From Anaerolineae bacterium (lineage in GTDB: Bacteria > Chloroflexota > Anaerolineae > Aggregatilineales > Phototrophicaceae), in NCBI GenBank assembly GCA_030950085.1, contig JAUZRW010000039.1, forward strand, positions 1-64,000: a stretch of 64,000 nt of DNA, in the 5' to 3' direction. Shown here piece after piece: positions 1 to 64,000 of the stretch. The notes under the pieces are model-generated. The model saw only the letters and a list, made by a program, of their open reading frames with translations, searched no databases and was not told the DNA's origin. Each line of letters starts with the position of its first letter. Positions within the stretch are counted from its first letter, which is position 1. A program made the position numbers and the translations under genes.

Positions 1-1
1 G

Positions 2-1099
2 GGTAATTATGGCGATTTTGCGACTTTTTTGGGCGGCGGAATCTACAACGATGGCACGCTCACAATGCAGAACAATAGTATTATCGACGGCACGTCGGCA
101 GTGGTGAGTATCAATGCACGGCACGGTGGCGGATTGTATGCCGACGGTGGAATCGTCACGATTAGCGATAGTCAAATTATCAACAATGTGGCGGATAAAG
201 ATGGCGGCGGCATTCGTATTCGCAGTGCTGCGACGCTCAATGCGACAGGTTTGGTACTAGATAACAACGTAGCCAATGACGACGGCGGTGGTCTGGCCAA
301 TGAAGGTGTTTTCACGTTTACGAATGGCACAATCCGCAATAATCAAGCCGCAGACAGAGGTGGCGGCGTGGATTCGGCGACATCGGCGAGTAATGCTATC
401 AATTTTAGCTGTATTGTTGGTAATAGTGCCGCCAATACGCAAGCGGTTTACAGTGCTGCATCAAATTTCAATGCGAGGGACAATTGGTGGGGTGCTGCGA
501 CGGGTGCAGCGAGTGGCGATGTGAATAATAACGTGACGGTGACTCCGTTTGTAGCGACGAATTGTGCGGATGCGACGGCGATGGGTTCAAGTGCAATGGT
601 AGCCGCAGCGACTTCATCAACGATAATGACTAGGACAATAGAAATGGCATCTTTGCCTTATGAAACTATTTTTGACGAGAGTGGCGGTTGGTCGCGTACA
701 GGTTCGTGGGTGCGAGAGTCTGTTGGTGGGCGTGACAGTGGCGGTTGGGTTGTCGATGCCACGATTCGTAACACGATAAGCATCCTCGAAATGCCAATGC
801 CAGTTGATTTGGGCAACAGTCCAAATGCACGCGTGCGCTACTGGCAACGTGGCGACTTATCTAGCAACGACACACTGGTGCTGGAAATACTCACTGAGCG
901 TGCAACGACATGGGCAATATTAGACCAACAAAGCAATTTCAGCAGTGACTGGACTCTGCGCGAAATTGACTTATCCGCTTATCGTGGACAAATTATCCGT
1001 CTACGGTGGCGCTTGATGACAGTGGGAGATGTTCCCGTAGGACAAAACAGCATTGACTACGCCATTGACGACTTACAAGTCAGCAGTCGGCGTAACTAG
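2..1099 (+). CDS. Secreted right-handed beta-helix protein, 5' end outside window
   Basis: The frame is open from the first complete codon of the window, so the N-terminus lies upstream. About 365 residues are visible. The first 150 or so are degenerate Gly/Asn/Asp-rich repeats with recurring GGGI/GGGL/GGGV turns (GGGIYNDG, GGGLYADG, GGGIRIRS, GGGLANEG), typical of parallel beta-helices of the Chlamydia-POMP/pectate-lyase type. An NWWG motif near base 485 marks the usual end of such helices. The last 140 residues look like a beta-sandwich with many aromatic residues, perhaps for binding or anchoring. There is no visible sortase or membrane anchor. I infer a large cell-surface or secreted adhesin-like protein; the substrate is unknown. 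Confidence 0.75.
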   Translation, partial: GNYGDFATFLGGGIYNDGTLTMQNNSIIDGTSAVVSINARHGGGLYADGGIVTISDSQIINNVADKDGGGIRIRSAATLNATGLVLDNNVANDDGGGLANEGVFTFTNGTIRNNQAADRGGGVDSATSASNAINFSCIVGNSAANTQAVYSAASNFNARDNWWGAATGAASGDVNNNVTVTPFVATNCADATAMGSSAMVAAATSSTIMTRTIEMASLPYETIFDESGGWSRTGSWVRESVGGRDSGGWVVDATIRNTISILEMPMPVDLGNSPNARVRYWQRGDLSSNDTLVLEILTERATTWAILDQQSNFSSDWTLREIDLSAYRGQIIRLRWRLMTVGDVPVGQNSIDYAIDDLQVSSRRN

Positions 1100-1113
1100 A
1101 GTCTCTTGCTATT

Positions 1114-1146
1114 AAGCCTTCATTAACATGAGTGAGGGCTTTTTCT
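1114..1146. terminator. Intrinsic terminator between convergent genes
   Basis: AAGCCTTCA and TGAGGGCTT form a nine-base stem with one mismatch, followed by a short T run. It lies 15 bases after the stop of the beta-helix gene and before the stop of the convergent FHA gene. Confidence 0.6.
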
Positions 1147-1178
1147 ACAATTTGAAATCTTGTCTACGAGTATAAATT

Positions 1179-1853
1179 CTAGCTCGGGTTATCAAGACGA
1201 AAACCATGTCCGCGCACAGTCACAATATATGGAATATCAGGGTCTGTTTCGTTCAGGCGGTCACGGAGGCGGCGCACGAGAGCATCAATCGCTTGTTCGC
1301 TGACACCTTCGCCCATCGCTTCCGGCCAGACGGTTTCTACCACCTCTTCACGAGAACAAACACGCCCCTGATTGATATACAATAATTCAATCAGCCGATA
1401 TTGCGGCAAACTCAACGGTGGGTTCATTTCCACACCTTGAATAAAAACACGACGCGCTTCAGTATCCAGTTTCATGCGTCCACCGCCGCCAGAAGAGGGA
1501 ACAACATTAGGTAGGGTATGGGTTGCTGGAGCCGTAATGCCAGAACCAACAAATTGTAAGCGAATCTTCATGGCTAGGTTGATTTCATCGCCATCATGGA
1601 TTTGCCGTGACCCTTCTAAGCGGTTGCCATTAACCCATGTACCATTTTTGCTGTTGAGGTCTTCTATCAGATAATCATTGTCTTTGATACGCCGAAAAAT
1701 GATGTGCTGTCGTGAAATCTGACGTTCGGGTATCACAATATGGGCAGAATCATCTCGTCCGAGAATCATCTCATCCAGTTCGATTGTCCAATTTTGTGTA
1801 CCGAACTCACCATCTAACAGAACCAGTGCCGGAAGTTCTTTTTGTTCTGACAT
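1179..1853 (-). CDS. FHA domain plus OmpR/PhoB-type winged-helix regulator
   Basis: A 224-residue two-domain protein. Residues about 10-105 are a forkhead-associated domain with the phosphothreonine-binding pattern GR-x-x-S/H-SRQH, then DLNSKNGTWVNG. Residues about 125-222 match the Trans_reg_C winged helix (SREEVVETVW, VRRLRDRLNE, VRGHGFRL). There is no receiver domain, so control is probably through binding of a Thr-phosphorylated partner rather than an aspartyl phosphorelay. FHA-wHTH proteins of this kind are common in Chloroflexota. No Ser/Thr kinase is seen nearby. It lies 64 bases downstream of the gene starting at 2616 and may share its transcript. Confidence 0.88.
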   Translation of the reverse strand: MSEQKELPALVLLDGEFGTQNWTIELDEMILGRDDSAHIVIPERQISRQHIIFRRIKDNDYLIEDLNSKNGTWVNGNRLEGSRQIHDGDEINLAMKIRLQFVGSGITAPATHTLPNVVPSSGGGGRMKLDTEARRVFIQGVEMNPPLSLPQYRLIELLYINQGRVCSREEVVETVWPEAMGEGVSEQAIDALVRRLRDRLNETDPDIPYIVTVRGHGFRLDNPS

Positions 1854-1917
1854 GGATTAGCGTCCTTTCCGTCATGAATAACACAGAATGATGCAAGCAA
1901 GTAATCAATAAAGGTCG

Positions 1918-2616
1918 TTAATTCGCCGAAACTGTCAAAATGATTGTTTCTGCTTCCGATTGGACAATGCCACCAGCAACCCGCGCCAAACCTTGGTCGG
2001 GGAAAATGGTAACACCCGTGATTTGCCCTGATGTGTTGATACGATAATAACTCCTCACTGTAGCACCTGTGGGTACTGTAATCGAATTACGTGGGATTTG
2101 CACACGAAAAGCACAACGCTGACGGGGTCCCAGCAGGCGAATGCTATTTTCTGAGAAGGTTGTCGTACCAGCATTTGATGGCGGTGGAATAGGTTGATAG
2201 GCAACATTGGCGCTAAAAACCAAACCAATACCGCTACTATCAGGCACGCTACCAATGCCAATACGGGCTTGATTATCAAAGACAAAAGGAACTGTGCCAA
2301 TAGTGTTATTCTGGATAATGATTTGAATATCCCATGTAGCGTCTGGGTTCTCGGGTATTGAAGGGACAATGACGCGCATTTCAAAGGGGTCGGATGTGCC
2401 GCGCCCAATCAGTGACTGATGGCTACCTCTGTTTTCCGCCGTTTGCAGCCGTGTACAAGGAACACCTTCATCAAGAAATGGGAATGACCGTGATAATAAT
2501 GTTGGCAAAATATCTGGTCCAACAAAGACGAATAACATGAATAATAGAATGATACCAATAGCAGTATTGGAACTATCACCATCTCGATATAAAAAATCTC
2601 GCAAGCCTTTGAACAC
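1918..2616 (-). CDS. Membrane-anchored extracytoplasmic protein of unknown function
   Basis: A 232-residue protein I do not recognise. A short basic N-terminus is followed by one hydrophobic segment (about residues 18-40), then a beta-rich domain of about 190 residues that is probably outside the membrane. It has two Cys, in VPCTRL and RQRCAF, which could form a disulfide. The gene starts 3 bases after the miaA stop, so it is almost certainly the third gene of a yraN-miaA operon. The neighbours do not explain its role. Confidence 0.7.
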   Translation of the reverse strand: MFKGLRDFLYRDGDSSNTAIGIILLFMLFVFVGPDILPTLLSRSFPFLDEGVPCTRLQTAENRGSHQSLIGRGTSDPFEMRVIVPSIPENPDATWDIQIIIQNNTIGTVPFVFDNQARIGIGSVPDSSGIGLVFSANVAYQPIPPPSNAGTTTFSENSIRLLGPRQRCAFRVQIPRNSITVPTGATVRSYYRINTSGQITGVTIFPDQGLARVAGGIVQSEAETIILTVSAN

Positions 2617-2619
2617 CGA

Positions 2620-3555
2620 CTACTCCTGCATCCATTTTACAATATCATTGACAACAGTATTTGCGTCAATCTCTAGTATATTATGCCACAAGATGCCATT
2701 ATCATGCCCCCGAAACCAGATTTCTTGACGGCGGATGAAATCATGTGTGCTGTTTTTTGTTAAAATGATAGCCTCATCCAATGATATTTCACCTTGAATA
2801 TAAGAGACTATCTCACGATAACCGAGCGCAGTCATTGAAGGTAATGATGCTGCATAACCGTTATCTAGTAAAGATTGCACCTCATCAACAAAACCATCGG
2901 CAATCATCAGTTCAACCCGTTTATCTGCTTGTTCATATAAAGCCTCACGCTCCATTCGCAATCCAATCGTGCGAATACGATACGGAGGTGCTTGTTTTTG
3001 TTGTAAAACACTAATCGGCGTGCCGGTTTCCATATATACTTCTAAGGCACGCACAACACGGCGCACATTATTCGGGTGAATTTTTTCTGCTGCATGTGGG
3101 TCAACACGCACCAACTTTTGATGAAATGCCTCATTTCCGATAGTGACAGCTTCGGCTTCTAATACTTCGCGCAACTTGTCATTCGGAGGAACTTCTGGTA
3201 TTGACCAGCCTTCTTCAACGGCTGTGAGATATTGACCTGTCCCACCCACCAACATCGGTAACTTACTGCGCTGGATAACATCATCAATTGCAGTGTAGGC
3301 GAGTCGTTGATATTGTGCCAACGTCAAGTTGTCATTCGGTGTAACAACATCCACTAAATGATGTATGGCTGCTTGTTGTTGTTTTGCTGTCGGTTTGGCT
3401 GTGCCAACATCCATATGCCGATAAACTTGCCGACTATCTGCGCCAATAATCTCGCTATTAAGTCGGCTTGCGACTTCAATGGCGAGTCCGGTTTTACCGA
3501 TGGCAGTTGGTCCCAAAATGATGAGTAGTGGCGGAAATTTACCAGTCAAAGGCAT
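2620..3555 (-). CDS. miaA: tRNA dimethylallyltransferase MiaA
   Basis: Transfers a dimethylallyl group from DMAPP to N6 of A37 in tRNAs reading UNN codons. A P-loop GPTAIGKT is near the N-terminus, followed by GADSRQVYR and DVGTAKP, which bind the substrates, then LVGGTGQY and the C-terminal GYREI. The frame runs up to 3615, but the ATG at 3555 gives a 311-residue protein of normal length, overlaps the end of yraN by 17 bases and removes an unrelated leader. It uses DMAPP, so it consumes product of the mevalonate route encoded elsewhere in the window. Confidence 0.93.
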   Translation of the reverse strand: MPLTGKFPPLLIILGPTAIGKTGLAIEVASRLNSEIIGADSRQVYRHMDVGTAKPTAKQQQAAIHHLVDVVTPNDNLTLAQYQRLAYTAIDDVIQRSKLPMLVGGTGQYLTAVEEGWSIPEVPPNDKLREVLEAEAVTIGNEAFHQKLVRVDPHAAEKIHPNNVRRVVRALEVYMETGTPISVLQQKQAPPYRIRTIGLRMEREALYEQADKRVELMIADGFVDEVQSLLDNGYAASLPSMTALGYREIVSYIQGEISLDEAIILTKNSTHDFIRRQEIWFRGHDNGILWHNILEIDANTVVNDIVKWMQE

Positions 3556-3901
3556 CCTCCACATGCTCAATGATAGGGCTGCCAGAATGGGGAATCGCAA
3601 CAGCAATGGCATCAATTCGCCATATCATATCGTGCAAATTGTGTTCAGAGAGATAGAGATGCACAGTTTTGATAAATTTCTGCTGTTTTTGCGGTGTAAT
3701 ACCTGTAAATGCACTTTCCGTATTGGCACTACGGCGCGTTTTCACTTCGATAAATGCCCAAATATTGTCTAATCGTGCAACAATATCGACCTCACCATAG
3801 CGACAATGCCAATTCCTATCGACAATATCATAGCCTTGTTGCGCTAAAAATTGGGCGGCTAATCTTTCACCATATTCGCCAAGTGATTTTTTCGTTGACA
3901 T
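3539..3901 (-). CDS. YraN family (UPF0102) endonuclease-like protein
   Basis: 120 residues, the usual family length. It has the conserved core GEYGERLAAQFL, GEVDIVARL and FIEVKTRRS, which is the D-ExK signature of the restriction-endonuclease-like fold. The true substrate of YraN proteins is not established. It is the first gene of an operon with miaA, whose start lies inside its last codons. Confidence 0.9.
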   Translation of the reverse strand: MSTKKSLGEYGERLAAQFLAQQGYDIVDRNWHCRYGEVDIVARLDNIWAFIEVKTRRSANTESAFTGITPQKQQKFIKTVHLYLSEHNLHDMIWRIDAIAVAIPHSGSPIIEHVEDAFDW

Positions 3902-4014
3902 ACACTTATGTTATGCTAATCGTCATTTATTTATAGGATAACGCAAAGTTGCAAACCTGTACATTATCTTGTTTAACAAACTATCCTTGGCGAACCTATA
4001 GCCTCTATCTCAGA

Positions 4015-4060
4015 TTGCAATTTTGTGTGCGGCGCGATGAAACCGCGAAAGCGGCTTATA
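4015..4060 (-). repeat. Dispersed hairpin element, copy A
   Basis: Read on the minus strand, this 46-base segment matches 51894-51939 at 40 of 46 positions. It begins with a seven-base stem (AAGCCGC-TTTC-GCGGTTT) and continues into a conserved unpaired tail ending CACACAAAATTGCAA. Two of the six differences are at facing stem positions and compensate each other. It lies 114 bases upstream of yraN on the same strand. The adjoining bases 4051-4077 can also form an alternative stem (GCGGCT with AGCCGC) that would compete with the first. Confidence 0.7.
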
Positions 4061-4121
4061 GCAATCCATAGCCGCGAAAAGTCCCATTTTTGTAGTGTCC
4101 ACTGTCCATTGATATGAAACT

Positions 4122-5339
4122 ATGCTATTGTCTTCTGCTAGTTTGGACGTATTTAAGGCAGACTTTGTGGGAAAACGTAAAGTAGCTGGTGAATGGCTGA
4201 CGCGCTTTAGCCTTATGTTTGTGGGCATTGCTATCGCCGTTGGTATTGTGGTCATTGTTGCGCCTTATGTTATTCGTAAGGGGAATAGTCGCTATGCCAA
4301 TGTTAATTTGGGTGAAGTGGAATACAGTGTAGGTACAGGAGATTTATTCCTCGTACAAGCAGGTAGTATCGCAGCACCCGACAATCCATATGAGGTACTA
4401 TCGCGTCATCAACTTGGTTGGGATGACGATGGCTTTCGTATTCCTGAACGCCTAGCAGATACATATTCGATAATCGCATTAGGTGATTCTTACACTGAGG
4501 CGACAAATGTTGGACGACCTTGGCCAGATGTTCTCGCACGCGAGTTAAATTCACCTGTGCGGAATCTAGGTTTTCGCGGTTATGGACCACAAGAAGAGGC
4601 TATCGTTTTTGAAGAATACGGTTTGGCTGAAAGTCCCGAAGTCGTCGTTATTGGCTTTTTTGGTGGCAATGACATATCCAATGCTGGGTCATTTGAAGGA
4701 CGTGCAGATAGTTTTAGTTTACCGGCATTGATAGAAGATTTGTCGATACGGTTTGATACATCTGGTAGATTATGGGAATCAGACAATAGCGAGTTTCAGT
4801 ATCCGGTGATGCTACAACTTAATGAGTCTACACAAGTTCCGATGGCTTTTTTCAACAGTTATACATCATGGCTCAATGTCACAGCCGATGATTTACGCCA
4901 ATCGAAAAATCTGGAAGAAATTGTTGCCTCATGGCGTGCTATCCAAGCAGTTGCTAACCCAGAAACCTGTATCATTTTGGCATTCTTCCCTAGTAAAGCA
5001 CAGATTTACCTTCCATTTATCGTGGCGGAGCAACGAAACAATATCGTCGGTGGCATGATTCAACGACGCATTAATGAACCCGGACAAACCATCTTTAGTG
5101 ATGATATTCATCCGACATGGGATGAGTTGATGAGTCGGCGAGACAACATGCGAATGGTAATTGGCGAGGCTGCCCTAGCGAACGAGCTACACTTTGTTGA
5201 TGTATCTGCTGCATTTGAAGCGGCGGCTGCAAATGGCGAAGTGTTGTATTACACCTATGATACACACTGGAATCAGGCTGGGCATGACCTCGCAGGGGCA
5301 GTTATTGGAGATTTTTTGCAATCTGGCGCGTGTGATTAG
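4122..5339 (+). CDS. Membrane-anchored SGNH/GDSL hydrolase-like protein
   Basis: Up to 405 residues. An N-terminal transmembrane anchor (about residues 30-50) is followed by an SGNH-hydrolase domain. GDSYTEA (block I, nucleophile Ser), an FGGND block III and DTHWNQAGH (block V, Asp-x-x-His) are all present, so it should be active. The layout resembles AlgJ/AlgX-type acetyl-transfer or esterase proteins acting on envelope glycans, but no polysaccharide cluster is near. The ATG at 4122 may sit in a promoter-like TGCTAT stretch. A GTG at 4167 has a good AAGG site and is an equally likely start. Confidence 0.75.
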   Translation: MLLSSASLDVFKADFVGKRKVAGEWLTRFSLMFVGIAIAVGIVVIVAPYVIRKGNSRYANVNLGEVEYSVGTGDLFLVQAGSIAAPDNPYEVLSRHQLGWDDDGFRIPERLADTYSIIALGDSYTEATNVGRPWPDVLARELNSPVRNLGFRGYGPQEEAIVFEEYGLAESPEVVVIGFFGGNDISNAGSFEGRADSFSLPALIEDLSIRFDTSGRLWESDNSEFQYPVMLQLNESTQVPMAFFNSYTSWLNVTADDLRQSKNLEEIVASWRAIQAVANPETCIILAFFPSKAQIYLPFIVAEQRNNIVGGMIQRRINEPGQTIFSDDIHPTWDELMSRRDNMRMVIGEAALANELHFVDVSAAFEAAAANGEVLYYTYDTHWNQAGHDLAGAVIGDFLQSGACD

Positions 5340-5441
5340 ACTCGGAATTGATTGAAATACGAAAAAACCGTGTAAAAAAATCGCACCATGCGCTAATATT
5401 TGCGAGCTTAACTATTTTGAACACTCTATAGGAGCAAGTTT

Positions 5442-7718
5442 ATGAGCATAACAAGTGCTGGCATCGTCGGCATTATCGCTAGTTTAATTGGACTCGGTTT
5501 TGCATGGTATCAACGGACATTTGTGTTATCACAACCCGAAGGTACTGATGAAATGAAACACATTGCAAAAGCCATTCAACGTGGCGCACAAGCGTTCTTA
5601 AGTCGTGAATATCGTGCAATCGGTATTTTTGTTGCCATTGTCACCGTCGCATTGTTGATTCTCAGTCAGGTGTCGTCACTACCATGGCAAACTGCATTGG
5701 CATTTTTGCTCGGTGCGTTAGCCTCTGGTCTAGCAGGGTATATGGGGATGTATATTGCGGTTCGTGCTAATGTCCGCACCACCCAAGCCGCATCAGAAAG
5801 CCTGAACAAAGGGCTGCGTGTTGCTTTCTCAAGCGGTACAGTGATGGGTTCAATCGTGGTTTCACTGGCTTTGCTGGGTGTGAGTGTGCTTTTCATCGTA
5901 TTCACAAACATGCTGGATGACCCCACAATTGTAGCAAGTGCATTAGCTGGTTTCGGCTTTGGTGGGACATCTATTGCGATTTTTGCGCGTGTTGGTGGCG
6001 GTATTTATACTAAGGCGGCTGATGTTGGGGCAGACCTCGTGGGGAAGACCGAAGTCGGTATCCCAGAAGATGACCCCCGTAATCCGGCGACGATTGCTGA
6101 TAATGTTGGTGATAACGTTGGTGATGTGGCGGGTATGGGTTCTGACCTATTTGAAAGTTACGCCAGTTCGATTATCGCGGCAATTTCACTGGCAACCTTC
6201 AGCACTTTATTCCAAGCAGAAGGGACGAGAGTCGCGCATCAAGTTTTCCCGATTTTGGTCGCTGCGGCTGGAATTATCATTGGGATTGGCGCTAGTTTTC
6301 TTGTTCGTACTGAAGAAGGGGCGAATCAAGAGCAGTTGCTAGGTAGTCTACGTCTGGGCGTTTATAGTGCTAGTGGTGCTGTCGTTGTGGCTATTATTGG
6401 GCTGCAAATATGGCTTGGGCTGTCATCTAGTATCTCGATTGCGACGATTGCGGGTCTCATTGGTGGTGTGGCAATTGGCTATTTCACAGAATACTTCACT
6501 GCCGATACGTATAAACCAACCCAACAACTTTCTGCAAGTGCCGAAGGGGGTACAGGGATTGTAATTATTCGTGGGCTGGCATTGGGTATGATGAGTACAC
6601 TCGCTCCGGTTATCGTCATCGTGATTGTGACATTAGTGGCAATCAATTATGCAGGGCTTTATGGTGTCGCAATCGCGGCTGTCGGTATGCTCTCGACATT
6701 GGGTATCACATTGGCGACAGATGCTTATGGACCCGTTGCCGATAACGCCGGCGGGATTGCGGAAATGGCTCACTTGCCGGAAGAGGTGCGTAATCGTACT
6801 GATGCCCTCGATAGCCTCGGTAACACGACGGCTGCAACGGGTAAGGGCTTTGCGATTGGTAGTGCTGCAATGACGGCTCTAGCACTGATGGCAGCTTTCA
6901 TCAACGCCTTGAACCCCAATGTTGATGCGTCTGAGGTGGTGGTCTATATCTTAGATGCGCCCCTGGTTACAGGTTTCTTTATCGGGGCAATGTTGCCTTA
7001 TATCTTTAGCGCACTAACGATGGTCGCTGTGGGTAATGCGGCACAAGAAATTGTTGAAGAAGTACGCCGCCAGTTCCGTGAACTTGGTATTATGGAAGGC
7101 AAGGGCGAACCGGATTACGAACGCTGTGTTGCCATTAGTACCGATAGTGCCATTCGCGAAATGATTTTACCGGGTGCTATTGCGGTTGCAGTTCCCGTCG
7201 GGATTGCCTTGATAACATGGCTGGGCGATGGCGGTGTTGTTGAGCAATATATCAATGAAAACACGCTGATTGGTGTGTTGATTGGCTCACTTATTAGTGC
7301 CTTTATGTTGGCTGTGATGATGGCAAATGCAGGTGGGGCATGGGATAATGCCAAGAAATATATCGAAGCTGGAAACTATGGTGGGAAAGGCTCAGAAGCA
7401 CATACAGCATCCGTTGTCGGGGATACAGTCGGCGACCCCTTCAAAGATACATCGGGTCCCTCGCTCAACATCCTAATCAAACTACTGGCAATTGTGTCAC
7501 TGGTTATTGCACCCTTGTTGGTTGATGTTGTCGATATTCAAGCGATTCCGCGCGACGGCGTTGCCGCAGAGGTTCAAACAATTGATGAACCGGATGCAGA
7601 AGTCATTGTTGATGAAGCAACAGAAGAGGCAGCAGCCGACGATACTGCTGAAACAGCCACCGAAGATGCAGAAACCGATGGTGAGGGTGAAACAGCTACC
7701 GAAGAATCCGGCGGCTAA
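5442..7718 (+). CDS. hppA: Membrane-bound pyrophosphatase, K+-dependent type
   Basis: Integral membrane enzyme that hydrolyses pyrophosphate to pump Na+ and/or H+. It has about 16 hydrophobic segments and the pyrophosphate-binding motifs DVGADLVGK (about residue 193) and DNVGDNVGD, with a matching DTVGDPFKD near the C-terminus. GNTTAATGKG (about residues 460-469) has Ala and Gly at the two positions that separate K+-dependent from K+-independent enzymes (Lys and Thr in the latter), so K+ dependence is inferred. The last 50 residues form an unusual Glu/Asp/Ala/Thr-rich tail after the final helix. RBS AGGAG is well placed, and a strong terminator follows. Confidence 0.93.
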   Translation: MSITSAGIVGIIASLIGLGFAWYQRTFVLSQPEGTDEMKHIAKAIQRGAQAFLSREYRAIGIFVAIVTVALLILSQVSSLPWQTALAFLLGALASGLAGYMGMYIAVRANVRTTQAASESLNKGLRVAFSSGTVMGSIVVSLALLGVSVLFIVFTNMLDDPTIVASALAGFGFGGTSIAIFARVGGGIYTKAADVGADLVGKTEVGIPEDDPRNPATIADNVGDNVGDVAGMGSDLFESYASSIIAAISLATFSTLFQAEGTRVAHQVFPILVAAAGIIIGIGASFLVRTEEGANQEQLLGSLRLGVYSASGAVVVAIIGLQIWLGLSSSISIATIAGLIGGVAIGYFTEYFTADTYKPTQQLSASAEGGTGIVIIRGLALGMMSTLAPVIVIVIVTLVAINYAGLYGVAIAAVGMLSTLGITLATDAYGPVADNAGGIAEMAHLPEEVRNRTDALDSLGNTTAATGKGFAIGSAAMTALALMAAFINALNPNVDASEVVVYILDAPLVTGFFIGAMLPYIFSALTMVAVGNAAQEIVEEVRRQFRELGIMEGKGEPDYERCVAISTDSAIREMILPGAIAVAVPVGIALITWLGDGGVVEQYINENTLIGVLIGSLISAFMLAVMMANAGGAWDNAKKYIEAGNYGGKGSEAHTASVVGDTVGDPFKDTSGPSLNILIKLLAIVSLVIAPLLVDVVDIQAIPRDGVAAEVQTIDEPDAEVIVDEATEEAAADDTAETATEDAETDGEGETATEESGG

Positions 7719-7752
7719 TATTCATCTGTGTTGACCTAATATGAAATTCATA

Positions 7753-7788
7753 AACAGCATCAGTCAATTTGTTGATGCTGTTTTTGTT
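7753..7788 (+). terminator. Intrinsic terminator after hppA
   Basis: A ten-base perfect stem, AACAGCATCA with TGATGCTGTT, with a ten-base loop and a T-rich tail, 35 bases after the hppA stop. Confidence 0.85.
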
Positions 7789-7888
7789 TAACTTTGGACA
7801 GAAATTGGATTGCTATTTTATCTTGTTTACTCTAATTTTAGGTTATCATGCAAAGAAGTTGTTGGTATTTACTATAGGAGTTTAATAT

Positions 7889-8368
7889 ATGACGGCTTTG
7901 ACTGAAAATGGTCCACTTGGGCTGTATTATGAAGAATTTGATGTTGGGCAGATGCTCGTTACTCGTGGACGAACTGTGACCGAAGCGGATATCGTGCAAT
8001 TTGGAACTTTAACGGGTGACTTCAACCCGATGCACATGGATGCCGAATATTGCAAAACATCGTTTATGGGAAAACGTGTTGCTCATGGGATGTTGGGTAT
8101 TAGCTACGCCATCGGACAGTTGTATCAGCTTGGTGTCTTAGATGGGACGATACTGGCATTCCGAGAGTTGGAAGCGAAGTTTAGCGTACCGATTTTTATC
8201 GGCGATACGATAACGATTAAGGCAACTGTCAAAGAGAAGAAAGATGCAGCACGCTTAGGTGGTGGCATGGTGAAGTTTGACCTGCGAATCATCAATCAAG
8301 AGGGGAAAACAATCACAAAAGCAGGTATCACGCTGCTCATGGCATCTAAACCGACAGACGAAGCGTAA
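7889..8368 (+). CDS. MaoC-family (R)-specific enoyl-CoA hydratase-like protein
   Basis: 159 residues with a single hot-dog domain. The active-site segment GDFNPMHMD carries the Asp and His of the hydratase-2 motif, and VAHGML follows as expected. It probably hydrates trans-2-enoyl-CoA or a related thioester. It has its own RBS (AGGAG) and stands alone, between hppA and purB, so the pathway is not shown by context. The ETE/acyl specificity cannot be read from the sequence. Confidence 0.87.
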   Translation: MTALTENGPLGLYYEEFDVGQMLVTRGRTVTEADIVQFGTLTGDFNPMHMDAEYCKTSFMGKRVAHGMLGISYAIGQLYQLGVLDGTILAFRELEAKFSVPIFIGDTITIKATVKEKKDAARLGGGMVKFDLRIINQEGKTITKAGITLLMASKPTDEA

Positions 8369-8436
8369 ACCCTTTGCATGTTATTTGCTTTGCGGCGGCA
8401 ATGTTTTATTAGAACATAGCACAAGAGGATGAATAA

Positions 8437-9837
8437 GTGAGCGAGACATTTTCTTACGATACCTATCTGAGTCCGTTTACATGGCGCTATGGTAGCGATG
8501 ACATGAAGCGGATTTGGTCATTGGAATATAAGCGCAAATTATGGCGGCAGATATGGGTTGCATTGGCAGAGGCACAGCGTCAAGTGGGTTTGGTCACAGT
8601 AGAGCAGGTCGAAGATTTACGGGCGCATCAAAACGATATCAACATTGCTCGCGCTCATGAATTTGAAAAAGACCTTAAACACGATTTAATGGCAGAAGTC
8701 CATACCTATGCCGAACAATGCAAAATCGGCGGCGGAATCATCCATTTAGGCGCTACAAGCATGGATATTGAAGATAATGCGGATGCACTCAGGATTCGGG
8801 ATGCGCTCAATATTGTCATCAATAAACTTGCTGAACTACTCAATTTACTGTCAGATAAAATCGAAATTGAAGCCGAACACGTCTGTATGGCTTTCACACA
8901 CTTGCAACCTGCCGAACCGACAACGATTGGTTATCGGCTGGCATTTATTGCTCAAGATTTGCTAGAAGATTACAAAACGATTGTGCGTGTACGCGATAAT
9001 ATACGCGGCAAAGGCATTAAGGGGGCAGTTGGAACATCAGCAAGTTATAGCGAATTGCTACATGACACAGAACTGACTCCGCGTGAACTGGAAACGTTGG
9101 TTATGCAAGCGATTGACTTGCCCCCGTTTGAGATTGCCCACCAAACCTATCCACGCCGACAAGATTGGGATGTACTCAATGCACTTGCTGGTTTTGCGAT
9201 GACGGCCTATAAGTTCGCCTTTGATTTACGCTTATTGCAATCGCCGCCCTTTGGAGAATGGGGAGAACCTTTTGGGACTAAGCAAATCGGCTCGTCTGCC
9301 ATGCCCTTCAAGCGTAATCCCATTAATGCCGAGAATATGAATAGTCTTGCGCGTTACATCGCTGCTTTGCCGCGTGTCGCATGGGATAATGCGGCCCATA
9401 GTCTCTTAGAGCGTACATTAGATGATAGTGGTAATCGTCGGGCTGTACTGCCGGATGCGTTTTTGGCGACAGATGAATTGCTCAAGCGTATGAAACGCCT
9501 CTTAGAAGGTTTGCGTGTCGATGAATTTGGAATCCAGCAAAATCTTGAAAAATACGGCATTTTCGCAGCAACAGAACGGGTCTTAATGGAAGCGGGGCGC
9601 AATGGGCGCAATCGACAGGAATTGCATGAAATCATCCGTAAACATAGTATGACGGCTTGGGCAGCTATGCGTGAAGGCAAGCCAAATCCTCTAGCTGATT
9701 TGATAGCGAATGATGAACGCATTACAGCTTTCGTTGCGAGTGCAAAAATACCCGAATTACTGCGTGCTGATGACCATATTGGTGATGCCCCTGAGCGAGC
9801 GCGAAATATGGTGAAAAGTATCCGCGAAATTGTTTGA
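8437..9837 (+). CDS. purB: Adenylosuccinate lyase
   Basis: 466 residues. It catalyses two beta-eliminations that release fumarate, at SAICAR and at adenylosuccinate, in purine synthesis. The superfamily signature SSAMPFKRNPINAEN is intact, and GATSMDIEDNA and the catalytic His region THLQPAEPTT are present. The start is a GTG with an AGAGGA site upstream. No other pur gene is in the window. Confidence 0.93.
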   Translation: MSETFSYDTYLSPFTWRYGSDDMKRIWSLEYKRKLWRQIWVALAEAQRQVGLVTVEQVEDLRAHQNDINIARAHEFEKDLKHDLMAEVHTYAEQCKIGGGIIHLGATSMDIEDNADALRIRDALNIVINKLAELLNLLSDKIEIEAEHVCMAFTHLQPAEPTTIGYRLAFIAQDLLEDYKTIVRVRDNIRGKGIKGAVGTSASYSELLHDTELTPRELETLVMQAIDLPPFEIAHQTYPRRQDWDVLNALAGFAMTAYKFAFDLRLLQSPPFGEWGEPFGTKQIGSSAMPFKRNPINAENMNSLARYIAALPRVAWDNAAHSLLERTLDDSGNRRAVLPDAFLATDELLKRMKRLLEGLRVDEFGIQQNLEKYGIFAATERVLMEAGRNGRNRQELHEIIRKHSMTAWAAMREGKPNPLADLIANDERITAFVASAKIPELLRADDHIGDAPERARNMVKSIREIV

Positions 9838-9866
9838 CTTCGCATAGTCATTAAGGCATAGAGCTA

Positions 9867-9958
9867 ATGGATATAGGGCAACGCATCATTATTCTTGTGC
9901 TACGGGGTCTGGTGAATCTATTTTGGCAGAAAAACTTGCCCAATTACTAACAGCATAA
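9867..9958 (+). pseudogene. Possible remnant of a P-loop kinase N-terminus
   Basis: A short reading MDIGQRIIILV continues, after a one-base frame change near 9899, as ATGSGESILAEKLAQLL and then stops. Joined, this looks like the first beta strand and Walker A (GxxGSGKS) of an adenylate-kinase-like protein, with Lys changed to Glu. No downstream domain is found before pepA. Probably a decayed fragment; it is too short to be certain. Confidence 0.35.
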
Positions 9959-10068
9959 GCCATAAAGTGAAATCGAACCGATTATAGCCATTTTTTGTGC
10001 AATGTGAACTATGCTATGTCATAATCTATGGGTTAGATTTTTCACTCATTATTTTGGAGCGACTTTTT

Positions 10069-11568
10069 ATGGATATTCAAGCTATTTCTGGAAATTTAGC
10101 GGAAATTGAAGCCGATGCCCTGTTAGTTTATCTAATTGAAGGCGGTCAACTGGTCAACAACGGTAAGGCAGTTGATGATGCGCTAAAGGGCGCAATCAGC
10201 GAAGTTATTGAAGGCGGAGATTTCACTGCCAAATCAGGCGAAACACTTGTGATATATACACGAGGAGCGATTCCTGCAAAACGTGTGATTGTCGTTGGCT
10301 TAGGCGAAGAAGACAAAATTACACTAGAGATAGTGCGCCGTACTGCCGCTTCTGGTCTACAAAAAGCGCGTGACCTCAAACTTAAGCATGTGGCTGGTGG
10401 CGCTGTCGGGGTTAATAGTGGTCGTTTTGAAACGGCTGAATCAGCACAGGCGATGACTGAAGGTGCATTACTAGGGTTGTACCAATATCACGGACAAAAA
10501 AGTAGCGTTACACCAGAAGATGTACCTGAAAAATTCGACTTAGTAACTGTTAATGTTGATGCTGCAAGCACTGGTATTGCAACTGGAAAAGCCTTCGCTG
10601 TGGGTACAAGTCTCACACGCAAATTGATTAATCTACCGCCGAATATCCTTACCCCCGCTTATCTCGCAGAGCAAGCAGAAGCGATGTCAAAAGAAGTCGG
10701 CTTGTCGATTAAAATCTTAGAAAAAGCACAGATGCAAGCTCTCAAAATGGGCGCATTACTCGGTGTTGCACAAGGTAGCGACTATCCACCACATTTTATC
10801 GTTATGGAACATAATGCCGACAAAAAAAATGAACTGGACACGGTAGTACTGGTCGGTAAGGGAGTGACGTTTGATACAGGTGGCTATAGCTTGAAAACAT
10901 CTGTGGGCATGACGAGCATGAAAGCTGATATGTCCGGTGGTGCAGCAGTGATTGGCGCGATGCGAACGATTGCCGAACTGAACCCTAATGTGCATGTCGT
11001 GGGACTCGTTCCGGCAGCAGATAATATGGTCAGTGGCAATGCTTATCGCCCACAAGAGGTATTGACTGCAAGTAATGGCAAAACAATTGAAATTATCAGC
11101 ACCGATGCCGAAGAACGTTTGCTCTTAGCCGATGCGCTGGTTTATGCCCAACGTTATAATCCGGCGGCTGTGGTCGATATCGCCACACTGACAGGGTCAA
11201 TGATTATCGCACTCGGTCATACAACAACAGGTTTCTATAGTAATGACGATGCTATATCTGCAAAATTGAGTAATGCCGGAGATACGACCAACGAATTTGT
11301 GTGGCGTTTGCCAATGTATGAAGAATATAGCGAAGCACTAAAAAGCGATACAGCCGATACCAAAAATAGTGGTGGTGCTGCCGGACGTGCCGGTGGGGCA
11401 GGTGTTGCGGCGCATTTCCTCAGCCATTTTGTAGATTACAATTGGGCGCATATCGACATGGCAGGGATGATTGATAACGATGGCAAAAATCCTTATCAAC
11501 CGAAGCATAGTGCAAAAGGTTATGGTTCTCGTTTGCTGACAGAATTTGTGCGACAGTGGGTAGAGTAA
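10069..11568 (+). CDS. pepA: Leucyl aminopeptidase (M17)
   Basis: 499 residues. A cytosolic, usually hexameric two-metal exopeptidase. Metal and catalytic residues are visible in GKGVTFDTGGYS (Lys, Asp; about residue 264), MKADMSGGAA (Asp) and TDAE (Asp, Glu; about residue 345). The family signature NTDAEGRL reads STDAEERL here, so the flanking Asn and Gly are changed while the ligands are kept. The frame is open from 9997, but the ATG at 10069 has a GGAG site and starts at the usual domain border. Confidence 0.92.
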   Translation: MDIQAISGNLAEIEADALLVYLIEGGQLVNNGKAVDDALKGAISEVIEGGDFTAKSGETLVIYTRGAIPAKRVIVVGLGEEDKITLEIVRRTAASGLQKARDLKLKHVAGGAVGVNSGRFETAESAQAMTEGALLGLYQYHGQKSSVTPEDVPEKFDLVTVNVDAASTGIATGKAFAVGTSLTRKLINLPPNILTPAYLAEQAEAMSKEVGLSIKILEKAQMQALKMGALLGVAQGSDYPPHFIVMEHNADKKNELDTVVLVGKGVTFDTGGYSLKTSVGMTSMKADMSGGAAVIGAMRTIAELNPNVHVVGLVPAADNMVSGNAYRPQEVLTASNGKTIEIISTDAEERLLLADALVYAQRYNPAAVVDIATLTGSMIIALGHTTTGFYSNDDAISAKLSNAGDTTNEFVWRLPMYEEYSEALKSDTADTKNSGGAAGRAGGAGVAAHFLSHFVDYNWAHIDMAGMIDNDGKNPYQPKHSAKGYGSRLLTEFVRQWVE

Positions 11569-11587
11569 ATTATAGGCTTCCTATTTC

Positions 11588-11611
11588 GGGCGCAATGCCT
11601 TGCGCCCCTAC
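11588..11611 (+). repeat. REP-like palindrome, copy 1
   Basis: GGGCGCAA, four bases, TTGCGCCC, then CTAC. This perfect eight-base hairpin lies between the convergent pepA and pgl stops. An inverted copy at 13303-13326 matches at 22 of 24 positions. It may also serve as a terminator. Confidence 0.7.
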
Positions 11612-11613
11612 AA

Positions 11614-12351
11614 TTATTTCAATTTTGCTGCGGCGGCTTCATCTACAACCCAGACAATATGCGGATGCTGACTACGTGCGACGGTTTGCGCTGGATACAC
11701 AGTCGGATTATCTGCACCCTGCATGACTTCGTAGAAAGCATCAGCTTTCCCTGTGCCAGAAATTAAGAACATGATATTGCTGCTCTTGTATATTGTCGGG
11801 AATGTCTGTGTGATGCGCCACATATCCCCTTTTGCTGTGACATGATGAGCAACGAACAATTTTTCATCTTCATTGAGGGCATCAGTTTTTGGGAATAACG
11901 ATGCGGTATGCCCATCTTCGCCCATGCCGAGTAGATTCAAGTCGAATAACTGTTCATCCTCAGCAAAAAACTCACGGATTTCCTGCTCATAGGCTTTTGC
12001 TGCTTCGTGAGGGTCATCTTCACCGTGAATACGATGGATGTTCGTTTCGGGGATGTTGAGGGGGTCAAACAAGACTTTTTTCGTATTGTGATAATTATTC
12101 TCGGCGTGGTCAATTGGTACACTGCGTTCATCACCCCACCAAATGTGAACTCGCTGCCAATCCAATATATCAGCAAATTTTGTTGCGATGTGTTCATAAA
12201 CTGGATAGGGTGTCGAACCACCCGAAAGCGCAATGCTAAAAGTATCATTCACTTCTAGTGTAGCTGATGCAATACGAAGAATCCGTTCAGCCGCATAGCG
12301 AATCAGGGTTTGTTTATCAGGTTGAATTTTGACGTTATCCCAATTTTCCAT
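11614..12351 (-). CDS. pgl: 6-phosphogluconolactonase
   Basis: 245 residues of the DevB/Pgl type. It hydrolyses 6-phosphogluconolactone in the oxidative pentose phosphate pathway. Conserved features are the phosphate-binding SIALSGGSTP, WWGDERSVP and GMGEDGHTASLFP, which contains the catalytic His. Zwf and Gnd are not in the window. It is followed upstream by an M23 peptidase on the same strand with a 14-base gap, so they may be cotranscribed although functionally unrelated. Confidence 0.93.
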   Translation of the reverse strand: MENWDNVKIQPDKQTLIRYAAERILRIASATLEVNDTFSIALSGGSTPYPVYEHIATKFADILDWQRVHIWWGDERSVPIDHAENNYHNTKKVLFDPLNIPETNIHRIHGEDDPHEAAKAYEQEIREFFAEDEQLFDLNLLGMGEDGHTASLFPKTDALNEDEKLFVAHHVTAKGDMWRITQTFPTIYKSSNIMFLISGTGKADAFYEVMQGADNPTVYPAQTVARSQHPHIVWVVDEAAAAKLK

Positions 12352-12365
12352 TAGACTCCATCATT

Positions 12366-13283
12366 TTAAGGTATGTACATCTGTATGAAATCGGCAGCGT
12401 CCACCCATTCATTATTGACAATGAATTCGATATGGGAATGAGCGCCACTGCTGCGTCCTGTTGTCCCGACTAAGCCCAGCACTTGTCCGGTTGTGACAGC
12501 TTGTCCCTGTGTCACATAGCTCACGGACAAATGAGCATAGCCAGAATAAACACCCCGTCCATGGTCAATCAAGATATAATTGCCACGTAATGGAAGCTGC
12601 CCTTCAAATACGATACGTCCACCTGCGGCGGCAACCATCGGTCTACCAATGCCTGCTTGAAAATCCCAGCCAGTATGAACCGATAGATAAGTCTCATTAA
12701 AGGTACGCACAGCACCAAAAGGCGAGGTCAGCGCGGCGTTAACAGGCGCAATGAATCCCTCGCGCCCCCATAAAACAACTTCGGTGATGGGTGTTGTTGT
12801 TTCAAACAAAAACGCCAGTTCATCTTCTTCGATTTGGGGGTCAAGCAGGGCAAGCAATTCATCATCTGGTGGCAATGTCACTTCACTAGAAATGAAGCCA
12901 CCGTTGGTTATATCAATACCGATACTGAGATTTGCTGTTGTGTTATTACTCAACTCAACAGCAACAATCAGTTCATAAACACGAATGGGTTGGTCGGTAC
13001 GTGCCGCAATCAAGGCATAGTAACCGTCTCTATCTGGCACAGAGAAAAAATCAACACGCCGATTAAAGACAGTCGCTTGTGCGCGTACAATATCACCACG
13101 CAAGCCAATAAGACCGACACGCCCTTGCTTGAGGCTGCCAAAATAGAGGTCTACTTCAAATCCGTTGCCTTCAATAGTGCGATTAGGCGTGGGTGGAGCA
13201 GATAGAATGTTTGCGTTGTCTTGTGCAACGACAGCGCCAATTGACAAAAGTGTGAAAATGATGACTGTAGCAAATTGTTTCAT
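12366..13283 (-). CDS. Secreted M23 metallopeptidase
   Basis: 305 residues from the ATG at 13283, which begins an evident signal peptide ending near VVAQ. A longer frame to 13340 would read through a palindromic repeat and is rejected. The middle is a beta-rich region of about 150 residues. The C-terminal LytM domain has HTGWD and AHSHIEF, giving the Zn ligands His, Asp and His plus the catalytic His. It probably cleaves peptide cross-bridges of peptidoglycan in the envelope. Confidence 0.9.
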   Translation of the reverse strand: MKQFATVIIFTLLSIGAVVAQDNANILSAPPTPNRTIEGNGFEVDLYFGSLKQGRVGLIGLRGDIVRAQATVFNRRVDFFSVPDRDGYYALIAARTDQPIRVYELIVAVELSNNTTANLSIGIDITNGGFISSEVTLPPDDELLALLDPQIEEDELAFLFETTTPITEVVLWGREGFIAPVNAALTSPFGAVRTFNETYLSVHTGWDFQAGIGRPMVAAAGGRIVFEGQLPLRGNYILIDHGRGVYSGYAHLSVSYVTQGQAVTTGQVLGLVGTTGRSSGAHSHIEFIVNNEWVDAADFIQMYIP

Positions 13284-13302
13284 AGTGGCATTCTGTGGAA
13301 AA

Positions 13303-13326
13303 GTAGGGGCGCAATGCTTTGCGCCC
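13303..13326 (-). repeat. REP-like palindrome, copy 2
   Basis: An inverted copy of 11588-11611 (22 of 24 identical on the minus strand). It lies just upstream of the M23 gene, so the two copies bracket pgl and the M23 gene exactly. Confidence 0.7.
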
Positions 13327-13351
13327 ATTGTAAGTGTCAATGTGTAAGTGC

Positions 13352-15199
13352 TTAATTCTGTACGAGTTGACGACGTTTTTTATCTTCTTTAATACGTAAT
13401 GCGGTATTCAAGGTGCGTTTGCGAATCCGTAAATGTTTGGGTGTGACCTCAAGCAATTCGTCATCGCCCAAAAATTCAATATAATCATCAAGACTCATAG
13501 CACGGGCTGGGACAAGTCCGGCGGAAACTTCTTTTGGCTTGGCACGGAAGTTATCAAGATGCTTGGCTCTCGTGATGTTTAATGCGACATCTTCATTACG
13601 TGAATTTTCGCCAATCACCATGCCTTCATAGACATCGGTTCCCGGTTGAATGAGGAAAATGCCACGCGCTTGTGCGTTAACGATGGCATAAGTCGTTGCT
13701 GTTCCCATTTCCATTGCAACAAGACTGCCAAAACGCCGTCCCGGTACTTCACCCCCCACAGGCTCATAGGCATGAAAGACACTGTGCATTTGACCGAGTC
13801 CTGATGTGGCACGTAATAGATGACTACGGAAGCCGAGTAAGCCACGAGTCGCAACAATGTATTCCATATAGGTTGTGCCATTTTCACTTCGCATATTGAC
13901 CATTTGCCCAGACCGTTCACCCATCATCTCGACAATGATGCCAACTTTATCATCTGAAATTTCGATAAACACCTCTTCAACTGGCTCACGCATTTTGCCC
14001 GTTTCTTCATCTTTGACAAAGATAACTCTAGCGCGGCTAACCTCAAACTCATAACCTTCACGGCGCATCGTTTCAATCAAGATACCGAGATGCAATTCAC
14101 CACGCCCACTGACGACAAAGCGGTCAGGCGAGTCACCATCTTCGACTCGTAGTGATACATTGCTGCGAGTTTCGCGGATAAGGCGTTCACGTAATTTGCG
14201 TGATGTATTCATGCCGCCTACTGTATCACGTCCGGCGAAAGGAGATGTACTGACACCAAATGTCATACGGACAGTCGGTTCTTCCACTTTGATTCCCGGT
14301 AGTGCAGTTTGTACATCGGGATGTGCAATCGTATCGCTGATTTCTACTGGGTCGAAGCCACCAATCGCAATAATATCGCCAGCACTGGCGGATTCAACTT
14401 CGGTTTTTTCAAGATTATGAAATTGGAAGAGATAATCCAACTTGCTACTGATACGTTTACCTGTTGATGTAATCCTCACGAGGGGCATACCCTTTGTCAT
14501 TGTGCCAGAAAGTAAACGCCCGATAGCGATTTGCCCTTTATACTGGTCATACTCCAATGTGGTGACGAGCATTTTTGCAGGAGTATCAGTTTCAACCGTT
14601 GGCGGTGGCACTTCTTTTATGATAGTCTCGAATAGTGGTACGAGGTCATCTGCTAGTGAATCGCCTGAGTATCCCGCTTTTGCTTGTAGCCCAATCGCAT
14701 ACACCACCGGAAAATCAGATTGTTCGTCACTTGCGCCGAGTTCAATGAATAAATCGAATGTCTCATTGAGGACATCGCTGATACGAGCATTGGCACGGTC
14801 TACTTTGTTAATGACAACTAGAATCCGCAAACCGAGTTCAAGCGCCTTACGGAGAACGAAGCGTGTTTGTGGCATGGGTCCTTCGACTGCATCAACGAGC
14901 AGTAAAGCGCCGTCAACCATATTCAATACACGCTCCACTTCACCACCGAAGTCAGCGTGTCCGGGTGTATCAACGATATTGATTTTAGTTTCATTCCAAG
15001 TAATCGCGGTATTTTTCGACAAAATAGTAATACCACGTTCGCGTTCTAAGGCATTCGAGTCGAGGACACGGTCTTGTACGGCTGCGCCTTCGCGGAAAAC
15101 GTTTGTTTGCTTCAACATGCCATCGACCAGTGTCGTTTTACCATGGTCAACGTGTGCGATAATTGCAATATTGCGAATATTGTTACGAGTTTCTGTCAC
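13352..15199 (-). CDS. typA: Ribosome-associated GTPase TypA/BipA
   Basis: 615 residues, full length. A translational GTPase linked to 50S assembly and stress or cold growth. G1 is AHVDHGKT, the effector region is ERERGIT, G3 is DTPGHADF, and NKVD is G4. The EF-G-like domains and the TypA-specific C-terminal domain follow. The start ATG is preceded by a promoter-like TGCTAGAAT about 37 bases upstream. Confidence 0.95.
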
Positions 15200-15235
15200 G
15201 TTTGTTATTATCCTATTGATTTACAGTGCGAGTGT

Positions 15236-15244
15236 ATTCTAGCA
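15236..15244 (-). promoter_or_regulatory. Extended -10 element upstream of typA
   Basis: TGCTAGAAT on the minus strand, 37 bases before the typA start. No convincing -35 is seen. The call rests on the match to TGnTATAAT only. Confidence 0.35.
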
Positions 15245-15284
15245 GACGAATGTTAAAAGAAAATATGGAGTGCTAGATTGAGAT

Positions 15285-16475
15285 TTATTTGCCACGCTTT
15301 TTGATGTCGATACCTTTTTTGACTGAACTATCACCAAAGCGTTCTTTGAGGTCATCTAGTGTAGATTGTAATTTACGACTTTTTTGTGTCTGCTCAGTTT
15401 CCCACAATTCGAGTTGGCGGACTGCTGCATCATTTAGATTGCTGACACCAACACCAATTAAGCGAACAGGTTTGCCTTGTGTCCAATGCGTGTCAAAGAG
15501 GGCAATCGCTTTTTTTGCAATCAGTTTCTCATCTTGGGTCGGATGAAGCAGCGTTGTTTGGCGCGATAGCGTCGTAAAATCTGACCAGCGCAACTTGATA
15601 TTAATCGTTTTGCAATTCATCTGACTTTTCCGTAATTGGCGTGCGACTTCTTCTGCTTGACGACGTAATATCCGCTTGAGTTCACCTTCATCACGGTTGT
15701 CGTGGGTAAATGTAATTTCACGGCTGATGGACTTCGTTTCTTGCTCTGGCTCAACAGGGCGATTGTCGATGCCCTGTGCATGTCGCCACATATCATAGCC
15801 ATTTTTGCCGAAGTGATAGACCATCAAATCACGCTCTTGACGCGCAATATCGCCAATTGTGTTGATGTTCAATTCATGTAGACTAGCAGCCGTTTTGGGT
15901 CCAACCCCCCATAATTCCCGGATGGGCAACGGGGCAAGGTAAGCGGCTTCACTTCCGACTGGAACGATTTCTATCGCGCACGGTGGTTCAGGAGATTTTG
16001 TGCGTGCTTTACCGATATTGTTCGCAATTTTCGCCACGAGTTTGTTACTGGCAACCCCAATCGAACACGGTAAATCCAATTCATCGCGGACACGTTTTTG
16101 AATATCGCGTGCAATCGACTCGCCATTGCCTTTGATTCCGGTGACATCTAAAAATGCCTCATCAATCGACAATTTTTCAACCAGTGGGGTTAGGTTGCCT
16201 AACATTGCCATCACACGGCGCGAATACTCGCTATAGGCTTGTCTATGCTGGGGGACAACAAACAAATCTGGGCAGAGTTGTTTGGCGCGTCTCATAGGCA
16301 TAGCAGAATGAACTCCAACCATGCGTGCCGGATACGAACAAGATGCAACCACGCCACGCTGATTAGCTTCTCCACCGACTGCAAATGCTTTACTGATGAG
16401 GTCAGGGTTAGATTTTTCTTCGACAGCACAGAAAAAGGCATCTAAATCGAAGTGAAGAATAATACGCTGCATCAT
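15285..16475 (-). CDS. dinB: DNA polymerase IV (Y family)
   Basis: 396 residues. A low-fidelity translesion polymerase. The N-terminal FDLDAFFCAVEE and the SIDEAFLDVT motif supply the three catalytic acidic residues. The little-finger domain ends with a likely sliding-clamp motif, QLELW, about 45 residues before the C-terminus. No LexA-type box was recognised in the 40-base gap upstream. Its neighbours are unrelated. Confidence 0.93.
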   Translation of the reverse strand: MMQRIILHFDLDAFFCAVEEKSNPDLISKAFAVGGEANQRGVVASCSYPARMVGVHSAMPMRRAKQLCPDLFVVPQHRQAYSEYSRRVMAMLGNLTPLVEKLSIDEAFLDVTGIKGNGESIARDIQKRVRDELDLPCSIGVASNKLVAKIANNIGKARTKSPEPPCAIEIVPVGSEAAYLAPLPIRELWGVGPKTAASLHELNINTIGDIARQERDLMVYHFGKNGYDMWRHAQGIDNRPVEPEQETKSISREITFTHDNRDEGELKRILRRQAEEVARQLRKSQMNCKTINIKLRWSDFTTLSRQTTLLHPTQDEKLIAKKAIALFDTHWTQGKPVRLIGVGVSNLNDAAVRQLELWETEQTQKSRKLQSTLDDLKERFGDSSVKKGIDIKKRGK

Positions 16476-16516
16476 ACACCTGTAGAATAGCTTTCATCTA
16501 TTTTAGCTCAGATGTG

Positions 16517-17656
16517 CTATGAAGGCAATTCCCACTCTCGAGCATCAAAGAGGCACCGTGAGTCAATTTGGTGCTTAAGTTCATCATAAATTGCTTGTAG
16601 CGTGGCGCGTCTCGATTGCAGATTGACACCTGCTTGTAGTAGCGAATAGATGCCGTAACCAAAGCCACCGACATTTACCAATAATCGAAGTATTTTCGCC
16701 AGTGGCTTGAAATAACGCCCGATGAAGTTTGCCAGTAAGTTGCCATCAATCAGTGTGCTGAATCCGAGTATGGCATGTCCTGTATGAGTCAATTGCTCGT
16801 TTTCAGTCTTTATAAGTGCCAATTTGACCTCTTGTAACAACGATTGCATCACAGCTTCTATATCTGGCTTACTTGGTTGACTTGATTGTTGTTGGGTATC
16901 AATCTCTGCTAACAAGCCATAATGGTCAGAATAGGCTTTGTCTGCACTGATAGGCTGATTCATCACTAGCTCAATACTGCGAATACTGGAATTTCGCAGC
17001 ATCACATAATCAAGGCATTGATTGAAGTCATGCGTATAGGGATTATCAGACGAATAGGTGATAGGGTATTTGTTATGATGGTGATAGTAAGAATCCGATA
17101 AATTGCCAAGTTGTAACAAGATACGATAGCCTAGTTGGTCAGGACGGGTATTCAAATCGCCGCACAAAACTGCTGGGTTATTGCCTGAGTTGGTATGAAT
17201 AAATCGCACAGCTTCATAGAGATTGGTATTCGTGTAAATGGCATCTTCATTGTCATTGTGTGCCTCATACTGGGCATGAGTATGGCAATTATAGACATCT
17301 ACTAAGCCATCAGGCATCTGAATTCGTACTAATCCAATTCCTTTGCCAGCATAATAATCGCCTTTGCGAAAGAGTTTCCCACTCATACGAAAACGATGAA
17401 ATGCCGCATCAACAATTGGATATTTTGATAGAGTCAACAATCCGCTACCGATGACACTTGATGTGAAATGGTGTGTGTAAGGATAGTCTGCTTTCAAGTG
17501 GTCAATCATTATTTTCGGCGTGCGTGGCAAATACACTTCCTGAAAGCACAAAACATCAGGCGCAACTTCGATAGATTTTTCTGCAATCTGGCGAAAACGT
17601 ACCGCACGGTGTTTGGCATATGGCACGCCCCAGATATTCAATGTGAGGATACGCAT
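16517..17656 (-). CDS. Endonuclease/exonuclease/phosphatase family protein, neutral sphingomyelinase-like
   Basis: 379 residues. The first 255 or so are an EEP-fold metal-dependent phosphodiesterase: LNIWG (Asn), CFQEV (catalytic Glu), CHTHAQ, GDLNTRP (Asp, Asn), and SDHYGL with the Asp-His pair near the end. GSGLLTLSKYPI and AGKGIG resemble neutral sphingomyelinases more than DNA-repair nucleases. The C-terminal 115 residues are helical with a weakly hydrophobic hairpin that could touch membrane. There is no signal peptide. The gene starts directly after the glgB stop with no gap. Substrate is inferred only. Confidence 0.8.
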   Translation of the reverse strand: MRILTLNIWGVPYAKHRAVRFRQIAEKSIEVAPDVLCFQEVYLPRTPKIMIDHLKADYPYTHHFTSSVIGSGLLTLSKYPIVDAAFHRFRMSGKLFRKGDYYAGKGIGLVRIQMPDGLVDVYNCHTHAQYEAHNDNEDAIYTNTNLYEAVRFIHTNSGNNPAVLCGDLNTRPDQLGYRILLQLGNLSDSYYHHHNKYPITYSSDNPYTHDFNQCLDYVMLRNSSIRSIELVMNQPISADKAYSDHYGLLAEIDTQQQSSQPSKPDIEAVMQSLLQEVKLALIKTENEQLTHTGHAILGFSTLIDGNLLANFIGRYFKPLAKILRLLVNVGGFGYGIYSLLQAGVNLQSRRATLQAIYDELKHQIDSRCLFDAREWELPS

Positions 17657-19876
17657 TTAATCCTTCTTCTGATATTTCAATATCACAATTCCAAGTGGCG
17701 GAATACTCAGATTCAAGCTGTCATCAAAACCATGTGCGGGAACGTCATTCGAGTGAAGACCGCCCATATTACCCACATTGCCACCGCCATAGATTTCAGC
17801 ATCGCTATTGAGTAATTCCTCATAAAACCCTGCTTTGGGAACACCAATGCGATGGATACGCGGAACAGGCGTGAAATTTAAGACAGCGACCATAAAATTA
17901 TCTTTGTCTTTCGCATAACGAATATAACTAAACGTGCTATTGTCCGAATCATTGGCATCAATCCACCGAAAACCTTCTGGATTGTAGTCCACTTCATAGA
18001 GTGCCGGCTCAGATATATAGAGGTGATTCAAATCTTTAACCCAGCGATTGAGTGCCTGATGCGTCGGCAACTCCATCAAGTTCCAATCGAGTTCACCTTC
18101 CTCACTCCACTCTGACCATTGACCGATTTCTGCACCCATGAAATGTAGTTTTTTGCCGGGATGTGTATATTGATACCCAAAAAGCAGCCGAACTTGAGCG
18201 AACTTCTGCCACCAATCACCCGGCATTTTTTCCATCATAGAACCCTTGAGATGGACAACTTCATCATGCGAGAGTGAGAGGACGAAATTTTCAGTATAAG
18301 CATAGACCATCGAGAAGGTGAGTTTATGATGTTCCCATTTGCGGTAAACAGGGTCTTTTTTGATGTATGCCAGTGTATCGTGCATCCAGCCCATGTTCCA
18401 TTTGAAGGTGAAACCTAAGCCGCCTAGATAGGTCGGGCGCGATACCATAGCCCACGCGGTTGATTCTTCGGCGATAGTGATTGCACCGCGACATTGTTCG
18501 TGGATGACGATGTTGGTTTCGCGTAAAAACTGAACAGCTTCAAGGTTTTCGTTGCCACCGTACTCATTGGGTATCCACTCGCCGTCTTCACGCGAGAAAT
18601 TGAGATACACCATTGAAGAGACTGCATCGACGCGCAGACCGTCAATGTGATATTTTTTGAGCCAAAATAGGGCATTGGCAATCAAGAAGTTGCGAACTTC
18701 ATTGCGCCCATAATTGAAAATATACGTTCCCCAATCAGGATGCTCTCCTTTACGCGCATCTTCGTGCGAGTAGAGGTGTGTCCCATCAAAGTAACTGAGG
18801 GCGTGCCCATCTTTAGGGAAATGTGCCGGAACCCAGTCAACAATGACACCAATATCTGCCTCATGGCACTTATCGACAAAGTACATAAAATCTTGTGGCG
18901 TTCCAAAGCGGCTGGTAGGGGCATAGTAGCCTGTCACCTGATAGCCCCATGAACCATCAAATGGATGTTCTGCAACGGGCATCAATTCGAGATGTGTATA
19001 GCCCATATCTTTGACATACGGCACCAGAGAATCGGCTAATTCCCGATAGGTCAGCCACTCATTGCCAGATTTTCGTCGCCATGACCCCAGATGACATTCA
19101 TAGATGACAATGGCTTTTTCAAGCGGGTCGTCTTCTGTACGCTTTTCCATCCATTTTGTGTCGTTCCAATCATAATCATTTATATCGACAACAATCGAAG
19201 CGGTAGCCGGACGACGTTCTGCATAAAAGCCATAAGGGTCGATTTTTTCCGCCGTATAGCCCTCATGATGAGATTTCAACTCGTATTTATACTTTGTACC
19301 AATAGCAACTTGCGGAATGAACAACTCCCAAACACCACTTTCGCCGTTGGGTTGCATGGGATGAACACGCCCATCCCAATTATTAAAATCGCCAATGACA
19401 CTGACACGCCTCGCATTGGGTGCCCAAACTGCGAATCGTACCCCTTTAACGCCATCAATATCTATTAAATGTGCGCCAAGTTTGTCATAGATTTCCCAAT
19501 TGCGTCCTTCAGCGTGTAAGTAAAGGTCAAATTCTGTAATCGTCAACGGAAAACTGTAAGGGTCTTGAAATGTATAATCCTTATCTTGGTAGTTGATTTC
19601 GAGTAAACTATATTTGCATTTTTCTATATGCCCTTTGAGCGTGACCGTATAGAAACCATGCTCATTGACCCGTTCCATTGCTATTTTCTTGGGTTTTTTG
19701 AGGGTTTCATTGACAAGATATAGCTCTTTCGCAGTTGGACGAAAAACCCGTATAGTGATTTGCTTGTCATCTAATTTATGGACACCCAAAACATCATATG
19801 GCGCACCATGATTGCCAGTCGATATGGCAGCAATCGCATCGGGATGTAAAGTCTCTGCCATCATCAAGCCCTTCAA
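17657..19876 (-). CDS. glgB: 1,4-alpha-glucan branching enzyme
   Basis: 739 residues, the long bacterial form. It forms alpha-1,6 branches in glycogen. There are two N-terminal beta-sandwich (CBM48-type) regions with WAPNARRVSVIGDFN, then the GH13 barrel: VDWVPAHFP, GLRVDAVSSM (nucleophile Asp), TIAEEST (acid/base Glu) and LSHDEVVH (third Asp). An alternative start at the second or third Met (MMAETL) is possible. No glgA or glgC is in the window. Confidence 0.94.
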   Translation of the reverse strand: MKGLMMAETLHPDAIAAISTGNHGAPYDVLGVHKLDDKQITIRVFRPTAKELYLVNETLKKPKKIAMERVNEHGFYTVTLKGHIEKCKYSLLEINYQDKDYTFQDPYSFPLTITEFDLYLHAEGRNWEIYDKLGAHLIDIDGVKGVRFAVWAPNARRVSVIGDFNNWDGRVHPMQPNGESGVWELFIPQVAIGTKYKYELKSHHEGYTAEKIDPYGFYAERRPATASIVVDINDYDWNDTKWMEKRTEDDPLEKAIVIYECHLGSWRRKSGNEWLTYRELADSLVPYVKDMGYTHLELMPVAEHPFDGSWGYQVTGYYAPTSRFGTPQDFMYFVDKCHEADIGVIVDWVPAHFPKDGHALSYFDGTHLYSHEDARKGEHPDWGTYIFNYGRNEVRNFLIANALFWLKKYHIDGLRVDAVSSMVYLNFSREDGEWIPNEYGGNENLEAVQFLRETNIVIHEQCRGAITIAEESTAWAMVSRPTYLGGLGFTFKWNMGWMHDTLAYIKKDPVYRKWEHHKLTFSMVYAYTENFVLSLSHDEVVHLKGSMMEKMPGDWWQKFAQVRLLFGYQYTHPGKKLHFMGAEIGQWSEWSEEGELDWNLMELPTHQALNRWVKDLNHLYISEPALYEVDYNPEGFRWIDANDSDNSTFSYIRYAKDKDNFMVAVLNFTPVPRIHRIGVPKAGFYEELLNSDAEIYGGGNVGNMGGLHSNDVPAHGFDDSLNLSIPPLGIVILKYQKKD

Positions 19877-19923
19877 AAATATACCATCCAGTTTTGATGA
19901 TTATAACGATGGCTTGACTAATT

Positions 19924-20171
19924 TCCCACATCTGGCAATATGACAGAAATATTGATAATCTGATTGCTGAAATTAGTGCCATCATCAAGCAAATGGATTA
20001 GAACAAGCTACTGACTTACTCGATAACTTTTCCAAATATTGGGATAATTTAAGTGATGACCATAACGCGCAACAAGACCTGATTGAGTTGATTGTTTCAG
20101 GTGTGTGGGTAGAGAACCAAGAGGTTGCTCAAATATCTATTCATGACGGATATTATAAAAAAGTTAAATAG
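19924..20171 (+). pseudogene. Remnant of a large serine recombinase C-terminus
   Basis: A reading with DRNIDNLIAEISAIIKQ shifts frame near 19991 and continues as GLEQATDLLDNFSKYWDNL, then QQDLIELIVSGVWVENQEV, ending at TAG 20169. The motif pair (coiled-coil, then LLxNFxKYW and LIxxIVxxVWV) is characteristic of the C-terminal end of site-specific large serine recombinases. The catalytic and zinc domains are gone. It lies 53 bases from the 3' end of tRNA-Asp, which suggests the scar of an excised or decayed element. Confidence 0.6.
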
Positions 20172-20181
20172 AGAACAAAAA

Positions 20182-20205
20182 ACCCACTAATGTTGTGGGT
20201 CATTT
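20182..20205 (+). terminator. Weak hairpin after the recombinase remnant
   Basis: ACCCAC and GTGGGT with a seven-base loop, followed by a short T-containing stretch. Probably the old terminator of the recombinase gene. Confidence 0.35.
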
Positions 20206-20224
20206 GTCATTACCAACAAACGAT

Positions 20225-20297
20225 CGGGAGCGACGGGATTTGAACCCGCGATCTCCACCTTGACAGGGTGGCATGTTAGCCGCTACACCACGCCCCC
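20225..20297 (-). tRNA. tRNA-Asp (GTC)
   Basis: 73 bases, cloverleaf complete. The acceptor pairs GGGGGCG with CGCTCCC (one G-T pair), and discriminator G73 is correct for Asp. The anticodon arm CCACC-CTGTCAA-GGTGG gives GTC, and the T arm carries GGTTCAAATCC. CCA is not encoded. It is the only tRNA in the window. Confidence 0.95.
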
Positions 20298-20423
20298 ATT
20301 GAATGTTGACTAGATATTATCAGTTGTGTGGGGCGGTGTCAAGGGCGAAATCTTAAATTTGCTTGAGGTAAAGTTTAGTCCCTATTTGTGCCAAAGTGTG
20401 ATATTATGTTGTCGTTTTGCTTA

Positions 20424-20454
20424 ACGATACTAACTATCGTGTTCAATAATGAAC
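20424..20454. promoter_or_regulatory. Two adjacent palindromes upstream of the RND gene
   Basis: ACGATA-ctaac-TATCGT (20424-20440) is followed directly by GTTCA-ataa-TGAAC (20441-20454), 53 bases before the RND start. Both are perfect. This is a plausible operator pair for a dimeric repressor, but no regulator gene lies next to it. Confidence 0.4.
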
Positions 20455-20506
20455 AGCAAGTCTATTTTCTCGCTTATTTCTCGTTTAATTGAGGAGTGTC
20501 TTTACA

Positions 20507-23500
20507 ATGCGGTCTATCTTCGACTTTTTGACACGGACAGCGTTGCGCTTTCGTTATGTCACAATTGCAATTGTGTTTGTCGTCATGGCACTTGGGGTTC
20601 GTGCGGCGACTCAGTTGCAACAAGAACTACTACCCCCTGTGGAATTCCCACAAACTATCATTCTTGCACAAGTTTCTGGTATGACGAGTGAGCAAGTTTT
20701 GACTGTCATGACTGAACGGCTTGAAGAGGCTTTGCTAGAAGTCCCAGATGTGGTGAATGTTGAATCACAGACGACAGGGATATTCGGTGCAGTCATCGTA
20801 GCCAGCAACGAATTTGGTCTTGACCAAGGGCGGCTACAGGGTGAAATTCAAGCGGCTTTAGATACAGTTTATTTGCCATCGCGTGAAATTGCCCCAGCAG
20901 AGGGTGAAGCGCCGACAGAATTTGCGGCAACACTACTTGGCACTATGTCACCAGATGTCATGATTTATCTCATGGCAAACTATCCAACGTTTTCCTTTCA
21001 GCTTGCGCCTGATGTATGGGCTGAATTGCCGGATGAAACAGTGGAAGCAATGCTGGCTTATCTGGCAAGTCAAGTTGCAGCGTCTAATGATGCTAAAAGT
21101 GCCTTAGAGCAGTTGGTTGAGCAAGAAGTCTTACCGCAGATTGAAGCGGTTGACTTAGTGGCTAATGTTGTCATTGCGGGTGGGCAGGCTTTGCCGGGTG
21201 AAACATCGTCTGCTTTTGCAACTATCGAAACAGATGAAGAAGCCCAAAGTTTGTTGTTTCAATTATCGCCGGATGTGTGGGAAGTTGTTGCAGCACGTAT
21301 TGACGGTATCAGCGAATTGAACCAAGATGCTGTTGAGACTCTAAGCAATATTGAGGTAAGAGTACCAGAAATCACGCCTGTGTTGCCTGAAAGTTGGCAA
21401 TTTGACCACTTTCATAATGCAAGTGACCTAGAAGAAATGGCTTCGCTTACCCGCCCAATCGTTGTCGTTTTCAATGATTTTGTCACGACAGGAACGATTA
21501 AAGGGGCGTTGGGTCAAACAGACGATTTAACACCGGATGTCATTGAGCAAATGTTGGCGATTGACCCGACATTGGCGCAATACTTCGAGGCGGAACATCT
21601 TGTTGCCATGTCACAAGATGTATTTGATTCCTTACCAGAAGATTTGAATCTGGATGGCTTTACTCGTGATGATTTGGCTGCTGCGGCACTGGCACGTAGC
21701 CTAACAGGTTCATCGGTTACGCCTGACCCTGTTGATTTGCCCGCGCCATGGATGATTTCACCACCGCAGATTATCACATTTAGCCTTGCAGACCTTCCTC
21801 TGGCGACATTCAGCGTATTTAGTACAGCCGCACCAGATGAGACTGTTGATAGCTCAGATGAAAACACAACATCAGAAACAAGTAATGTAGCTGATGAATC
21901 GGCATCTGACATTGTAGAAACGCCAGAGGTGGTTGATTATCCCGAAGGACCTGAATTACCGCGCTTGTATGCTCTGCTAGGAGAACAATTTGGGGTTGAA
22001 TTGGATACGGCTGATGACTTGTTAGAAATCCGTTTATCGCCTGAAATTGCACAAGTATTGGGTGGTGATGATATTGTATTTATCGCTAACTTGCTTCCAC
22101 AAGCGGCACAATTAGCCGAGCAATTTCTTGGGACTGGTGATGAGGGTACTGATGCTCCTGAGTCGCCCTTTGGTGACATTGCTGCATTTGACCCAGCTTC
22201 TTTCGCACGATTTATGCCTGCTTTGGCACAATGTAACATTGATGTGAGTGGTTTGATTGGCGGCGGTGGTGAAGATGGCTTTGATATTGCGCCGATTACG
22301 AATGGTCTCATTAATTGTCTGGATAGCGAAGTCATCGCGTATTTGCTAGAAAATGACCCCTCAATTGCAATACGACTGAGTCCGGCTGTTTTGGATTTGA
22401 TGTCAGCAGACGCGCTTGCTGTTGATGGCATTTCTCCATTGCTGAGTAATGTATGGTCGGCTTTATCAGACCGCCCAGAATTCCAAACCATGGCGCTGCG
22501 GAGTGCTGATGATGTTCTCGCTTTAGGAGATGGTAGCGCCGCACAAGTGCTGGACACAATCAATAGGGAGGTTCCGTCGCGCTTTGAAGGGTACGAAGTA
22601 CGGCTCTTCGATAGCTTATCACCGACAATCTTAGCCTATTTTGCGGCTAATGAAGATGATTTCTATGCGAACCTTGATAGCGATGTGCTGCTGAAATTAG
22701 CCCCGACAACACTAGCAGCTATACCAGATGATGTTCTGGAAACTTTGCCAGAAGATGTTCGTGAACAAGCACTCGCTATAGTGAGTGGTGAGCAAGCATC
22801 AGCGATACAGGCTCTTGCAGACTTGTATACTAGCGAAGAAATACCTGAGCGCCCTGATGCGCCGATACTTAATGATGAGTGGGATGAAATCGCGCAGTTC
22901 ATGAGTGTTCAACTGAACAATGCTTATGATATGTTCCGCTTCCCCGAAGCAATGGGTACGCCATCAGAATTTATCAACGGGCTGTTTGACTCGCCCGGCG
23001 GCACGAACTTCGCGCCCGATTTGCTGGGTTATATGCCGCTGGATGCTTTCAACTATATTGCTGATGAAGACCCGAACTTCGTAAATGAACTTGAACCGCG
23101 TGCGCTTATTCTTCTTTCGGAAGAGATTTACCAACAATTGCCGCAGGCTATCCGTGACAAAGCGGAATCGGGCGAAGTGTTTATCCCAACAACACAAGTC
23201 ACTCGCTCGAACGGTGCGCCAAGTTTGTTGATTACAATCTTCAAGGAAGCTGATGCCAATACGGTTACGGTTTTCCACGATGTTGATGATGTTATCCGCG
23301 CTATCAGTGATGCGAATCCGAACATTGATGTAGAAGTTGCTTTTGAGCAATCAAGTTTCATCGAAGAATCTATCAGTAGTGTATTCCAATCCGGCATGTT
23401 GGGTGCTGTATTCGCTGTGGTGAATATTCTCATCTTCCTGAGTGGCGATATGTGGGGACGGCAAGGACGTTCGATAACAGGTATGGCAGTGATTGTCATT

Positions 23501-25534
23501 TCAGTGTTATTCCTAGTCATGCTATATTTCCTAAATGGCTCTTCGACAGAGCGAATTTTCAGTGAAGACCTGATTCTGGTGACAGTTCTCGGCATTTTCG
23601 GGCTGATTGCAGGCTTCGGTATTCTTGTTTGGCCGGGGCGCTTGCCTTTTCCATCATGGAGACCGACACTCGTGATTGCTGTTAGCATTCCGTTGTCGAT
23701 ACTCTCAGCTTTGGCGCTGATGCACTGGCTTCCTCCGGCTATGAATGCCGTGCTTGGTCAATATTCGGATAATGGATTTGTCGCATTTATCTTAAAGCTC
23801 GCGCCGGAAAGCCTCACGCTCAACATCATGACACTTTCCGGTTTGACGGTTGCTGTTGGGCGTTTGGTGGATGATTCAATCGTGGTGCTAGAAAATATCT
23901 TCCGCGAGTTGCAATCTGGCAAAGACAAACGAGAAGCTGTTCTCTACGCAACCCGTGATGTGTCTGTAGCAATTTTCAGTGCGACAAGTATTGCCGTGAT
24001 TGTCTTCTTGCCATTGGGTCTCACTGGGGGCTTGATTTCAGAATTTTTCCTCCCATTTGGTCTAGCTGTTACCTATACGCTCCTCTCTTCATTCCTGACA
24101 GCAATTACAGTTGTCCCCGTTTTGGCGTATATGTTCATTTCAAGTGAGCATGTCCCCTCAGATGAAGAAACATGGATGCAGCGTATCTATGTGCCTGTTT
24201 TGGAATGGGTTATCGGAACGGTTGGTCGTCGTGTCATTGTTTTGCTATTCGCAATTGCTTTGTTTTTTGCGAGTATCTGGTTATTGGGGCAACGTCCGGC
24301 GGCATTTTTGCCACAATTTGGCGAGGCACAATTGGTTATTTCTGTCTCGATGCCACAAGGTACAAGTTTAATTGAAACGAATGATAGAGTACTAGAGGTT
24401 GAATCGGCTATTCGGGAAGTCATTCCTGCTGAGGATTTGAATACTATTCGGACAATTGTTGGTGGCGGCGGTTTGGACTTTGAAGCGCTGTTAGGTGGTG
24501 GCGGAGTTTCCGAAAATCAAGCTGATGTTACGGTGACTATCAATTCATCTGAGCGACTAGATGAGTATACAAACACGATGCGCGAAGAAGCTAATGTTAT
24601 CTTTGGCGAAGAGAACGTCACTGTAGGGGCGGTCTCATTTGGAGATGGTGGCTTTGGTGGTTTTGAGTTAGTGCTTTCGGGTGCTGACCAAGATGTACTG
24701 GAGGATTTAAATGATGACATCATCGCCGCGCTTGAAAACTTCCCTGAATTATCGAATGTTTCAAGTAATTTAGCCGATGATGATGAGACGGGTCCCGCGA
24801 CCCTTATTCGCGTCAATGGAACATCCGCCTTAACTTTTGTGGGTGAATTGCAGACTGATGACACTATCAACTTCTTAAATCAGGCAATCGAAACTGTTCG
24901 CTCACAGGTCGATTTGCCAGAGGGGGTTGTAATTGGTCAAGGTTTTGACAGCGAATTGCAGACAGAAGGCTTCCAAAGCACGCTGATTGCTATTCCGATA
25001 GCGGGTATCTTTGTTGTTATCATCCTCATTCTTGTATTCCGTTCACCGATATACTGGCTGGTTGTAATGCTGAGTGTCTTGGTTGCACCCATTGGCGCGG
25101 CAATAGCCCTCACGATTACTGACCGCGTATTTGGCATTTCATCAATTATTGGTTTGTTGATGCTGCTTGGTTTGGTGGTCACGAATGCGATTGTGTTAAT
25201 TGACCGTGTGGGTTCTAATCGGACTGAACGAGGTATGAATCTTCACGATGCTGTTGTTGAAGCCGGTAGTCGTCGTATCCGTCCGATTCTGATGACAGCC
25301 CTAACGACGATTATCGGACTGATTCCGCTTTCGCTTGGTTTGGCAGAGGGGGCAATCATCGCCGCAGAGTTGGGAACGGTTGTGATTGGTGGTGTGATTA
25401 GTAGTACACTACTGACACTGATTGTCGTACCAGCCGCGTACTATCTGGCAACGCCTATCCATAGTTTATTGACACGCCCATTTGGTGGTGGGCGTTCAAA
25501 TGAAACACAATCATCACCTGAAAAAGAGAAGTAA
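20507..25534 (+). CDS. Giant RND-family efflux permease with large repeat-rich porter insertion
   Basis: 1675 residues; ordinary AcrB/HAE-type permeases have about 1030-1050. It begins like a normal RND protein (TM1, then a PN1-like porter segment to about residue 125). The frame returns to RND sequence at about residue 895 (TRSNGAPS, DQSSFIEES-like). TM4 carries the proton-relay pair in GRLVDDSIVVLENI. The roughly 770 residues between, against about 170 in relatives, hold many short repeats of the form x-P-D/E-V-hydrophobic (SPDVW, APDVW, TPDVI, SPEIA, SPTIL) and a Ser/Thr/acidic linker near 440-475. An extra hydrophobic pair lies after TM2 (about 985-1040). Start is the ATG at 20507 behind GAGGAG. 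No membrane-fusion or outer-membrane partner is present. Confidence 0.9.
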   Translation: MRSIFDFLTRTALRFRYVTIAIVFVVMALGVRAATQLQQELLPPVEFPQTIILAQVSGMTSEQVLTVMTERLEEALLEVPDVVNVESQTTGIFGAVIVASNEFGLDQGRLQGEIQAALDTVYLPSREIAPAEGEAPTEFAATLLGTMSPDVMIYLMANYPTFSFQLAPDVWAELPDETVEAMLAYLASQVAASNDAKSALEQLVEQEVLPQIEAVDLVANVVIAGGQALPGETSSAFATIETDEEAQSLLFQLSPDVWEVVAARIDGISELNQDAVETLSNIEVRVPEITPVLPESWQFDHFHNASDLEEMASLTRPIVVVFNDFVTTGTIKGALGQTDDLTPDVIEQMLAIDPTLAQYFEAEHLVAMSQDVFDSLPEDLNLDGFTRDDLAAAALARSLTGSSVTPDPVDLPAPWMISPPQIITFSLADLPLATFSVFSTAAPDETVDSSDENTTSETSNVADESASDIVETPEVVDYPEGPELPRLYALLGEQFGVELDTADDLLEIRLSPEIAQVLGGDDIVFIANLLPQAAQLAEQFLGTGDEGTDAPESPFGDIAAFDPASFARFMPALAQCNIDVSGLIGGGGEDGFDIAPITNGLINCLDSEVIAYLLENDPSIAIRLSPAVLDLMSADALAVDGISPLLSNVWSALSDRPEFQTMALRSADDVLALGDGSAAQVLDTINREVPSRFEGYEVRLFDSLSPTILAYFAANEDDFYANLDSDVLLKLAPTTLAAIPDDVLETLPEDVREQALAIVSGEQASAIQALADLYTSEEIPERPDAPILNDEWDEIAQFMSVQLNNAYDMFRFPEAMGTPSEFINGLFDSPGGTNFAPDLLGYMPLDAFNYIADEDPNFVNELEPRALILLSEEIYQQLPQAIRDKAESGEVFIPTTQVTRSNGAPSLLITIFKEADANTVTVFHDVDDVIRAISDANPNIDVEVAFEQSSFIEESISSVFQSGMLGAVFAVVNILIFLSGDMWGRQGRSITGMAVIVISVLFLVMLYFLNGSSTERIFSEDLILVTVLGIFGLIAGFGILVWPGRLPFPSWRPTLVIAVSIPLSILSALALMHWLPPAMNAVLGQYSDNGFVAFILKLAPESLTLNIMTLSGLTVAVGRLVDDSIVVLENIFRELQSGKDKREAVLYATRDVSVAIFSATSIAVIVFLPLGLTGGLISEFFLPFGLAVTYTLLSSFLTAITVVPVLAYMFISSEHVPSDEETWMQRIYVPVLEWVIGTVGRRVIVLLFAIALFFASIWLLGQRPAAFLPQFGEAQLVISVSMPQGTSLIETNDRVLEVESAIREVIPAEDLNTIRTIVGGGGLDFEALLGGGGVSENQADVTVTINSSERLDEYTNTMREEANVIFGEENVTVGAVSFGDGGFGGFELVLSGADQDVLEDLNDDIIAALENFPELSNVSSNLADDDETGPATLIRVNGTSALTFVGELQTDDTINFLNQAIETVRSQVDLPEGVVIGQGFDSELQTEGFQSTLIAIPIAGIFVVIILILVFRSPIYWLVVMLSVLVAPIGAAIALTITDRVFGISSIIGLLMLLGLVVTNAIVLIDRVGSNRTERGMNLHDAVVEAGSRRIRPILMTALTTIIGLIPLSLGLAEGAIIAAELGTVVIGGVISSTLLTLIVVPAAYYLATPIHSLLTRPFGGGRSNETQSSPEKEK

Positions 25535-25562
25535 ACAGCTTTAGCTGTATTGTATGGAGTTG

Positions 25563-25597
25563 AAAAAGGCGTACTCTCTGATGAGTGCGCCTTTTTT
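25563..25597. terminator. Bidirectional terminator
   Basis: AAAAAGGCGTACTC pairs with GAGTGCGCCTTTTT (one mismatch), with T runs on both strands, between the convergent RND and aminotransferase-fold genes. Confidence 0.85.
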
Positions 25598-25601
25598 ATG
25601 T

Positions 25602-26822
25602 CTAACGCAAGGGAATATGATTTTCTGTTGTGACTTTGAGGCGTGAATCTATGAGTTGTTCTGCGATAACTTTGAAACCTTCTATTGCACGGTCAAGATG
25701 TTGGCGAGTATGCGTCGCTGTATAACTGGTACGAAGTAAACTCCTGTTGGGTGGGGCTGCTGGGGGAATAACTGGATTTGTGTAAACGCCTTGCTCAATA
25801 AGGGCGTGCCACGTAAACACGGTCTGGTACTTTTCGCCAATGATAATGGGAATGATAGGTGTCTGGCTGTTGCCTGTATTGAAACCTAATGCTTTGAATT
25901 GTGTCCGCATATATTCGGCATTATGCCATAGTTTTTCGACATGCTCAGGTTCAGTTTCTATGATATCAAGAGCCGCAAGGACTGTTGTGGTATTGTGAGC
26001 TGGCAGGGCTGCTGAAAAGATAACAGAGCGAGCATGATGTTGGATATAGTGGATAACATCAGCACTTCCCGCAATAAATCCGCCAATTGAGGCAAAACTT
26101 TTACTAAATGTTCCCATGATAAGGTCAACATCATCCGCAAGCCCAAAATGTGCTGATGTACCATGCCCGTTGCCCATCACCCCGATGCCATGGGCATCAT
26201 CGACGAAAACACGAGCATTGTATTGTTTGCAGACGGTGACGATTTCCGGTAGCAGTGCGATATCGCCCATCATACTGTAAACACCATCCACAATGACCAG
26301 CTTACTCGCATTGTCAGGTAGTTTACTGAGAACACGCTCTAAGTCATTGATATCATTATGCTTAAATCGTTTGAGTTCTCCACGAGACATCAACACGCCG
26401 TCTACAAGGCTGGCATGGGCATCTTTATCGAGGATGGCATAATCGCCTTTGTCAACTAAGGCTGAGATAGTCCCTAAGTTGGTTTGATAGCCAGTTGAAA
26501 AAACCAATACAGCTTCTTGACCGACATATTTTGCTAGGCGACGTTCTAGTTCGAGGTGCAATTCAAGTGTTCCATTGAGAAAGCGTGACCCTGTGACACT
26601 GGTGCCGTATTGTTGTAGTGCATCTGCGGCGGCTTGCCGAACTCGTGCATCGGTGGTGAGACCCAGATAGTTATTCGAGCCGAGCATAACGACTTCTCGA
26701 CCTTCAAAGATAGCAGTCACACCTTCTGAATTACTTAAAGCACGGAAATAGGGGTAAATGCCCATTTCCATAGCTTCTTTTGCTATGGTGAATGATTTAA
26801 TTTTGTCGAAAATATCTGCCAC
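25602..26822 (-). CDS. Alpha-oxoamine synthase, serine palmitoyltransferase-like
   Basis: 406 residues from a GTG at 26822 that follows a GAGAGAG purine run; the frame is open to 26876. It is a PLP enzyme of the KBL/AONS/SPT family that condenses an amino acid with an acyl-CoA. GSNNYLGL, TGSRFLNGT, FVDDAHGIGV and TFSKSFASIGGF (Schiff-base Lys) are present. The run HHARSVIFSAALP is closer to bacterial serine palmitoyltransferases than to glycine acetyltransferase, and no tdh or bio genes are nearby. KBL or BioF function cannot be excluded. Confidence 0.85.
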   Translation of the reverse strand: MADIFDKIKSFTIAKEAMEMGIYPYFRALSNSEGVTAIFEGREVVMLGSNNYLGLTTDARVRQAAADALQQYGTSVTGSRFLNGTLELHLELERRLAKYVGQEAVLVFSTGYQTNLGTISALVDKGDYAILDKDAHASLVDGVLMSRGELKRFKHNDINDLERVLSKLPDNASKLVIVDGVYSMMGDIALLPEIVTVCKQYNARVFVDDAHGIGVMGNGHGTSAHFGLADDVDLIMGTFSKSFASIGGFIAGSADVIHYIQHHARSVIFSAALPAHNTTTVLAALDIIETEPEHVEKLWHNAEYMRTQFKALGFNTGNSQTPIIPIIIGEKYQTVFTWHALIEQGVYTNPVIPPAAPPNRSLLRTSYTATHTRQHLDRAIEGFKVIAEQLIDSRLKVTTENHIPLR

Positions 26823-27007
26823 AAGCACTCTCTCTCTAAAACCCACTATTTTCACAATGTATGCTGAAAATGACAAGGCTGGGTTTTGGTGATAGGTGTT
26901 TATCGCTAAAGGTGCGATTCTTATGCGTTGTGTTATGGTGTAACAGTTATTGAAAACTTTCTCAACGCAGGACTACAAATTGAATAGCTAATTGTGAAAA
27001 TATTTAC

Positions 27008-27037
27008 TTGCGTGTTTATCGCTATATACGCTACAAT
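27008..27037 (+). promoter_or_regulatory. Candidate promoter TTGCGT-N18-TACAAT
   Basis: TTGCGT at 27008-27013 and TACAAT at 27032-27037 with an 18-base spacer, 43 bases before the start of the small membrane protein gene. Confidence 0.4.
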
Positions 27038-27079
27038 ATGGTCTTATGTTGCATAATGAGTTCAGAGAGTGGATTTTCT

Positions 27080-27328
27080 ATGTCTGGTTTAACATTAAAA
27101 CGTTTGCTGGTAATTATCATTTCTCAAGTTTTAGGTGTTTTAGCTGGCTGGTTTATTATTACTGTTGGTTTCAACAACCTACGGTTTATTACGCCGATTG
27201 AAACACCACAGGGACGGTCAATTGGAGAATATGGCATCCAGTATTTTTTATGGACAGCCGTACCATTAGGTTTTATCTTCATGATTTGGCTAGATAAATT
27301 CTATGATACCCATATCCTGCCTGATTAA
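27080..27328 (+). CDS. Small two-helix membrane protein
   Basis: 82 residues from the ATG at 27080, which has a GAGAGTGGA site; the frame is open from 27008. There are two hydrophobic segments (about residues 8-28 and 50-68) joined by a polar loop containing PIETPQGRSIGEYG. I do not recognise the family. It is flanked by a promoter-like sequence and a terminator, so it is probably a single-gene transcript. Confidence 0.65.
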   Translation: MSGLTLKRLLVIIISQVLGVLAGWFIITVGFNNLRFITPIETPQGRSIGEYGIQYFLWTAVPLGFIFMIWLDKFYDTHILPD

Positions 27329-27356
27329 TGGATTATCCCCCATGATTTGATTGAAG

Positions 27357-27383
27357 AAGCCTGCATAACTTGTGGGCTTTTTT
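27357..27383. terminator. Intrinsic terminator
   Basis: AAGCC and GGGCTT with a flanking CA/TG pair and a six-T run, between the convergent small membrane protein and deacetylase genes. Confidence 0.6.
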
Positions 27384-28192
27384 CATCTCTCGTAGTTGAG
27401 CAGGTATTGAAGCCCTGATACGCCTGTTTCATTGGTGATACGCATTCGTGACAAAAGCAGGCGATTATCAGTGGTGTGATAAGCGCCTATCTCGGTTGTT
27501 ACAGCGCGTAGAATACGGGTTGTGCTTAGGACATTGAGTGCATTGTCATCATACCTGCCTATCGGATAAGCCAAAATGCGTGGTTCAACCCCTGTATAGT
27601 ATGCAATACTTTCGGCACTTCCCAAAATTTCGTAAATAAGAAAATCATAGTTACGCTCACGCAAGTCAGCGTGGGTTTTTGTATGCGATTCGATACTCAT
27701 GCCGGCATTTGCCATCTCTGTAATTTGTTCCCATGACATATATCTGGGACGATTATTATCTGCAAATTCACTGACAACGAAAAAAGTTCCAGTAAAACCA
27801 TATTCTTGGAGTATTGGAAAAACGGTTGCGTAGTGGTCAATGTAGCCATCGTCAAAGGTTAAAACAACAGGATTAGAGGGTAGCGGTGTGCCGTTTTCTA
27901 ATGCAAGGTCGATTTCGTATAGTGAGATAGTGTTATAGCCCTGTGATTGAAGATATTGGATATGAGCGCGAAATCTTTGCGGCGAAACGGTCAGTCTGGT
28001 GCGAATATCATCTGCATTTGGGGGTAATTCACTGACGTAATGGTACATCAGAATCGGAACATGTATGCGGCGCAATGTGCCATCGCCTGTTGTGTCAGGG
28101 AGTTGTTGGTGATTATGCGCTGTTGGGGTATTTATAAAGATAGTGAGTATGATGTGTAAGAGGATAATTTTAGTCAGATTATTTTTGTTCAT
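27383..28192 (-). CDS. Secreted polysaccharide deacetylase (CE4/NodB)
   Basis: 269 residues with an N-terminal signal or anchor (about 5-25). The CE4 motifs are intact: VVLTFDDGY (catalytic Asp and metal Asp) and SHTKTHADL (metal His pair). It probably removes N- or O-acetyl groups from peptidoglycan or an envelope glycan. It is monocistronic, and the upstream region is divergent from the HMGR operon. Confidence 0.87.
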   Translation of the reverse strand: MNKNNLTKIILLHIILTIFINTPTAHNHQQLPDTTGDGTLRRIHVPILMYHYVSELPPNADDIRTRLTVSPQRFRAHIQYLQSQGYNTISLYEIDLALENGTPLPSNPVVLTFDDGYIDHYATVFPILQEYGFTGTFFVVSEFADNNRPRYMSWEQITEMANAGMSIESHTKTHADLRERNYDFLIYEILGSAESIAYYTGVEPRILAYPIGRYDDNALNVLSTTRILRAVTTEIGAYHTTDNRLLLSRMRITNETGVSGLQYLLNYER

Positions 28193-28322
28193 ATAATTAT
28201 TATGGGGTTCTATCTCGATATGTCAAGATGTTTCGCATAGTCATTAGATGAACAACATTAGATAGTTCTCATTTTCACAATATGATAGATTTTGACAGAT
28301 ACATCATGCTAAATTCAGATCC

Positions 28323-29618
28323 ATGAAAACAAAAACATCACGAATCACAGGATTCTACAAAAACACCTTAGACCAACGTATACACACCATTTCACAATGG
28401 GCAAATCTATCTAATACCGAGACTAACGTTCTTAGAAACATCCTCAGTTTATCTACTGAAGATGCTAGTCACATGGTTGAAAATGCAATTGGAACTTTCA
28501 GCTTACCTCTCGGTATCGGTACAAATTTTCTCATCAATAACACAGATTACCTCATACCAATGGCTATCGAAGAGCCTTCCGTTATAGCCGCAGTCAGCAA
28601 TGCAGCTAGATTATTTCGTGAAGGAGGTGGATTCACCACTCACAGCGACGAACCTATTATGATAGGACAAATCCAACTTCTTGATATCAACGATCCAGAG
28701 CAAGCTGTTCAAATCATCTGTGAACATAAGCATCAACTTATTGAGGAAGCCAATAGAGTCAGTGGCAGCATCGTCGCTAGAGGTGGTGGTGCTATAGATA
28801 TTGAAACACGAATTTTCACCGACACGCCTATTGGAAGCATGGTTATCATCCATCTACTCTATGATACTCGTGAAGCTATGGGAGCAAATGCTATCAATAC
28901 AGCCGTAGAACACCTTGCTCCCTTTATTGAAGAAATCACAGGTGGACGAGTCAATTTACGAATCCTAAGTAATTTGACCGACAAGCGTAAAGCCTACGCA
29001 GAGGGAATGATACCAGCCCAGATCCTTGCTCGTAATAATGTTTCTGGTAAGCAAGTCGTTCGTTCCATTGTAGAAGCTGGTATTTTCGCAGAGATTGACC
29101 CCTATCGTGCCACCACTCACAACAAAGGCATCATGAACGGCATAGATGCAGTTCTCATCGCTACAGGCAATGATTGGAGAGCCGTTGAAGCAGGTGTCCA
29201 TGCCTATGCTGCGCGTAGTGGCACTTATAGCAGTTTAAGCAAATGGTGGCAAGATGATGATGGCAATCTACGCGGCTCGATTGAACTTCCACTTGCAGTA
29301 GGCACTGTTGGAGGCGCAACACGAGTTCATCCGACTGCAAAAGTTGTCATGAAAATACTAGGTAATCCATCCTCACGCGAACTCGCCGAGATTATTGCTA
29401 CTGTTGGTCTCGCACAAAATCTTGGCGCACTACGCGCACTCGCAACAGAAGGTATTCAGCACGGACACATGCGAATGCACGCTCGGCAACTCGCTGTTGC
29501 CGCAGGTGCAAGTAACGAACAAGTAAGCCAAGTTGCCCACCTATTAGTTGAAGAAAATAAGATTCGCCTACAACGGGCAAAAGAAATCGTTGCAGAATTA
29601 CAGGATAAAAATCAATGA
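28323..29618 (+). CDS. mvaA: HMG-CoA reductase, class II
   Basis: 431 residues. It reduces HMG-CoA to mevalonate (or the reverse). Class II features: [12 protein letters not shown], and catalytic Glu83 in AIEEPSV, Lys268 in HNKGIMNG, Asp284 in [10 protein letters not shown] and His382 in GHMRMH, each within a residue of the Pseudomonas mevalonii numbering. GTVGGAT is also intact. Although class II enzymes were first known as degradative, the operon with HMG-CoA synthase points to biosynthesis here. The stop overlaps the next start by four bases (ATGA). Cofactor choice (NADH or NADPH) cannot be read. Confidence 0.94.
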
Positions 29619-30679
29619 CTACGAACTCATGGCTCATGCAACCTGACACATCTGTCGGGATAGTCGGATATGGCGCATACATTCCGCGTTATCGTTTAGC
29701 AGGACATGATATTGCTAGAGTCTGGACAAATGGACTCGGTACGTCACCTATTAAGGAAAAAGCAGTCGCTGGACTTGATGAAGATGTCATTACAATGTCA
29801 ATTGAAGCGGCGCGAAATGCACTAAAACGCGCACAGATTAACCCACAACATCTACGGGCTGTTTGGGTCGGTAGCGAGAGCCATCCTTATGCTGTCAAAC
29901 CCACTAGCACCATTGTCGCAGAAAGCATCGGTGCTGCCCCGAATATTCAAGCGGCTGATTGGGAATTTGCTTGCAAAGCTGGTACAGAGGCAATTCAAGC
30001 CTCAATTGGCTTAGTCGGAAGTGGCATGGGACAGTACGCGCTCAGTATTGGAATGGACACGGCACAGAGTCGTCCGAGCGATGCTTTGGAATATACAGCA
30101 GCTTCTGGTGGAGCAGCATTCATACTAGGTTCTGCGGATGAGGCGGTTGCTATTTATCAGGGAAGCTACAGTTTTGTGACCGACACTCCCGATTTTTGGC
30201 GACGTGCTGAACAAACATATCCTAGTCACGGCGACAGATTCACAGGCGAGCCTGCATATTTCAATCACACCTTATCGGCAGCAACACAGTTAATGGAAAT
30301 GATGGCTACGAAAGCGAGTGATTATACTCATGCTGTATTTCATCAGCCGAATGTCAAATTCCCAAGCCGTGCAGCGAAAATGTTAGGCTTTTCTCAAGAA
30401 CAAATCGCAACAGGCTTACTCGCTAACAATATCGGAAACGTATATTCCGGTTCATGTATGTTAGGTTTGACGGCAATATTGGATATCGCAAAGGCAGGAG
30501 ACCGTATTCTGATGATTAGTTATGGTAGTGGGGCAGGTTCCGATGCCTTCGATTTGCTAGTAACAGACAACATCGAATCGAAACGGCATTTAGCACCAAC
30601 AACACAAGATTACATTCAGCGTCGGACAAAAATTGATTATGCCACCTATACTCGCTATCGTGGAAAACTGAAAGCATGA
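29615..30679 (+). CDS. HMG-CoA synthase, archaeal type
   Basis: 354 residues, the compact archaeal length. It condenses acetyl-CoA with acetoacetyl-CoA. The catalytic triad is intact: Glu88 (VGSESHPY), Cys120 (FACKAGTEA) and His243 (FHQPNVKF). Translational coupling to mvaA by an ATGA overlap and to the thiolase-like gene by an 11-base gap indicates one operon. In archaea this enzyme forms a complex with thiolase and DUF35 and channels acetoacetyl-CoA; the same order is seen here. Confidence 0.93.
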
Positions 30680-30690
30680 GGTAAATGATA

Positions 30691-31845
30691 ATGACACAAA
30701 CAGCAATTGTTGGTATTGGCATGACTCCTGTAAGTGAGCATTGGGGTTTAAGCTTACGAGAATTAGCCGCCGAAGCCGCACAAAAGGCGCTTGAAGATGC
30801 TGGCTTAAATACAGTTGATGCAATTTATGTGGCAAATGCCTATGGCAGCACATTCAATGGGCAAACACATTTGGGAGCATTGATAGCAGACTATATCGGG
30901 CTAGATGGCATTGAGGCATATACTGTTGAAGCCGGAGATGCTTCGGGCGGAGCTGCTCTACGAACGGCACATATGGCTGTTTTATCTGGTCTTGTGAATA
31001 CAGCACTGGTTATCGGTGTAGAAAAAGCAACTGATATTGTAGGTGCTAGTCGTACAAAGGCACGAACGATAAGCCTTGATGCGGATTATGAGGTTATTCA
31101 CGGCGCTACCTTGCCTTCAATGGCTGCCTTGCTTATGCGTCGATATATGTATGAATATGGTTTAGAGCTTTCTGACTTTGAGGGGTTTAGTATTAATGCC
31201 CATGCCAATGGCAAACGAAATCAATATGCGATGTATCGCAATACGATTCGTGATGGAGCATTTGCACACGCGCCGATGGTTGCTGCGCCCGTCAATCTAT
31301 TCGATAGTGCGCCAGATGGCGATGGTGCGGCGACGATTGTTATTACTCGTCAAGATGTTGCCCAAGATTTAGTGCCGCAACCCATTACGATTGCTGCGAG
31401 TAGTGTCACAACTGATGCTTTTATGATTCAAGAACGTAAAGATATGTTGCATTTGACAGCCGTGCAATCTTCGGTACAGACAGCATTACAACAGGCGCAT
31501 CTGTCGCACCAAGAAATTGATTTGTTTGAACTTCACGATGGATTCACTATTTTAGCAGCATTATCCCTTGAAGCTGCTGGTTTTGCTAAACGCGGTGATG
31601 GTTGGAAGTTGGCAACAAACACGGGAATTGGTCTTGAAGGTGTTATTCCAATTAGTACTTTCGGCGGACTCAAGAGTCGAGGTAATCCCGCAGGAGCAAC
31701 GGGTGTTTATCAGGCTGTAGAAGCTACTTTGCAATTACGCGGTGATGCAGGTGAAAATCAAGTTAATAATGCAAAAATTGCCATGATTCAAAATATGGGC
31801 GGTCTTAGTAGTACAGTCGCGACACATATCTTGTGTATCGGATAG
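30691..31845 (+). CDS. Thiolase-like protein lacking catalytic Cys and His
   Basis: 384 residues from the ATG at 30691, which has GAGG nine bases upstream; an ATG at 30685 is too close to it. The fold matches archaeal/SCP2-type acetyl-CoA acetyltransferases along the whole length (SLRELAAEAAQKAL, GVEKATDI, LPSMAALLMRRYM, GGLKSRGNPAGATG). The nucleophile segment, normally VEAACASGG, reads VEAGDASGG, giving Asp83 for Cys. The GHPxGATG His is Asn332 (RGNPAGATG). The HDGF His282 is kept. Claisen chemistry by the usual mechanism should be impossible. Its place between HMG-CoA synthase and DUF35 suggests a structural or CoA-binding role in their complex. Confidence 0.9.
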   Translation: MTQTAIVGIGMTPVSEHWGLSLRELAAEAAQKALEDAGLNTVDAIYVANAYGSTFNGQTHLGALIADYIGLDGIEAYTVEAGDASGGAALRTAHMAVLSGLVNTALVIGVEKATDIVGASRTKARTISLDADYEVIHGATLPSMAALLMRRYMYEYGLELSDFEGFSINAHANGKRNQYAMYRNTIRDGAFAHAPMVAAPVNLFDSAPDGDGAATIVITRQDVAQDLVPQPITIAASSVTTDAFMIQERKDMLHLTAVQSSVQTALQQAHLSHQEIDLFELHDGFTILAALSLEAAGFAKRGDGWKLATNTGIGLEGVIPISTFGGLKSRGNPAGATGVYQAVEATLQLRGDAGENQVNNAKIAMIQNMGGLSSTVATHILCIG

Positions 31846-31973
31846 CCTCTGATAGCCGAAAGCAGTCCCTTGATAGGTTTTGATAGTGTGCCGCATCTAT
31901 AATTCGGGTGAACTTGTGCAAAAAAGCACAATCTATGAGAAAACGATGAGACAAGTTTAAGGAACACAAACTC

Positions 31974-32144
31974 ATGCAAGTACCTCGTTTTTGGAGAATG
32001 AAAACACAACGCTATCGTCTAATAGGCGTGCGTTATAACGATGGTAAGCCTCAAATTGTGAATCGACCAATGATGACGAAACCAGACACTAATGCCGAAA
32101 AATTGGCTGAAACAAAGAACAAAGCCGAACAACCAGCAGCATAA
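31974..32144 (+). CDS. DUF35 N-terminal helix/zinc-ribbon half, cysteine-free
   Basis: 56 residues, with an AAGGA site ten bases upstream. VPRFWRMKTQRYRLIG is the conserved N-terminal helix of DUF35 acyl-CoA-associated proteins. In full-length members this is followed by a four-Cys rubredoxin-like ribbon, then an OB fold. Here the ribbon is shortened to about 35 polar residues without any Cys, ending in an Ala/Glu/Lys tail. The gene stops 13 bases before the OB-fold gene. I infer a split DUF35 whose first half still docks the thiolase/HMG-CoA synthase pair but no longer binds zinc. Confidence 0.7.
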   Translation: MQVPRFWRMKTQRYRLIGVRYNDGKPQIVNRPMMTKPDTNAEKLAETKNKAEQPAA

Positions 32145-32157
32145 GGGGTAATAAAAC

Positions 32158-32454
32158 ATGGCACAAGTACGGACGAACCATATTTCAGAAAGCTATGAAT
32201 TTGCTGGTACAGGCGAGGTTTATAGCTACACTGTTGTTCAAGACCCACCACTAGGTTATGAAGATAATGCTCCCTATATTTTGGCATTGGTCAAGTTAGA
32301 CGAAGGGGCAATTATCACAGCGCAGCTAACAGATGTCGATGATAATATTACAATCGGTGACCGTGTAGAAATGGTGACTCGCAAGCTAACAAGCGAGGGT
32401 CAACAGGGTATGATTATCTATGGTTATAAATTTCGTCCTATGTTGCTATCGTAA
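32158..32454 (+). CDS. DUF35 OB-fold protein
   Basis: 98 residues with an AAGGGG site that overlaps the previous stop. AGTGEVYSYTVVQDPP, then PYILALVKLDEG and ITIGDRVEMV, match the OB-fold half of DUF35, which in archaea binds CoA and bridges thiolase and HMG-CoA synthase. It lacks the N-terminal helix and ribbon, which are in the separate small gene just upstream. Last gene of the HMGR operon, followed by a strong terminator. Confidence 0.87.
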   Translation: MAQVRTNHISESYEFAGTGEVYSYTVVQDPPLGYEDNAPYILALVKLDEGAIITAQLTDVDDNITIGDRVEMVTRKLTSEGQQGMIIYGYKFRPMLLS

Positions 32455-32473
32455 TGCTACTAAAATTTAACAT

Positions 32474-32506
32474 GAAAAAACCACCCATGCACAGGTGGTT
32501 TTTATT
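32474..32506. terminator. Bidirectional terminator
   Basis: AAAACCACC and GGTGGTTTT form a perfect stem with an eight-base loop and A/T runs on both sides, between the convergent DUF35 and ABC ATPase genes. Confidence 0.9.
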
Positions 32507-32533
32507 TTGCGTTCAGACCTAACTTATAGCGTA

Positions 32534-33667
32534 TTAGGCTTTTGATGCTTCATGTTTGCTTTCGTATGCCAGTGAAATTTCTGTATCACGGTCAAAAATG
32601 TGCATATTATCGAGATTCAGTGCCAAAGTAAGGCGACCACCAATACGAGCTTTTGTTCGTGGGTCAGTACGAGCAATGAAGTTCTTACCACCTTCTTCAA
32701 GATAGATAATCATTTCATTACCCATCTGCTCAATTACTTCAACATTCGCCTCAATCTGCGCTGGTATAATGCCGGGTGGTTGATAATCCATGTCGTGCAT
32801 ATCTTCAGGGCGAACACCAAAAATTACTTCGCGCCCGATATGGCTACGGAAGGGTGCTGCTTTTGATGGTGGCACATCCAGTTTGAATACGCCTGTGTCA
32901 ATCGTTAGCGCGTCATTTTCACCTTCTTCAAGCCGTGCATCATAGAAGTTCATAGAAGGACTGCCGATAAATCCACCCACAAAAACGTTATAGGGGTTGT
33001 GGTAGAGGTCAAACGGTGAATCTACTTGTTGTAGACGACCTGCATTGAGTACACAGATGCGAGTACCCATTGTCATCGCTTCTACTTGGTCATGTGTGAC
33101 GTAAATGAAGGTTGTTTCTAAGCGTTGATGCAATTTGCTGATAAATGAACGGGCTTCTACACGGAGTTTAGCATCTAAGTTAGAGAGTGGTTCATCCATC
33201 AAGAATACGGCTGGTTCACGCACAATGGCACGACCCACAGCGACACGTTGGCGTTGACCACCCGATAGTTGGCGTGGGCGACGGTCTAGCAAATGTTCAA
33301 TACCGAGACTTTTAGCTGCCTCATTGACACGTTCTTCAATAATTTGTTTGGGTGTCTTACGTAGGCGCAAACCAAACGCCATATTGTCGAAAACTGTCAT
33401 ATGTGGGTATAACGCATAGCTCTGGAACACCATTGCAATATCGCGGTCTTTCGGTGCAACATTGTTGACAACGCGGTCACCAATCATGATACGTCCATCG
33501 GAAATTTCTTCCAGACCGGCAAGCATCCGCAATGTCGTCGATTTACCACAACCAGAAGGACCTACGAAAACCATAAATTCTTTATCTGCAACTTCGAGAT
33601 TGAGGTCAGAAATGACCGTCACATCTCCGAAAGTCTTTACAATATTTTCAAAAGTTACACTTGCCAC
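32534..33667 (-). CDS. Sugar-type ABC transporter ATPase (MalK/UgpC family)
   Basis: 377 residues. Walker A is GPSGCGKST, the signature is LSGGQRQRVAVGRA, Walker B is VFLMDEPLSNLDAKLR, and the switch His is in VTHDQVEAMT. The C-terminal TOBE region of about 140 residues (FGVRPEDM) is that of the MalK group. No permease or binding protein adjoins it, so it probably energises several carbohydrate importers encoded elsewhere, as orphan MsmK-type ATPases do. The upstream region shared with cinA has a cluster of TTGCA motifs. Confidence 0.9.
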   Translation of the reverse strand: MASVTFENIVKTFGDVTVISDLNLEVADKEFMVFVGPSGCGKSTTLRMLAGLEEISDGRIMIGDRVVNNVAPKDRDIAMVFQSYALYPHMTVFDNMAFGLRLRKTPKQIIEERVNEAAKSLGIEHLLDRRPRQLSGGQRQRVAVGRAIVREPAVFLMDEPLSNLDAKLRVEARSFISKLHQRLETTFIYVTHDQVEAMTMGTRICVLNAGRLQQVDSPFDLYHNPYNVFVGGFIGSPSMNFYDARLEEGENDALTIDTGVFKLDVPPSKAAPFRSHIGREVIFGVRPEDMHDMDYQPPGIIPAQIEANVEVIEQMGNEMIIYLEEGGKNFIARTDPRTKARIGGRLTLALNLDNMHIFDRDTEISLAYESKHEASKA

Positions 33668-33700
33668 AGAAACCCTCCGTCAAACGATAGTTTTATATAT

Positions 33701-33796
33701 TTGCAAGTTATTTGGTTATTTTGCACAAAGTTTTTGCAATGTGTAAAATCTCAATATGCAAATAGATTATAATGACTATTTTGGAAATTGCAAAAA
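33701..33796. promoter_or_regulatory. Cluster of TTGCA motifs between divergent genes
   Basis: Five TTTGCA/TGCAAA-type sites occur in 96 bases (33701, 33720, 33733, 33757, 33788), around a TATAAT at 33768. They sit between the ABC ATPase and cinA, and could be operator half-sites. The functional call is speculative. Confidence 0.3.
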
Positions 33797-33830
33797 TTCG
33801 TTTTACTTCCAATCATTCACAGGAGATTGC

Positions 33831-35087
33831 ATGGTATCCGATAATGTAAATGCAGAAATTGTCGCTATTGGTACAGAAATTCTACTAGGAGAGATTACAG
33901 ATACAAATTCAGTGTATATCGCAAGAAAATTCCGAGATGTGGGTATCAATCTCTATTATATGACTAGCGTGGGCGATAATGAACAACGCATTGCCAATGC
34001 TCTTACTCTGGCACTGAGTCGGGCTGATGTTGTGATTACTTGTGGCGGCTTAGGTCCAACGGTTGATGATATCACCCGTCAGGCAGTGGCTCTAGCGACT
34101 GACAGAAAATTAGAGTTTCATCAAAATTTACTCGATGAAATTGCCGCTCGATTTGAACAATTTAATGCGAAAATGACAGATAATAATCGCAGGCAAGCAT
34201 TTCTTCCGGCAGGCGCAATGACGATAAATAATCCTGTTGGAACAGCCCCATCGTTTATTGTTGAAGTTGAGAAAAAAGCGATAATCAGTTTACCCGGTGT
34301 TCCTCGTGAAATGAAATTCTTGCTGAATGAACGTATCATTCCCTATCTGCAAGAAAAATACCAACTAGGCATTATCAAAGCGCGTACTCTAAAGACAGCT
34401 GGCATCGGGGAAAGTACCTTAGATGATATGCTCGGTCATGACTTGCTCAATCAGTCTAACCCCACAATTGGGCTGGCAGCTCATCACGGTGTTATTGATG
34501 TTCGCATTACAGCAAAAGCCAGTACAGAAGTCGAAGCAGATGAATTATTAGCCAAGACAGCACAGGATGTCATGGAAAAAGCAGGTCAATTCATTTTTGG
34601 TGAAGGCGATGTCCGATTAGAGGAGGTTTTGGTTAATCTATTAGCCAAAAACAATGCCCATCTCGCAATTCTTGAGGCAGGTATTGATGATGCAATATCA
34701 GGTCATATCAAATCAGTTGCCAATGGTCATGATGTCTTAGTGCAATCCCAGCAATATACTCATCCAGACGATTTCAGAAATTCTGACAATGCACGGCTCT
34801 CTATGCGTGAATTAGCCACAGAACGGGCAACAGCATTAATCGCAGATACAAATGTTGATGCGAGTATTGTCATACTCAGCTTGCCAGATATCGAAGAAAA
34901 TGCGGATAGCGACTATGCGACGACAGTTGCAATTGCAGTAGGCGACACTATCAAATCTCGTGTCTATGGCTTCGGTGGCAAGAGTGACCTTGCGCGAGGG
35001 TGGGTGGCACAATGGTCAATGTCTTATGTTTGGCAGCAACTAAAGCAACACTTCAGCGATAACAGTGACAAAGAAAAAATACAATGA
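33831..35087 (+). CDS. cinA: CinA-like protein with degenerate C-terminal deamidase domain
   Basis: 418 residues from the ATG at 33831 (AGGAG upstream); the frame is open from 33756. The N-terminal MoaB/Mog-like domain is intact: IGTEILLGEITDTNS, TCGGLGPTVDDITR and SLPGVPREMKF; in other species it has NAD-related pyrophosphatase activity. The C-terminal PncC-type domain is recognisable by position, but AESCTGG reads LEAGIDDAISG and the TGIAGP loop is missing, so NMN deamidase activity is unlikely. It is coupled by ATGA to the next gene. Confidence 0.87.
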   Translation: MVSDNVNAEIVAIGTEILLGEITDTNSVYIARKFRDVGINLYYMTSVGDNEQRIANALTLALSRADVVITCGGLGPTVDDITRQAVALATDRKLEFHQNLLDEIAARFEQFNAKMTDNNRRQAFLPAGAMTINNPVGTAPSFIVEVEKKAIISLPGVPREMKFLLNERIIPYLQEKYQLGIIKARTLKTAGIGESTLDDMLGHDLLNQSNPTIGLAAHHGVIDVRITAKASTEVEADELLAKTAQDVMEKAGQFIFGEGDVRLEEVLVNLLAKNNAHLAILEAGIDDAISGHIKSVANGHDVLVQSQQYTHPDDFRNSDNARLSMRELATERATALIADTNVDASIVILSLPDIEENADSDYATTVAIAVGDTIKSRVYGFGGKSDLARGWVAQWSMSYVWQQLKQHFSDNSDKEKIQ

Positions 35088-35640
35088 TTGCACAGCAACT
35101 ACTCGATACAGGTATTCTTCAATTCGGCATTTTTGTGTCGAATGGCAAACGATATCCTTATCGTTTACGTCTGGAGATGATTCCAGCGTATCCGCCACTA
35201 TTTGCAAGCATTATTGATGCGGTTATCCATAATCTACCCAATAAGCCCTTTGACCGACTCATAGGGTATACAGATTGTGTGGCTATAGCGAGTGCAGTCG
35301 CACAAAAAGAGGGTGTTTCACTGGTTTATAATCGTAGTGGAAGCGGACAACCTGTTGATGATTTAGTCGGCGCATACGACATCGGACATCCGGCTTGCTT
35401 ATTGCTTAATAGCATCACTACGGATGTACCCAAATTTATTAGCGGCTGTCAACAGGTCGGGTTAAATATTCACACAATCCTTGCTCTGATGACCTCGCAG
35501 CAAAGCATAGGTGATATTCCCATTTTATCTGTGTTTTCACTGGAAAATATCATCGGCGAACTACACGAAACAGGTCAAATACCCACTCACCAGATGCAAG
35601 CGACGCTCAGTCACATTGCATCTGAAAAACAAATAGGTTT

Positions 35641-35644
<4 letters not shown>
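35084..35644 (+). CDS. Orotate phosphoribosyltransferase-like protein without PRPP loop
   Basis: 186 residues, resembling PyrE in order and length: an [17 protein letters not shown] entry, [18 protein letters not shown], then YNRSG. The PRPP-binding loop, normally VVDDLITTGG, reads [11 protein letters not shown], so both acidic residues and the Gly are lost. The catalytic Lys loop is also not evident. Catalysis is doubtful; a nucleotide-binding or regulatory role with CinA is possible, given the four-base overlap. It could also be a highly diverged active enzyme. Confidence 0.6.
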
Positions 35645-37458
<1,814 letters not shown>

Positions 37459-37494
37459 TTCGCCTTTGATTGTCTCTTAAGGTCATTATATCGG

Positions 37495-37500
37495 ATTGCA
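37495..37500 (-). promoter_or_regulatory. Consensus -10 upstream of lepA
   Basis: TATAAT on the minus strand 37 bases before the lepA start; no clear -35. Confidence 0.4.
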
Positions 37501-37523
37501 GTCTATGAATAATAGGGGAATAG

Positions 37524-38318
37524 CTATTCGGAGACGAGAATTGTCTCAATGCTCGTGATAAAATCAATCGGGTTTTGCGTTGGCTTACCATGCTGCAACC
37601 AGATGAGAAATTCTGTGTTGCCTTCTTTTGCGCCCTTGATAGGTGACATCGTTAAGCCCATCACCGAGAAATTGAGTGATAAGGTAAATTCAGCGATATC
37701 TTGAATGACCCGTGCATGAATTTTACTATCTTTGACCACGCCGCCTTTGCTAACATCACTTTTCCCAGCCTCAAATTGCGGTTTGATAAGGGCAACAATA
37801 TCCGCTTGTGGGCATAACCACTTTTGTATTGCAGGAAGTAATAATTTCAATGAGATGAACGAGGCATCTACGACAACAAGATTGACGGGTTCGTTGAGTA
37901 TCTCAAGATAACGAGCATTAGTACGTTCTATAACAATGACGCGCTCATCCACACGAATTTTGTGTGCTAATTGACCATAGCCAACATCAATCGCATAGAC
38001 TCGTGCCACGCCATTTTGCAGTAGGCAGTCCGTAAAACCACCTGTACTAGCCCCGACATCAGCAGAAATACAATTAGTAACATCTAAGCTAAAATCAGAT
38101 AATGCTCCAGCCAATTTCTCGCCACCACGACTCACATAAGGCGGACGTTGTTTCACAGTGATAACAACATCCGAGCCTAATTTTGTACCAGATTTATCAA
38201 CAACCACACCATTAACCATGACTTCACCTGCCATAATGAGTCCCTGTGCTTTGGAGCGTGTTGCAGCTAGTCCACGCTCATGAACGAGTGTATCCAAACG
38301 TTGTTTTTTCTGCCTCAT
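37524..38318 (-). CDS. tlyA: TlyA-type rRNA ribose methyltransferase
   Basis: 264 residues. An N-terminal S4 RNA-binding domain (LDTLVHERGLAATRSKAQ, GEVMVNG) precedes an FtsJ-like SAM domain with DVGASTGGFTDC and IDVGYGQL, and KPQFEAGK carries the catalytic Lys. TlyA enzymes 2'-O-methylate 16S and 23S rRNA; older names are hemolysin A. It starts one base after the protease stop, so it is the last gene of a four-gene operon, followed by lepA after 65 bases. Confidence 0.92.
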   Translation of the reverse strand: MRQKKQRLDTLVHERGLAATRSKAQGLIMAGEVMVNGVVVDKSGTKLGSDVVITVKQRPPYVSRGGEKLAGALSDFSLDVTNCISADVGASTGGFTDCLLQNGVARVYAIDVGYGQLAHKIRVDERVIVIERTNARYLEILNEPVNLVVVDASFISLKLLLPAIQKWLCPQADIVALIKPQFEAGKSDVSKGGVVKDSKIHARVIQDIAEFTLSLNFSVMGLTMSPIKGAKEGNTEFLIWLQHGKPTQNPIDFITSIETILVSE

Positions 38319-38319
38319 C

Positions 38320-40581
38320 TCAATCCTTCGTCATGGGAATAAGCATCTCAATCGGATTGCCACCGACTTCTTCAAATCTCTCTTGTGTAATAGCAAAGCC
38401 ATCTTGCGTAATTGGCAAGTAGCCTTCTACCAGCACATAAACAGAGTAGGGTGCTTCAAATTGCAAGGGGCGGTCAATCTCAAAATCGCCATTCTGGTCT
38501 GTCACCGCTAGAGCATAAATTTGGTCTTGCTGCCATGTGAAATCTGCAATCGAGTAATCTTCGCTAATGAGGACAAATGTAACGCCTTCGATACCTTCTT
38601 GTGTATCCCCATCAATCACCTGTCCCCGTAGTTGAATGCCCCCTACAGCCGCTAAATTATCAATACTGAGTTGCCCAATACCCACAGAAACTTGAGCCGT
38701 TTCTAGCAAAATGCCATTAATGAGCAAATTCATGGTATATGTCGCATCTGGTAAACCATCAGATGCTGTCAATCGAATTGTAAAATCATTACCGCTATCC
38801 GGCGCGTTCCACGCAAGCGTTTCTTCATAGAATAATGTGCCGTCAACTAACCATTGAATTGTCCATAATGTACCACCAGAGATACGTTGCCAATTAAATT
38901 GTGCAAAAATGGTATTAGCACCATCTGGGAAACTAATTGCGGGCGTGCCAGTGGGTTGTGCGAAGGGGCTATCAGTCCGTCGGAATTCAATATTGCTAAA
39001 GACATCGGGTAATGCGCCAGCAGGTGCGCCTGCCACAACAAAGTCTCCTGTTGTTTTCAATCTGGCATCACCATCCTCAACAATGTACAAATCGACACGG
39101 TAGTTACCGGGACGCAGTCCACCATCAGGACGGATACTCACATCATCTCGTGAACCGCTAATCCCATCATCTGATGACCAGCTATCATAGACCGGATTGT
39201 TCAATGGAATACCGTTATAATACCAAACGGATGTCCACTGCGTTCCGAGTGTCATATTTTGATAAATAAAGCGTGCAGAAGCAATATTTCCAGTCGGTAA
39301 AATATAAGATTCTCCCTGTAAATTATTATTGTCATCTAGCAAGCCAAAAACAACATTGGAGAAGGTCGGTTGTTCTTGTGGAGAACCACCAACCGTAATA
39401 AAACGACTCGCGGCAGCGAATCCATTCACGAAAAGCCGAAATTCATATGAACCATTTGCCCATGGAATACCGCTACTCCCGATATACCATAAGCCATTAT
39501 TGTTACCACTCCACCGTACTGGTGGCAAACTAAAGGTTGGACTCGGAATACCATCAATCGTGACTCGTAGCTCATAAACTGTATTAGACGTAAAGTTTCT
39601 ATAATCGAAAAACAGATACAAGCTGTTTGTTCCTGTTGGCGCACTGCCGATGACACGATTAGGTAGTCCATTTGTAACGGCTGTAGCAAAAAACAGTCTA
39701 TCGACAGTGGGTGTTTCACTAATGGTTGTACTTGTATCCAGCGAACTTAAAATATTAACATCTAATCCAAGCGAGGCACTCCGAACGAGAGGCAATGCAA
39801 AAGTCGCTGGACGTAAAACACTAATCGCATCGCCAATCGGGATGCAAGCATCATTGGCATTAATAAAGCCATCACCATTGGTATCTTCTAGCAGGCGGCA
39901 ATTTTCTCCGACTTGCTGTACTAGAGGTGCAGATGTTGGTACGCCTATCAGTTGACCTTCTTGATTATAAGCGCCACCGCCGGACATTGTGCCGCGAAAA
40001 GCCTCAACACCTACGGTTTTAATCCACGCTTGCTCACCTCCATCGGGTTCTGCAATAAAGCCGGTAATTGTTCCACGAATGGATTGAACGGCATCATTAC
40101 CCACATCAGGGTAGCCGACAACCGTGATTGTTTCGTCAAGGCTTATACTTTCTGTTCTAGCAATCTCAACAAACGGTAAAATAGGGAGTTCATCAGCCTC
40201 GATTAAGCGCCCATCTAATTCACGGGTAATTCTGAGAAGGGCGAGGTCATAGCTTTCATCAACCTGTGCAATTTCTGCGCGATACTTTGGCACGGGTGGG
40301 TCATTAGGGTTGAGTGTCATAGCAATAATGAGTTCTTCACCGAGACAAGTTGCACTAGGTACTACATTGTGGGCATTCGTTAAAATTAAACCGTCATAGC
40401 GCACAATCGTTCCTGAGCCAATGCAGCGTGTACTCAAATTAGAGCCTTCCGCTTGGATGATAAAAACTGTGGCTTGCTGAATCAGTTCTAGGTCAATATT
40501 TTGTGCCGTACTAGAAATATTCGTGCGTATCAGAACTAAGCACATGAGCATCCCGACTAAAAGATTCCGAAAACGTGTCAT
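38320..40581 (-). CDS. Secreted trypsin-like serine protease with three beta-sandwich modules
   Basis: 753 residues with an N-terminal signal peptide. The S1 catalytic triad is His71 (TNAHNV), Asp112 (YDLALLRI) and Ser200 (GTMSGGGAY), so it should be active. Residues about 300-660 contain three similar modules of about 110 residues (each with NxxxF/VxW and NGxY/DGxY patterns), probably Ig-like. A carboxypeptidase-regulatory-like domain (LRGQVIDGD, DQNGDFEI) is at the C-terminus. An EF-hand-like DTNGDGFINANDAC lies near residue 235. Its start overlaps the preceding stop by one base. Confidence 0.85.
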   Translation of the reverse strand: MTRFRNLLVGMLMCLVLIRTNISSTAQNIDLELIQQATVFIIQAEGSNLSTRCIGSGTIVRYDGLILTNAHNVVPSATCLGEELIIAMTLNPNDPPVPKYRAEIAQVDESYDLALLRITRELDGRLIEADELPILPFVEIARTESISLDETITVVGYPDVGNDAVQSIRGTITGFIAEPDGGEQAWIKTVGVEAFRGTMSGGGAYNQEGQLIGVPTSAPLVQQVGENCRLLEDTNGDGFINANDACIPIGDAISVLRPATFALPLVRSASLGLDVNILSSLDTSTTISETPTVDRLFFATAVTNGLPNRVIGSAPTGTNSLYLFFDYRNFTSNTVYELRVTIDGIPSPTFSLPPVRWSGNNNGLWYIGSSGIPWANGSYEFRLFVNGFAAASRFITVGGSPQEQPTFSNVVFGLLDDNNNLQGESYILPTGNIASARFIYQNMTLGTQWTSVWYYNGIPLNNPVYDSWSSDDGISGSRDDVSIRPDGGLRPGNYRVDLYIVEDGDARLKTTGDFVVAGAPAGALPDVFSNIEFRRTDSPFAQPTGTPAISFPDGANTIFAQFNWQRISGGTLWTIQWLVDGTLFYEETLAWNAPDSGNDFTIRLTASDGLPDATYTMNLLINGILLETAQVSVGIGQLSIDNLAAVGGIQLRGQVIDGDTQEGIEGVTFVLISEDYSIADFTWQQDQIYALAVTDQNGDFEIDRPLQFEAPYSVYVLVEGYLPITQDGFAITQERFEEVGGNPIEMLIPMTKD

Positions 40582-41180
40582 TAGAATTGCAACCTTCTCA
40601 AAAATTCCTCAAAGCGCGGTAACTCGTGTTGATAAGTATCGGCATCAGCACGAAACGTAATGATAATGGCTTGACCACCACTAATGGTTAGTATATCCAA
40701 CCCTTGTACAACCGTCGGAACACCTTGCAAGAACGGACTCACATCTGAACTGACGTAGCTATACGATACTGCCTGTGCAGAGACATCATTCGGCAACAAA
40801 TACGCTTGCTGCGATAAAACCTGATAAGCGGTAAATGTCTGCAATCGGTTCAATGTCAAACGGTCTGCGACATTGCGCTCTTCGGCATCTGACCCTACAG
40901 GTTGCACACTGACTTGGAATGTTGTCTTGAAGCCTGAACGAGACATATCACGCACTCGAAAAACATAATCACTGGAAGAATCAAGAAGCCAGTTTTGTGG
41001 ATAAAAAGCCGTGATACCCGCCTGTGGACTCTCGAATAATACGGCAGCCGTCGCTAGTTGATTACGAAGATTAAGCCCGACAAGCAATAGTAATACAGAA
41101 AGCAGTATCGCAAAAACATTCGCCCATCGCTGACGTAAGGTTAAATCTTGCGATTCGCCGATAATCTCCAATACTTCCAT
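40581..41180 (-). CDS. Membrane-anchored PsbP/DUF1795-like protein
   Basis: 199 residues with one N-terminal transmembrane segment (about 25-45). The outside domain begins AGITAFYPQNWLL, resembling PsbP-like folds that often read 'h-x-h-x-YPxxW'. No catalytic motif is seen. It is tightly coupled to the protease gene (TAATG overlap) and to the PrsW-like gene (3-base gap), which suggests they act together in the envelope. The family assignment is tentative. Confidence 0.6.
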   Translation of the reverse strand: MEVLEIIGESQDLTLRQRWANVFAILLSVLLLLVGLNLRNQLATAAVLFESPQAGITAFYPQNWLLDSSSDYVFRVRDMSRSGFKTTFQVSVQPVGSDAEERNVADRLTLNRLQTFTAYQVLSQQAYLLPNDVSAQAVSYSYVSSDVSPFLQGVPTVVQGLDILTISGGQAIIITFRADADTYQHELPRFEEFLRRLQF

Positions 41181-41183
41181 CGC

Positions 41184-42095
41184 TTAAATATCCTGCCCTG
41201 CGAGTTTGTCTTGCTCGCGTCGCTCGGAAACATTAAACAGGAAAAGTAAGGTTACAATTGGCACGATATAAAGAATGAGTGCAAAAATGACTCCGAAAAT
41301 GGTTTTTTCTGCGCTGATTGTTAAACCTAATGTCGCTTTCATAAAAGTGGGTCGCATAGCAATCGCAATACCATTCACAATAGCCGCTAAAAGTACTGTT
41401 ATTGGCAGTAAAAATGACAAGGCATTTGAAAACTGACTTTCGGCTAGACCGTAGGCAACAATGACACTACCCACAATATTGAGGGTCGTTGTCGCAAAAA
41501 CACGTAACATGATGGCATCAGGTGTCGCCATCGGATTTTGAAATAGATAATTCAAGCTAATCACCATAGCATAAGCCACGCCCGATGCAGCTCCATAGGC
41601 AATTGCATCTGTCCGTACTCGATAATATTCCGGCCAAACAATATAGCGAATGACAAGGTATTTCAAAAATTCTTGGAGAATAGCAACGGTTGTCGTATAG
41701 CCCATAATACGATTGAGTGTTGAGGCAAGTGGTAGCCAATCGTTGGGTTGCAAAACATTATCCAATAGGGGAATACCGATAGCATTAGCGACAAGTGCTG
41801 TCACCACAAATGTTGTTAATAAGCGCCGACGGGGTTCAACAACTAATCGTTCTGGCACACGCGAGAATACAAGCCACAAGAGGGTAGGTAACAAGACAAT
41901 CAGCAAGTTGAACGGCAATAAAAGTCGTTGTGGAACAGTGATTCCTAGTAAGTTAAATAGTACGAAAAACACTAGCAATAAAATGGTCAAAATACCCGTT
42001 TCAATAAAAACACTACGCCATGCGCGGCGATAGGGATAAATCTCCTCTTCTTCTTTTGGCGGGGTGATGAGTTGGGGGCTTCTAATTGTTGTCAC
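41184..42095 (-). CDS. Multipass membrane protein, PrsW-like but missing catalytic residues
   Basis: 303 residues with about eight hydrophobic helices. LQEFLKYLVIRYIVW and RTDAIAYGAASGVAYAM correspond to the EExxK and YGxxxGxGFAxxEN motifs of PrsW intramembrane proteases. The first Glu is Gln, the Glu-Asn pair reads Ile-Ser, and the later His is Asn (TTLNIVGS). It is therefore probably not a protease in the PrsW sense, or the resemblance is only distant. First gene of the operon with the PsbP-like protein, the serine protease and tlyA. Confidence 0.65.
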   Translation of the reverse strand: MTTIRSPQLITPPKEEEEIYPYRRAWRSVFIETGILTILLLVFFVLFNLLGITVPQRLLLPFNLLIVLLPTLLWLVFSRVPERLVVEPRRRLLTTFVVTALVANAIGIPLLDNVLQPNDWLPLASTLNRIMGYTTTVAILQEFLKYLVIRYIVWPEYYRVRTDAIAYGAASGVAYAMVISLNYLFQNPMATPDAIMLRVFATTTLNIVGSVIVAYGLAESQFSNALSFLLPITVLLAAIVNGIAIAMRPTFMKATLGLTISAEKTIFGVIFALILYIVPIVTLLFLFNVSERREQDKLAGQDI

Positions 42096-42120
42096 GTCTA
42101 TTCCCTACCCGACAAACTCT

Positions 42121-42128
42121 GCTACAAT
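42121..42128 (+). promoter_or_regulatory. -10-like GCTACAAT element
   Basis: The same octamer lies upstream of the genes at 27080 and 46531. Here it is 60 bases before the lipoprotein gene. No good -35 is seen. Confidence 0.3.
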
Positions 42129-42187
42129 GTCGCGCCGTACTTGAGTACAAATCGTAACTGATGGCTAGTGTCCTGCAAAGGTTGAAT

Positions 42188-43786
42188 ATGCAATACATCA
42201 GGCAAATAGCGACACTGCTGATTGTTGTACTGTTGACCAGTGCCTGTAGCATTCTTGATTCGTCAGCGCCACAATCAAACAATCGTATTGTGTATGGTCT
42301 GACTGAAAGTGTGACGGGAATTGACCCCCATCTCCATACATCCCAAGAACTCAGTATTATCTTGCGGCAGATTTATGAAACGCTGGTTTATAGACACCCC
42401 GAAACTCGTGAATTTGTGCCGGGCTTGGCGCAATCGTGGGAGATATCAGCAGATGGTCTTTCGTACACGTTCTATTTGCGTGAAGATGTTGTTTTTCATG
42501 ATGGAACAGCTTTTACGTCACAATCGGTTGCTGATAATTTACAACGTATCTTGAACCCAGAAATAGGGTCACAATATACTCGGCAATTACTCGGCCCGAT
42601 TGTCAGTTACCAAGTGTTAGATGCGTACTCTATCAAAATCAATTTAAGCCGTCCATTTGAACCCTTTCTTGATTCATTGAGTCAGGTCTATCTCAGTATT
42701 GCAAGTCCGACAGCTTTTAATCGCTATGCAGATACGCCTTTACGTTATCAATTTCATCAAGTTGGTACAGGTGCATTTGAATTGGTTGAATATGTCCCCG
42801 AAGATAGGATAGTGATTCGACGTAATCCTAATTACACATGGTATCCTAGCTTTTATAATCCACCGCCTGTAAATGCAGTTCAGGAAATTGAATTTCGTTT
42901 TTTCCGAGATGCTGAAGCGCGGCTGGCAGCACTTGAACAAGGAAACGTGCAAATTATGGGTGGTTTGTCGCCGATAGATGCCCGTAGCTTAAGCAATAAT
43001 TTAGATATCGTCGTGCTACCGACACCCATTCCGGGACAACCCTTACAGTTTTACTACAATACAGATTTCTCGCCGACTGACAATCTTGCGGTACGGCAAG
43101 CATTAAATTATGCCGCGAATCGCACATCTATTGCAGAAACGATATATGGAGGATTTTCGCCTGTTGCGTGGGGCCCACTGTCTGCGAATAGCCTTTACTA
43201 TAATCGGGGTGTACGGAATGTGTATGCGTACAATCTTCAACAAGCACAATCTTTACTGGCTCAGGCTGGATATATTGACGAAAACGGCGATGGCACTCTG
43301 GAAAAAGACGGGGAAATTTTATCTATCACGGTGCTTCATTCGCCAGATGATTTACTACCAAATGTTGCACAATTTTTGAAAGCGCAATGGGAAACAATCG
43401 GTATTCATGTTGAGCTGCGCCCTGTTCCCGGACAAAGCGCCGTATTAGAAGCTGCGGCAGAAGGCGACTATAACCTCATTGCCTTAGATACTTTTGGTCT
43501 TGACCCCTATATCCTCAATCAACATTTCATTAGTGCTGTGCCGCAAAATTGGTCGGGCTTCAATTCACCAGAACTTGACAATCTACTGCTTGAAGCCGAG
43601 CGAATTCGTGACCCAGATGAAAGACGGTTATCTTATGGTCGTGTACAAGCCATTATATTAGAACAATCTCTCATTTTGCCTGTCAGCGATAGAGTCGTTC
43701 TCAACGCTTTCACAGCAAATATTCAAGGTTTACGGTATGACCTATATGGTTCGCCAATATTGCATGATGTCAGTATCAATCGCTAG
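42188..43786 (+). CDS. ABC-type oligopeptide/nickel substrate-binding lipoprotein (family 5)
   Basis: 532 residues from the ATG at 42188, which has an AAAGG site and begins a lipoprotein signal with lipobox LTSAC. The frame is open from 42161. SBP_bac_5 features: GLAQSWEISADGLSYTFYLR, FHDGTAFTS, QVGTGAFELVEY and VRQALNYAANR. It probably binds peptides or other small solutes outside the membrane. No permease or ATPase is adjacent. The stop shares CTAG with the convergent IPK gene. Confidence 0.9.
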   Translation: MQYIRQIATLLIVVLLTSACSILDSSAPQSNNRIVYGLTESVTGIDPHLHTSQELSIILRQIYETLVYRHPETREFVPGLAQSWEISADGLSYTFYLREDVVFHDGTAFTSQSVADNLQRILNPEIGSQYTRQLLGPIVSYQVLDAYSIKINLSRPFEPFLDSLSQVYLSIASPTAFNRYADTPLRYQFHQVGTGAFELVEYVPEDRIVIRRNPNYTWYPSFYNPPPVNAVQEIEFRFFRDAEARLAALEQGNVQIMGGLSPIDARSLSNNLDIVVLPTPIPGQPLQFYYNTDFSPTDNLAVRQALNYAANRTSIAETIYGGFSPVAWGPLSANSLYYNRGVRNVYAYNLQQAQSLLAQAGYIDENGDGTLEKDGEILSITVLHSPDDLLPNVAQFLKAQWETIGIHVELRPVPGQSAVLEAAAEGDYNLIALDTFGLDPYILNQHFISAVPQNWSGFNSPELDNLLLEAERIRDPDERRLSYGRVQAIILEQSLILPVSDRVVLNAFTANIQGLRYDLYGSPILHDVSINR

Positions 43787-44571
43787 TTGACTTTGATAGT
43801 CGTGCCTTTTACTGGAACGCCCGTTAAAGCATCACGAATAATACCTCGCCGCGTGCCATTGATAATCTGAATCACAGGGTATGGTTCTCGTGATGCGAGT
43901 TTCAGCATATCTTGTACTTTGCTTAACATGCCACCTGTCACATCTACGCCGCCGGAAGCGCCCAATGCAGATTGATAATCTTGGAAATTAGCAGGCGTAA
44001 TAGTCTCAATTATATTTTGTCGATTGTCATATACGCCATCAACTTCACCCAATAAGATGATACGGTTGATAGGTAATTGCGATGCAAAATACGTAAAGAT
44101 TGTTTCGGTTGATACGATTGTTCCGCCGCGTACAGTATCGAAGGCGACATCACCATAGATAAGCGGAATGAGGTTATTCTCCAAAGCCCGTTCGACACTT
44201 CTTAGGCTCATTTGCTTGATAACACCATCTTCTGCAAGAATTGATGCAGAAGGTTGTATTCGTAGTGCTGGAATAGTTACCTTGTGTAGTTCTTTTGCGA
44301 CTAAATAATTCAGTTCTGCCGCGATAGTCGCTACTTTCGCAAAACCCACCCATTCGTCTGCCGACTGTACTCCCGTCATGGTGTTATATCGCGCTGCCTC
44401 AAAATGCCCAAACGAACCACTCCCATGCCCAATAATCAGTTTGAGTGTGGGTTGACTAGCTAGTGCAGCACTGATTTCAGCCGCTACCTGTGCCATGACA
44501 GTTTGCCGAAAAGTTGCCTGTTGATTTTTATCAGTAATCAGTGAGCCGCCAATTTTGAGCAAGGTTATCAT
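43783..44571 (-). CDS. Isopentenyl phosphate kinase
   Basis: 262 residues of the amino-acid-kinase fold. It phosphorylates isopentenyl phosphate to IPP. Characteristic features are LLKIGGSLITDK (Lys6), GHGSGSFGH with the catalytic His56 that defines IPKs, IPLIYGDVAFD, and GEVDGVYD near the ATP site. It overlaps the mevalonate kinase gene by four bases. With the decarboxylase across the divergent region, it completes an alternative mevalonate pathway of the kind described for Roseiflexus and archaea. Confidence 0.92.
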   Translation of the reverse strand: MITLLKIGGSLITDKNQQATFRQTVMAQVAAEISAALASQPTLKLIIGHGSGSFGHFEAARYNTMTGVQSADEWVGFAKVATIAAELNYLVAKELHKVTIPALRIQPSASILAEDGVIKQMSLRSVERALENNLIPLIYGDVAFDTVRGGTIVSTETIFTYFASQLPINRIILLGEVDGVYDNRQNIIETITPANFQDYQSALGASGGVDVTGGMLSKVQDMLKLASREPYPVIQIINGTRRGIIRDALTGVPVKGTTIKVN

Positions 44572-45497
44572 AAGTCACTCTTCGCAATGGTTGTTTCATA
44601 GACTTGTACTGCGCCTGCACCTAAAAGCGCCTGTTTTACTTGTGCTTTTGTGTCATCAGTCACCAAAGCAATCATATTACCACCCCGACCACCGCCGGAT
44701 AACTTTGCGCCGAGGGCACTCGCATCTTTCGCAGCTACGACTAAGGCATCTAATTCAGGCGATGATACCGTCAATTGTTGCAGTAGAGCATGATTATCAA
44801 ACATCAATTGCCCTAACCTCTGTATATCGCCATTCTGCATGGCTTGGCGTGCTGATTGTGCAATCCACCCAATTTTTTCGATGACGGGTTTGATATGCTC
44901 CGGCTTAAACTCAAATAATTTGCGAACATCGCCAACTGCAATTTTTGTTAGCGACGCTTTTCCTGTATTACCAATTAGCAGTATTAGTGGCTTTTCATTT
45001 GCAATATGCTGAATAGGCTGTTCTCGCACGAAGTAAATCGCTTCTTCATAGACAATCACTGTATTATCAATGCCGCTAGGTGTGCCATGATAGATTTTTT
45101 CGATTTCATAGACTAGCTTGTTGATTTCTTGGTTGGATAGATTATTCTGTGTTAGACCACATATTGCCCGAATAATAACAGTGCTAATTGCAGCGCCACT
45201 ACCCAGTCCACTCGCAATTGGAATATTGGATTGTACTATGATTTTCGCTTGGAGTGCCTTCAAATTGAGTTTTTTCAGCGTGAGGCGTGCTGTTTCTGCG
45301 AGGGGGTCATCGCCATCAAAATATATAATTTTATTATCTAAATCACGCGCAATGATGCTTAACTTATCACGACTAAACTCAGCATGGGCTTCGGCTCTTA
45401 GACTACTGATGGGAACAGCTATTGCAGCTTGTCCGTATACGACAGCATGTTCACCAAACAGAATGATTTTTGCAGGTGCGCTAACCTGAATCATCAC
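44568..45497 (-). CDS. mvk: Mevalonate kinase
   Basis: 309 residues, GHMP kinase family. N-terminal SAPAKIILFGEHAVVYG, the ATP loop PIASGLGSGAAIS, the catalytic Asp in HGTPSGIDNT, and C-terminal KLSGGGRGGNMIAL. It makes mevalonate 5-phosphate. It lies in an operon between the UbiA-type gene (3-base gap) and IPK (4-base overlap). GHMP paralogs are easily confused, but EHAVVYG and SGIDN support mevalonate kinase over phosphomevalonate kinase. Confidence 0.92.
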   Translation of the reverse strand: MMIQVSAPAKIILFGEHAVVYGQAAIAVPISSLRAEAHAEFSRDKLSIIARDLDNKIIYFDGDDPLAETARLTLKKLNLKALQAKIIVQSNIPIASGLGSGAAISTVIIRAICGLTQNNLSNQEINKLVYEIEKIYHGTPSGIDNTVIVYEEAIYFVREQPIQHIANEKPLILLIGNTGKASLTKIAVGDVRKLFEFKPEHIKPVIEKIGWIAQSARQAMQNGDIQRLGQLMFDNHALLQQLTVSSPELDALVVAAKDASALGAKLSGGGRGGNMIALVTDDTKAQVKQALLGAGAVQVYETTIAKSDL

Positions 45498-45500
45498 GTA

Positions 45501-46424
45501 TTAACTGCCGACTGGTAACAAGTATAGTAAAATAATAAACGATAAGCCCCATCCTACCATGGCTAGTTGTAATGGACGGTCACGGAGCAAGACTTCATCG
45601 GGGGCGCTGCCTTCACCTTTAACGTGCATCAGGTATAAATAGCGATATAAGCCATATAACACAAATGGGACAGTCAGTAAGGCGAGTTTAGTCCCACGAA
45701 AACTACCAATATCCGCCTCAATAGTATAGAGCAAATAAGCAATAAAGGTCGATGTCGTCACGAGGCGCATCATATCGTCAATTAGAGCCAGATTGTACTC
45801 TTTGAAAATAGGGCGTGTTTGCAACGCCTGTTCGCCGAGTGTCATAAGTTCTTGTCGCCGCTTGCCAACTGCCAAAAATAGGGCAAGTAGTCCTGAACAC
45901 GCATAGAGCCATGGCGAGAAATTCGCTACATCAATCACAACAACCCCTGCTAATACCCTGAGTAAAAAGCCTGATGTAACTGTCAGAACATCAATAATAA
46001 CGACATTTTTTAACCAGAATGAATACGCAATCTGGATGATAAGGTAGATTGCTAAAACCAGACTCAGTTCTTTATCGAAGAACCATGCAGCAATTAGGGT
46101 TGCTGTGGGAAGGATAACGGCAGCAACCTGTGCGAGTGTCTTTGGTAATTGACCTGCGGGTAGGGGGCGATTCTTCTTCTTCGGATGTTGGCGGTCTTTT
46201 TCGATATCCACCAAATCATTGATGATATACACCGTTCCCGACATAAGAATGAGCAAAACACAGGCGAAAATCACTCGTACAAGGGAATCTGAGTTCGTCA
46301 GTTGGCGGTCAAATATGATTGCCGGAAATACAAATAGAACATTTTTTATCCATTGTTTAGGGCGCATAGTACGGAGAAGCCCGATAAGTGCTTGCACACA
46401 AACTCCATTTTGCTCGTGAGACAA
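45501..46424 (-). CDS. UbiA-family prenyltransferase, decaprenyl-phosphate phosphoribosyltransferase-like
   Basis: 307 residues and about nine transmembrane helices. MRPKQWIKN and the first Asp motif NDLVDIEKDRQHP followed by KKNRPLPAG match UbiA proteins of the DPPR synthase type, as does the late APDEVLLRDRPL. Those enzymes transfer 5-phosphoribose from PRPP to a polyprenyl phosphate, the first step to arabinosyl or ribosyl donors. It is first in the operon with mevalonate kinase and IPK, so polyprenyl supply and use are linked. Confidence 0.85.
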   Translation of the reverse strand: MSHEQNGVCVQALIGLLRTMRPKQWIKNVLFVFPAIIFDRQLTNSDSLVRVIFACVLLILMSGTVYIINDLVDIEKDRQHPKKKNRPLPAGQLPKTLAQVAAVILPTATLIAAWFFDKELSLVLAIYLIIQIAYSFWLKNVVIIDVLTVTSGFLLRVLAGVVVIDVANFSPWLYACSGLLALFLAVGKRRQELMTLGEQALQTRPIFKEYNLALIDDMMRLVTTSTFIAYLLYTIEADIGSFRGTKLALLTVPFVLYGLYRYLYLMHVKGEGSAPDEVLLRDRPLQLAMVGWGLSFIILLYLLPVGS

Positions 46425-46490
46425 TTCTTAAAGGGCGTATTATAACGCAGTGAATACAGACAATCATCCCCTATATTCTCACAATTTTCT

Positions 46491-46499
46491 CGCTACAAT
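46491..46499 (+). promoter_or_regulatory. -10-like CGCTACAAT element
   Basis: TACAAT at 46494-46499, 32 bases before the decarboxylase start, the same element as upstream of 27080 and 42188. Confidence 0.35.
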
Positions 46500-46530
46500 G
46501 ACTACATTTAACTCGTTTTAAGGAGCAAAT

Positions 46531-47502
46531 ATGAGACAAGCGACAGCCCGCGCCCACTCCAACATTGCATTCATCAAATATTGGGGTAATCAAGATGATG
46601 ACCTGCGCCTCCCCGTTAATCCTTCTATTAGCATGAACCTTGATAACTTATATACTGATACGACAGTTTTATGGGATGATACCCTCGCATCAGATAGCTT
46701 GACCATTAATGGCGAATCGGCATCAGGTAAAGCATTAGAACGAGTTTCTAAGCACCTTGACAAGTTACGTAAACAATTGCAGATAAGCAGTCCAGCGCAA
46801 GTCCAATCTAAGAACAATTTCCCAATGGGTGCAGGTATCGCATCCTCAGCCTCCGCATTTGCAGCATTAACCCTCGCTGCCGTCACTGCTGCCGAAGTTG
46901 AACTATCGGAACGCGAACTATCAGCACTGGCACGCTTAGGTTCGGGGTCAGCATCGCGCTCTATCCCAGCCGGCTTTGTCGAATGGCATACTGGCAAGAC
47001 ACATGGCGAATCATTTGCGGAAACCGTCGTGCAAGCTAATTATTGGGATTTGATTGATGTTATTGCCATTGTCAGTGATGAACATAAACACACCACATCG
47101 CAAGCTGGGCATCCGACAGCAAAAACCAGTGATTTGCAAAATGCGCGAGTGGCAGGAGCAGCTCAGAGGCTTCAAATCTGTAAACAAGCCATTATAGACA
47201 GAGATTTTTCGACATTTACCGAAGTAGTCGAGTCGGATAGTAATCTGATGCACGCGGTTATGATGACCAGCCAACCGCCACTTTTTTATTGGAAGCCAAC
47301 CACACTAACTATTATGGAATCCATCCGAGATTGGCGTAGCGAAGGTCTAGCAGTCTGTTATACACTGGATGCGGGACCGAATGTCCATTGTATTTGCATT
47401 AGTAATGATGCTGATACTGTAAGAAATAGGTTGCAAACACTATCAGGTGTTATAGATGTTCGTGTGGCAAACGCCGGTGGTGCTGCCCATATTTTGCCTT
47501 AA
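46531..47502 (+). CDS. Mevalonate-phosphate decarboxylase (DMD homologue)
   Basis: 323 residues, GHMP fold. SNIAFIKYWG, NNFPMGAGIASSASAFAAL, GSGSASRS (Arg143) and the catalytic Asp280 in LDAGPNV identify the (di)phosphomevalonate decarboxylase family. The Lys after WG that contacts the substrate diphosphate in diphosphomevalonate decarboxylases is Asn20, and the Arg of the SSR motif is Gln191. With IPK encoded nearby and no phosphomevalonate kinase seen, the monophosphate is the likelier substrate. AGGAG precedes the ATG. It is divergent from the UbiA-MVK-IPK operon. Confidence 0.88.
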   Translation: MRQATARAHSNIAFIKYWGNQDDDLRLPVNPSISMNLDNLYTDTTVLWDDTLASDSLTINGESASGKALERVSKHLDKLRKQLQISSPAQVQSKNNFPMGAGIASSASAFAALTLAAVTAAEVELSERELSALARLGSGSASRSIPAGFVEWHTGKTHGESFAETVVQANYWDLIDVIAIVSDEHKHTTSQAGHPTAKTSDLQNARVAGAAQRLQICKQAIIDRDFSTFTEVVESDSNLMHAVMMTSQPPLFYWKPTTLTIMESIRDWRSEGLAVCYTLDAGPNVHCICISNDADTVRNRLQTLSGVIDVRVANAGGAAHILP

Positions 47503-47528
47503 CGTTGGGTAAGCGCAGAATAGCGTCC

Positions 47529-47558
47529 TTGCCTCAAAATCAATTAAGCCCTTATAAT
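47529..47558 (+). promoter_or_regulatory. Candidate promoter TTGCCT-N18-TATAAT
   Basis: TTGCCT at 47529-47534 and TATAAT at 47553-47558, 44 bases before the site-2 protease start. Confidence 0.5.
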
Positions 47559-47602
47559 AGACATAACACTATCTGACGACGTAACTGTGAAGGTGCATCT
47601 TC

Positions 47603-49117
47603 ATGCTGGAATTGTTATTGAACAACAACTTTCTATCATCTATCTTGGCGTTCGCGCTCATTTTGATACCGGCTATTATCATTCATGAGTTAGGACACTT
47701 CTTTGCCGCAAAAATAATCGGTGTCAATGTCCTCGAATTTGGCGTTGGTTTCCCACCTCGTATGATGCGGCTGTTTATGTGGGGCGAAACAGAATTTACG
47801 CTGAACTGGTTGCCTATCGGTGGTTTCGTGCGTCCATTAGGGGAAGACATGATAGGTCCTGTCGGAGATGATAGTGATGTTCCTGTGCATGAGGATGACG
47901 ACGAAACCTACGCAGAAGAAAAGCCAAAGAAAAGTGCTTATATCAGCGAACGCGATGAGTTGATGGTGCGTGGTGTGCCAGAAGAGAAGTTACTGTCTGT
48001 TAATCAAGCGAAACCTTGGCCTCGTATATTCTTTATGGCAGCCGGTGCCTTAGCTAACTTCGTTTCCGCGATTTTCTTGTTCATCATCGCAGCATTACTC
48101 GGCATTCCGATAGAAGTTGGTGCAAGGGTACAAATCGTTGATATTCCGCAAGGCTCTGTCTTTGACCGTGCCGAAGTTGAAGAAGATGATGCTATTGAAC
48201 TCATCAATGGAGAATACTTCCGCACATCTGAAGAATTTTTTGCAACATGGCAATCGCTCCAAGGTGAAGATGTCACCCTCACAATGCGCCATGCGGATAG
48301 CGAAGAGGGTGAACCCGGCGAACAGTATGACATTACCGTTCAGCCAGAAGCTAATAGTGTACGCCCATATGTATTGGTTGTTGCGGTGGTTGAAGACGCT
48401 CCTGCACACCTCGCAGGTATTTTGCCCGGTGATTTAATTAGCGCCATTAACGGCGAATCATTGACCATGCCGAGCGGTGTGGCGCAAGTCATAGCGGCGA
48501 CACAAGAATATGCGGGTACAAACATGATGTTAACCATTATCCGCGAGGGACAAACGCTAGACTTGGTTCTTGTTCCGCGTGTCACGCCAACAAAAGAACA
48601 AGGGCGGATTGGGATTGCCATTCAAGAAATATTTGAAACCAATGATAATGTGCGCTTCACAAACGCGAATCCCCAGATGGAATTGATTCCGCAACCCTTT
48701 GATACAGCCGTACAATATGGTTTTGCGCGTGTATGGGGAACCATGAAAATGATGGTTTCTATCCCAGCACAGATTATCGACGGTACGATTTCGCCAGAAG
48801 AAGCCCGTCCTGTAAGCATCGTCGGCATTAGCCAAATTGGTGGACAATTCTTGCAACGCAGTATCCGTGAAGGCTCGCCATCGCTCATATTGGAATTCCT
48901 CGCTCTGATTAGCATTTTCTTAGGTGCGACTAATTTACTACCCTTCCCACCACTTGATGGTGGACGCATCGTATTCGTGCTTATCGAGATAGTACGTGGA
49001 AAACCCGTGCCAATTCACATCGAGAATGCCGTTTATCGCATTGGTATTGTACTTTTGCTGGGGCTTGGTGTTGTGATAATCATTTATGACCTTCTCAATC
49101 CAATATCATTAGGATAA
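47603..49117 (+). CDS. rseP: Site-2 protease (RseP/M50) with PDZ domains
   Basis: 504 residues. The zinc motif IIHELGHFFAAK is in the first helix, followed by a strongly acidic loop (about residues 85-115). Two PDZ-like regions follow (about 175-360, with AHLAGILPGDLISAING), and the third ligand is in LLPFPPLDGGRI. It cleaves membrane-embedded regulators after a first cut; the site-1 partner is not identified, although a secreted trypsin-like protease lies 7 kb away. The HEAT-repeat gene follows closely. Confidence 0.9.
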   Translation: MLELLLNNNFLSSILAFALILIPAIIIHELGHFFAAKIIGVNVLEFGVGFPPRMMRLFMWGETEFTLNWLPIGGFVRPLGEDMIGPVGDDSDVPVHEDDDETYAEEKPKKSAYISERDELMVRGVPEEKLLSVNQAKPWPRIFFMAAGALANFVSAIFLFIIAALLGIPIEVGARVQIVDIPQGSVFDRAEVEEDDAIELINGEYFRTSEEFFATWQSLQGEDVTLTMRHADSEEGEPGEQYDITVQPEANSVRPYVLVVAVVEDAPAHLAGILPGDLISAINGESLTMPSGVAQVIAATQEYAGTNMMLTIIREGQTLDLVLVPRVTPTKEQGRIGIAIQEIFETNDNVRFTNANPQMELIPQPFDTAVQYGFARVWGTMKMMVSIPAQIIDGTISPEEARPVSIVGISQIGGQFLQRSIREGSPSLILEFLALISIFLGATNLLPFPPLDGGRIVFVLIEIVRGKPVPIHIENAVYRIGIVLLLGLGVVIIIYDLLNPISLG

Positions 49118-49137
49118 GTTTGGAGTATTTTCTCTGC

Positions 49138-50136
49138 ATGACTGAAAACTTTGACCTTGAAACAAATGAAACAGTAGAACAAATGCCAACGCTTGATGAT
49201 GCGTTGGCAGAAATGACTTCTGATGGTGATAATTTACCTAGCCCCGATGTTCTTTATGGACTTTCGGGGCTGTCATCGTCGGAAATGGCGAGACTCAAAC
49301 CTGTTTGGGATGCACTAGACCCCACATATTGCCGTATCTTGATGCAAATGTTGGTGGATGCGAGCGAATCGAACTTTGAGTTGAATTATGCTGCCATTGC
49401 TTACGCTAATTTGAATGCCAAACAAGCAGAAGTACGGCAAGCGGCTATCGAGTTATTGTGGGAAGATGAGAGTGAATCATTGCTCAATCGGCTGATTGAG
49501 ATTGTGCAGCAGGACGCGCATGTATTGGTACGGGCAGAAGCCGCAAAGTCACTCGGACGTTTTATTCTGCTAGGTGAACTTGGCAATTTATCAGAAGATA
49601 AAACAAACCATGCACAAGATGTCTTGCTAAATATTCTCCAGCAAGATAGTGTCGCCGTTGAAATTCGCTGCCAAGCACTTGAATCCGTCGCCAACTGCAC
49701 GCGCAAAGAGCTTATTGCCCTTATCAACGAGGCGTATAAGAGCCATGATGATGACTTACGCGCTAGTGCTATTGTTGCAATGGGACGCACTTGTGATGCA
49801 CGATGGGAAGATAACATTCTGGATGAACTTGAAGAGGGCGATAATCAGCTCGAAAGTGTACGCGCAGCCGGAGAGCTTCAACTTGATGAAGCAGTTGCCC
49901 ATATCGTGAGACTTATTCCAGATGCCAATCGTGAATTGCTAGAAGCTATCATTTGGGCATTGGGTGAAATAGGTGGCAAAGAAGCCAACAGAACGCTTGA
50001 AATTCTCTCAGAAAAAGCTGAGTCAGATAGTGATGATACATTATTAGACCTCATTGATGATGCTATCGGCAATGCCAGCCTAGCAATTGGTGATTTCGCC
50101 ATGCACAATTTCAGTGGAATAGCTGATATCGACTAA
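49138..50136 (+). CDS. HEAT-repeat protein
   Basis: 332 residues from the ATG at 49138; the frame is open from 49120 and a TTG there is possible. The acidic N-terminus of about 60 residues is followed by five or more HEAT/PBS-lyase-type helical repeats (VRQAAIELLWEDE, VRAEAAKSLGRF, IRCQALESVANC, LRASAIVAMGRT, LLEAIIWALGEIGG). A cytosolic scaffold is likely. It is 20 bases after the site-2 protease gene and probably cotranscribed with it. Confidence 0.85.
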   Translation: MTENFDLETNETVEQMPTLDDALAEMTSDGDNLPSPDVLYGLSGLSSSEMARLKPVWDALDPTYCRILMQMLVDASESNFELNYAAIAYANLNAKQAEVRQAAIELLWEDESESLLNRLIEIVQQDAHVLVRAEAAKSLGRFILLGELGNLSEDKTNHAQDVLLNILQQDSVAVEIRCQALESVANCTRKELIALINEAYKSHDDDLRASAIVAMGRTCDARWEDNILDELEEGDNQLESVRAAGELQLDEAVAHIVRLIPDANRELLEAIIWALGEIGGKEANRTLEILSEKAESDSDDTLLDLIDDAIGNASLAIGDFAMHNFSGIADID

Positions 50137-50160
50137 CAGCAATCTTATATCATAGGATTG

Positions 50161-50194
50161 AAAACACCTGCCGATTGCGACAGGTGTTTTTTCT
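50161..50194. terminator. Bidirectional terminator
   Basis: AAAACACCTG and CAGGTGTTTT, a ten-base perfect stem with a ten-base loop, flanked by A and T runs, between convergent genes. Confidence 0.9.
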
Positions 50195-50198
50195 TCCT

Positions 50199-50525
50199 TT
50201 AGCCCATATCAAACCAATTTATCATCTTGAGCGCAAGATTGGTGTCAGTCACTTTAATCTTGCCCATCATAAACGCTTGCATCGGATTCATACTACCTGT
50301 AACGATACTATGGAAATCGTCAGCAACCGCTTTAACGGTCAAATCTGCCTCGGCTGCACCTGTTCCATGTGATGCTGTACCATTATTGACTGTGACCCAA
50401 TACACACCGCCATTATCGCCACTGAGTTCAAATTGAATCGTGGTGTTGGCATCTGCGGCTTTATCTGCTTGGAGATTTCCTACCATTGCGGGGAAAATCT
50501 CGTTAATTTCTTCCTGTGTTGCCAT
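50199..50525 (-). CDS. Stand-alone SCP2 sterol-carrier domain protein
   Basis: 108 residues, one SCP2 domain. IQFELSGDNGGVYWVTV, ADLTVKAVADDF and a C-terminal MMGKIKVTDTNLALKMINWF are the family pattern. It binds a hydrophobic ligand (acyl-CoA or lipid) in other systems. It has no enzyme domain. The neighbours do not name the ligand. Confidence 0.9.
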   Translation of the reverse strand: MATQEEINEIFPAMVGNLQADKAADANTTIQFELSGDNGGVYWVTVNNGTASHGTGAAEADLTVKAVADDFHSIVTGSMNPMQAFMMGKIKVTDTNLALKMINWFDMG

Positions 50526-50635
50526 TCTATATAGACTCCCTTTGTCTAATCATGTCTTCATAAAGCTGAAATCTTTCTAATGTATTATACTAAATAAAAA
50601 TGCACCTTCCACACCGTTAATCTTTGGAGAATCTC

Positions 50636-51898
50636 ATGTTTAAGTCCCTAAGAGCCGTTCTGTTGTTGAGTCTCTTGAGCGCTCTTGCTATTTCCGTTGT
50701 AGCAATCGGTGAAGATACTTCGTCTATTCCGGGACAAATTGCCTTAGTTGGCGCAGACTACAATATCTTTAGCTATGATTTTGCAACTTCTGAGTTGACA
50801 GCCTTGTCACAAGATGCCAGCTTGAATCGCCATTATCAATGGCCTACATGGTCAACAGATGGGCGGATTGCTTATTTTTGCTGCGACTTACGCGCCACTC
50901 AAGATACAGATGCACAAGTCTATATTTCTGCTGATAGCATATCACAGGGCGAATTAGTGTACGAACAATCGCTTGCTTCCGTGATTTATGCCTATTGGTC
51001 TCCTGCGAATTGCGCTAGTGCTGATAGCACAAATTGCCGTGATTTAGCCTTATTAATGAATGATATAGGACAGGGTGGGCTTTCGGTTGAAATGCTGCAT
51101 AATGGGTCTGATATAACTACAAGCCAATCCATTGCTTCGGGGTCGCCATTCTATTATCACTGGAATTCTCAAGGCACACAACTCATATTTCATCGCAATG
51201 GCACGCGCCTTGATATTTATGATATTGCCCAAAATGATGTCAGTTTTGCCTTTGATGTGCCATCATCTGGTTTATTCCAAGCAGCCGCATGGTCGCCAGT
51301 CGATAATCGAGTTTTGTTTGGGATGAGTAATGATGTACGAGGGCAAAGCGACCTTGTGATTTCAGACGGTGATGCGATACGAACACTTGTCGCGAATGTT
51401 GAGGGCTTCGTATCTTTCTTGTGGTCTCCTGATGGTAACAACATTGCTTATCGAACATTGAATAGTGCTGGTGAATTCGGCGCTGTAGTCGTCGTCGATT
51501 CGCGTACAGGTGATGAGGTTAGCCGTAGCACAGCCGATGGTCTTATAGCATTCTTTTGGTCGCCAAACAGTACAAAAATCGCCTATTTAACGATAACGGA
51601 ACAAACGAGGAGTCGCATCCTTCTCGGCTGGTCAGTGCTTGATATTGCACTCGGTTCAGATGTCCAGTATAGTTCCTTCGCACCAACTTACGAAATGGGT
51701 TATTTGATACAATATTTTGACCAATTTTCACCGAGTCATCGGCTTTGGTCGCCAGATAGCCGCTATTTGGTGTATAGTGAAGTTGTTGAAGTGGATGGTG
51801 GTATTTCACCACAAGTTAGTGTCATTGATGTTAATCAACCCACAAGTAATCCCATCAAAATCTCTGATGGAGTCTTTGGGGTGTGGAGTTATGAATAA
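50636..51898 (+). CDS. Secreted TolB-like beta-propeller protein
   Basis: 420 residues from the ATG at 50636 behind GGAG. There is a signal peptide (about residues 1-24), then WD40/PD40-type blades with repeating WSPDGNNIAYRT, WSPNSTKIAYLT and WSPDSRYLVYSE. About six blades are expected. No enzymatic motif is seen; it probably forms an extracytoplasmic binding or scaffold propeller. Its stop codon lies inside the dispersed hairpin element at 51894. Confidence 0.82.
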   Translation: MFKSLRAVLLLSLLSALAISVVAIGEDTSSIPGQIALVGADYNIFSYDFATSELTALSQDASLNRHYQWPTWSTDGRIAYFCCDLRATQDTDAQVYISADSISQGELVYEQSLASVIYAYWSPANCASADSTNCRDLALLMNDIGQGGLSVEMLHNGSDITTSQSIASGSPFYYHWNSQGTQLIFHRNGTRLDIYDIAQNDVSFAFDVPSSGLFQAAAWSPVDNRVLFGMSNDVRGQSDLVISDGDAIRTLVANVEGFVSFLWSPDGNNIAYRTLNSAGEFGAVVVVDSRTGDEVSRSTADGLIAFFWSPNSTKIAYLTITEQTRSRILLGWSVLDIALGSDVQYSSFAPTYEMGYLIQYFDQFSPSHRLWSPDSRYLVYSEVVEVDGGISPQVSVIDVNQPTSNPIKISDGVFGVWSYE

Positions 51899-51939
51899 GC
51901 CCCTTTCGGGGTTTCACCACGCCTCACACAAAATTGCAA
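51894..51939 (+). repeat. Dispersed hairpin element, copy B
   Basis: Matches the reverse complement of 4015-4060 at 40 of 46 positions. The stem is AAGCCCC-TTTC-GGGGTTT, with a C-G pair where copy A has G-C. The tail CACACAAAATTGCAA is identical. It covers the propeller stop and ends 52 bases before the M23 lipoprotein start. Confidence 0.7.
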
Positions 51940-51991
51940 AGTGAGACCGATGTTAAAGGGTTATCAGAGATACTTTATTAAACAAGAAACT

Positions 51992-53632
51992 ATGCAAAGA
52001 CATTGGATAACTTTTCCAATATTTGTAATACTAACCTTGCTCACGCTCATAGGTTGTGTGCGTGAGCAATCTCGTATTATTGTGATAACCGCAACTTTTC
52101 TACCACCCACTAATCCAGTTGCCAATCCGCAAATACCGATAGTTATCGAACCGACACCACAGATAACTATTCCACCTGTGCCAATTGTAACTATCGTCCT
52201 TTCGCCTATACCACAGCAAATAGCCAGCAATCCAACGCCGAATGCCCCTCGTCCACCTGTTGATGTGCCATCACAGCATACTGTACAAGCAGGAGATACC
52301 TTGTCGGCTATCGCAAGCCGCTATAATGTCAGTTTAGATTCCATTCTGCAAGCGAACGAACTCGCCAATCCCAATATTTTGACTGTTGGACAGGTCATTG
52401 ACTTACCAAATGCTCCGTCTGTCTATACACCCAATTTCAAAGTTATCCCAGATAGCCGCCTGATACGTGCGCCGGGCAGCCGAAATTTTGACATTGCACA
52501 ATTTATCGCACAACAACCCGGCTATATTCGTGCTGCAACTGACTCTGTCAATACCAATTTAGATAACGGTGCTGGGTTGGAACAACAGCTTAATGCAGCG
52601 CAAATCGTTGAACGGGTGGCGCTAGAATACAGCGTAGACCCACGATTGCTCTTGATGCTGCTAGAATTTCGTGCTGGCTGGCTGAGCAACCGGCAACCGC
52701 GTGAAGATTTATTGACACATCCCTTGATTAGCGAAGAACAATCTGCGAGTATTGACCGTTCCGGCTTATATCGCCAATTGTCGTGGGCAGCCAATGAACT
52801 TAATCGAGGGTATTATGGCTGGAAATATCGTGGCAATGTCTCGCTTCAATTTGGAGATGGTTTGCGTGCTTTATACAATCCAGAACTAAATCCCGGTACA
52901 ATCGCCGTCCAATATTTTCTGAGCCTTACCGAAACAGCTTATACACAGTGGCAATCTGAAGTTGATTTTGGGGGTTTCTATACAACTTATTTTCGCTACT
53001 TTGGCGACCCATTTCAGGGTGCGGTTGAGCCGCTTATTCCAGCATCTATTCAGCAACCAGAATTATCTCTGCCTTTTGAGTCAGATGTTGAGTGGCGTTT
53101 GACGGGTGGACCACATGGCGGCTGGAATACAGGGAGCGCATGGGCTTCAATTGATTTTGCCCCATCCGGCGAGCGTCCAGAAGGTGTTTTCTGCTACATT
53201 GCCGAAGAATGGATTACGGCTGTTGCGTCGGGTGTTATTGCCCGTAGGGGTGGCGGCATTGTTATATTGGATTTAGATGGCGATGGTGATGAATCGACTG
53301 GCTGGACGATTAATTATTTGCATCTGTCCGACACTGAGGCATTGACGCTAGGTAGTCGTGTCAATACAGGCGACAGACTAGGGCGACCTTCTTGTGCTGG
53401 TGGCTTCTCGAATGCGGCACACTTACACCTGAGTCGTCGTTTCAATGGCGAATGGATGCCGGCTGATTGTCAGGCGTGCTTACCTAGCTTGACTATCCCA
53501 CCTTTTACCATGAGTGGCTGGCAAGTTATCGGTATAGCAGGACAGGAATATCAGGGTTTCATGCAAAATGGCAGCGACCAAATTCAGGCGGAACAAGGTC
53601 GAGAAACAACAATCAACCGTATTTCAGGATAA
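51992..53632 (+). CDS. LysM and M23 domain cell-wall lipoprotein
   Basis: 546 residues from the ATG at 51992, which begins a lipoprotein signal with lipobox LTLIGC. Longer starts at 51941 and 51950 are possible. After a Pro-rich linker, one LysM domain (HTVQAGDTLSAIASRYNVSL, about residues 95-140) binds peptidoglycan. A helical middle region of about 200 residues follows. The C-terminal LytM domain keeps a His and Asp (GPHGGWN, SIDFAP) and AAHLHLSRR. Spacing of the first motif is wider than usual. Coupled by TAATG to the next gene. Confidence 0.85.
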   Translation: MQRHWITFPIFVILTLLTLIGCVREQSRIIVITATFLPPTNPVANPQIPIVIEPTPQITIPPVPIVTIVLSPIPQQIASNPTPNAPRPPVDVPSQHTVQAGDTLSAIASRYNVSLDSILQANELANPNILTVGQVIDLPNAPSVYTPNFKVIPDSRLIRAPGSRNFDIAQFIAQQPGYIRAATDSVNTNLDNGAGLEQQLNAAQIVERVALEYSVDPRLLLMLLEFRAGWLSNRQPREDLLTHPLISEEQSASIDRSGLYRQLSWAANELNRGYYGWKYRGNVSLQFGDGLRALYNPELNPGTIAVQYFLSLTETAYTQWQSEVDFGGFYTTYFRYFGDPFQGAVEPLIPASIQQPELSLPFESDVEWRLTGGPHGGWNTGSAWASIDFAPSGERPEGVFCYIAEEWITAVASGVIARRGGGIVILDLDGDGDESTGWTINYLHLSDTEALTLGSRVNTGDRLGRPSCAGGFSNAAHLHLSRRFNGEWMPADCQACLPSLTIPPFTMSGWQVIGIAGQEYQGFMQNGSDQIQAEQGRETTINRISG

Positions 53633-54447
53633 TGCGAATGACAAATAGGTATTCTCGGATTGCTGTGTTGGCAATATATATACTGCTTGGCGTTGTTTTC
53701 CTATCATGGCAGCCCCCGTCTCGAATACAGGCACAAGTTCGCATTAGTGATACCCCTGTACGAGTTGTGATACCAGATGCTACTGAATCCGCAGCCCCTG
53801 TTAATGTGTTGACTGCAACGCCTACATTTACGGCTACATCACCGCCACCGTCCGTATTTTTAGAAGCTGCCGCCGCATTAGGTGACATCATCGTATTAGA
53901 TTTTCCAGAAACAGGGACATATCTTGGTTCGCTGGAAATAGGGCAACAATATCCCATCACAGGACAATATTTCTCGTGGATTCAATTTGAATATCCGCCA
54001 AGTCCGAATGGTTTGGCTTGGGTATATAATCAAACTGTACGTGTTGTTGGCGATGTTTCCGAAATTCGCATCATCAGTAATCCAAACGCTGCTAATGCCA
54101 GCCCAGAGGAAAATCAAACTGCAACATCCCAAGCCGAATTGCTTACGCCAAGTATTGCAGAAACAGCCAGTGCCGAAGCACGTATACTAATTGTGCCGAC
54201 ATTAAATGCGACAACCAGTGGCAGTCAAGGCAATTTCCCACCGACATTTACGCCGCCGCCAGATGTGGTATTGCGTATGCCAACACAAATACCAAACGAC
54301 GTTGCCACTCCTTCCCCAACACCATCATTGGTTGATAGTGCTGTTTCTCTTGTATCAAATCGGCGCATAGCACCGATTGTACCTATTGTATTACTGGCTG
54401 GATTTGGACTGTTGGGGTTAATGATTAGTCTAATACGGCGCAAATAA
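53632..54447 (+). CDS. Membrane protein with SH3-like domain and Pro/Thr-rich linker
   Basis: 271 residues (or 269 from the second ATG). A signal or anchor segment (about 8-28) is followed by a region of about 90 residues that resembles a bacterial SH3b domain (LGSLEIGQQYPITGQ, WVYNQTV). A low-complexity Pro/Thr/Ala stretch comes next, then a C-terminal transmembrane helix ending in IRRK. It is probably anchored at both ends with the SH3b domain in the wall. Its start overlaps the stop of the LysM-M23 gene, so they likely act together. Confidence 0.72.
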   Translation: MRMTNRYSRIAVLAIYILLGVVFLSWQPPSRIQAQVRISDTPVRVVIPDATESAAPVNVLTATPTFTATSPPPSVFLEAAAALGDIIVLDFPETGTYLGSLEIGQQYPITGQYFSWIQFEYPPSPNGLAWVYNQTVRVVGDVSEIRIISNPNAANASPEENQTATSQAELLTPSIAETASAEARILIVPTLNATTSGSQGNFPPTFTPPPDVVLRMPTQIPNDVATPSPTPSLVDSAVSLVSNRRIAPIVPIVLLAGFGLLGLMISLIRRK

Positions 54448-54465
54448 AGTCAAATTGCAAATAAA

Positions 54466-54496
54466 AAAGCCTACACTTTGGTAGGCTCTGTTTTTA
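54466..54496. terminator. Bidirectional terminator
   Basis: AGCCTAC and GTAGGCT with a six-base loop, with A and T runs, between the convergent membrane protein and erpA genes. Confidence 0.85.
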
Positions 54497-54508
54497 CGGA
54501 AAGTGTGA

Positions 54509-54925
54509 TTAGTAGCTACTGCACGAACCGCAACCCTCTTCAGCCGCCCCTTCATCATTAGCTGTTTTGAAGGAACTTCCACAGCCACAAGAAGATACCG
54601 CATTCGGATTTTCAATACGGAAACCGCCACCCATGAGACTATCAACAAAATCAATTGTCGCACCTGAAAGATAGACGAGGCTTGTCGGGTCTACAAACAA
54701 ACGTACACCATCAACTGAGACAACGGTATCATAATCTTGCTCAGTTTCTTCAAATGACATGCCATACTGCATACCGGAACAACCGCCACCAGTCACGAAA
54801 ACGCGCAGGGCATGGTTGGGGATATTACGCTCTTGCAGTAAATTCTTGATGATAGCTACCGCAGAAGGGGTAACTGTCATGACTGCTTCTTGGACATCTA
54901 CTTTGTTTTGTTCTGCTAACGCCAT
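54509..54925 (-). CDS. erpA: Iron-sulfur cluster insertion protein (ErpA/IscA/HesB family)
   Basis: 138 residues from the ATG at 54925 (CAGGAG upstream); the frame is open to 54994. A-type carrier with the three conserved Cys in GGGCSGM and CGCGSSF. A C-terminal tail of about 18 residues adds another Cys pair, GCGSCSSY, not present in E. coli homologues. It hands Fe-S clusters to target enzymes. The regulator upstream on the same strand has a cysteine cluster and may respond to Fe-S status. Confidence 0.92.
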   Translation of the reverse strand: MALAEQNKVDVQEAVMTVTPSAVAIIKNLLQERNIPNHALRVFVTGGGCSGMQYGMSFEETEQDYDTVVSVDGVRLFVDPTSLVYLSGATIDFVDSLMGGGFRIENPNAVSSCGCGSSFKTANDEGAAEEGCGSCSSY

Positions 54926-55019
54926 CGGTACAACTCCTGAAAGTAACCTTATATCAATTATTTGAACTATAACATAGCCTGATTGTAGCGTCAATTAAAT
55001 AGACGATTATCAGCATAAT

Positions 55020-55655
55020 TCAATTGTTATGTGGGATAAAATACGAGCAGGTCTCGCCTCCGCTTGACACATGCGAAATCATACGAGGCACAACGCCTAA
55101 TATTTTGGCGATAAGGCGCATATCCATTTTGCACAGCATATCATTTTCTTGGGCAATATCATGATATGGGCAATTGCTGGCATGTAAAATATAGCCGCCA
55201 TCTTGCACTTCCCACCGTGATTGATAACCATGTTCATTCATATAGGTTATGACGGCATTCAGGCGCTCAGGCATCGTACCCTGTCCAATTTGAGCTTCAT
55301 CCACCATTGAATCAACCATGCCTTCAATGATGACATTCACTTCACTATCGGATAATTTCTGATTGATTTGCTTAATTAAGTTTGAGGCTAGATGCTGATA
55401 ATTATTGGGAAGATGCGACAAACCCTGCATTGTCAGTGCATAAATGTATTGTGGGCGACCCGGCGTTGTGCGAAGTTTAATTTGTGACGAGTCGATTAGC
55501 ATATCATCTTGTAACTTAGCCAGATGATGCCGGACAGTCACAGCCGTTATTGAGCCACGCCGCAATGTTAAGTCGCTGACGATATCATCAACCGTCGCTT
55601 CACCACGTTCTTTGAGGATTTCGAGTATTTGTTTGCGAGTTTCTTGCATACTCAC
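55020..55655 (-). CDS. SufR-like winged-helix regulator with Cys-Cys-His-Cys set
   Basis: 211 residues. An N-terminal DeoR/ArsR-type helix-turn-helix (ILEILKERGEATVDDI, VTVRHHLAKL) and wing are followed by a C-terminal domain with C162, C175, H195 and C203. Cyanobacterial SufR repressors bind a cluster with a similar NCPYHDIA-x-x-C arrangement and four Cys; here the third Cys is missing and a His lies nearby. It is 95 bases upstream of the erpA start on the same strand. I infer a sensor of Fe-S status controlling itself and erpA; other targets are unknown. Confidence 0.8.
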   Translation of the reverse strand: MSMQETRKQILEILKERGEATVDDIVSDLTLRRGSITAVTVRHHLAKLQDDMLIDSSQIKLRTTPGRPQYIYALTMQGLSHLPNNYQHLASNLIKQINQKLSDSEVNVIIEGMVDSMVDEAQIGQGTMPERLNAVITYMNEHGYQSRWEVQDGGYILHASNCPYHDIAQENDMLCKMDMRLIAKILGVVPRMISHVSSGGETCSYFIPHNN

Positions 55656-55776
55656 CCCATAATTTTTCAGACAACTATCTTGTAAAGTCTATATTGTTGC
55701 TCGTGTATTGTCAAACCTCGTTGTTTAAGATAGGATTTCGCTATTCACTCACATCAATTATAGAAGGTCAATTATT

Positions 55777-56616
55777 TTGCCAGATAAAGTCGCTTTCCAA
55801 GGAATCAATGGAGCAAATTCAGAAATTGCTATTTTTCAGCATTACAACGGGCAAAAAGTCAAAACTGAACCACTCTCCGAACTCAACGAACTTTTTGAGG
55901 CGCTCCGTACCCAAAAAGTGACCTATGCACTCGTACCTGTTGAAAATTCATCGGCAGGAGCAGTCATGGGCGCATATGAATTACTGATGGATTATGATTT
56001 TCGTATTCAGGCAGAGGTCATCTTGCATGTTCATCACGCATTGATGGTTGTGCCGGGTACAAAGTTTGAAGATATACAAGGTGTACAATCGCATCCACAG
56101 GCTTTAGCACAATGCGAACGTTATCTACAACAAAATAGCTGGAAACCCATCCGTTGGTACGATACAGCCGGAGCAGCAAAAGATTTAGCAGCAAATAAAC
56201 CTGCGAATACTGCGGCGCTTGCGACAACAAAAGCTGCTGAACTCTACGGATTGGAAGTTCTCGCAGAACAGGTGGAAGATATTCCGTTTAACTATACTCG
56301 CTTCTTACTACTTGGAATAGACGACCCCAATCCGGGTGAATATAACAAAACCTCTGTCGTTTTTGCGACTCGTAATCGACCATCAGCGTTGTATGATTGT
56401 TTAGGTGAATTTGCGTCTCGCGGTCTCAACCTAACTAAAATTGAATCGCGCCCCCGTCGTAATCGACCTTGGGAACCAATATTTTTTGTAGACTTCGAAG
56501 GGCATTGGCAGGAACCAAATTGCCAAGATGCACTCACACGCTTGCTACAAAGAGCCTCATTCGTTAAGATGCTGGGGTCATATCCGGCTGTAAAAACTGA
56601 TACTGTAGGGATTTAG
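55777..56616 (+). CDS. pheA: Prephenate dehydratase
   Basis: 279 residues, monofunctional. It converts prephenate to phenylpyruvate. It has a TTG start with GAAGG ten bases upstream. The catalytic domain begins VAFQGINGANSE, with PVENSSAG and the essential Thr in FNYTRF. The C-terminal ACT domain has LTKIESRP, the phenylalanine-binding motif, so feedback control by Phe is expected. The next gene, asd, starts 5 bases later. Confidence 0.92.
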   Translation: MPDKVAFQGINGANSEIAIFQHYNGQKVKTEPLSELNELFEALRTQKVTYALVPVENSSAGAVMGAYELLMDYDFRIQAEVILHVHHALMVVPGTKFEDIQGVQSHPQALAQCERYLQQNSWKPIRWYDTAGAAKDLAANKPANTAALATTKAAELYGLEVLAEQVEDIPFNYTRFLLLGIDDPNPGEYNKTSVVFATRNRPSALYDCLGEFASRGLNLTKIESRPRRNRPWEPIFFVDFEGHWQEPNCQDALTRLLQRASFVKMLGSYPAVKTDTVGI

Positions 56617-56620
56617 GAAC

Positions 56621-57703
56621 ATGCAAAAACTCAACGTTGCAATTTTAGGAGCTACAGGTGCAGTTGGGCAGCGTTTCATCCAACTGCTAGATAATCATCC
56701 TTGGTTTGCTATAGCGGAATTAGTGGGTAAGAGTAGTGCTGGCAAACGCTATGGGGATGTCGTCAACTGGATACTAGATGATAATCCACCGACAGACATT
56801 CTTGATATTGTTGTTAAGCCATTGGATAGTGAACTTGAATCGCTTGTCGTTTTCTCTGCATTACCAAAAGAAGCCGCAGTAGACCGCGAACCGCAACTCG
56901 CTGCTGCTGGACATATAGTTTGTACAAATGCCTCTGCCCACCGTATGGCAGATGATGTGCCATTACTGTTACCAGAAGTCAATCCAGAGCATATCGCACT
57001 CATTGATGTACAACGCAAAAATCGTGGTTGGGCAACAGGCGCACTCATCGCTAATTCCAATTGTACAACTATGCCGATTGTTATGGCACTTGCACCGCTA
57101 CGGCAGTTCAACATTACCAAGATGCTGATGGTCAGCGAACAAGCTATCAGTGGTGCTGGCTATCCCGGCGTTGCATCACTTGATATTATGGATAACATTG
57201 TTCCCTATGTTTCCGGCGATGAAAATAAAATGGAAACGGAAACATTGAAAATGCTCGGTACGTTACAGGGTGACAGAATTGACTACTATGAATCAGTTAC
57301 CAGTGCGACAGCAACCCGTGTTCCTGTCATTGATGGACACTTGATTAATTTGTCAATTGAACTAGCAGAAAAACCCAGCATGGAAGCTATTTTGCAAGCA
57401 TGGGAATCTTACGATACACTGCCTGAAATCGCTGTTTTACCCAGTGCGCCACAACGTCCCGTACAATATTTACCACAAATTAACAGACCACAACCGCGTC
57501 GTGACCGTATGGCGGGTAAAGGCATGATGACTTCAATAGGTCGCCTACGTGAATGCCCAATTTTGGGGTATAAATTTGCAGCAATGGCACATAACACTAT
57601 TCGGGGTGCTGCCGGATGTAGTATTCTCAATGCTGAATTCCTTGCAGTACGTGGCTATCTAGGTACTTTCAGACCGCAGGTCGCTGTATCAATCACTTCT
57701 TAA
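56621..57703 (+). CDS. asd: Aspartate-semialdehyde dehydrogenase, archaeal/fungal type
   Basis: 360 residues. It reduces aspartyl phosphate to the semialdehyde for Lys, Thr and Met. The NADP fold begins GATGAVGQRF, and the catalytic Cys is in NSNCTTMP. The length and the motif SEQAISGAGYPG match the archaeal/fungal branch rather than the E. coli branch. Cotranscribed with pheA. Confidence 0.93.
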   Translation: MQKLNVAILGATGAVGQRFIQLLDNHPWFAIAELVGKSSAGKRYGDVVNWILDDNPPTDILDIVVKPLDSELESLVVFSALPKEAAVDREPQLAAAGHIVCTNASAHRMADDVPLLLPEVNPEHIALIDVQRKNRGWATGALIANSNCTTMPIVMALAPLRQFNITKMLMVSEQAISGAGYPGVASLDIMDNIVPYVSGDENKMETETLKMLGTLQGDRIDYYESVTSATATRVPVIDGHLINLSIELAEKPSMEAILQAWESYDTLPEIAVLPSAPQRPVQYLPQINRPQPRRDRMAGKGMMTSIGRLRECPILGYKFAAMAHNTIRGAAGCSILNAEFLAVRGYLGTFRPQVAVSITS

Positions 57704-57795
57704 CAGATAGTAAATATATGTTTGACGTAGCCTCAAGAACTATTTTGGGTTATTTCTAGTATGGAATAACCTATTTCCGCAATATGGAGAATAAC

Positions 57796-58998
57796 ATGAG
57801 AGTTTTTATTGCTGGCATTGATGGTTATTTAGGCTGGGCATTAGCTCAATATATGACACAACAGGGACACACTGTTGCTGGCGCAGATGCTTTAATGCGT
57901 CGTCAATGGGTCGCCGAGATGGATAGCTATAGTGCGATTCCAATTGCTAATCATGAAGAGCGTATGGCTGCTTTTGAGGCTGAATTTGGCACAAATCTTG
58001 ACTTTCGTGTCGGCGATTTAACAGATTATGATTTTGTCAAAACTTGCTTAGAAGATTTTCAACCGGATGCGATTGTTCATCTCGCGCAAATGCCATCTGC
58101 CCCCTATTCTATGCTCGATAACAAACATGCTGTTTGGACACAAGTTAATAATATCACAACGAATCTCAATATTTTGTACGCCATCAAAGATGTTGTGCCA
58201 AACGCCCATCTCGTCAAATTAGGAACAATGGGTGAATATGGTCAACCGAATGTGGATATCCCCGAAGGTTTTTTTGATGTAGAATTCAATGGTCGCCAAG
58301 ATACGTTGTGGTTTCCGCGTGCTGCTGGAAGTTGGTATCATCAGAGTAAAGTCCATGATTCACACAATACTTACTTTACTACGAAAATCTGGAATTTACG
58401 GGCGACGGATATCATGCAAGGTGTGGTTTTTGGAACAACTTATCCTGAGATGAACGAAAACCCACACTTACGAACGCGCCTCGATTTTGACCAGTCGTTT
58501 GGTACAGCTATTAATCGTTTTTGCGCTCAAGCTGTGGTTGGGCACCCCTTGACTTTATATGGTGCCGGCACAATGAAACGCGCATTTTTGCCTTTGCGAG
58601 ATTCAATGCGCTGCTTAACTCTTGCTGTTGAAAACCCAGCCACAGCAGGTGAATTCAGAGTGTTTAACCAATTTGCAGAATCTTACAGCATTGTTGAACT
58701 CGCTTATATAGTTCAATCAGTTGGGCAGGAAATTGGACTTGATGTTCAGGTCAAGCACTATGATAATCCGCGTGTCGAGAAAGAAGAACATTACTACAAT
58801 CCGATTCGAGAAAATCTCGATAGAATCGGCTATGTGCCGACTACAGATGTAAAATCAGAAATCAAAGTAATGTTAAAAGACTTGATTCAGTTCAAAGAGC
58901 GTATTGAAGCTAAGAAACAGCTTCTCGTGCCGGATATTCGTTGGGATGGTTCGCATCAACGCTCCAAAGAGTTAAATCTGCCAGAAACAGTGCAATAA
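57796..58998 (+). CDS. sqdB: UDP-sulfoquinovose synthase
   Basis: 400 residues from the ATG at 57796 (GGAG upstream). An extended SDR that makes UDP-sulfoquinovose from UDP-glucose and sulfite for sulfolipid. It has GIDGYLGWALA, QMPSAPYSM, the catalytic Thr144, Tyr181 and Lys185 (KLGTMGEYG; WYHQSKVHDS), NGRQDTLWFP, and RVFNQFAESYS. The glycosyltransferase SqdX/SqdD is not in the window. Sulfolipid occurs in phototrophs including Chloroflexus, so this gene hints at such ancestry but does not prove phototrophy. Confidence 0.92.
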   Translation: MRVFIAGIDGYLGWALAQYMTQQGHTVAGADALMRRQWVAEMDSYSAIPIANHEERMAAFEAEFGTNLDFRVGDLTDYDFVKTCLEDFQPDAIVHLAQMPSAPYSMLDNKHAVWTQVNNITTNLNILYAIKDVVPNAHLVKLGTMGEYGQPNVDIPEGFFDVEFNGRQDTLWFPRAAGSWYHQSKVHDSHNTYFTTKIWNLRATDIMQGVVFGTTYPEMNENPHLRTRLDFDQSFGTAINRFCAQAVVGHPLTLYGAGTMKRAFLPLRDSMRCLTLAVENPATAGEFRVFNQFAESYSIVELAYIVQSVGQEIGLDVQVKHYDNPRVEKEEHYYNPIRENLDRIGYVPTTDVKSEIKVMLKDLIQFKERIEAKKQLLVPDIRWDGSHQRSKELNLPETVQ

Positions 58999-59020
58999 GG
59001 TCAGCTTAAAGTGACATGCA

Positions 59021-59050
59021 GCGCGAGGCAGGATTGTTTCGCGTTTTTTT
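59021..59050 (+). terminator. Intrinsic terminator after sqdB
   Basis: CGCGA and TCGCG with a twelve-base loop and seven T's. It lies inside the long upstream frame of hisD, which supports the downstream hisD start. Confidence 0.7.
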
Positions 59051-59076
59051 ATTTGGATTATCTGAGGGATAATGTC

Positions 59077-60402
59077 ATGATAGAAACAAAATCCATACAG
59101 TTCTTAGAGTTAGACAAACTCAATGAGGGTCAATTAGCCAAAATCTTCAAACGTGCTGAACAAGACATCAGTGACTTATTGCCACTTGCACAAAGCATCT
59201 CTGATGATGTGCGTGGTAATGGTGATGCTGCACTTGTGAAATATGCGCGTAAATTCGACGCTGAGGGTTTTGAGGCTTCTATGCTCAAAGCCACGCCAGA
59301 AGATTTTGACCGCGCTCGTAAAAATGTTGAATCCGATGTAGTGGAAGCTATCAAAGAAGCACATGACAACATACTACGCTTCCATGAAGAACAAATGCCG
59401 GAAAAAATGTGGTTCACAGAAGTTAAGCCCGGCATCATGGCAGGTGAAAAAATATCACCCGTGACCAGTGTTGGTTTGTATGTGCCGCGTGGAAAAGGTG
59501 CATTTCCGTCTGTGATGTTGATGTTGGCTACTCCAGCAAAAGTGGCTGATGTATCGCGTATTGTCGTTGTCACGCCACCAACTCCCGAAGGTAAAGCCGA
59601 TGATGCTTCGTTGGTCGCAGCAGAAATCGCAGGGGTTGATGATGTTTATGTTGTCGGCGGTATTCAGGCTATTTCTGCGCTTGCCTACGGGACAGAAACA
59701 ATTCCTAAAGTCGATAAAATCATTGGACCCGGCAGTAGTTATGTGACAGCCGCAAAACGTATTCTATATGGCACGGTTGATGTCGGGCTCCCGGCGGGAC
59801 CCAGTGAGGCGATTATTTTGTGTGATGAACATGCCAATCCCAAACTCGCGGCACTTGATTTATTGGTAGAAGCTGAACATGGTTCAGAATCAGCCGCAAT
59901 CTTAGTCACACACAGCCGTGAAGTAGCCGAAAAAGCACTAGAAGTTTTGCCAGAATACATTTCACAACTCCCACAATGGCGACAAGATTTTGTGAAAAAT
60001 GTATTGTCGAATTATGGCGGGATTCTACTCACCAACAGCCTTGAAGAATCAATTGATTTTGTAAATCGTTATGCGCCAGAGCATCTTGAGGTACTCGTGA
60101 AAGAACCCTTTGTCGCGCTTAATAAAATCAACAATGCAGGTGAAATACTATTAGGTGAAATGACACCCATTCCGACTGCGAATTATGCACTTGGCTTAAA
60201 TGCGATTTTACCAACAGGCGGTTTTGCACGCAGTTTCTCATCTGTCAGCGTGTGGGACTTTCTCAAACGCAGTGGTGTCGGTTATCTCTCGCGTGAAGGC
60301 TATCAACGTTTGCAAGGTCATGTTGCAACATTGGCAGATTATGAAGGTTTTCCAGCTCACGCCCAAGCTATTCGTATGCGTAACAAGATTCTTGGCTTAT
60401 GA
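59077..60402 (+). CDS. hisD: Histidinol dehydrogenase
   Basis: 441 residues from the ATG at 59077 (GAGGGA upstream); the frame from 59011 crosses a terminator. It oxidises histidinol to histidine in two NAD steps using Zn. PAGPSEAIILCDE, VEAEHGSESA, IIGPGSSYVTAAK and ANYALGLNAILPTGG, which carries the Zn and catalytic His residues, are present. The stop overlaps the next start by four bases. Confidence 0.94.
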   Translation: MIETKSIQFLELDKLNEGQLAKIFKRAEQDISDLLPLAQSISDDVRGNGDAALVKYARKFDAEGFEASMLKATPEDFDRARKNVESDVVEAIKEAHDNILRFHEEQMPEKMWFTEVKPGIMAGEKISPVTSVGLYVPRGKGAFPSVMLMLATPAKVADVSRIVVVTPPTPEGKADDASLVAAEIAGVDDVYVVGGIQAISALAYGTETIPKVDKIIGPGSSYVTAAKRILYGTVDVGLPAGPSEAIILCDEHANPKLAALDLLVEAEHGSESAAILVTHSREVAEKALEVLPEYISQLPQWRQDFVKNVLSNYGGILLTNSLEESIDFVNRYAPEHLEVLVKEPFVALNKINNAGEILLGEMTPIPTANYALGLNAILPTGGFARSFSSVSVWDFLKRSGVGYLSREGYQRLQGHVATLADYEGFPAHAQAIRMRNKILGL

Positions 60403-61643
60403 GTGACGTATTACAGCAAATCCGAGATATGCAATATCGTGATAAGAGTGGCGCAGAACGGCTGCTCTTATCTTTCATCCGTGAGAACTTCCCACTAGAT
60501 GTACAAACGTTAGAACTCACACCACTTGCCGTATCACTCAATTCGTTCAATGGGTTTATGACCCTTGCTGATGGCAGTCGCCGTTTTTTCAAGACACACA
60601 CAGAAACGGATACTGTTATCACTGAATACTACAATGCCGGAATGTTGTCTAAAGCTGGATATAAGGTCATTCAGCCCATTTTCAAATCGACTGAGCCGGG
60701 AAAACAACTGCTTGTCTATGACGTCATTGACGATGAGTCAGTCTTTGACCTCGCGTGGCGTATTGAAGAAAGTGCTGATGCGTCTGATTTACTTTCGCCA
60801 TTGACTGCTGCACAGAATAGGGCGGACGATGAATTATTGGCACTTTATCAAGCCACAATTGAAAATCAAAGTGCTGAAAATGCAGCAAAATCACCTGTGC
60901 ATCAACTATTTTATCATCGGCTTGTAGGAGGGCGTTTAGACCGCTTCTATGGCGACAACATGCAAATTACTCTGCCAGATGGTCGGCATGATATGGCAAC
61001 AGTGAGACGTGTCAAATGGGTGATTAATGGTCAAGAATACGCCGATTCACTGGATACTGTTATTGATAGAGCAAAGCAGATACTTGTCCCTAGTCAAGCT
61101 AATATGTCGATTATCGGTCATGGTGATGCACATAACGGCAATGTTTTCTATCGCAAGAATGACAATCCGCCTTCACTGCTTTATTTTGACCCTGCGTTTG
61201 CTGGACAACATCACCCCCTGCTTGATTTGACGAAGCCGCTATTCCACAATGTCTTTGCGATGTGGATGTACTTCCCACAAGAAAAACTGCAATCCAGCAC
61301 AATTTCGCTCAGAAAGCAGGGGGATACATGGCATATCGACTATGAATATGCCTTACCACCTGTTCGGCAAATGTTTTTGGAAAGTAAAGTGCAGCGCGTT
61401 CTCATTCCGATTTTGAAGCAACTTAAGACTAATGGGCAATTGCGTCAAGGTTGGCGTACTTATTTGAAAGCAGCTTTATTCTGTTGCCCCTTCTTAACAA
61501 TGAATTTGGCAGATGGTGACAAATTCCCACCAGAAATCAGCTTATTAGGTTTAGCGATGAGTATAGAAATGGGTGCAGACAGTAGCGGTCAACGGAGTAT
61601 GATTGACCGCACCTTAGATGAAGTTGAAAGCGTATTAGGCTAA
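60399..61643 (+). CDS. APH/kinase-fold protein coupled to hisD
   Basis: 414 residues. It has a protein-kinase-like/aminoglycoside-phosphotransferase fold: a possible ATP Lys in RRFFKTHTET, catalytic loop HGDAHNGN (about 241-248) and metal Asp in YFDPAF (about 262-267). It is not close to known antibiotic kinases. The ATGA overlap with hisD ties it to histidine synthesis or to a small-molecule phosphorylation step nearby. It also overlaps the convergent hisG stop by 9 bases. Substrate unknown. Confidence 0.72.
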   Translation: MSDVLQQIRDMQYRDKSGAERLLLSFIRENFPLDVQTLELTPLAVSLNSFNGFMTLADGSRRFFKTHTETDTVITEYYNAGMLSKAGYKVIQPIFKSTEPGKQLLVYDVIDDESVFDLAWRIEESADASDLLSPLTAAQNRADDELLALYQATIENQSAENAAKSPVHQLFYHRLVGGRLDRFYGDNMQITLPDGRHDMATVRRVKWVINGQEYADSLDTVIDRAKQILVPSQANMSIIGHGDAHNGNVFYRKNDNPPSLLYFDPAFAGQHHPLLDLTKPLFHNVFAMWMYFPQEKLQSSTISLRKQGDTWHIDYEYALPPVRQMFLESKVQRVLIPILKQLKTNGQLRQGWRTYLKAALFCCPFLTMNLADGDKFPPEISLLGLAMSIEMGADSSGQRSMIDRTLDEVESVLG

Positions 61644-62651
61644 GTCCAGTTTTTCCAGCAAACGGGTATATGTGGGGGATTGGTCAAGGAAAACATAGTG
61701 TACAGGTGTCGCAATCGCATGTCTGCCACCAATAGACCGCATATGCTCAACTGCTTCTAGTAACTTTTTGTTTCCCACAATAATATTGACAGTATGCCAT
61801 ATCTTGCCTGAATCATCGCCATTTGTACTGTAGATAGGCGCGATAGTCGGACCCAATAAACCTCGCGTAATTGGGTTGCTGGCTATTTTACGAGCGACCT
61901 CCTCTGGCGCTTCACCCTGAACATCAATTGTAAGCTGATAATATTGCTGTCCATTTTGTGCGGCATCAATATATTCAAGCATGATACGAGTCGTATCTAA
62001 CAATTCGGGATGATTCAGCAAAGCCTCTCGATTGCCGATTAAGCAGGCTTGCGAATCCGTGACTGTGCCGCCTTCAATCATTTTGAGGTGGTTTTCGCGC
62101 AATGTTGTTCCGGTTTGGGTTAAATCAACCACCATATCCGCATAGCCAATTGTTGGTGCGGCTTCAATCGCGCCATCTGCTTTGACCATTGAGAAATGGT
62201 GAATACTGTGCTGATGCAAGAATTCACGAGTCGAATGTGTAAAAGTAGTCGCAATGCGAATATTACGCCCTTTTCGCTCACGGAAATCTAAGGCAATCTC
62301 GGCTAAATCTGCCATATTTTGGACATCAACCCATGCTTCCGGCACTGCTACAACCAAACTACAATGACCGTATCCTAACTTATCATGAATAATAACTAGA
62401 TTCTCGTGTGGATTCTCATGAACGACATCGTAACCTGTGATACCAAGATGTGCTGTGCCATCTACCACTTTGTAGACAACATCTTTCACACGTTGGAACA
62501 AAACACCGAGCGATGGAATAGCAGGCATTGTACCGACATATTGACGCTCGTTGGGCTTTGACACTTTGAGACCACATTGTTTTAGGAATGATTGTGTTGG
62601 TTGGCTAATTGCGCCCTTACTAGGCATGGCAATTGTAAAACGTTGTGTCAT
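61635..62651 (-). CDS. hisG: ATP phosphoribosyltransferase, long form
   Basis: 338 residues. First step of histidine synthesis (ATP + PRPP). The PRPP site is in VVDLTQTGTTLREN. A C-terminal ACT-like HisG_C domain is present (YYQLTIDV, HTVNIIVGNKKLLEAVEHMRSIGG), the mark of the long form that normally needs no HisZ. Here, however, a HisZ-like gene overlaps its start by four bases. A His-binding site for feedback is expected in the C-terminal domain. Confidence 0.92.
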   Translation of the reverse strand: MTQRFTIAMPSKGAISQPTQSFLKQCGLKVSKPNERQYVGTMPAIPSLGVLFQRVKDVVYKVVDGTAHLGITGYDVVHENPHENLVIIHDKLGYGHCSLVVAVPEAWVDVQNMADLAEIALDFRERKGRNIRIATTFTHSTREFLHQHSIHHFSMVKADGAIEAAPTIGYADMVVDLTQTGTTLRENHLKMIEGGTVTDSQACLIGNREALLNHPELLDTTRIMLEYIDAAQNGQQYYQLTIDVQGEAPEEVARKIASNPITRGLLGPTIAPIYSTNGDDSGKIWHTVNIIVGNKKLLEAVEHMRSIGGRHAIATPVHYVFLDQSPTYTRLLEKLDLA

Positions 62652-64000
62652 GATAATGCGGCTTTCAAGTCTTTCAGAAGATTGTCTTTTTCAGTAAAAG
62701 CATATGATAGGTCATTCAAACTTGCCCTACCATTTTCGATTGTGAGCATTATGCCATCTTTTGCTAAACTAATGACAACTGCAATCTGATTATCACGCAG
62801 AAAACGCGCCCATTTGATAACATCAGAGCCATCCTCGCCATTAATGACAACAAAATTTCGCATTTTTGCAGCAACTGGTAGTAGAGGCAGCATTGTGTCC
62901 ACGTAATATGCAAAACCAATCGCCGGAATATTTTTCTCGCTACCTAGAATACGGGTTAATTCGTCATAGCGTCCGCCCCCGACAATATAATTATCTTCAC
63001 CGACTTCTACACCGAAAACGAGACCGGTATAGTATTCCCAATTTTTGGTGAGGTCAGCTTGGATGACAATTTGGTCGCGCTCAATGCCATAAGATTCAAG
63101 CAACACTACCGTTTGCTGCCAATCGGACAGAATTGCGTGACCATCGGCATCATCGCCAATCCATTTTTCAATCTGCGAAAATGCCTCATCAATGGGCGCA
63201 CGTAGATTGACCCATTCTGCGAAAAAATCTAAGGCAGCTTCAATTTGATGCTGCTCAAGCGCCCGTTCTCGCTTGTTGAGTAATCGTTCTGCTATATCTT
63301 CGCGTGTCCGACCACCCATTGTTGTTCCATAACGAGTGGAGTCCAGAAGGGCATTCAGTATGTGTTGTGTTTGGCTGCTATCTTGTTGATGGGTGTCACT
63401 ATTATCGTGGTTGACTGGTTTGGGCGAAACAATTGCTTTCATATTCCGCAGAGCGATTTCTTTGCCCCGAAGATTGTTTTTTAGGATGTCGCGCTGTGAT
63501 AGCAACATTCGATAGGTCTTGCTGTCTAAACCATAGCGTGATAATAAGTGCAATTGTAAACCAACATGCCCAATAACCAGTTTCCAATTAGTCATCCCTA
63601 GCTTAGAAACACCCCCTACTGCCATGGCGATTGTTTCTACATCAGATGCAACACCATTTACGCCGATAAACTCGGCACCGATACTGTATTTCTGATATTC
63701 CAATGAGTAATTGCTTGGCTCATCTTCAAAAATTGCGCCGCTAAATTGCCAGCGCACTATATCTGTTTGTTTGCTGCTTACATAGAGGCTTGCCGCCGCA
63801 GCCGTGAATTCAGGACGTAATGCGAGTTGTCTGCCAAAACGCTCAAATGTGAAAAGGCGGTCAATGATAGTATCACCGGCACGAGTGAGAAAAATATCTG
63901 ATGGCTCAATGAATGGCAGTTCGATAGTGTCATAACCATACAATGCCATATGGTCATGCAATTTTTTTTCGATTGTGCGAATCTTTGCTGACTGTTGCTG
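62648..64000 (-). CDS. hisZ: HisZ-like ATP-PRT regulatory subunit, 5' end outside window
   Basis: The frame is open past the window edge, so the N-terminus is missing; about 450 residues are visible. Class II HisRS-like fold with LRPEFTAAAASL and IGAEFIGV. The motif 2 Arg expected in FRYE of HisRS is Glu (IFEDEP), and the His-A motif reads NWEYYTGLVFG, so it is unlikely to charge tRNA. The layout GVASDVETIAMAV, LVIGHVGLQ matches HisZ. Coupled to hisG by ATGA. A charged loop at about 190-215 of the visible part is unusual. Confidence 0.85.
   Translation of the reverse strand, partial: QQQSAKIRTIEKKLHDHMALYGYDTIELPFIEPSDIFLTRAGDTIIDRLFTFERFGRQLALRPEFTAAAASLYVSSKQTDIVRWQFSGAIFEDEPSNYSLEYQKYSIGAEFIGVNGVASDVETIAMAVGGVSKLGMTNWKLVIGHVGLQLHLLSRYGLDSKTYRMLLSQRDILKNNLRGKEIALRNMKAIVSPKPVNHDNSDTHQQDSSQTQHILNALLDSTRYGTTMGGRTREDIAERLLNKRERALEQHQIEAALDFFAEWVNLRAPIDEAFSQIEKWIGDDADGHAILSDWQQTVVLLESYGIERDQIVIQADLTKNWEYYTGLVFGVEVGEDNYIVGGGRYDELTRILGSEKNIPAIGFAYYVDTMLPLLPVAAKMRNFVVINGEDGSDVIKWARFLRDNQIAVVISLAKDGIMLTIENGRASLNDLSYAFTEKDNLLKDLKAALS

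Follow-up and report, generated by a model that had tools for sequence, protein, structure and literature searches.

RND pumps are best known as Gram-negative tripartite machines, while the adaptor-free RND exporters of Gram-positives, such as SwrC/YerP, are about 1000 aa long. The window analysed here, a 64,000-nt stretch of an Anaerolineae genome (contig JAUZRW010000039.1, assembly GCA_030950085.1), encodes an RND permease of 1675 aa and raises the question of what the extra residues in its first porter region are, and what they may do in a pump with no partner genes nearby. A first-pass annotation had proposed that they replace the periplasmic adaptor or bind a polymer. The permease, below called P0001, belongs to a family, f1, of Aggregatilineales/Anaerolineae MAGs. 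Its features, with residue numbers in brackets, are the following.

20507..25534, + strand: RND (ACR_tran) permease gene, 1675 aa, ATG start, GAGGAG-type ribosome site upstream
20615..20887, + strand: porter subdomain PN1, intact by PF00873 alignment (37-127)
20888..21094, + strand: Block A, a partial repeat unit (128-196; unit match 128-194, E 1e-7)
21095..21205, + strand: PN2 helix-strand segment, displaced upstream of its partner strand (197-233; E 2.5e-10)
21206..21760, + strand: Block B, repeat unit(s) (234-418; unit match 265-386, E 3e-24)
21761..21829, + strand: PN2 strand, elsewhere directly before the helix segment (419-441; E 3.4e-5)
21830..21940, + strand: acidic Ser/Thr linker, not conserved (442-478)
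21941..23182, + strand: Block C, tandem units replacing the docking subdomain DN, from full-unit model matches (479-892)
23183..23371, + strand: PN2b, intact by PF00873 alignment (893-955)
23447..23653, + strand: family-specific insertion between TM2 and TM3 with two extra predicted TM helices (990-1008, 1023-1041)
23870..23875, + strand: proton-relay Asp pair, D1122 and D1123, aligned to AcrB 407 and 408
24779..24784, + strand: junction of the deletion of docking subdomain DC (~90 aa), where PF00873 jumps from 712 to 798 across residues 1425-1426
25181..25183, + strand: Thr (1559) at the position of AcrB relay Lys940, by AcrB alignment

The open reading frame, its ATG start and its length are those that had been reported. 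P0001 scores 384 bits against ACR_tran (PF00873; Pfam gathering cut-off 28), which places it in the RND superfamily, and it is the only protein of its genome above that cut-off. Its best NCBIfam equivalog or subfamily match, RND_permease_2, reaches 274.9 bits against a cut-off of 1250, and with 34.8 bits for MMPL vs. 384 for ACR_tran and an insert in loop 1 it is no MmpL (HAE-2) protein. PF00873 matches P0001 in separated pieces (residues 10-118, 897-979, 1102-1425 and 1426-1647, corresponding to model positions 3-110, 270-353, 380-712 and 798-1019), so that residues 128-892, with about 780 residues between the model pieces, stand for about 160 family positions, much as had been estimated. The Asp pair is intact and invariant, and the Arg and Thr of TM11 align with AcrB 971 and 978, the further residues of the proton relay. 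Proton-driven export is the expected activity of this core.

The place and size of the insert in the first porter region were thus read correctly, yet it is not a single block, since the PN2 pieces (197-233 and 419-441) lie within it. Block C contains unit matches at 452-531, 592-639, 639-751 (E 4e-31) and 760-890 (E 1e-30). The acidic Ser/Thr linker that had been said to split the insert exists (12 acidic and no basic residues, 30% Ser/Thr) but is not a conserved element, being 17% identical among f1 genera. With 139 Asp/Glu vs. 23 Lys/Arg the array of P0001 is strongly acidic; that of L045 is nearly neutral.

The insert had been described as a dozen or more copies of a short x-P-D/E-V-hydrophobic motif. 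We counted 12 P-[DE]-hydrophobic motifs in residues 130-895 vs. 5.2 in shuffled sequences (P = 0.003), and five strict P[DE]V motifs vs. 0.7 (P = 0.0005). A better description is a 40-aa core inside a unit of 105-130 aa. The core model finds five copies in P0001 (E 6e-9 to 4e-13) and the full-unit model matches it six times (E 7e-4 to 4e-31), E-values that are flattering for P0001 itself, as the models were trained on its units and those of its relatives. For the same reason the matches in secreted proteins (E 3e-20 to 2e-26) are the fairer test. Chance repetition of a short motif is ruled out by the shuffle test together with the core and full-unit profile matches. In short form the unit reads W...ELxTADD...LxPEVL...LP, and its consensus is P.lp..W......g...LdTADDll......s...LN...........Ltpe.l.yl...ep.F...Ls.evl..Ls.evl..LP..v. 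It keeps an invariant W and D, is Pro-rich with short predicted helices (hydrophobic-moment analysis supports the helices weakly) and varies in copy number between proteins, up to 8. The fold is probably alpha-helical. Among f1 genera the insert is 45-53% identical, compared with 48% for the PC porter region and 17% for the Ser/Thr linker, and conservation of this order is unlike that expected of a disordered segment.

We also asked whether the unit is a known domain, which the searches exclude. No Pfam or NCBIfam family was matched by more than one of 25 units, and those matches were always weak; among PDB sequences 9zem ('HeliScrew4') alone was significant (E 4.7e-9 over four stretches). Its short-helix repeats, 11 residues long and LTPEQIAAL-like, are similar to the second half of the unit, but 9zem is without the W...TADD half, and the relation, seen in sequence only, is possibly convergent. 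The unit occurs in two types of protein, RND pumps and secreted toroid proteins, and appears to be an unclassified and undescribed extracytoplasmic module.

What the first-pass annotation missed is that, by alignment and profile search, both docking subdomains of AcrB are gone from P0001, DN being replaced and DC deleted. DN and DC models made from ordinary Chloroflexota RNDs recognise those proteins as well as AcrB (E 4.6e-5 and 1.6e-8), whereas in P0001 they give E 2.9 and 4.0 at unrelated positions; over P0001, L045, L085 and L088 they give E above 0.5 or no match. By AcrB alignment DC measures 94 residues in E. coli AcrB and 94-96 in the ordinary RNDs of the class, and 4-13 residues are left in proteins of f1, f3, f7, f8, f40 and f42. 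Two sister lineages, the families f83 (L188-L190) and f44 (L091, L092), still have both docking subdomains, with weak-to-clear units inserted in DN, so that they look like intermediates in a graded series. LysM, a binder of peptidoglycan-type glycans, scores above the Pfam cut-off inside DN of L196 (residues 314-362) and L091 (residues 450-492), the latter with two units beside it; these pumps resemble P0001 in carrying extra modules within DN but differ in retaining DN and DC and having few or no units. Various Gly/Pro-rich linkers likewise lie within DN of relatives. As LysM occupies the same insertion site in related pumps, the proposal that the insert binds a polymer gains indirect support.

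The array is also accompanied by a rearrangement of the porter. In unit-bearing proteins outside f1 in which both pieces were detected, the PN2 strand (xxNFSLSDLPVVxxSxS) comes first and the helix-strand segment follows within 0-6 residues. In f1 the order is reversed, with the helix-strand segment of P0001 about 190 residues ahead of the strand; the other f1 proteins tested show the same order, some of them with a weak match to the strand. Duplication of a unit-strand-helix segment, after which one strand and one helix disappeared, would give rise to this arrangement. All f1 members of alignment A1 further carry, between TM2 and TM3, a stretch of 69-76 residues that other families are without. 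This insertion holds two strongly hydrophobic segments and is poorly conserved (32%).

A survey of other Chloroflexota RNDs, as had been suggested, found the array in orthologues of f1, f3, f6, f7, f8, f40, f42 and f44. In a tree of core columns, from which the later-found f83 proteins are absent, the unit-bearing proteins fall together in a single clade (SH-aLRT 99), and every family with more than one row makes up one group; inheritance across Anaerolineae is vertical. P0001 belongs to this clade by its first-loop units, its loss of DC and its position in the core tree. Insert-free homologues in the same lineage together with a fusion artefact had been named as grounds for doubt; instead, many orthologues carry the insert, and an assembly or gene fusion is ruled out by the architecture common to many MAGs and by the single, vertically inherited clade. 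One record titled Pleurocapsa minor, a cyanobacterium (L145), carries a pump that groups inside a Chloroflexota family, for which reason this public MAG is probably mislabelled or contaminated.

No adaptor adjoins the P0001 gene, in agreement with the first-pass annotation. At 70 unit-bearing loci with flanks, some of them the same genome twice, no adaptor-like ORF lay within 5 kb in 69, as judged with a model of limited sensitivity made from few sequences, one of which (L095, 470 aa) is probably no adaptor. The exceptional genome (L035 = L147) has an adaptor-like ORF at a distance of over 2.5 kb and on the opposite strand. The OEP/TolC family was missing in 22 of 23 sampled genomes and Omp85 in all 23, and both were found in diderm controls; by its gene content the host cell is monoderm, without an outer membrane. 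In f46 and f50, ordinary RNDs that possess DN and DC are accompanied by an adjacent adaptor lipoprotein and have the relay Lys; this Lys is present in the adaptor-associated class members L093-L095. At the same position Thr or Ser is found in unit-bearing and in simple adaptor-free Chloroflexota RNDs, and Ala in one. L191-L198, of other classes, have intact docking domains yet no adjacent adaptor, which suggests that adaptor loss probably came first. The idea that the insert takes the place of the adaptor therefore holds in part: it stands at the docking region of a pump with no adaptor gene in a cell with no outer membrane, but such a replacement is not needed, as L191-L198 illustrate. Replacement of the adaptor as the direct cause of the insert is weakened by these docking-domain-bearing Chloroflexota RNDs without a linked adaptor.

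Outside the pumps, the unit was found in f8, where a single copy forms the extreme C-terminus of secreted alpha-toroid proteins (SQHop/prenyltransferase/squalene-cyclase-like).

L103, 7345-8793: secreted toroid protein with one terminal unit
L101, 5599-6816: secreted toroid protein with one terminal unit
L100, L102, L104 and L105: secreted toroid proteins with one terminal unit

These genes lie just upstream of genes for a substrate-binding protein, a permease and an ATPase, in apparent operons. As annotated by eye, the three neighbours resemble FecCD/Hmu-type ABC importers, and the toroid proteins with their importers may serve to scavenge cobalamin or heme. Inspection by eye shows a type I signal but no lipobox in P0002 and P0003, and the secreted toroid proteins have no C-terminal TM. 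Surface-retention modules often sit at the extreme C-terminus of secreted proteins.

Compared with HAE-1 pumps (AcrB/MexB/MdtB), P0001 has the TM core, PN1, PN2, PC1, PC2, the Asp pair and the equivalents of Arg971 and Thr978 in common. It differs in its replaced DN, deleted DC, 14 instead of 12 predicted TMs, Thr for Lys940, reversed order of PN2 elements and lack of adaptor or OMF, and so is without the marks of a tripartite HAE-1 pump, namely DN/DC, the relay Lys940 and a linked MFP adaptor with OMF. Closer in setting is ApeX of Bacillus, whose missing docking domain has been attributed to the absence of an outer membrane in its host (PMC5596346); such Gram-positive adaptor-free RNDs share the monoderm host and the missing docking domain with P0001, and no repeat array is described there. 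Mycobacterial MmpL4/MmpL5 (HAE-2) are, like P0001, RNDs with a long inserted extracytoplasmic domain that replaces adaptor partners (PMC12501195), although their insert is a coiled coil in the second periplasmic domain and they have an MmpS partner, whereas the units of P0001 lie in loop 1 of a core of the ACR_tran type.

How the array works can be approached from these observations. The reading we favour, to which we give slightly less than an even chance, is an adaptor-free monoderm RND exporter whose docking funnel has been replaced by a wall-embedded or wall-binding crown. With the adaptor and outer-membrane partners lost, the membrane-distal docking subdomains would have had no further use; a module that is now repeated, and is probably alpha-helical, would have entered DN and multiplied, and DN and DC would have been lost afterwards. 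By analogy with AcrB the pump is likely to be a trimer, which would carry three module arrays atop the porter, and the most likely role of these would be to hold the pump within a cell-wall layer, or attach it to one, and thereby position its exit. Its substrates would be hydrophobic or amphiphilic compounds. The reading is favoured by the missing DN and DC, the graded f83/f44 series, the lack of adaptor, OMF and Omp85, vertical inheritance within one clade, and an insert conserved like PC; by LysM, which shares the DN insertion site, and by a unit that ends secreted proteins without lipobox or C-terminal TM. MarR-like regulators upstream of the pump in f42 favour a role in efflux. Since the unit has no characterised relative, wall binding is argued from association, and the strongly acidic array of P0001 does not favour a charge-driven attachment to anionic wall polymers. 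That the unit occurs in two protein types counts against a crown, as this is few for a general wall anchor.

The main rival, which we regard as unlikely, has the three arrays form a chimney that conveys substrate across the wall, so that the pump would have its adaptor substitute built in. A precedent is MmpL5, an adaptor-free RND trimer that needs its 196-aa insert, modelled as a tube in the periplasm, for efflux (PMC12501195); in P0001 it is PN2 that carries the insert, at the top end of the porter exit, and unit copy number differs between lineages. A tube of this kind fits poorly with Pro-rich units of short predicted helices in place of a long coiled coil, with an array interrupted by PN2 elements and an unconserved linker, and with secreted single-unit proteins, which have no conduit role. 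These last proteins would be accounted for if units bound each other or a common partner and recruited secreted proteins to the pump. Such docking would explain one unit type common to pump and toroid proteins, and the likeness of its short-helix half to the repeat protein 9zem is in keeping with it. Nevertheless, we consider it improbable: the f8 genus g31 has the secreted protein with no unit-bearing RND seen, and the window's genome has the unit in the pump only, so that the two types need not meet.

Gene neighbourhoods brought up a third possibility, a lipid or isoprenoid exporter whose array handles a lipid or polymer. In about 28 of 35 f1 genomes, counted from coordinates, the pump gene converges on a serine-palmitoyltransferase-like gene (515 bits for NF047600, under the cut-off of 640), beyond which come genes for polysaccharide deacetylase, HMG-CoA reductase and HMG-CoA synthase.

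25602-31845 of the window: family-conserved run of the serine-palmitoyltransferase-like gene with HMG-CoA reductase, HMG-CoA synthase and thiolase (mevalonate route)

The palmitoyltransferase-like gene occurs in 46 of the 47 good f1 genomes, whether they have the pump or not, which makes it weak evidence for a lipid substrate; it lies on the opposite strand, and the link is unseen in other families (f42 has the MarR-like gene), leaving lipid export quite improbable. Least probable of all, and in our judgement highly so, is a neutral ratchet, in which an unconstrained docking region merely tolerates growing repeats. Docking subdomains are indeed dispensable without partners, and DN of relatives also takes up Gly/Pro-rich linkers and LysM, but units that are 45-53% identical between genera with W and D invariant behave quite unlike the true linker with its 17%.

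Some further neighbours of the pump genes were recorded. A mevalonate-kinase-like ORF, identified by eye, lies next to the f83 pump of L188. The gap upstream of P0001 (window 19877-20506) holds a tRNA-Asp (20224-20298, minus strand) and the tail of an apparent site-specific recombinase ORF, likely a mobile-element remnant, and window 16517-17656 encodes an endonuclease/exonuclease/phosphatase-family protein with weak, below-cut-off similarity to sphingomyelin phosphodiesterase.

Taken together as a single account, a monoderm RND may have become a self-contained envelope-crossing machine, in which a module colonised the docking site, displaced DN and DC and came to serve as wall conduit or anchor, with a rearranged PN2 and, in one family, a TM hairpin; as a whole we hold this account to be rather doubtful. 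The unit-bearing clade nonetheless presents a stepwise natural record, from docking domains with an insert to loss of both docking subdomains, and shows an RND pump refitted for a cell without an outer membrane. The array of the P0001 type is an independent counterpart of the MmpL5 insert, and the work names an apparently unclassified extracytoplasmic module as well as a rearrangement within a porter subdomain.

Follow-up and report, generated by a model that had tools for sequence, protein, structure and literature searches.

In archaea, thiolase, HMG-CoA synthase and a DUF35 protein form a complex that has been explained as a channelling device in which the unfavourable thiolase step is coupled to HMG-CoA synthase, the DUF35 component being one chain in which an N-terminal helix and a zinc ribbon precede the OB domain. 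In the complex of Methanothermococcus thermolithotrophicus (PDB 6ESQ) CoA is located at an interface formed by all three subunits, and the PhlABC acyltransferase of Pseudomonas protegens (PDB 5M3K) demonstrates that this architecture can keep a dead catalytic subunit, as PhlA, which is HMGS-like, is without Cys and Glu, whereas the thiolase-like subunit works (C88A/S replacement in PhlC abolishes activity) and the zinc ribbon is kept (PMC6392133). TLP1 of Mycobacterium smegmatis is a further thiolase-fold protein without the Cys, which binds CoA and has no thiolase activity (PMC3406046), although it is a monomer with an extra C-terminal domain for which no HMGS or DUF35 partner is described. 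The Ltp2/Sal steroid aldolases combine a thiolase fold having altered catalytic residues with DUF35, and use a Tyr in YDHF/YDCY, while in the thiolase-like protein ST0096 of Sulfolobus tokodaii (PDB 4YZO) the nucleophile is replaced (TSGSGG) and the His of the GHP motif is kept. A search of mainly open-access papers returned no description of a dead thiolase adjacent to HMG-CoA synthase.

The window analysed here, a stretch of 64,000 nucleotides from an Anaerolineae bacterium (contig JAUZRW010000039.1), harbours a biosynthetic cluster which specifies, in this order, HMG-CoA reductase, HMG-CoA synthase, a thiolase-fold protein lacking the catalytic Cys and His (pseudo-thiolase), a 56-residue ORF (ZR) and a 98-residue OB-domain ORF, followed by a hairpin (Table 1). 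The stop codon of the reductase gene overlaps the start of the synthase gene by 4 bases, and the synthase, which matches 6esq_I with E=8.6e-129, has intact catalytic residues (Glu88, Cys120, His243 and Asn275); this Glu/Cys/His/Asn set was invariant in 166 aligned rows (131 distinct sequences), 143 of which have a dead thiolase as partner. Genes for isopentenyl phosphate kinase, mevalonate kinase, a UbiA-type prenyltransferase and mevalonate decarboxylase are situated 12-17 kb from the HMG-CoA genes in the same window. As the two kinases and the decarboxylase are present, and as ispG of the alternative isoprenoid pathway was not found in this genome (97% complete), mevalonate is probably its only isoprenoid route.

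Table 1. Features of the HMG-CoA gene cluster and of the further mevalonate pathway genes in the window.
Feature	Position	Strand	Evidence
HMG-CoA reductase, first gene of the cluster	28323..29618	+	TIGR00532, 420.7 bits (cut-off 259.95)
HMG-CoA synthase, archaeal type	29615..30679	+	NF003274, 541 bits (cut-off 244); TIGR00748, 531 bits (cut-off 353)
Pseudo-thiolase (thiolase fold, no catalytic Cys or His)	30691..31845	+	ORF, alignments, AlphaFold, fold match
Asp83 at the nucleophile position (codon GAT)	30937..30939	+	Alignment
Asn332 at the GHP histidine position (codon AAT)	31684..31686	+	Alignment
Zn-less ribbon protein (ZR), 56 residues, putative remnant of the DUF35 N-terminal helix and rubredoxin-like ribbon	31974..32144	+	34 homologues
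Stand-alone DUF35 OB domain (third subunit), 98 residues	32158..32454	+	PF01796, E=7e-21; aligns to 6esq_E residues 43-128
Terminator-like hairpin closing the cluster	32476..32503	+	10-pair stem and T tract; consensus match only
Isopentenyl phosphate kinase, mevalonate kinase and mevalonate decarboxylase, with a UbiA-type prenyltransferase gene between	43783..47502		NF040647, TIGR00549 and TIGR01240 over cut-off

The pseudo-thiolase ORF is uninterrupted, with an alternative upstream ATG at position 30685, and its closest sequence in the PDB is thiolase PFC_04095 of Pyrococcus furiosus (7YVY; E=2.4e-101, approximately 45% identity), while it matches the M. thermolithotrophicus thiolase of 6ESQ with E=1.4e-67. 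Alignment to both places Asp83 on the Cys of VEAACASGG and Asn332 on the His of GHP, residues which are present in PFC_04095 and, as Cys85 and the His, in the 6ESQ thiolase. A first-pass annotation of this DNA had claimed just these two substitutions within an otherwise conserved fold and operon position, and had proposed alignment with archaeal thiolases and Chloroflexota homologues as a check; codons and alignments bear out the substitutions and reveal no usable Cys or His at the active site, and the gene lies directly after that of HMG-CoA synthase. Profile matches (PF22691, E=4.9e-41; PF00108, E=7.9e-14) cover a full-length thiolase fold, although curated thiolase cut-offs were missed (NF053570, 321 bits versus 600; NF004720, 393.7 versus 420). 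The fold is predicted to be kept by an AlphaFold model with a mean pLDDT of 95.1, for which 6esq_A, the archaeal thiolase subunit, was the best full-length match by TM-score (TM 0.97, 1.3 A); ST0096, a member of the same family, gave a TM-score of 0.87.

No replacement nucleophile was visible, as the best cysteine column is kept in at most 14 of the 79 rows of the clade described below, and the sole cysteine of the window protein, C382 at the C-terminus, was rejected as an alternative catalytic residue since it is not kept in relatives. Position 284 (the 'HDCF' position, which is the second Cys of 6ESQ) is Gly within the HDGF motif at 282-285, and was likewise rejected as a third lost catalytic residue, as Ala occurs there in 7YVY and nearly all live relatives. 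Neighbouring genera share the pattern at 60-72% protein identity, and in a separate collection 56 of 68 readable thiolases adjacent to HMG-CoA synthase also lack the Cys, which indicates that the Asp83 and Asn332 substitutions are neither an assembly error nor due to chance.

That collection, a non-random one since ranking was by resemblance to a synthase of the Chloroflexia type, contains 12 thiolases with the Cys, all 12 also having the His, and among the 56 Cys-less ones the nucleophile is replaced by Gly in 33, Asp in 13, Glu in 9 and Ser in 1. Examples of named organisms with the dead form are Herpetosiphon llansteffanensis, Candidatus Chloroploca asiatica, Leptolinea tardivitalis and Thermanaerothrix daxensis, as well as genomes of Roseiflexus and Chloroflexus. 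Throughout 61 genomes of the same family and order the synthase-adjacent gene was dead in every legible case. The live paralogues, which share 48-52% identity with the window protein, are located away from the synthase; at least seven of these genomes carry a dead and a live family member together. In a tree of 118 proteins from which the catalytic columns had been removed, 79 nucleophile-less proteins, the window protein among them, group in a single clade (SH-aLRT 97) next to live paralogues, with Gly (38), Asp (28), Glu (12) or Ser (1), and in no instance Cys, at the nucleophile site. This clade spans Anaerolineae-like groups, Chloroflexaceae, Roseiflexaceae and Herpetosiphonaceae, and HMG-CoA synthase adjoins the dead gene in nearly all of its members. 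Two further sets of dead proteins sit among live ones. A single origin of all 82 dead rows was not rejected by the AU test (p=0.233); placement of L146, which shares 73% identity with a live relative, in the main dead clade was rejected (AU p=0.0006), so that a single origin of all dead copies was dropped and at least two independent losses of the nucleophile are indicated, a separate loss in L210/L186 being unproven. Genomes of Chloroflexota were surveyed, archaea being represented by PDB entries, and in most examined mevalonate-using Chloroflexota the HMGS-adjacent thiolase appears, from its residues, to be dead.

The dead thiolases are under purifying selection after the catalytic loss. Their dN/dS values, obtained from close dead pairs other than the window protein, which has no relative close enough for dS, were mostly 0.03-0.25, the same range as for live thiolases and for the neighbouring synthases. 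Within the dead clade E80, S85, G86, H171, N173, D283, G325, G326, K328, R330, G331, G335 and A336 are fixed, and positions 113, 128, 141, 282, 284, 327 and 334 on the pocket side are relaxed, while the GHP position carries N, D, F, H, R or Y, with His kept in 6 of 79 rows. The nucleophile site is not free, as only Gly, Asp, Glu and Ser occur, a restriction that may reflect backbone strain at the turn or a residual role of the acid.

A thiolase of this family accompanied the synthase in every genome sampled. All 99 synthase-bearing genomes among 400 of the phylum possess a thiolase of the pseudo-thiolase family as compared to 10 of 301 synthase-less ones, a difference for which a formal p-value is inflated by relatedness, and among 61 relatives every synthase-bearing genome (54/54) has a dead or live family member, while the near-complete genomes G006 and G014 are without both synthase and family thiolase. 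In one subgroup (f8; G043, G049, G054 and G059) the dead gene lies apart from that of the synthase. Genome G008 has lost the dead gene, keeps the synthase and DUF35 pieces and has an intact paralogue elsewhere, and that particular dead protein thus seems replaceable. At the G008 synthase locus (L104, 3560-6466), where the ribbon and OB proteins are kept without the dead thiolase, an apparent Gfo/Idh-type oxidoreductase gene lies between; L105 has a comparable gene after the synthase.

The DUF35 component is altered as well. Judged from the predicted proteins, it has been split into two genes and is without its zinc ribbon, since the 56-residue ORF, which is preceded by AAGGA, contains no Cys where DUF35 has a Cys4 ribbon, and the OB domain resides on a separate chain. 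The ORF nevertheless presents the helix/ribbon pattern M-Q-[IV]-x-R-x-W-R...R-Y-R-L-x-G, and its 34 homologues share an M-x-x-x-x-x-W-R...Y...G frame, several keeping four zinc cysteines; pN/pS is about 0.28, and about 20 genomes of the family have a homologue in the equivalent position. An AlphaFold model of ZR was uninformative (pLDDT 62, pTM 0.17). Several related lineages have, in addition to a complete DUF35, a separate short ZR in which the four zinc cysteines persist (L108, L112), while in genomes of Chloroflexaceae, Roseiflexaceae and Herpetosiphonaceae type DUF35 is fused but mostly Zn-less. In a sample of named genomes two CxxC pairs were present in DUF35 at 12 of 12 live-thiolase loci, and at dead-thiolase loci they were present in 21 and absent in 14, no DUF35 being detected nearby in a further 21. 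The homologue alignment thereby portrays a conserved protein of 50-60 residues, apparently derived from the DUF35 ribbon, whose zinc cysteines are present in only part of the lineages.

Additional Cys-less proteins of thiolase fold were encountered. A second one in the genome under study (contig C72, L002:638-1840, minus strand; VEGGGATG, ELYDSY, GAPVGATG) resembles the Sal/Ltp2 aldolase type, and beside it lies a DUF35 gene with an intact zinc ribbon (L002:1-582, minus strand). Another thiolase-like paralogue without the Cys, in genome G044 (L067, 4532-5764; ENGPASGG), keeps GHP and is located away from the synthase.

Compared with the archaeal complex, the locus has the same three components, a thiolase of the same fold and an intact synthase active site, as known here from genes and a single-chain model, but its thiolase is dead, and its DUF35 consists of a Zn-less ribbon protein and a bare OB domain rather than of one protein with a zinc ribbon. 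By analogy with that complex, the most economical reading would be that the synthase still needs a thiolase-fold subunit for its CoA site and for assembly, and on the sequence evidence we consider it probable that the pseudo-thiolase is a catalytically dead scaffold retained for the sake of this CoA site. It would be unable to form an acyl-enzyme, would associate physically with the synthase and the two DUF35 parts, and would contribute to the CoA site or seal the former tunnel, with acetoacetyl-CoA presumably being supplied by one of the cell's classical thiolases. Because the archaeal CoA interface is built from synthase, thiolase and DUF35 together, dropping the thiolase gene would be expected to deprive the synthase of its CoA site. 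For the Asp and Glu lineages a more speculative and rather doubtful extension is that the dead thiolase has acquired a new active or gating role, in which the acid at the former nucleophile position would shut the old tunnel and direct externally made acetoacetyl-CoA into the synthase; the two-enzyme channel would then have become a complex with a single working enzyme, the coenzyme site of which relies on a dead one. The first-pass annotation had likewise viewed the thiolase as a non-catalytic subunit, which the residues, the clade-wide loss and the relaxed pocket strongly support, and its retention as synthase partner agrees with operon position, co-occurrence and purifying selection, while the function that it proposed for the subunit, to hold the complex or to shield the CoA tunnel, is a putative one. 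It had also suggested that acetoacetyl-CoA comes from another thiolase and that an intact one be sought, and the genome indeed encodes four thiolases of the classical type in which the Cys, NEAF, GHP and C-terminal Cys motifs are all intact, consistent with such a source. That the state appears to be phylum-wide and to have arisen more than once goes beyond its observation, and the altered DUF35 had gone unseen.

Could the acidic or Gly pocket instead perform another acyl-CoA reaction, such as hydrolysis, decarboxylation or an aldol reaction as in Ltp2/Sal? Asp or Glu occupies the nucleophile site in 40 of 79 rows, four residue types occur overall, related Cys-less family members are aldolases (PMC12329534), and the genome carries the aldolase-like paralogue on C72; however, the commonest residue at this site is Gly and the rest of the pocket, including 282, 284 and 332, varies within the clade, so that a new enzyme is unlikely. 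An aldolase of Ltp2/Sal type was rejected, as HDGF at 282-285 lacks the YDxF/YDxY motif (PMC12329534), the Tyr of which corresponds to His282 here and is found in only 4 of 79 rows. Thiolase activity by means of other residues or substrate assistance is highly improbable, despite an operon position that is that of the first enzyme of the pathway, given that C382 is not conserved and that both PhlC C88A/S and the Cys-less TLP1 are inactive.

The presence of dead and intact members in at least seven relatives and in several Anaerolineae-like genomes could point to a regulatory role in which the dead protein shares an oligomer with a live paralogue of SCP2 type; this is very unlikely, since in the genome studied and in most relatives the dead protein is the sole representative of the subfamily, their other thiolases being of the distant classical type or aldolase-like. 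Loss of both catalytic residues, a relaxed pocket and an altered DUF35 partner would also fit a decaying gene carried along in the operon, but the gene is full length in dozens of genomes, the clade is long-lived and extends across classes, and the 99/99 co-occurrence and low dN/dS stand against it, such that decay is scarcely credible and is largely refuted by selection.

The scaffold reading has consequences for how the archaeal-type complex is understood. A dead thiolase combined with a live synthase is the mirror image of PhlABC, where it was the synthase-like subunit that died. A lineage in which thiolase chemistry was dropped and the subunit kept would mean that channelling and the building of the CoA site are separable, and renders the role in the CoA site directly testable. 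For annotation it implies that the role of first enzyme in the mevalonate pathway can usually not be filled by a Chloroflexota 'acetyl-CoA acetyltransferase' whose gene adjoins that of HMG-CoA synthase, a warning that covers lineages including Roseiflexus, Chloroflexus, Herpetosiphon, Leptolinea and Thermanaerothrix genomes.
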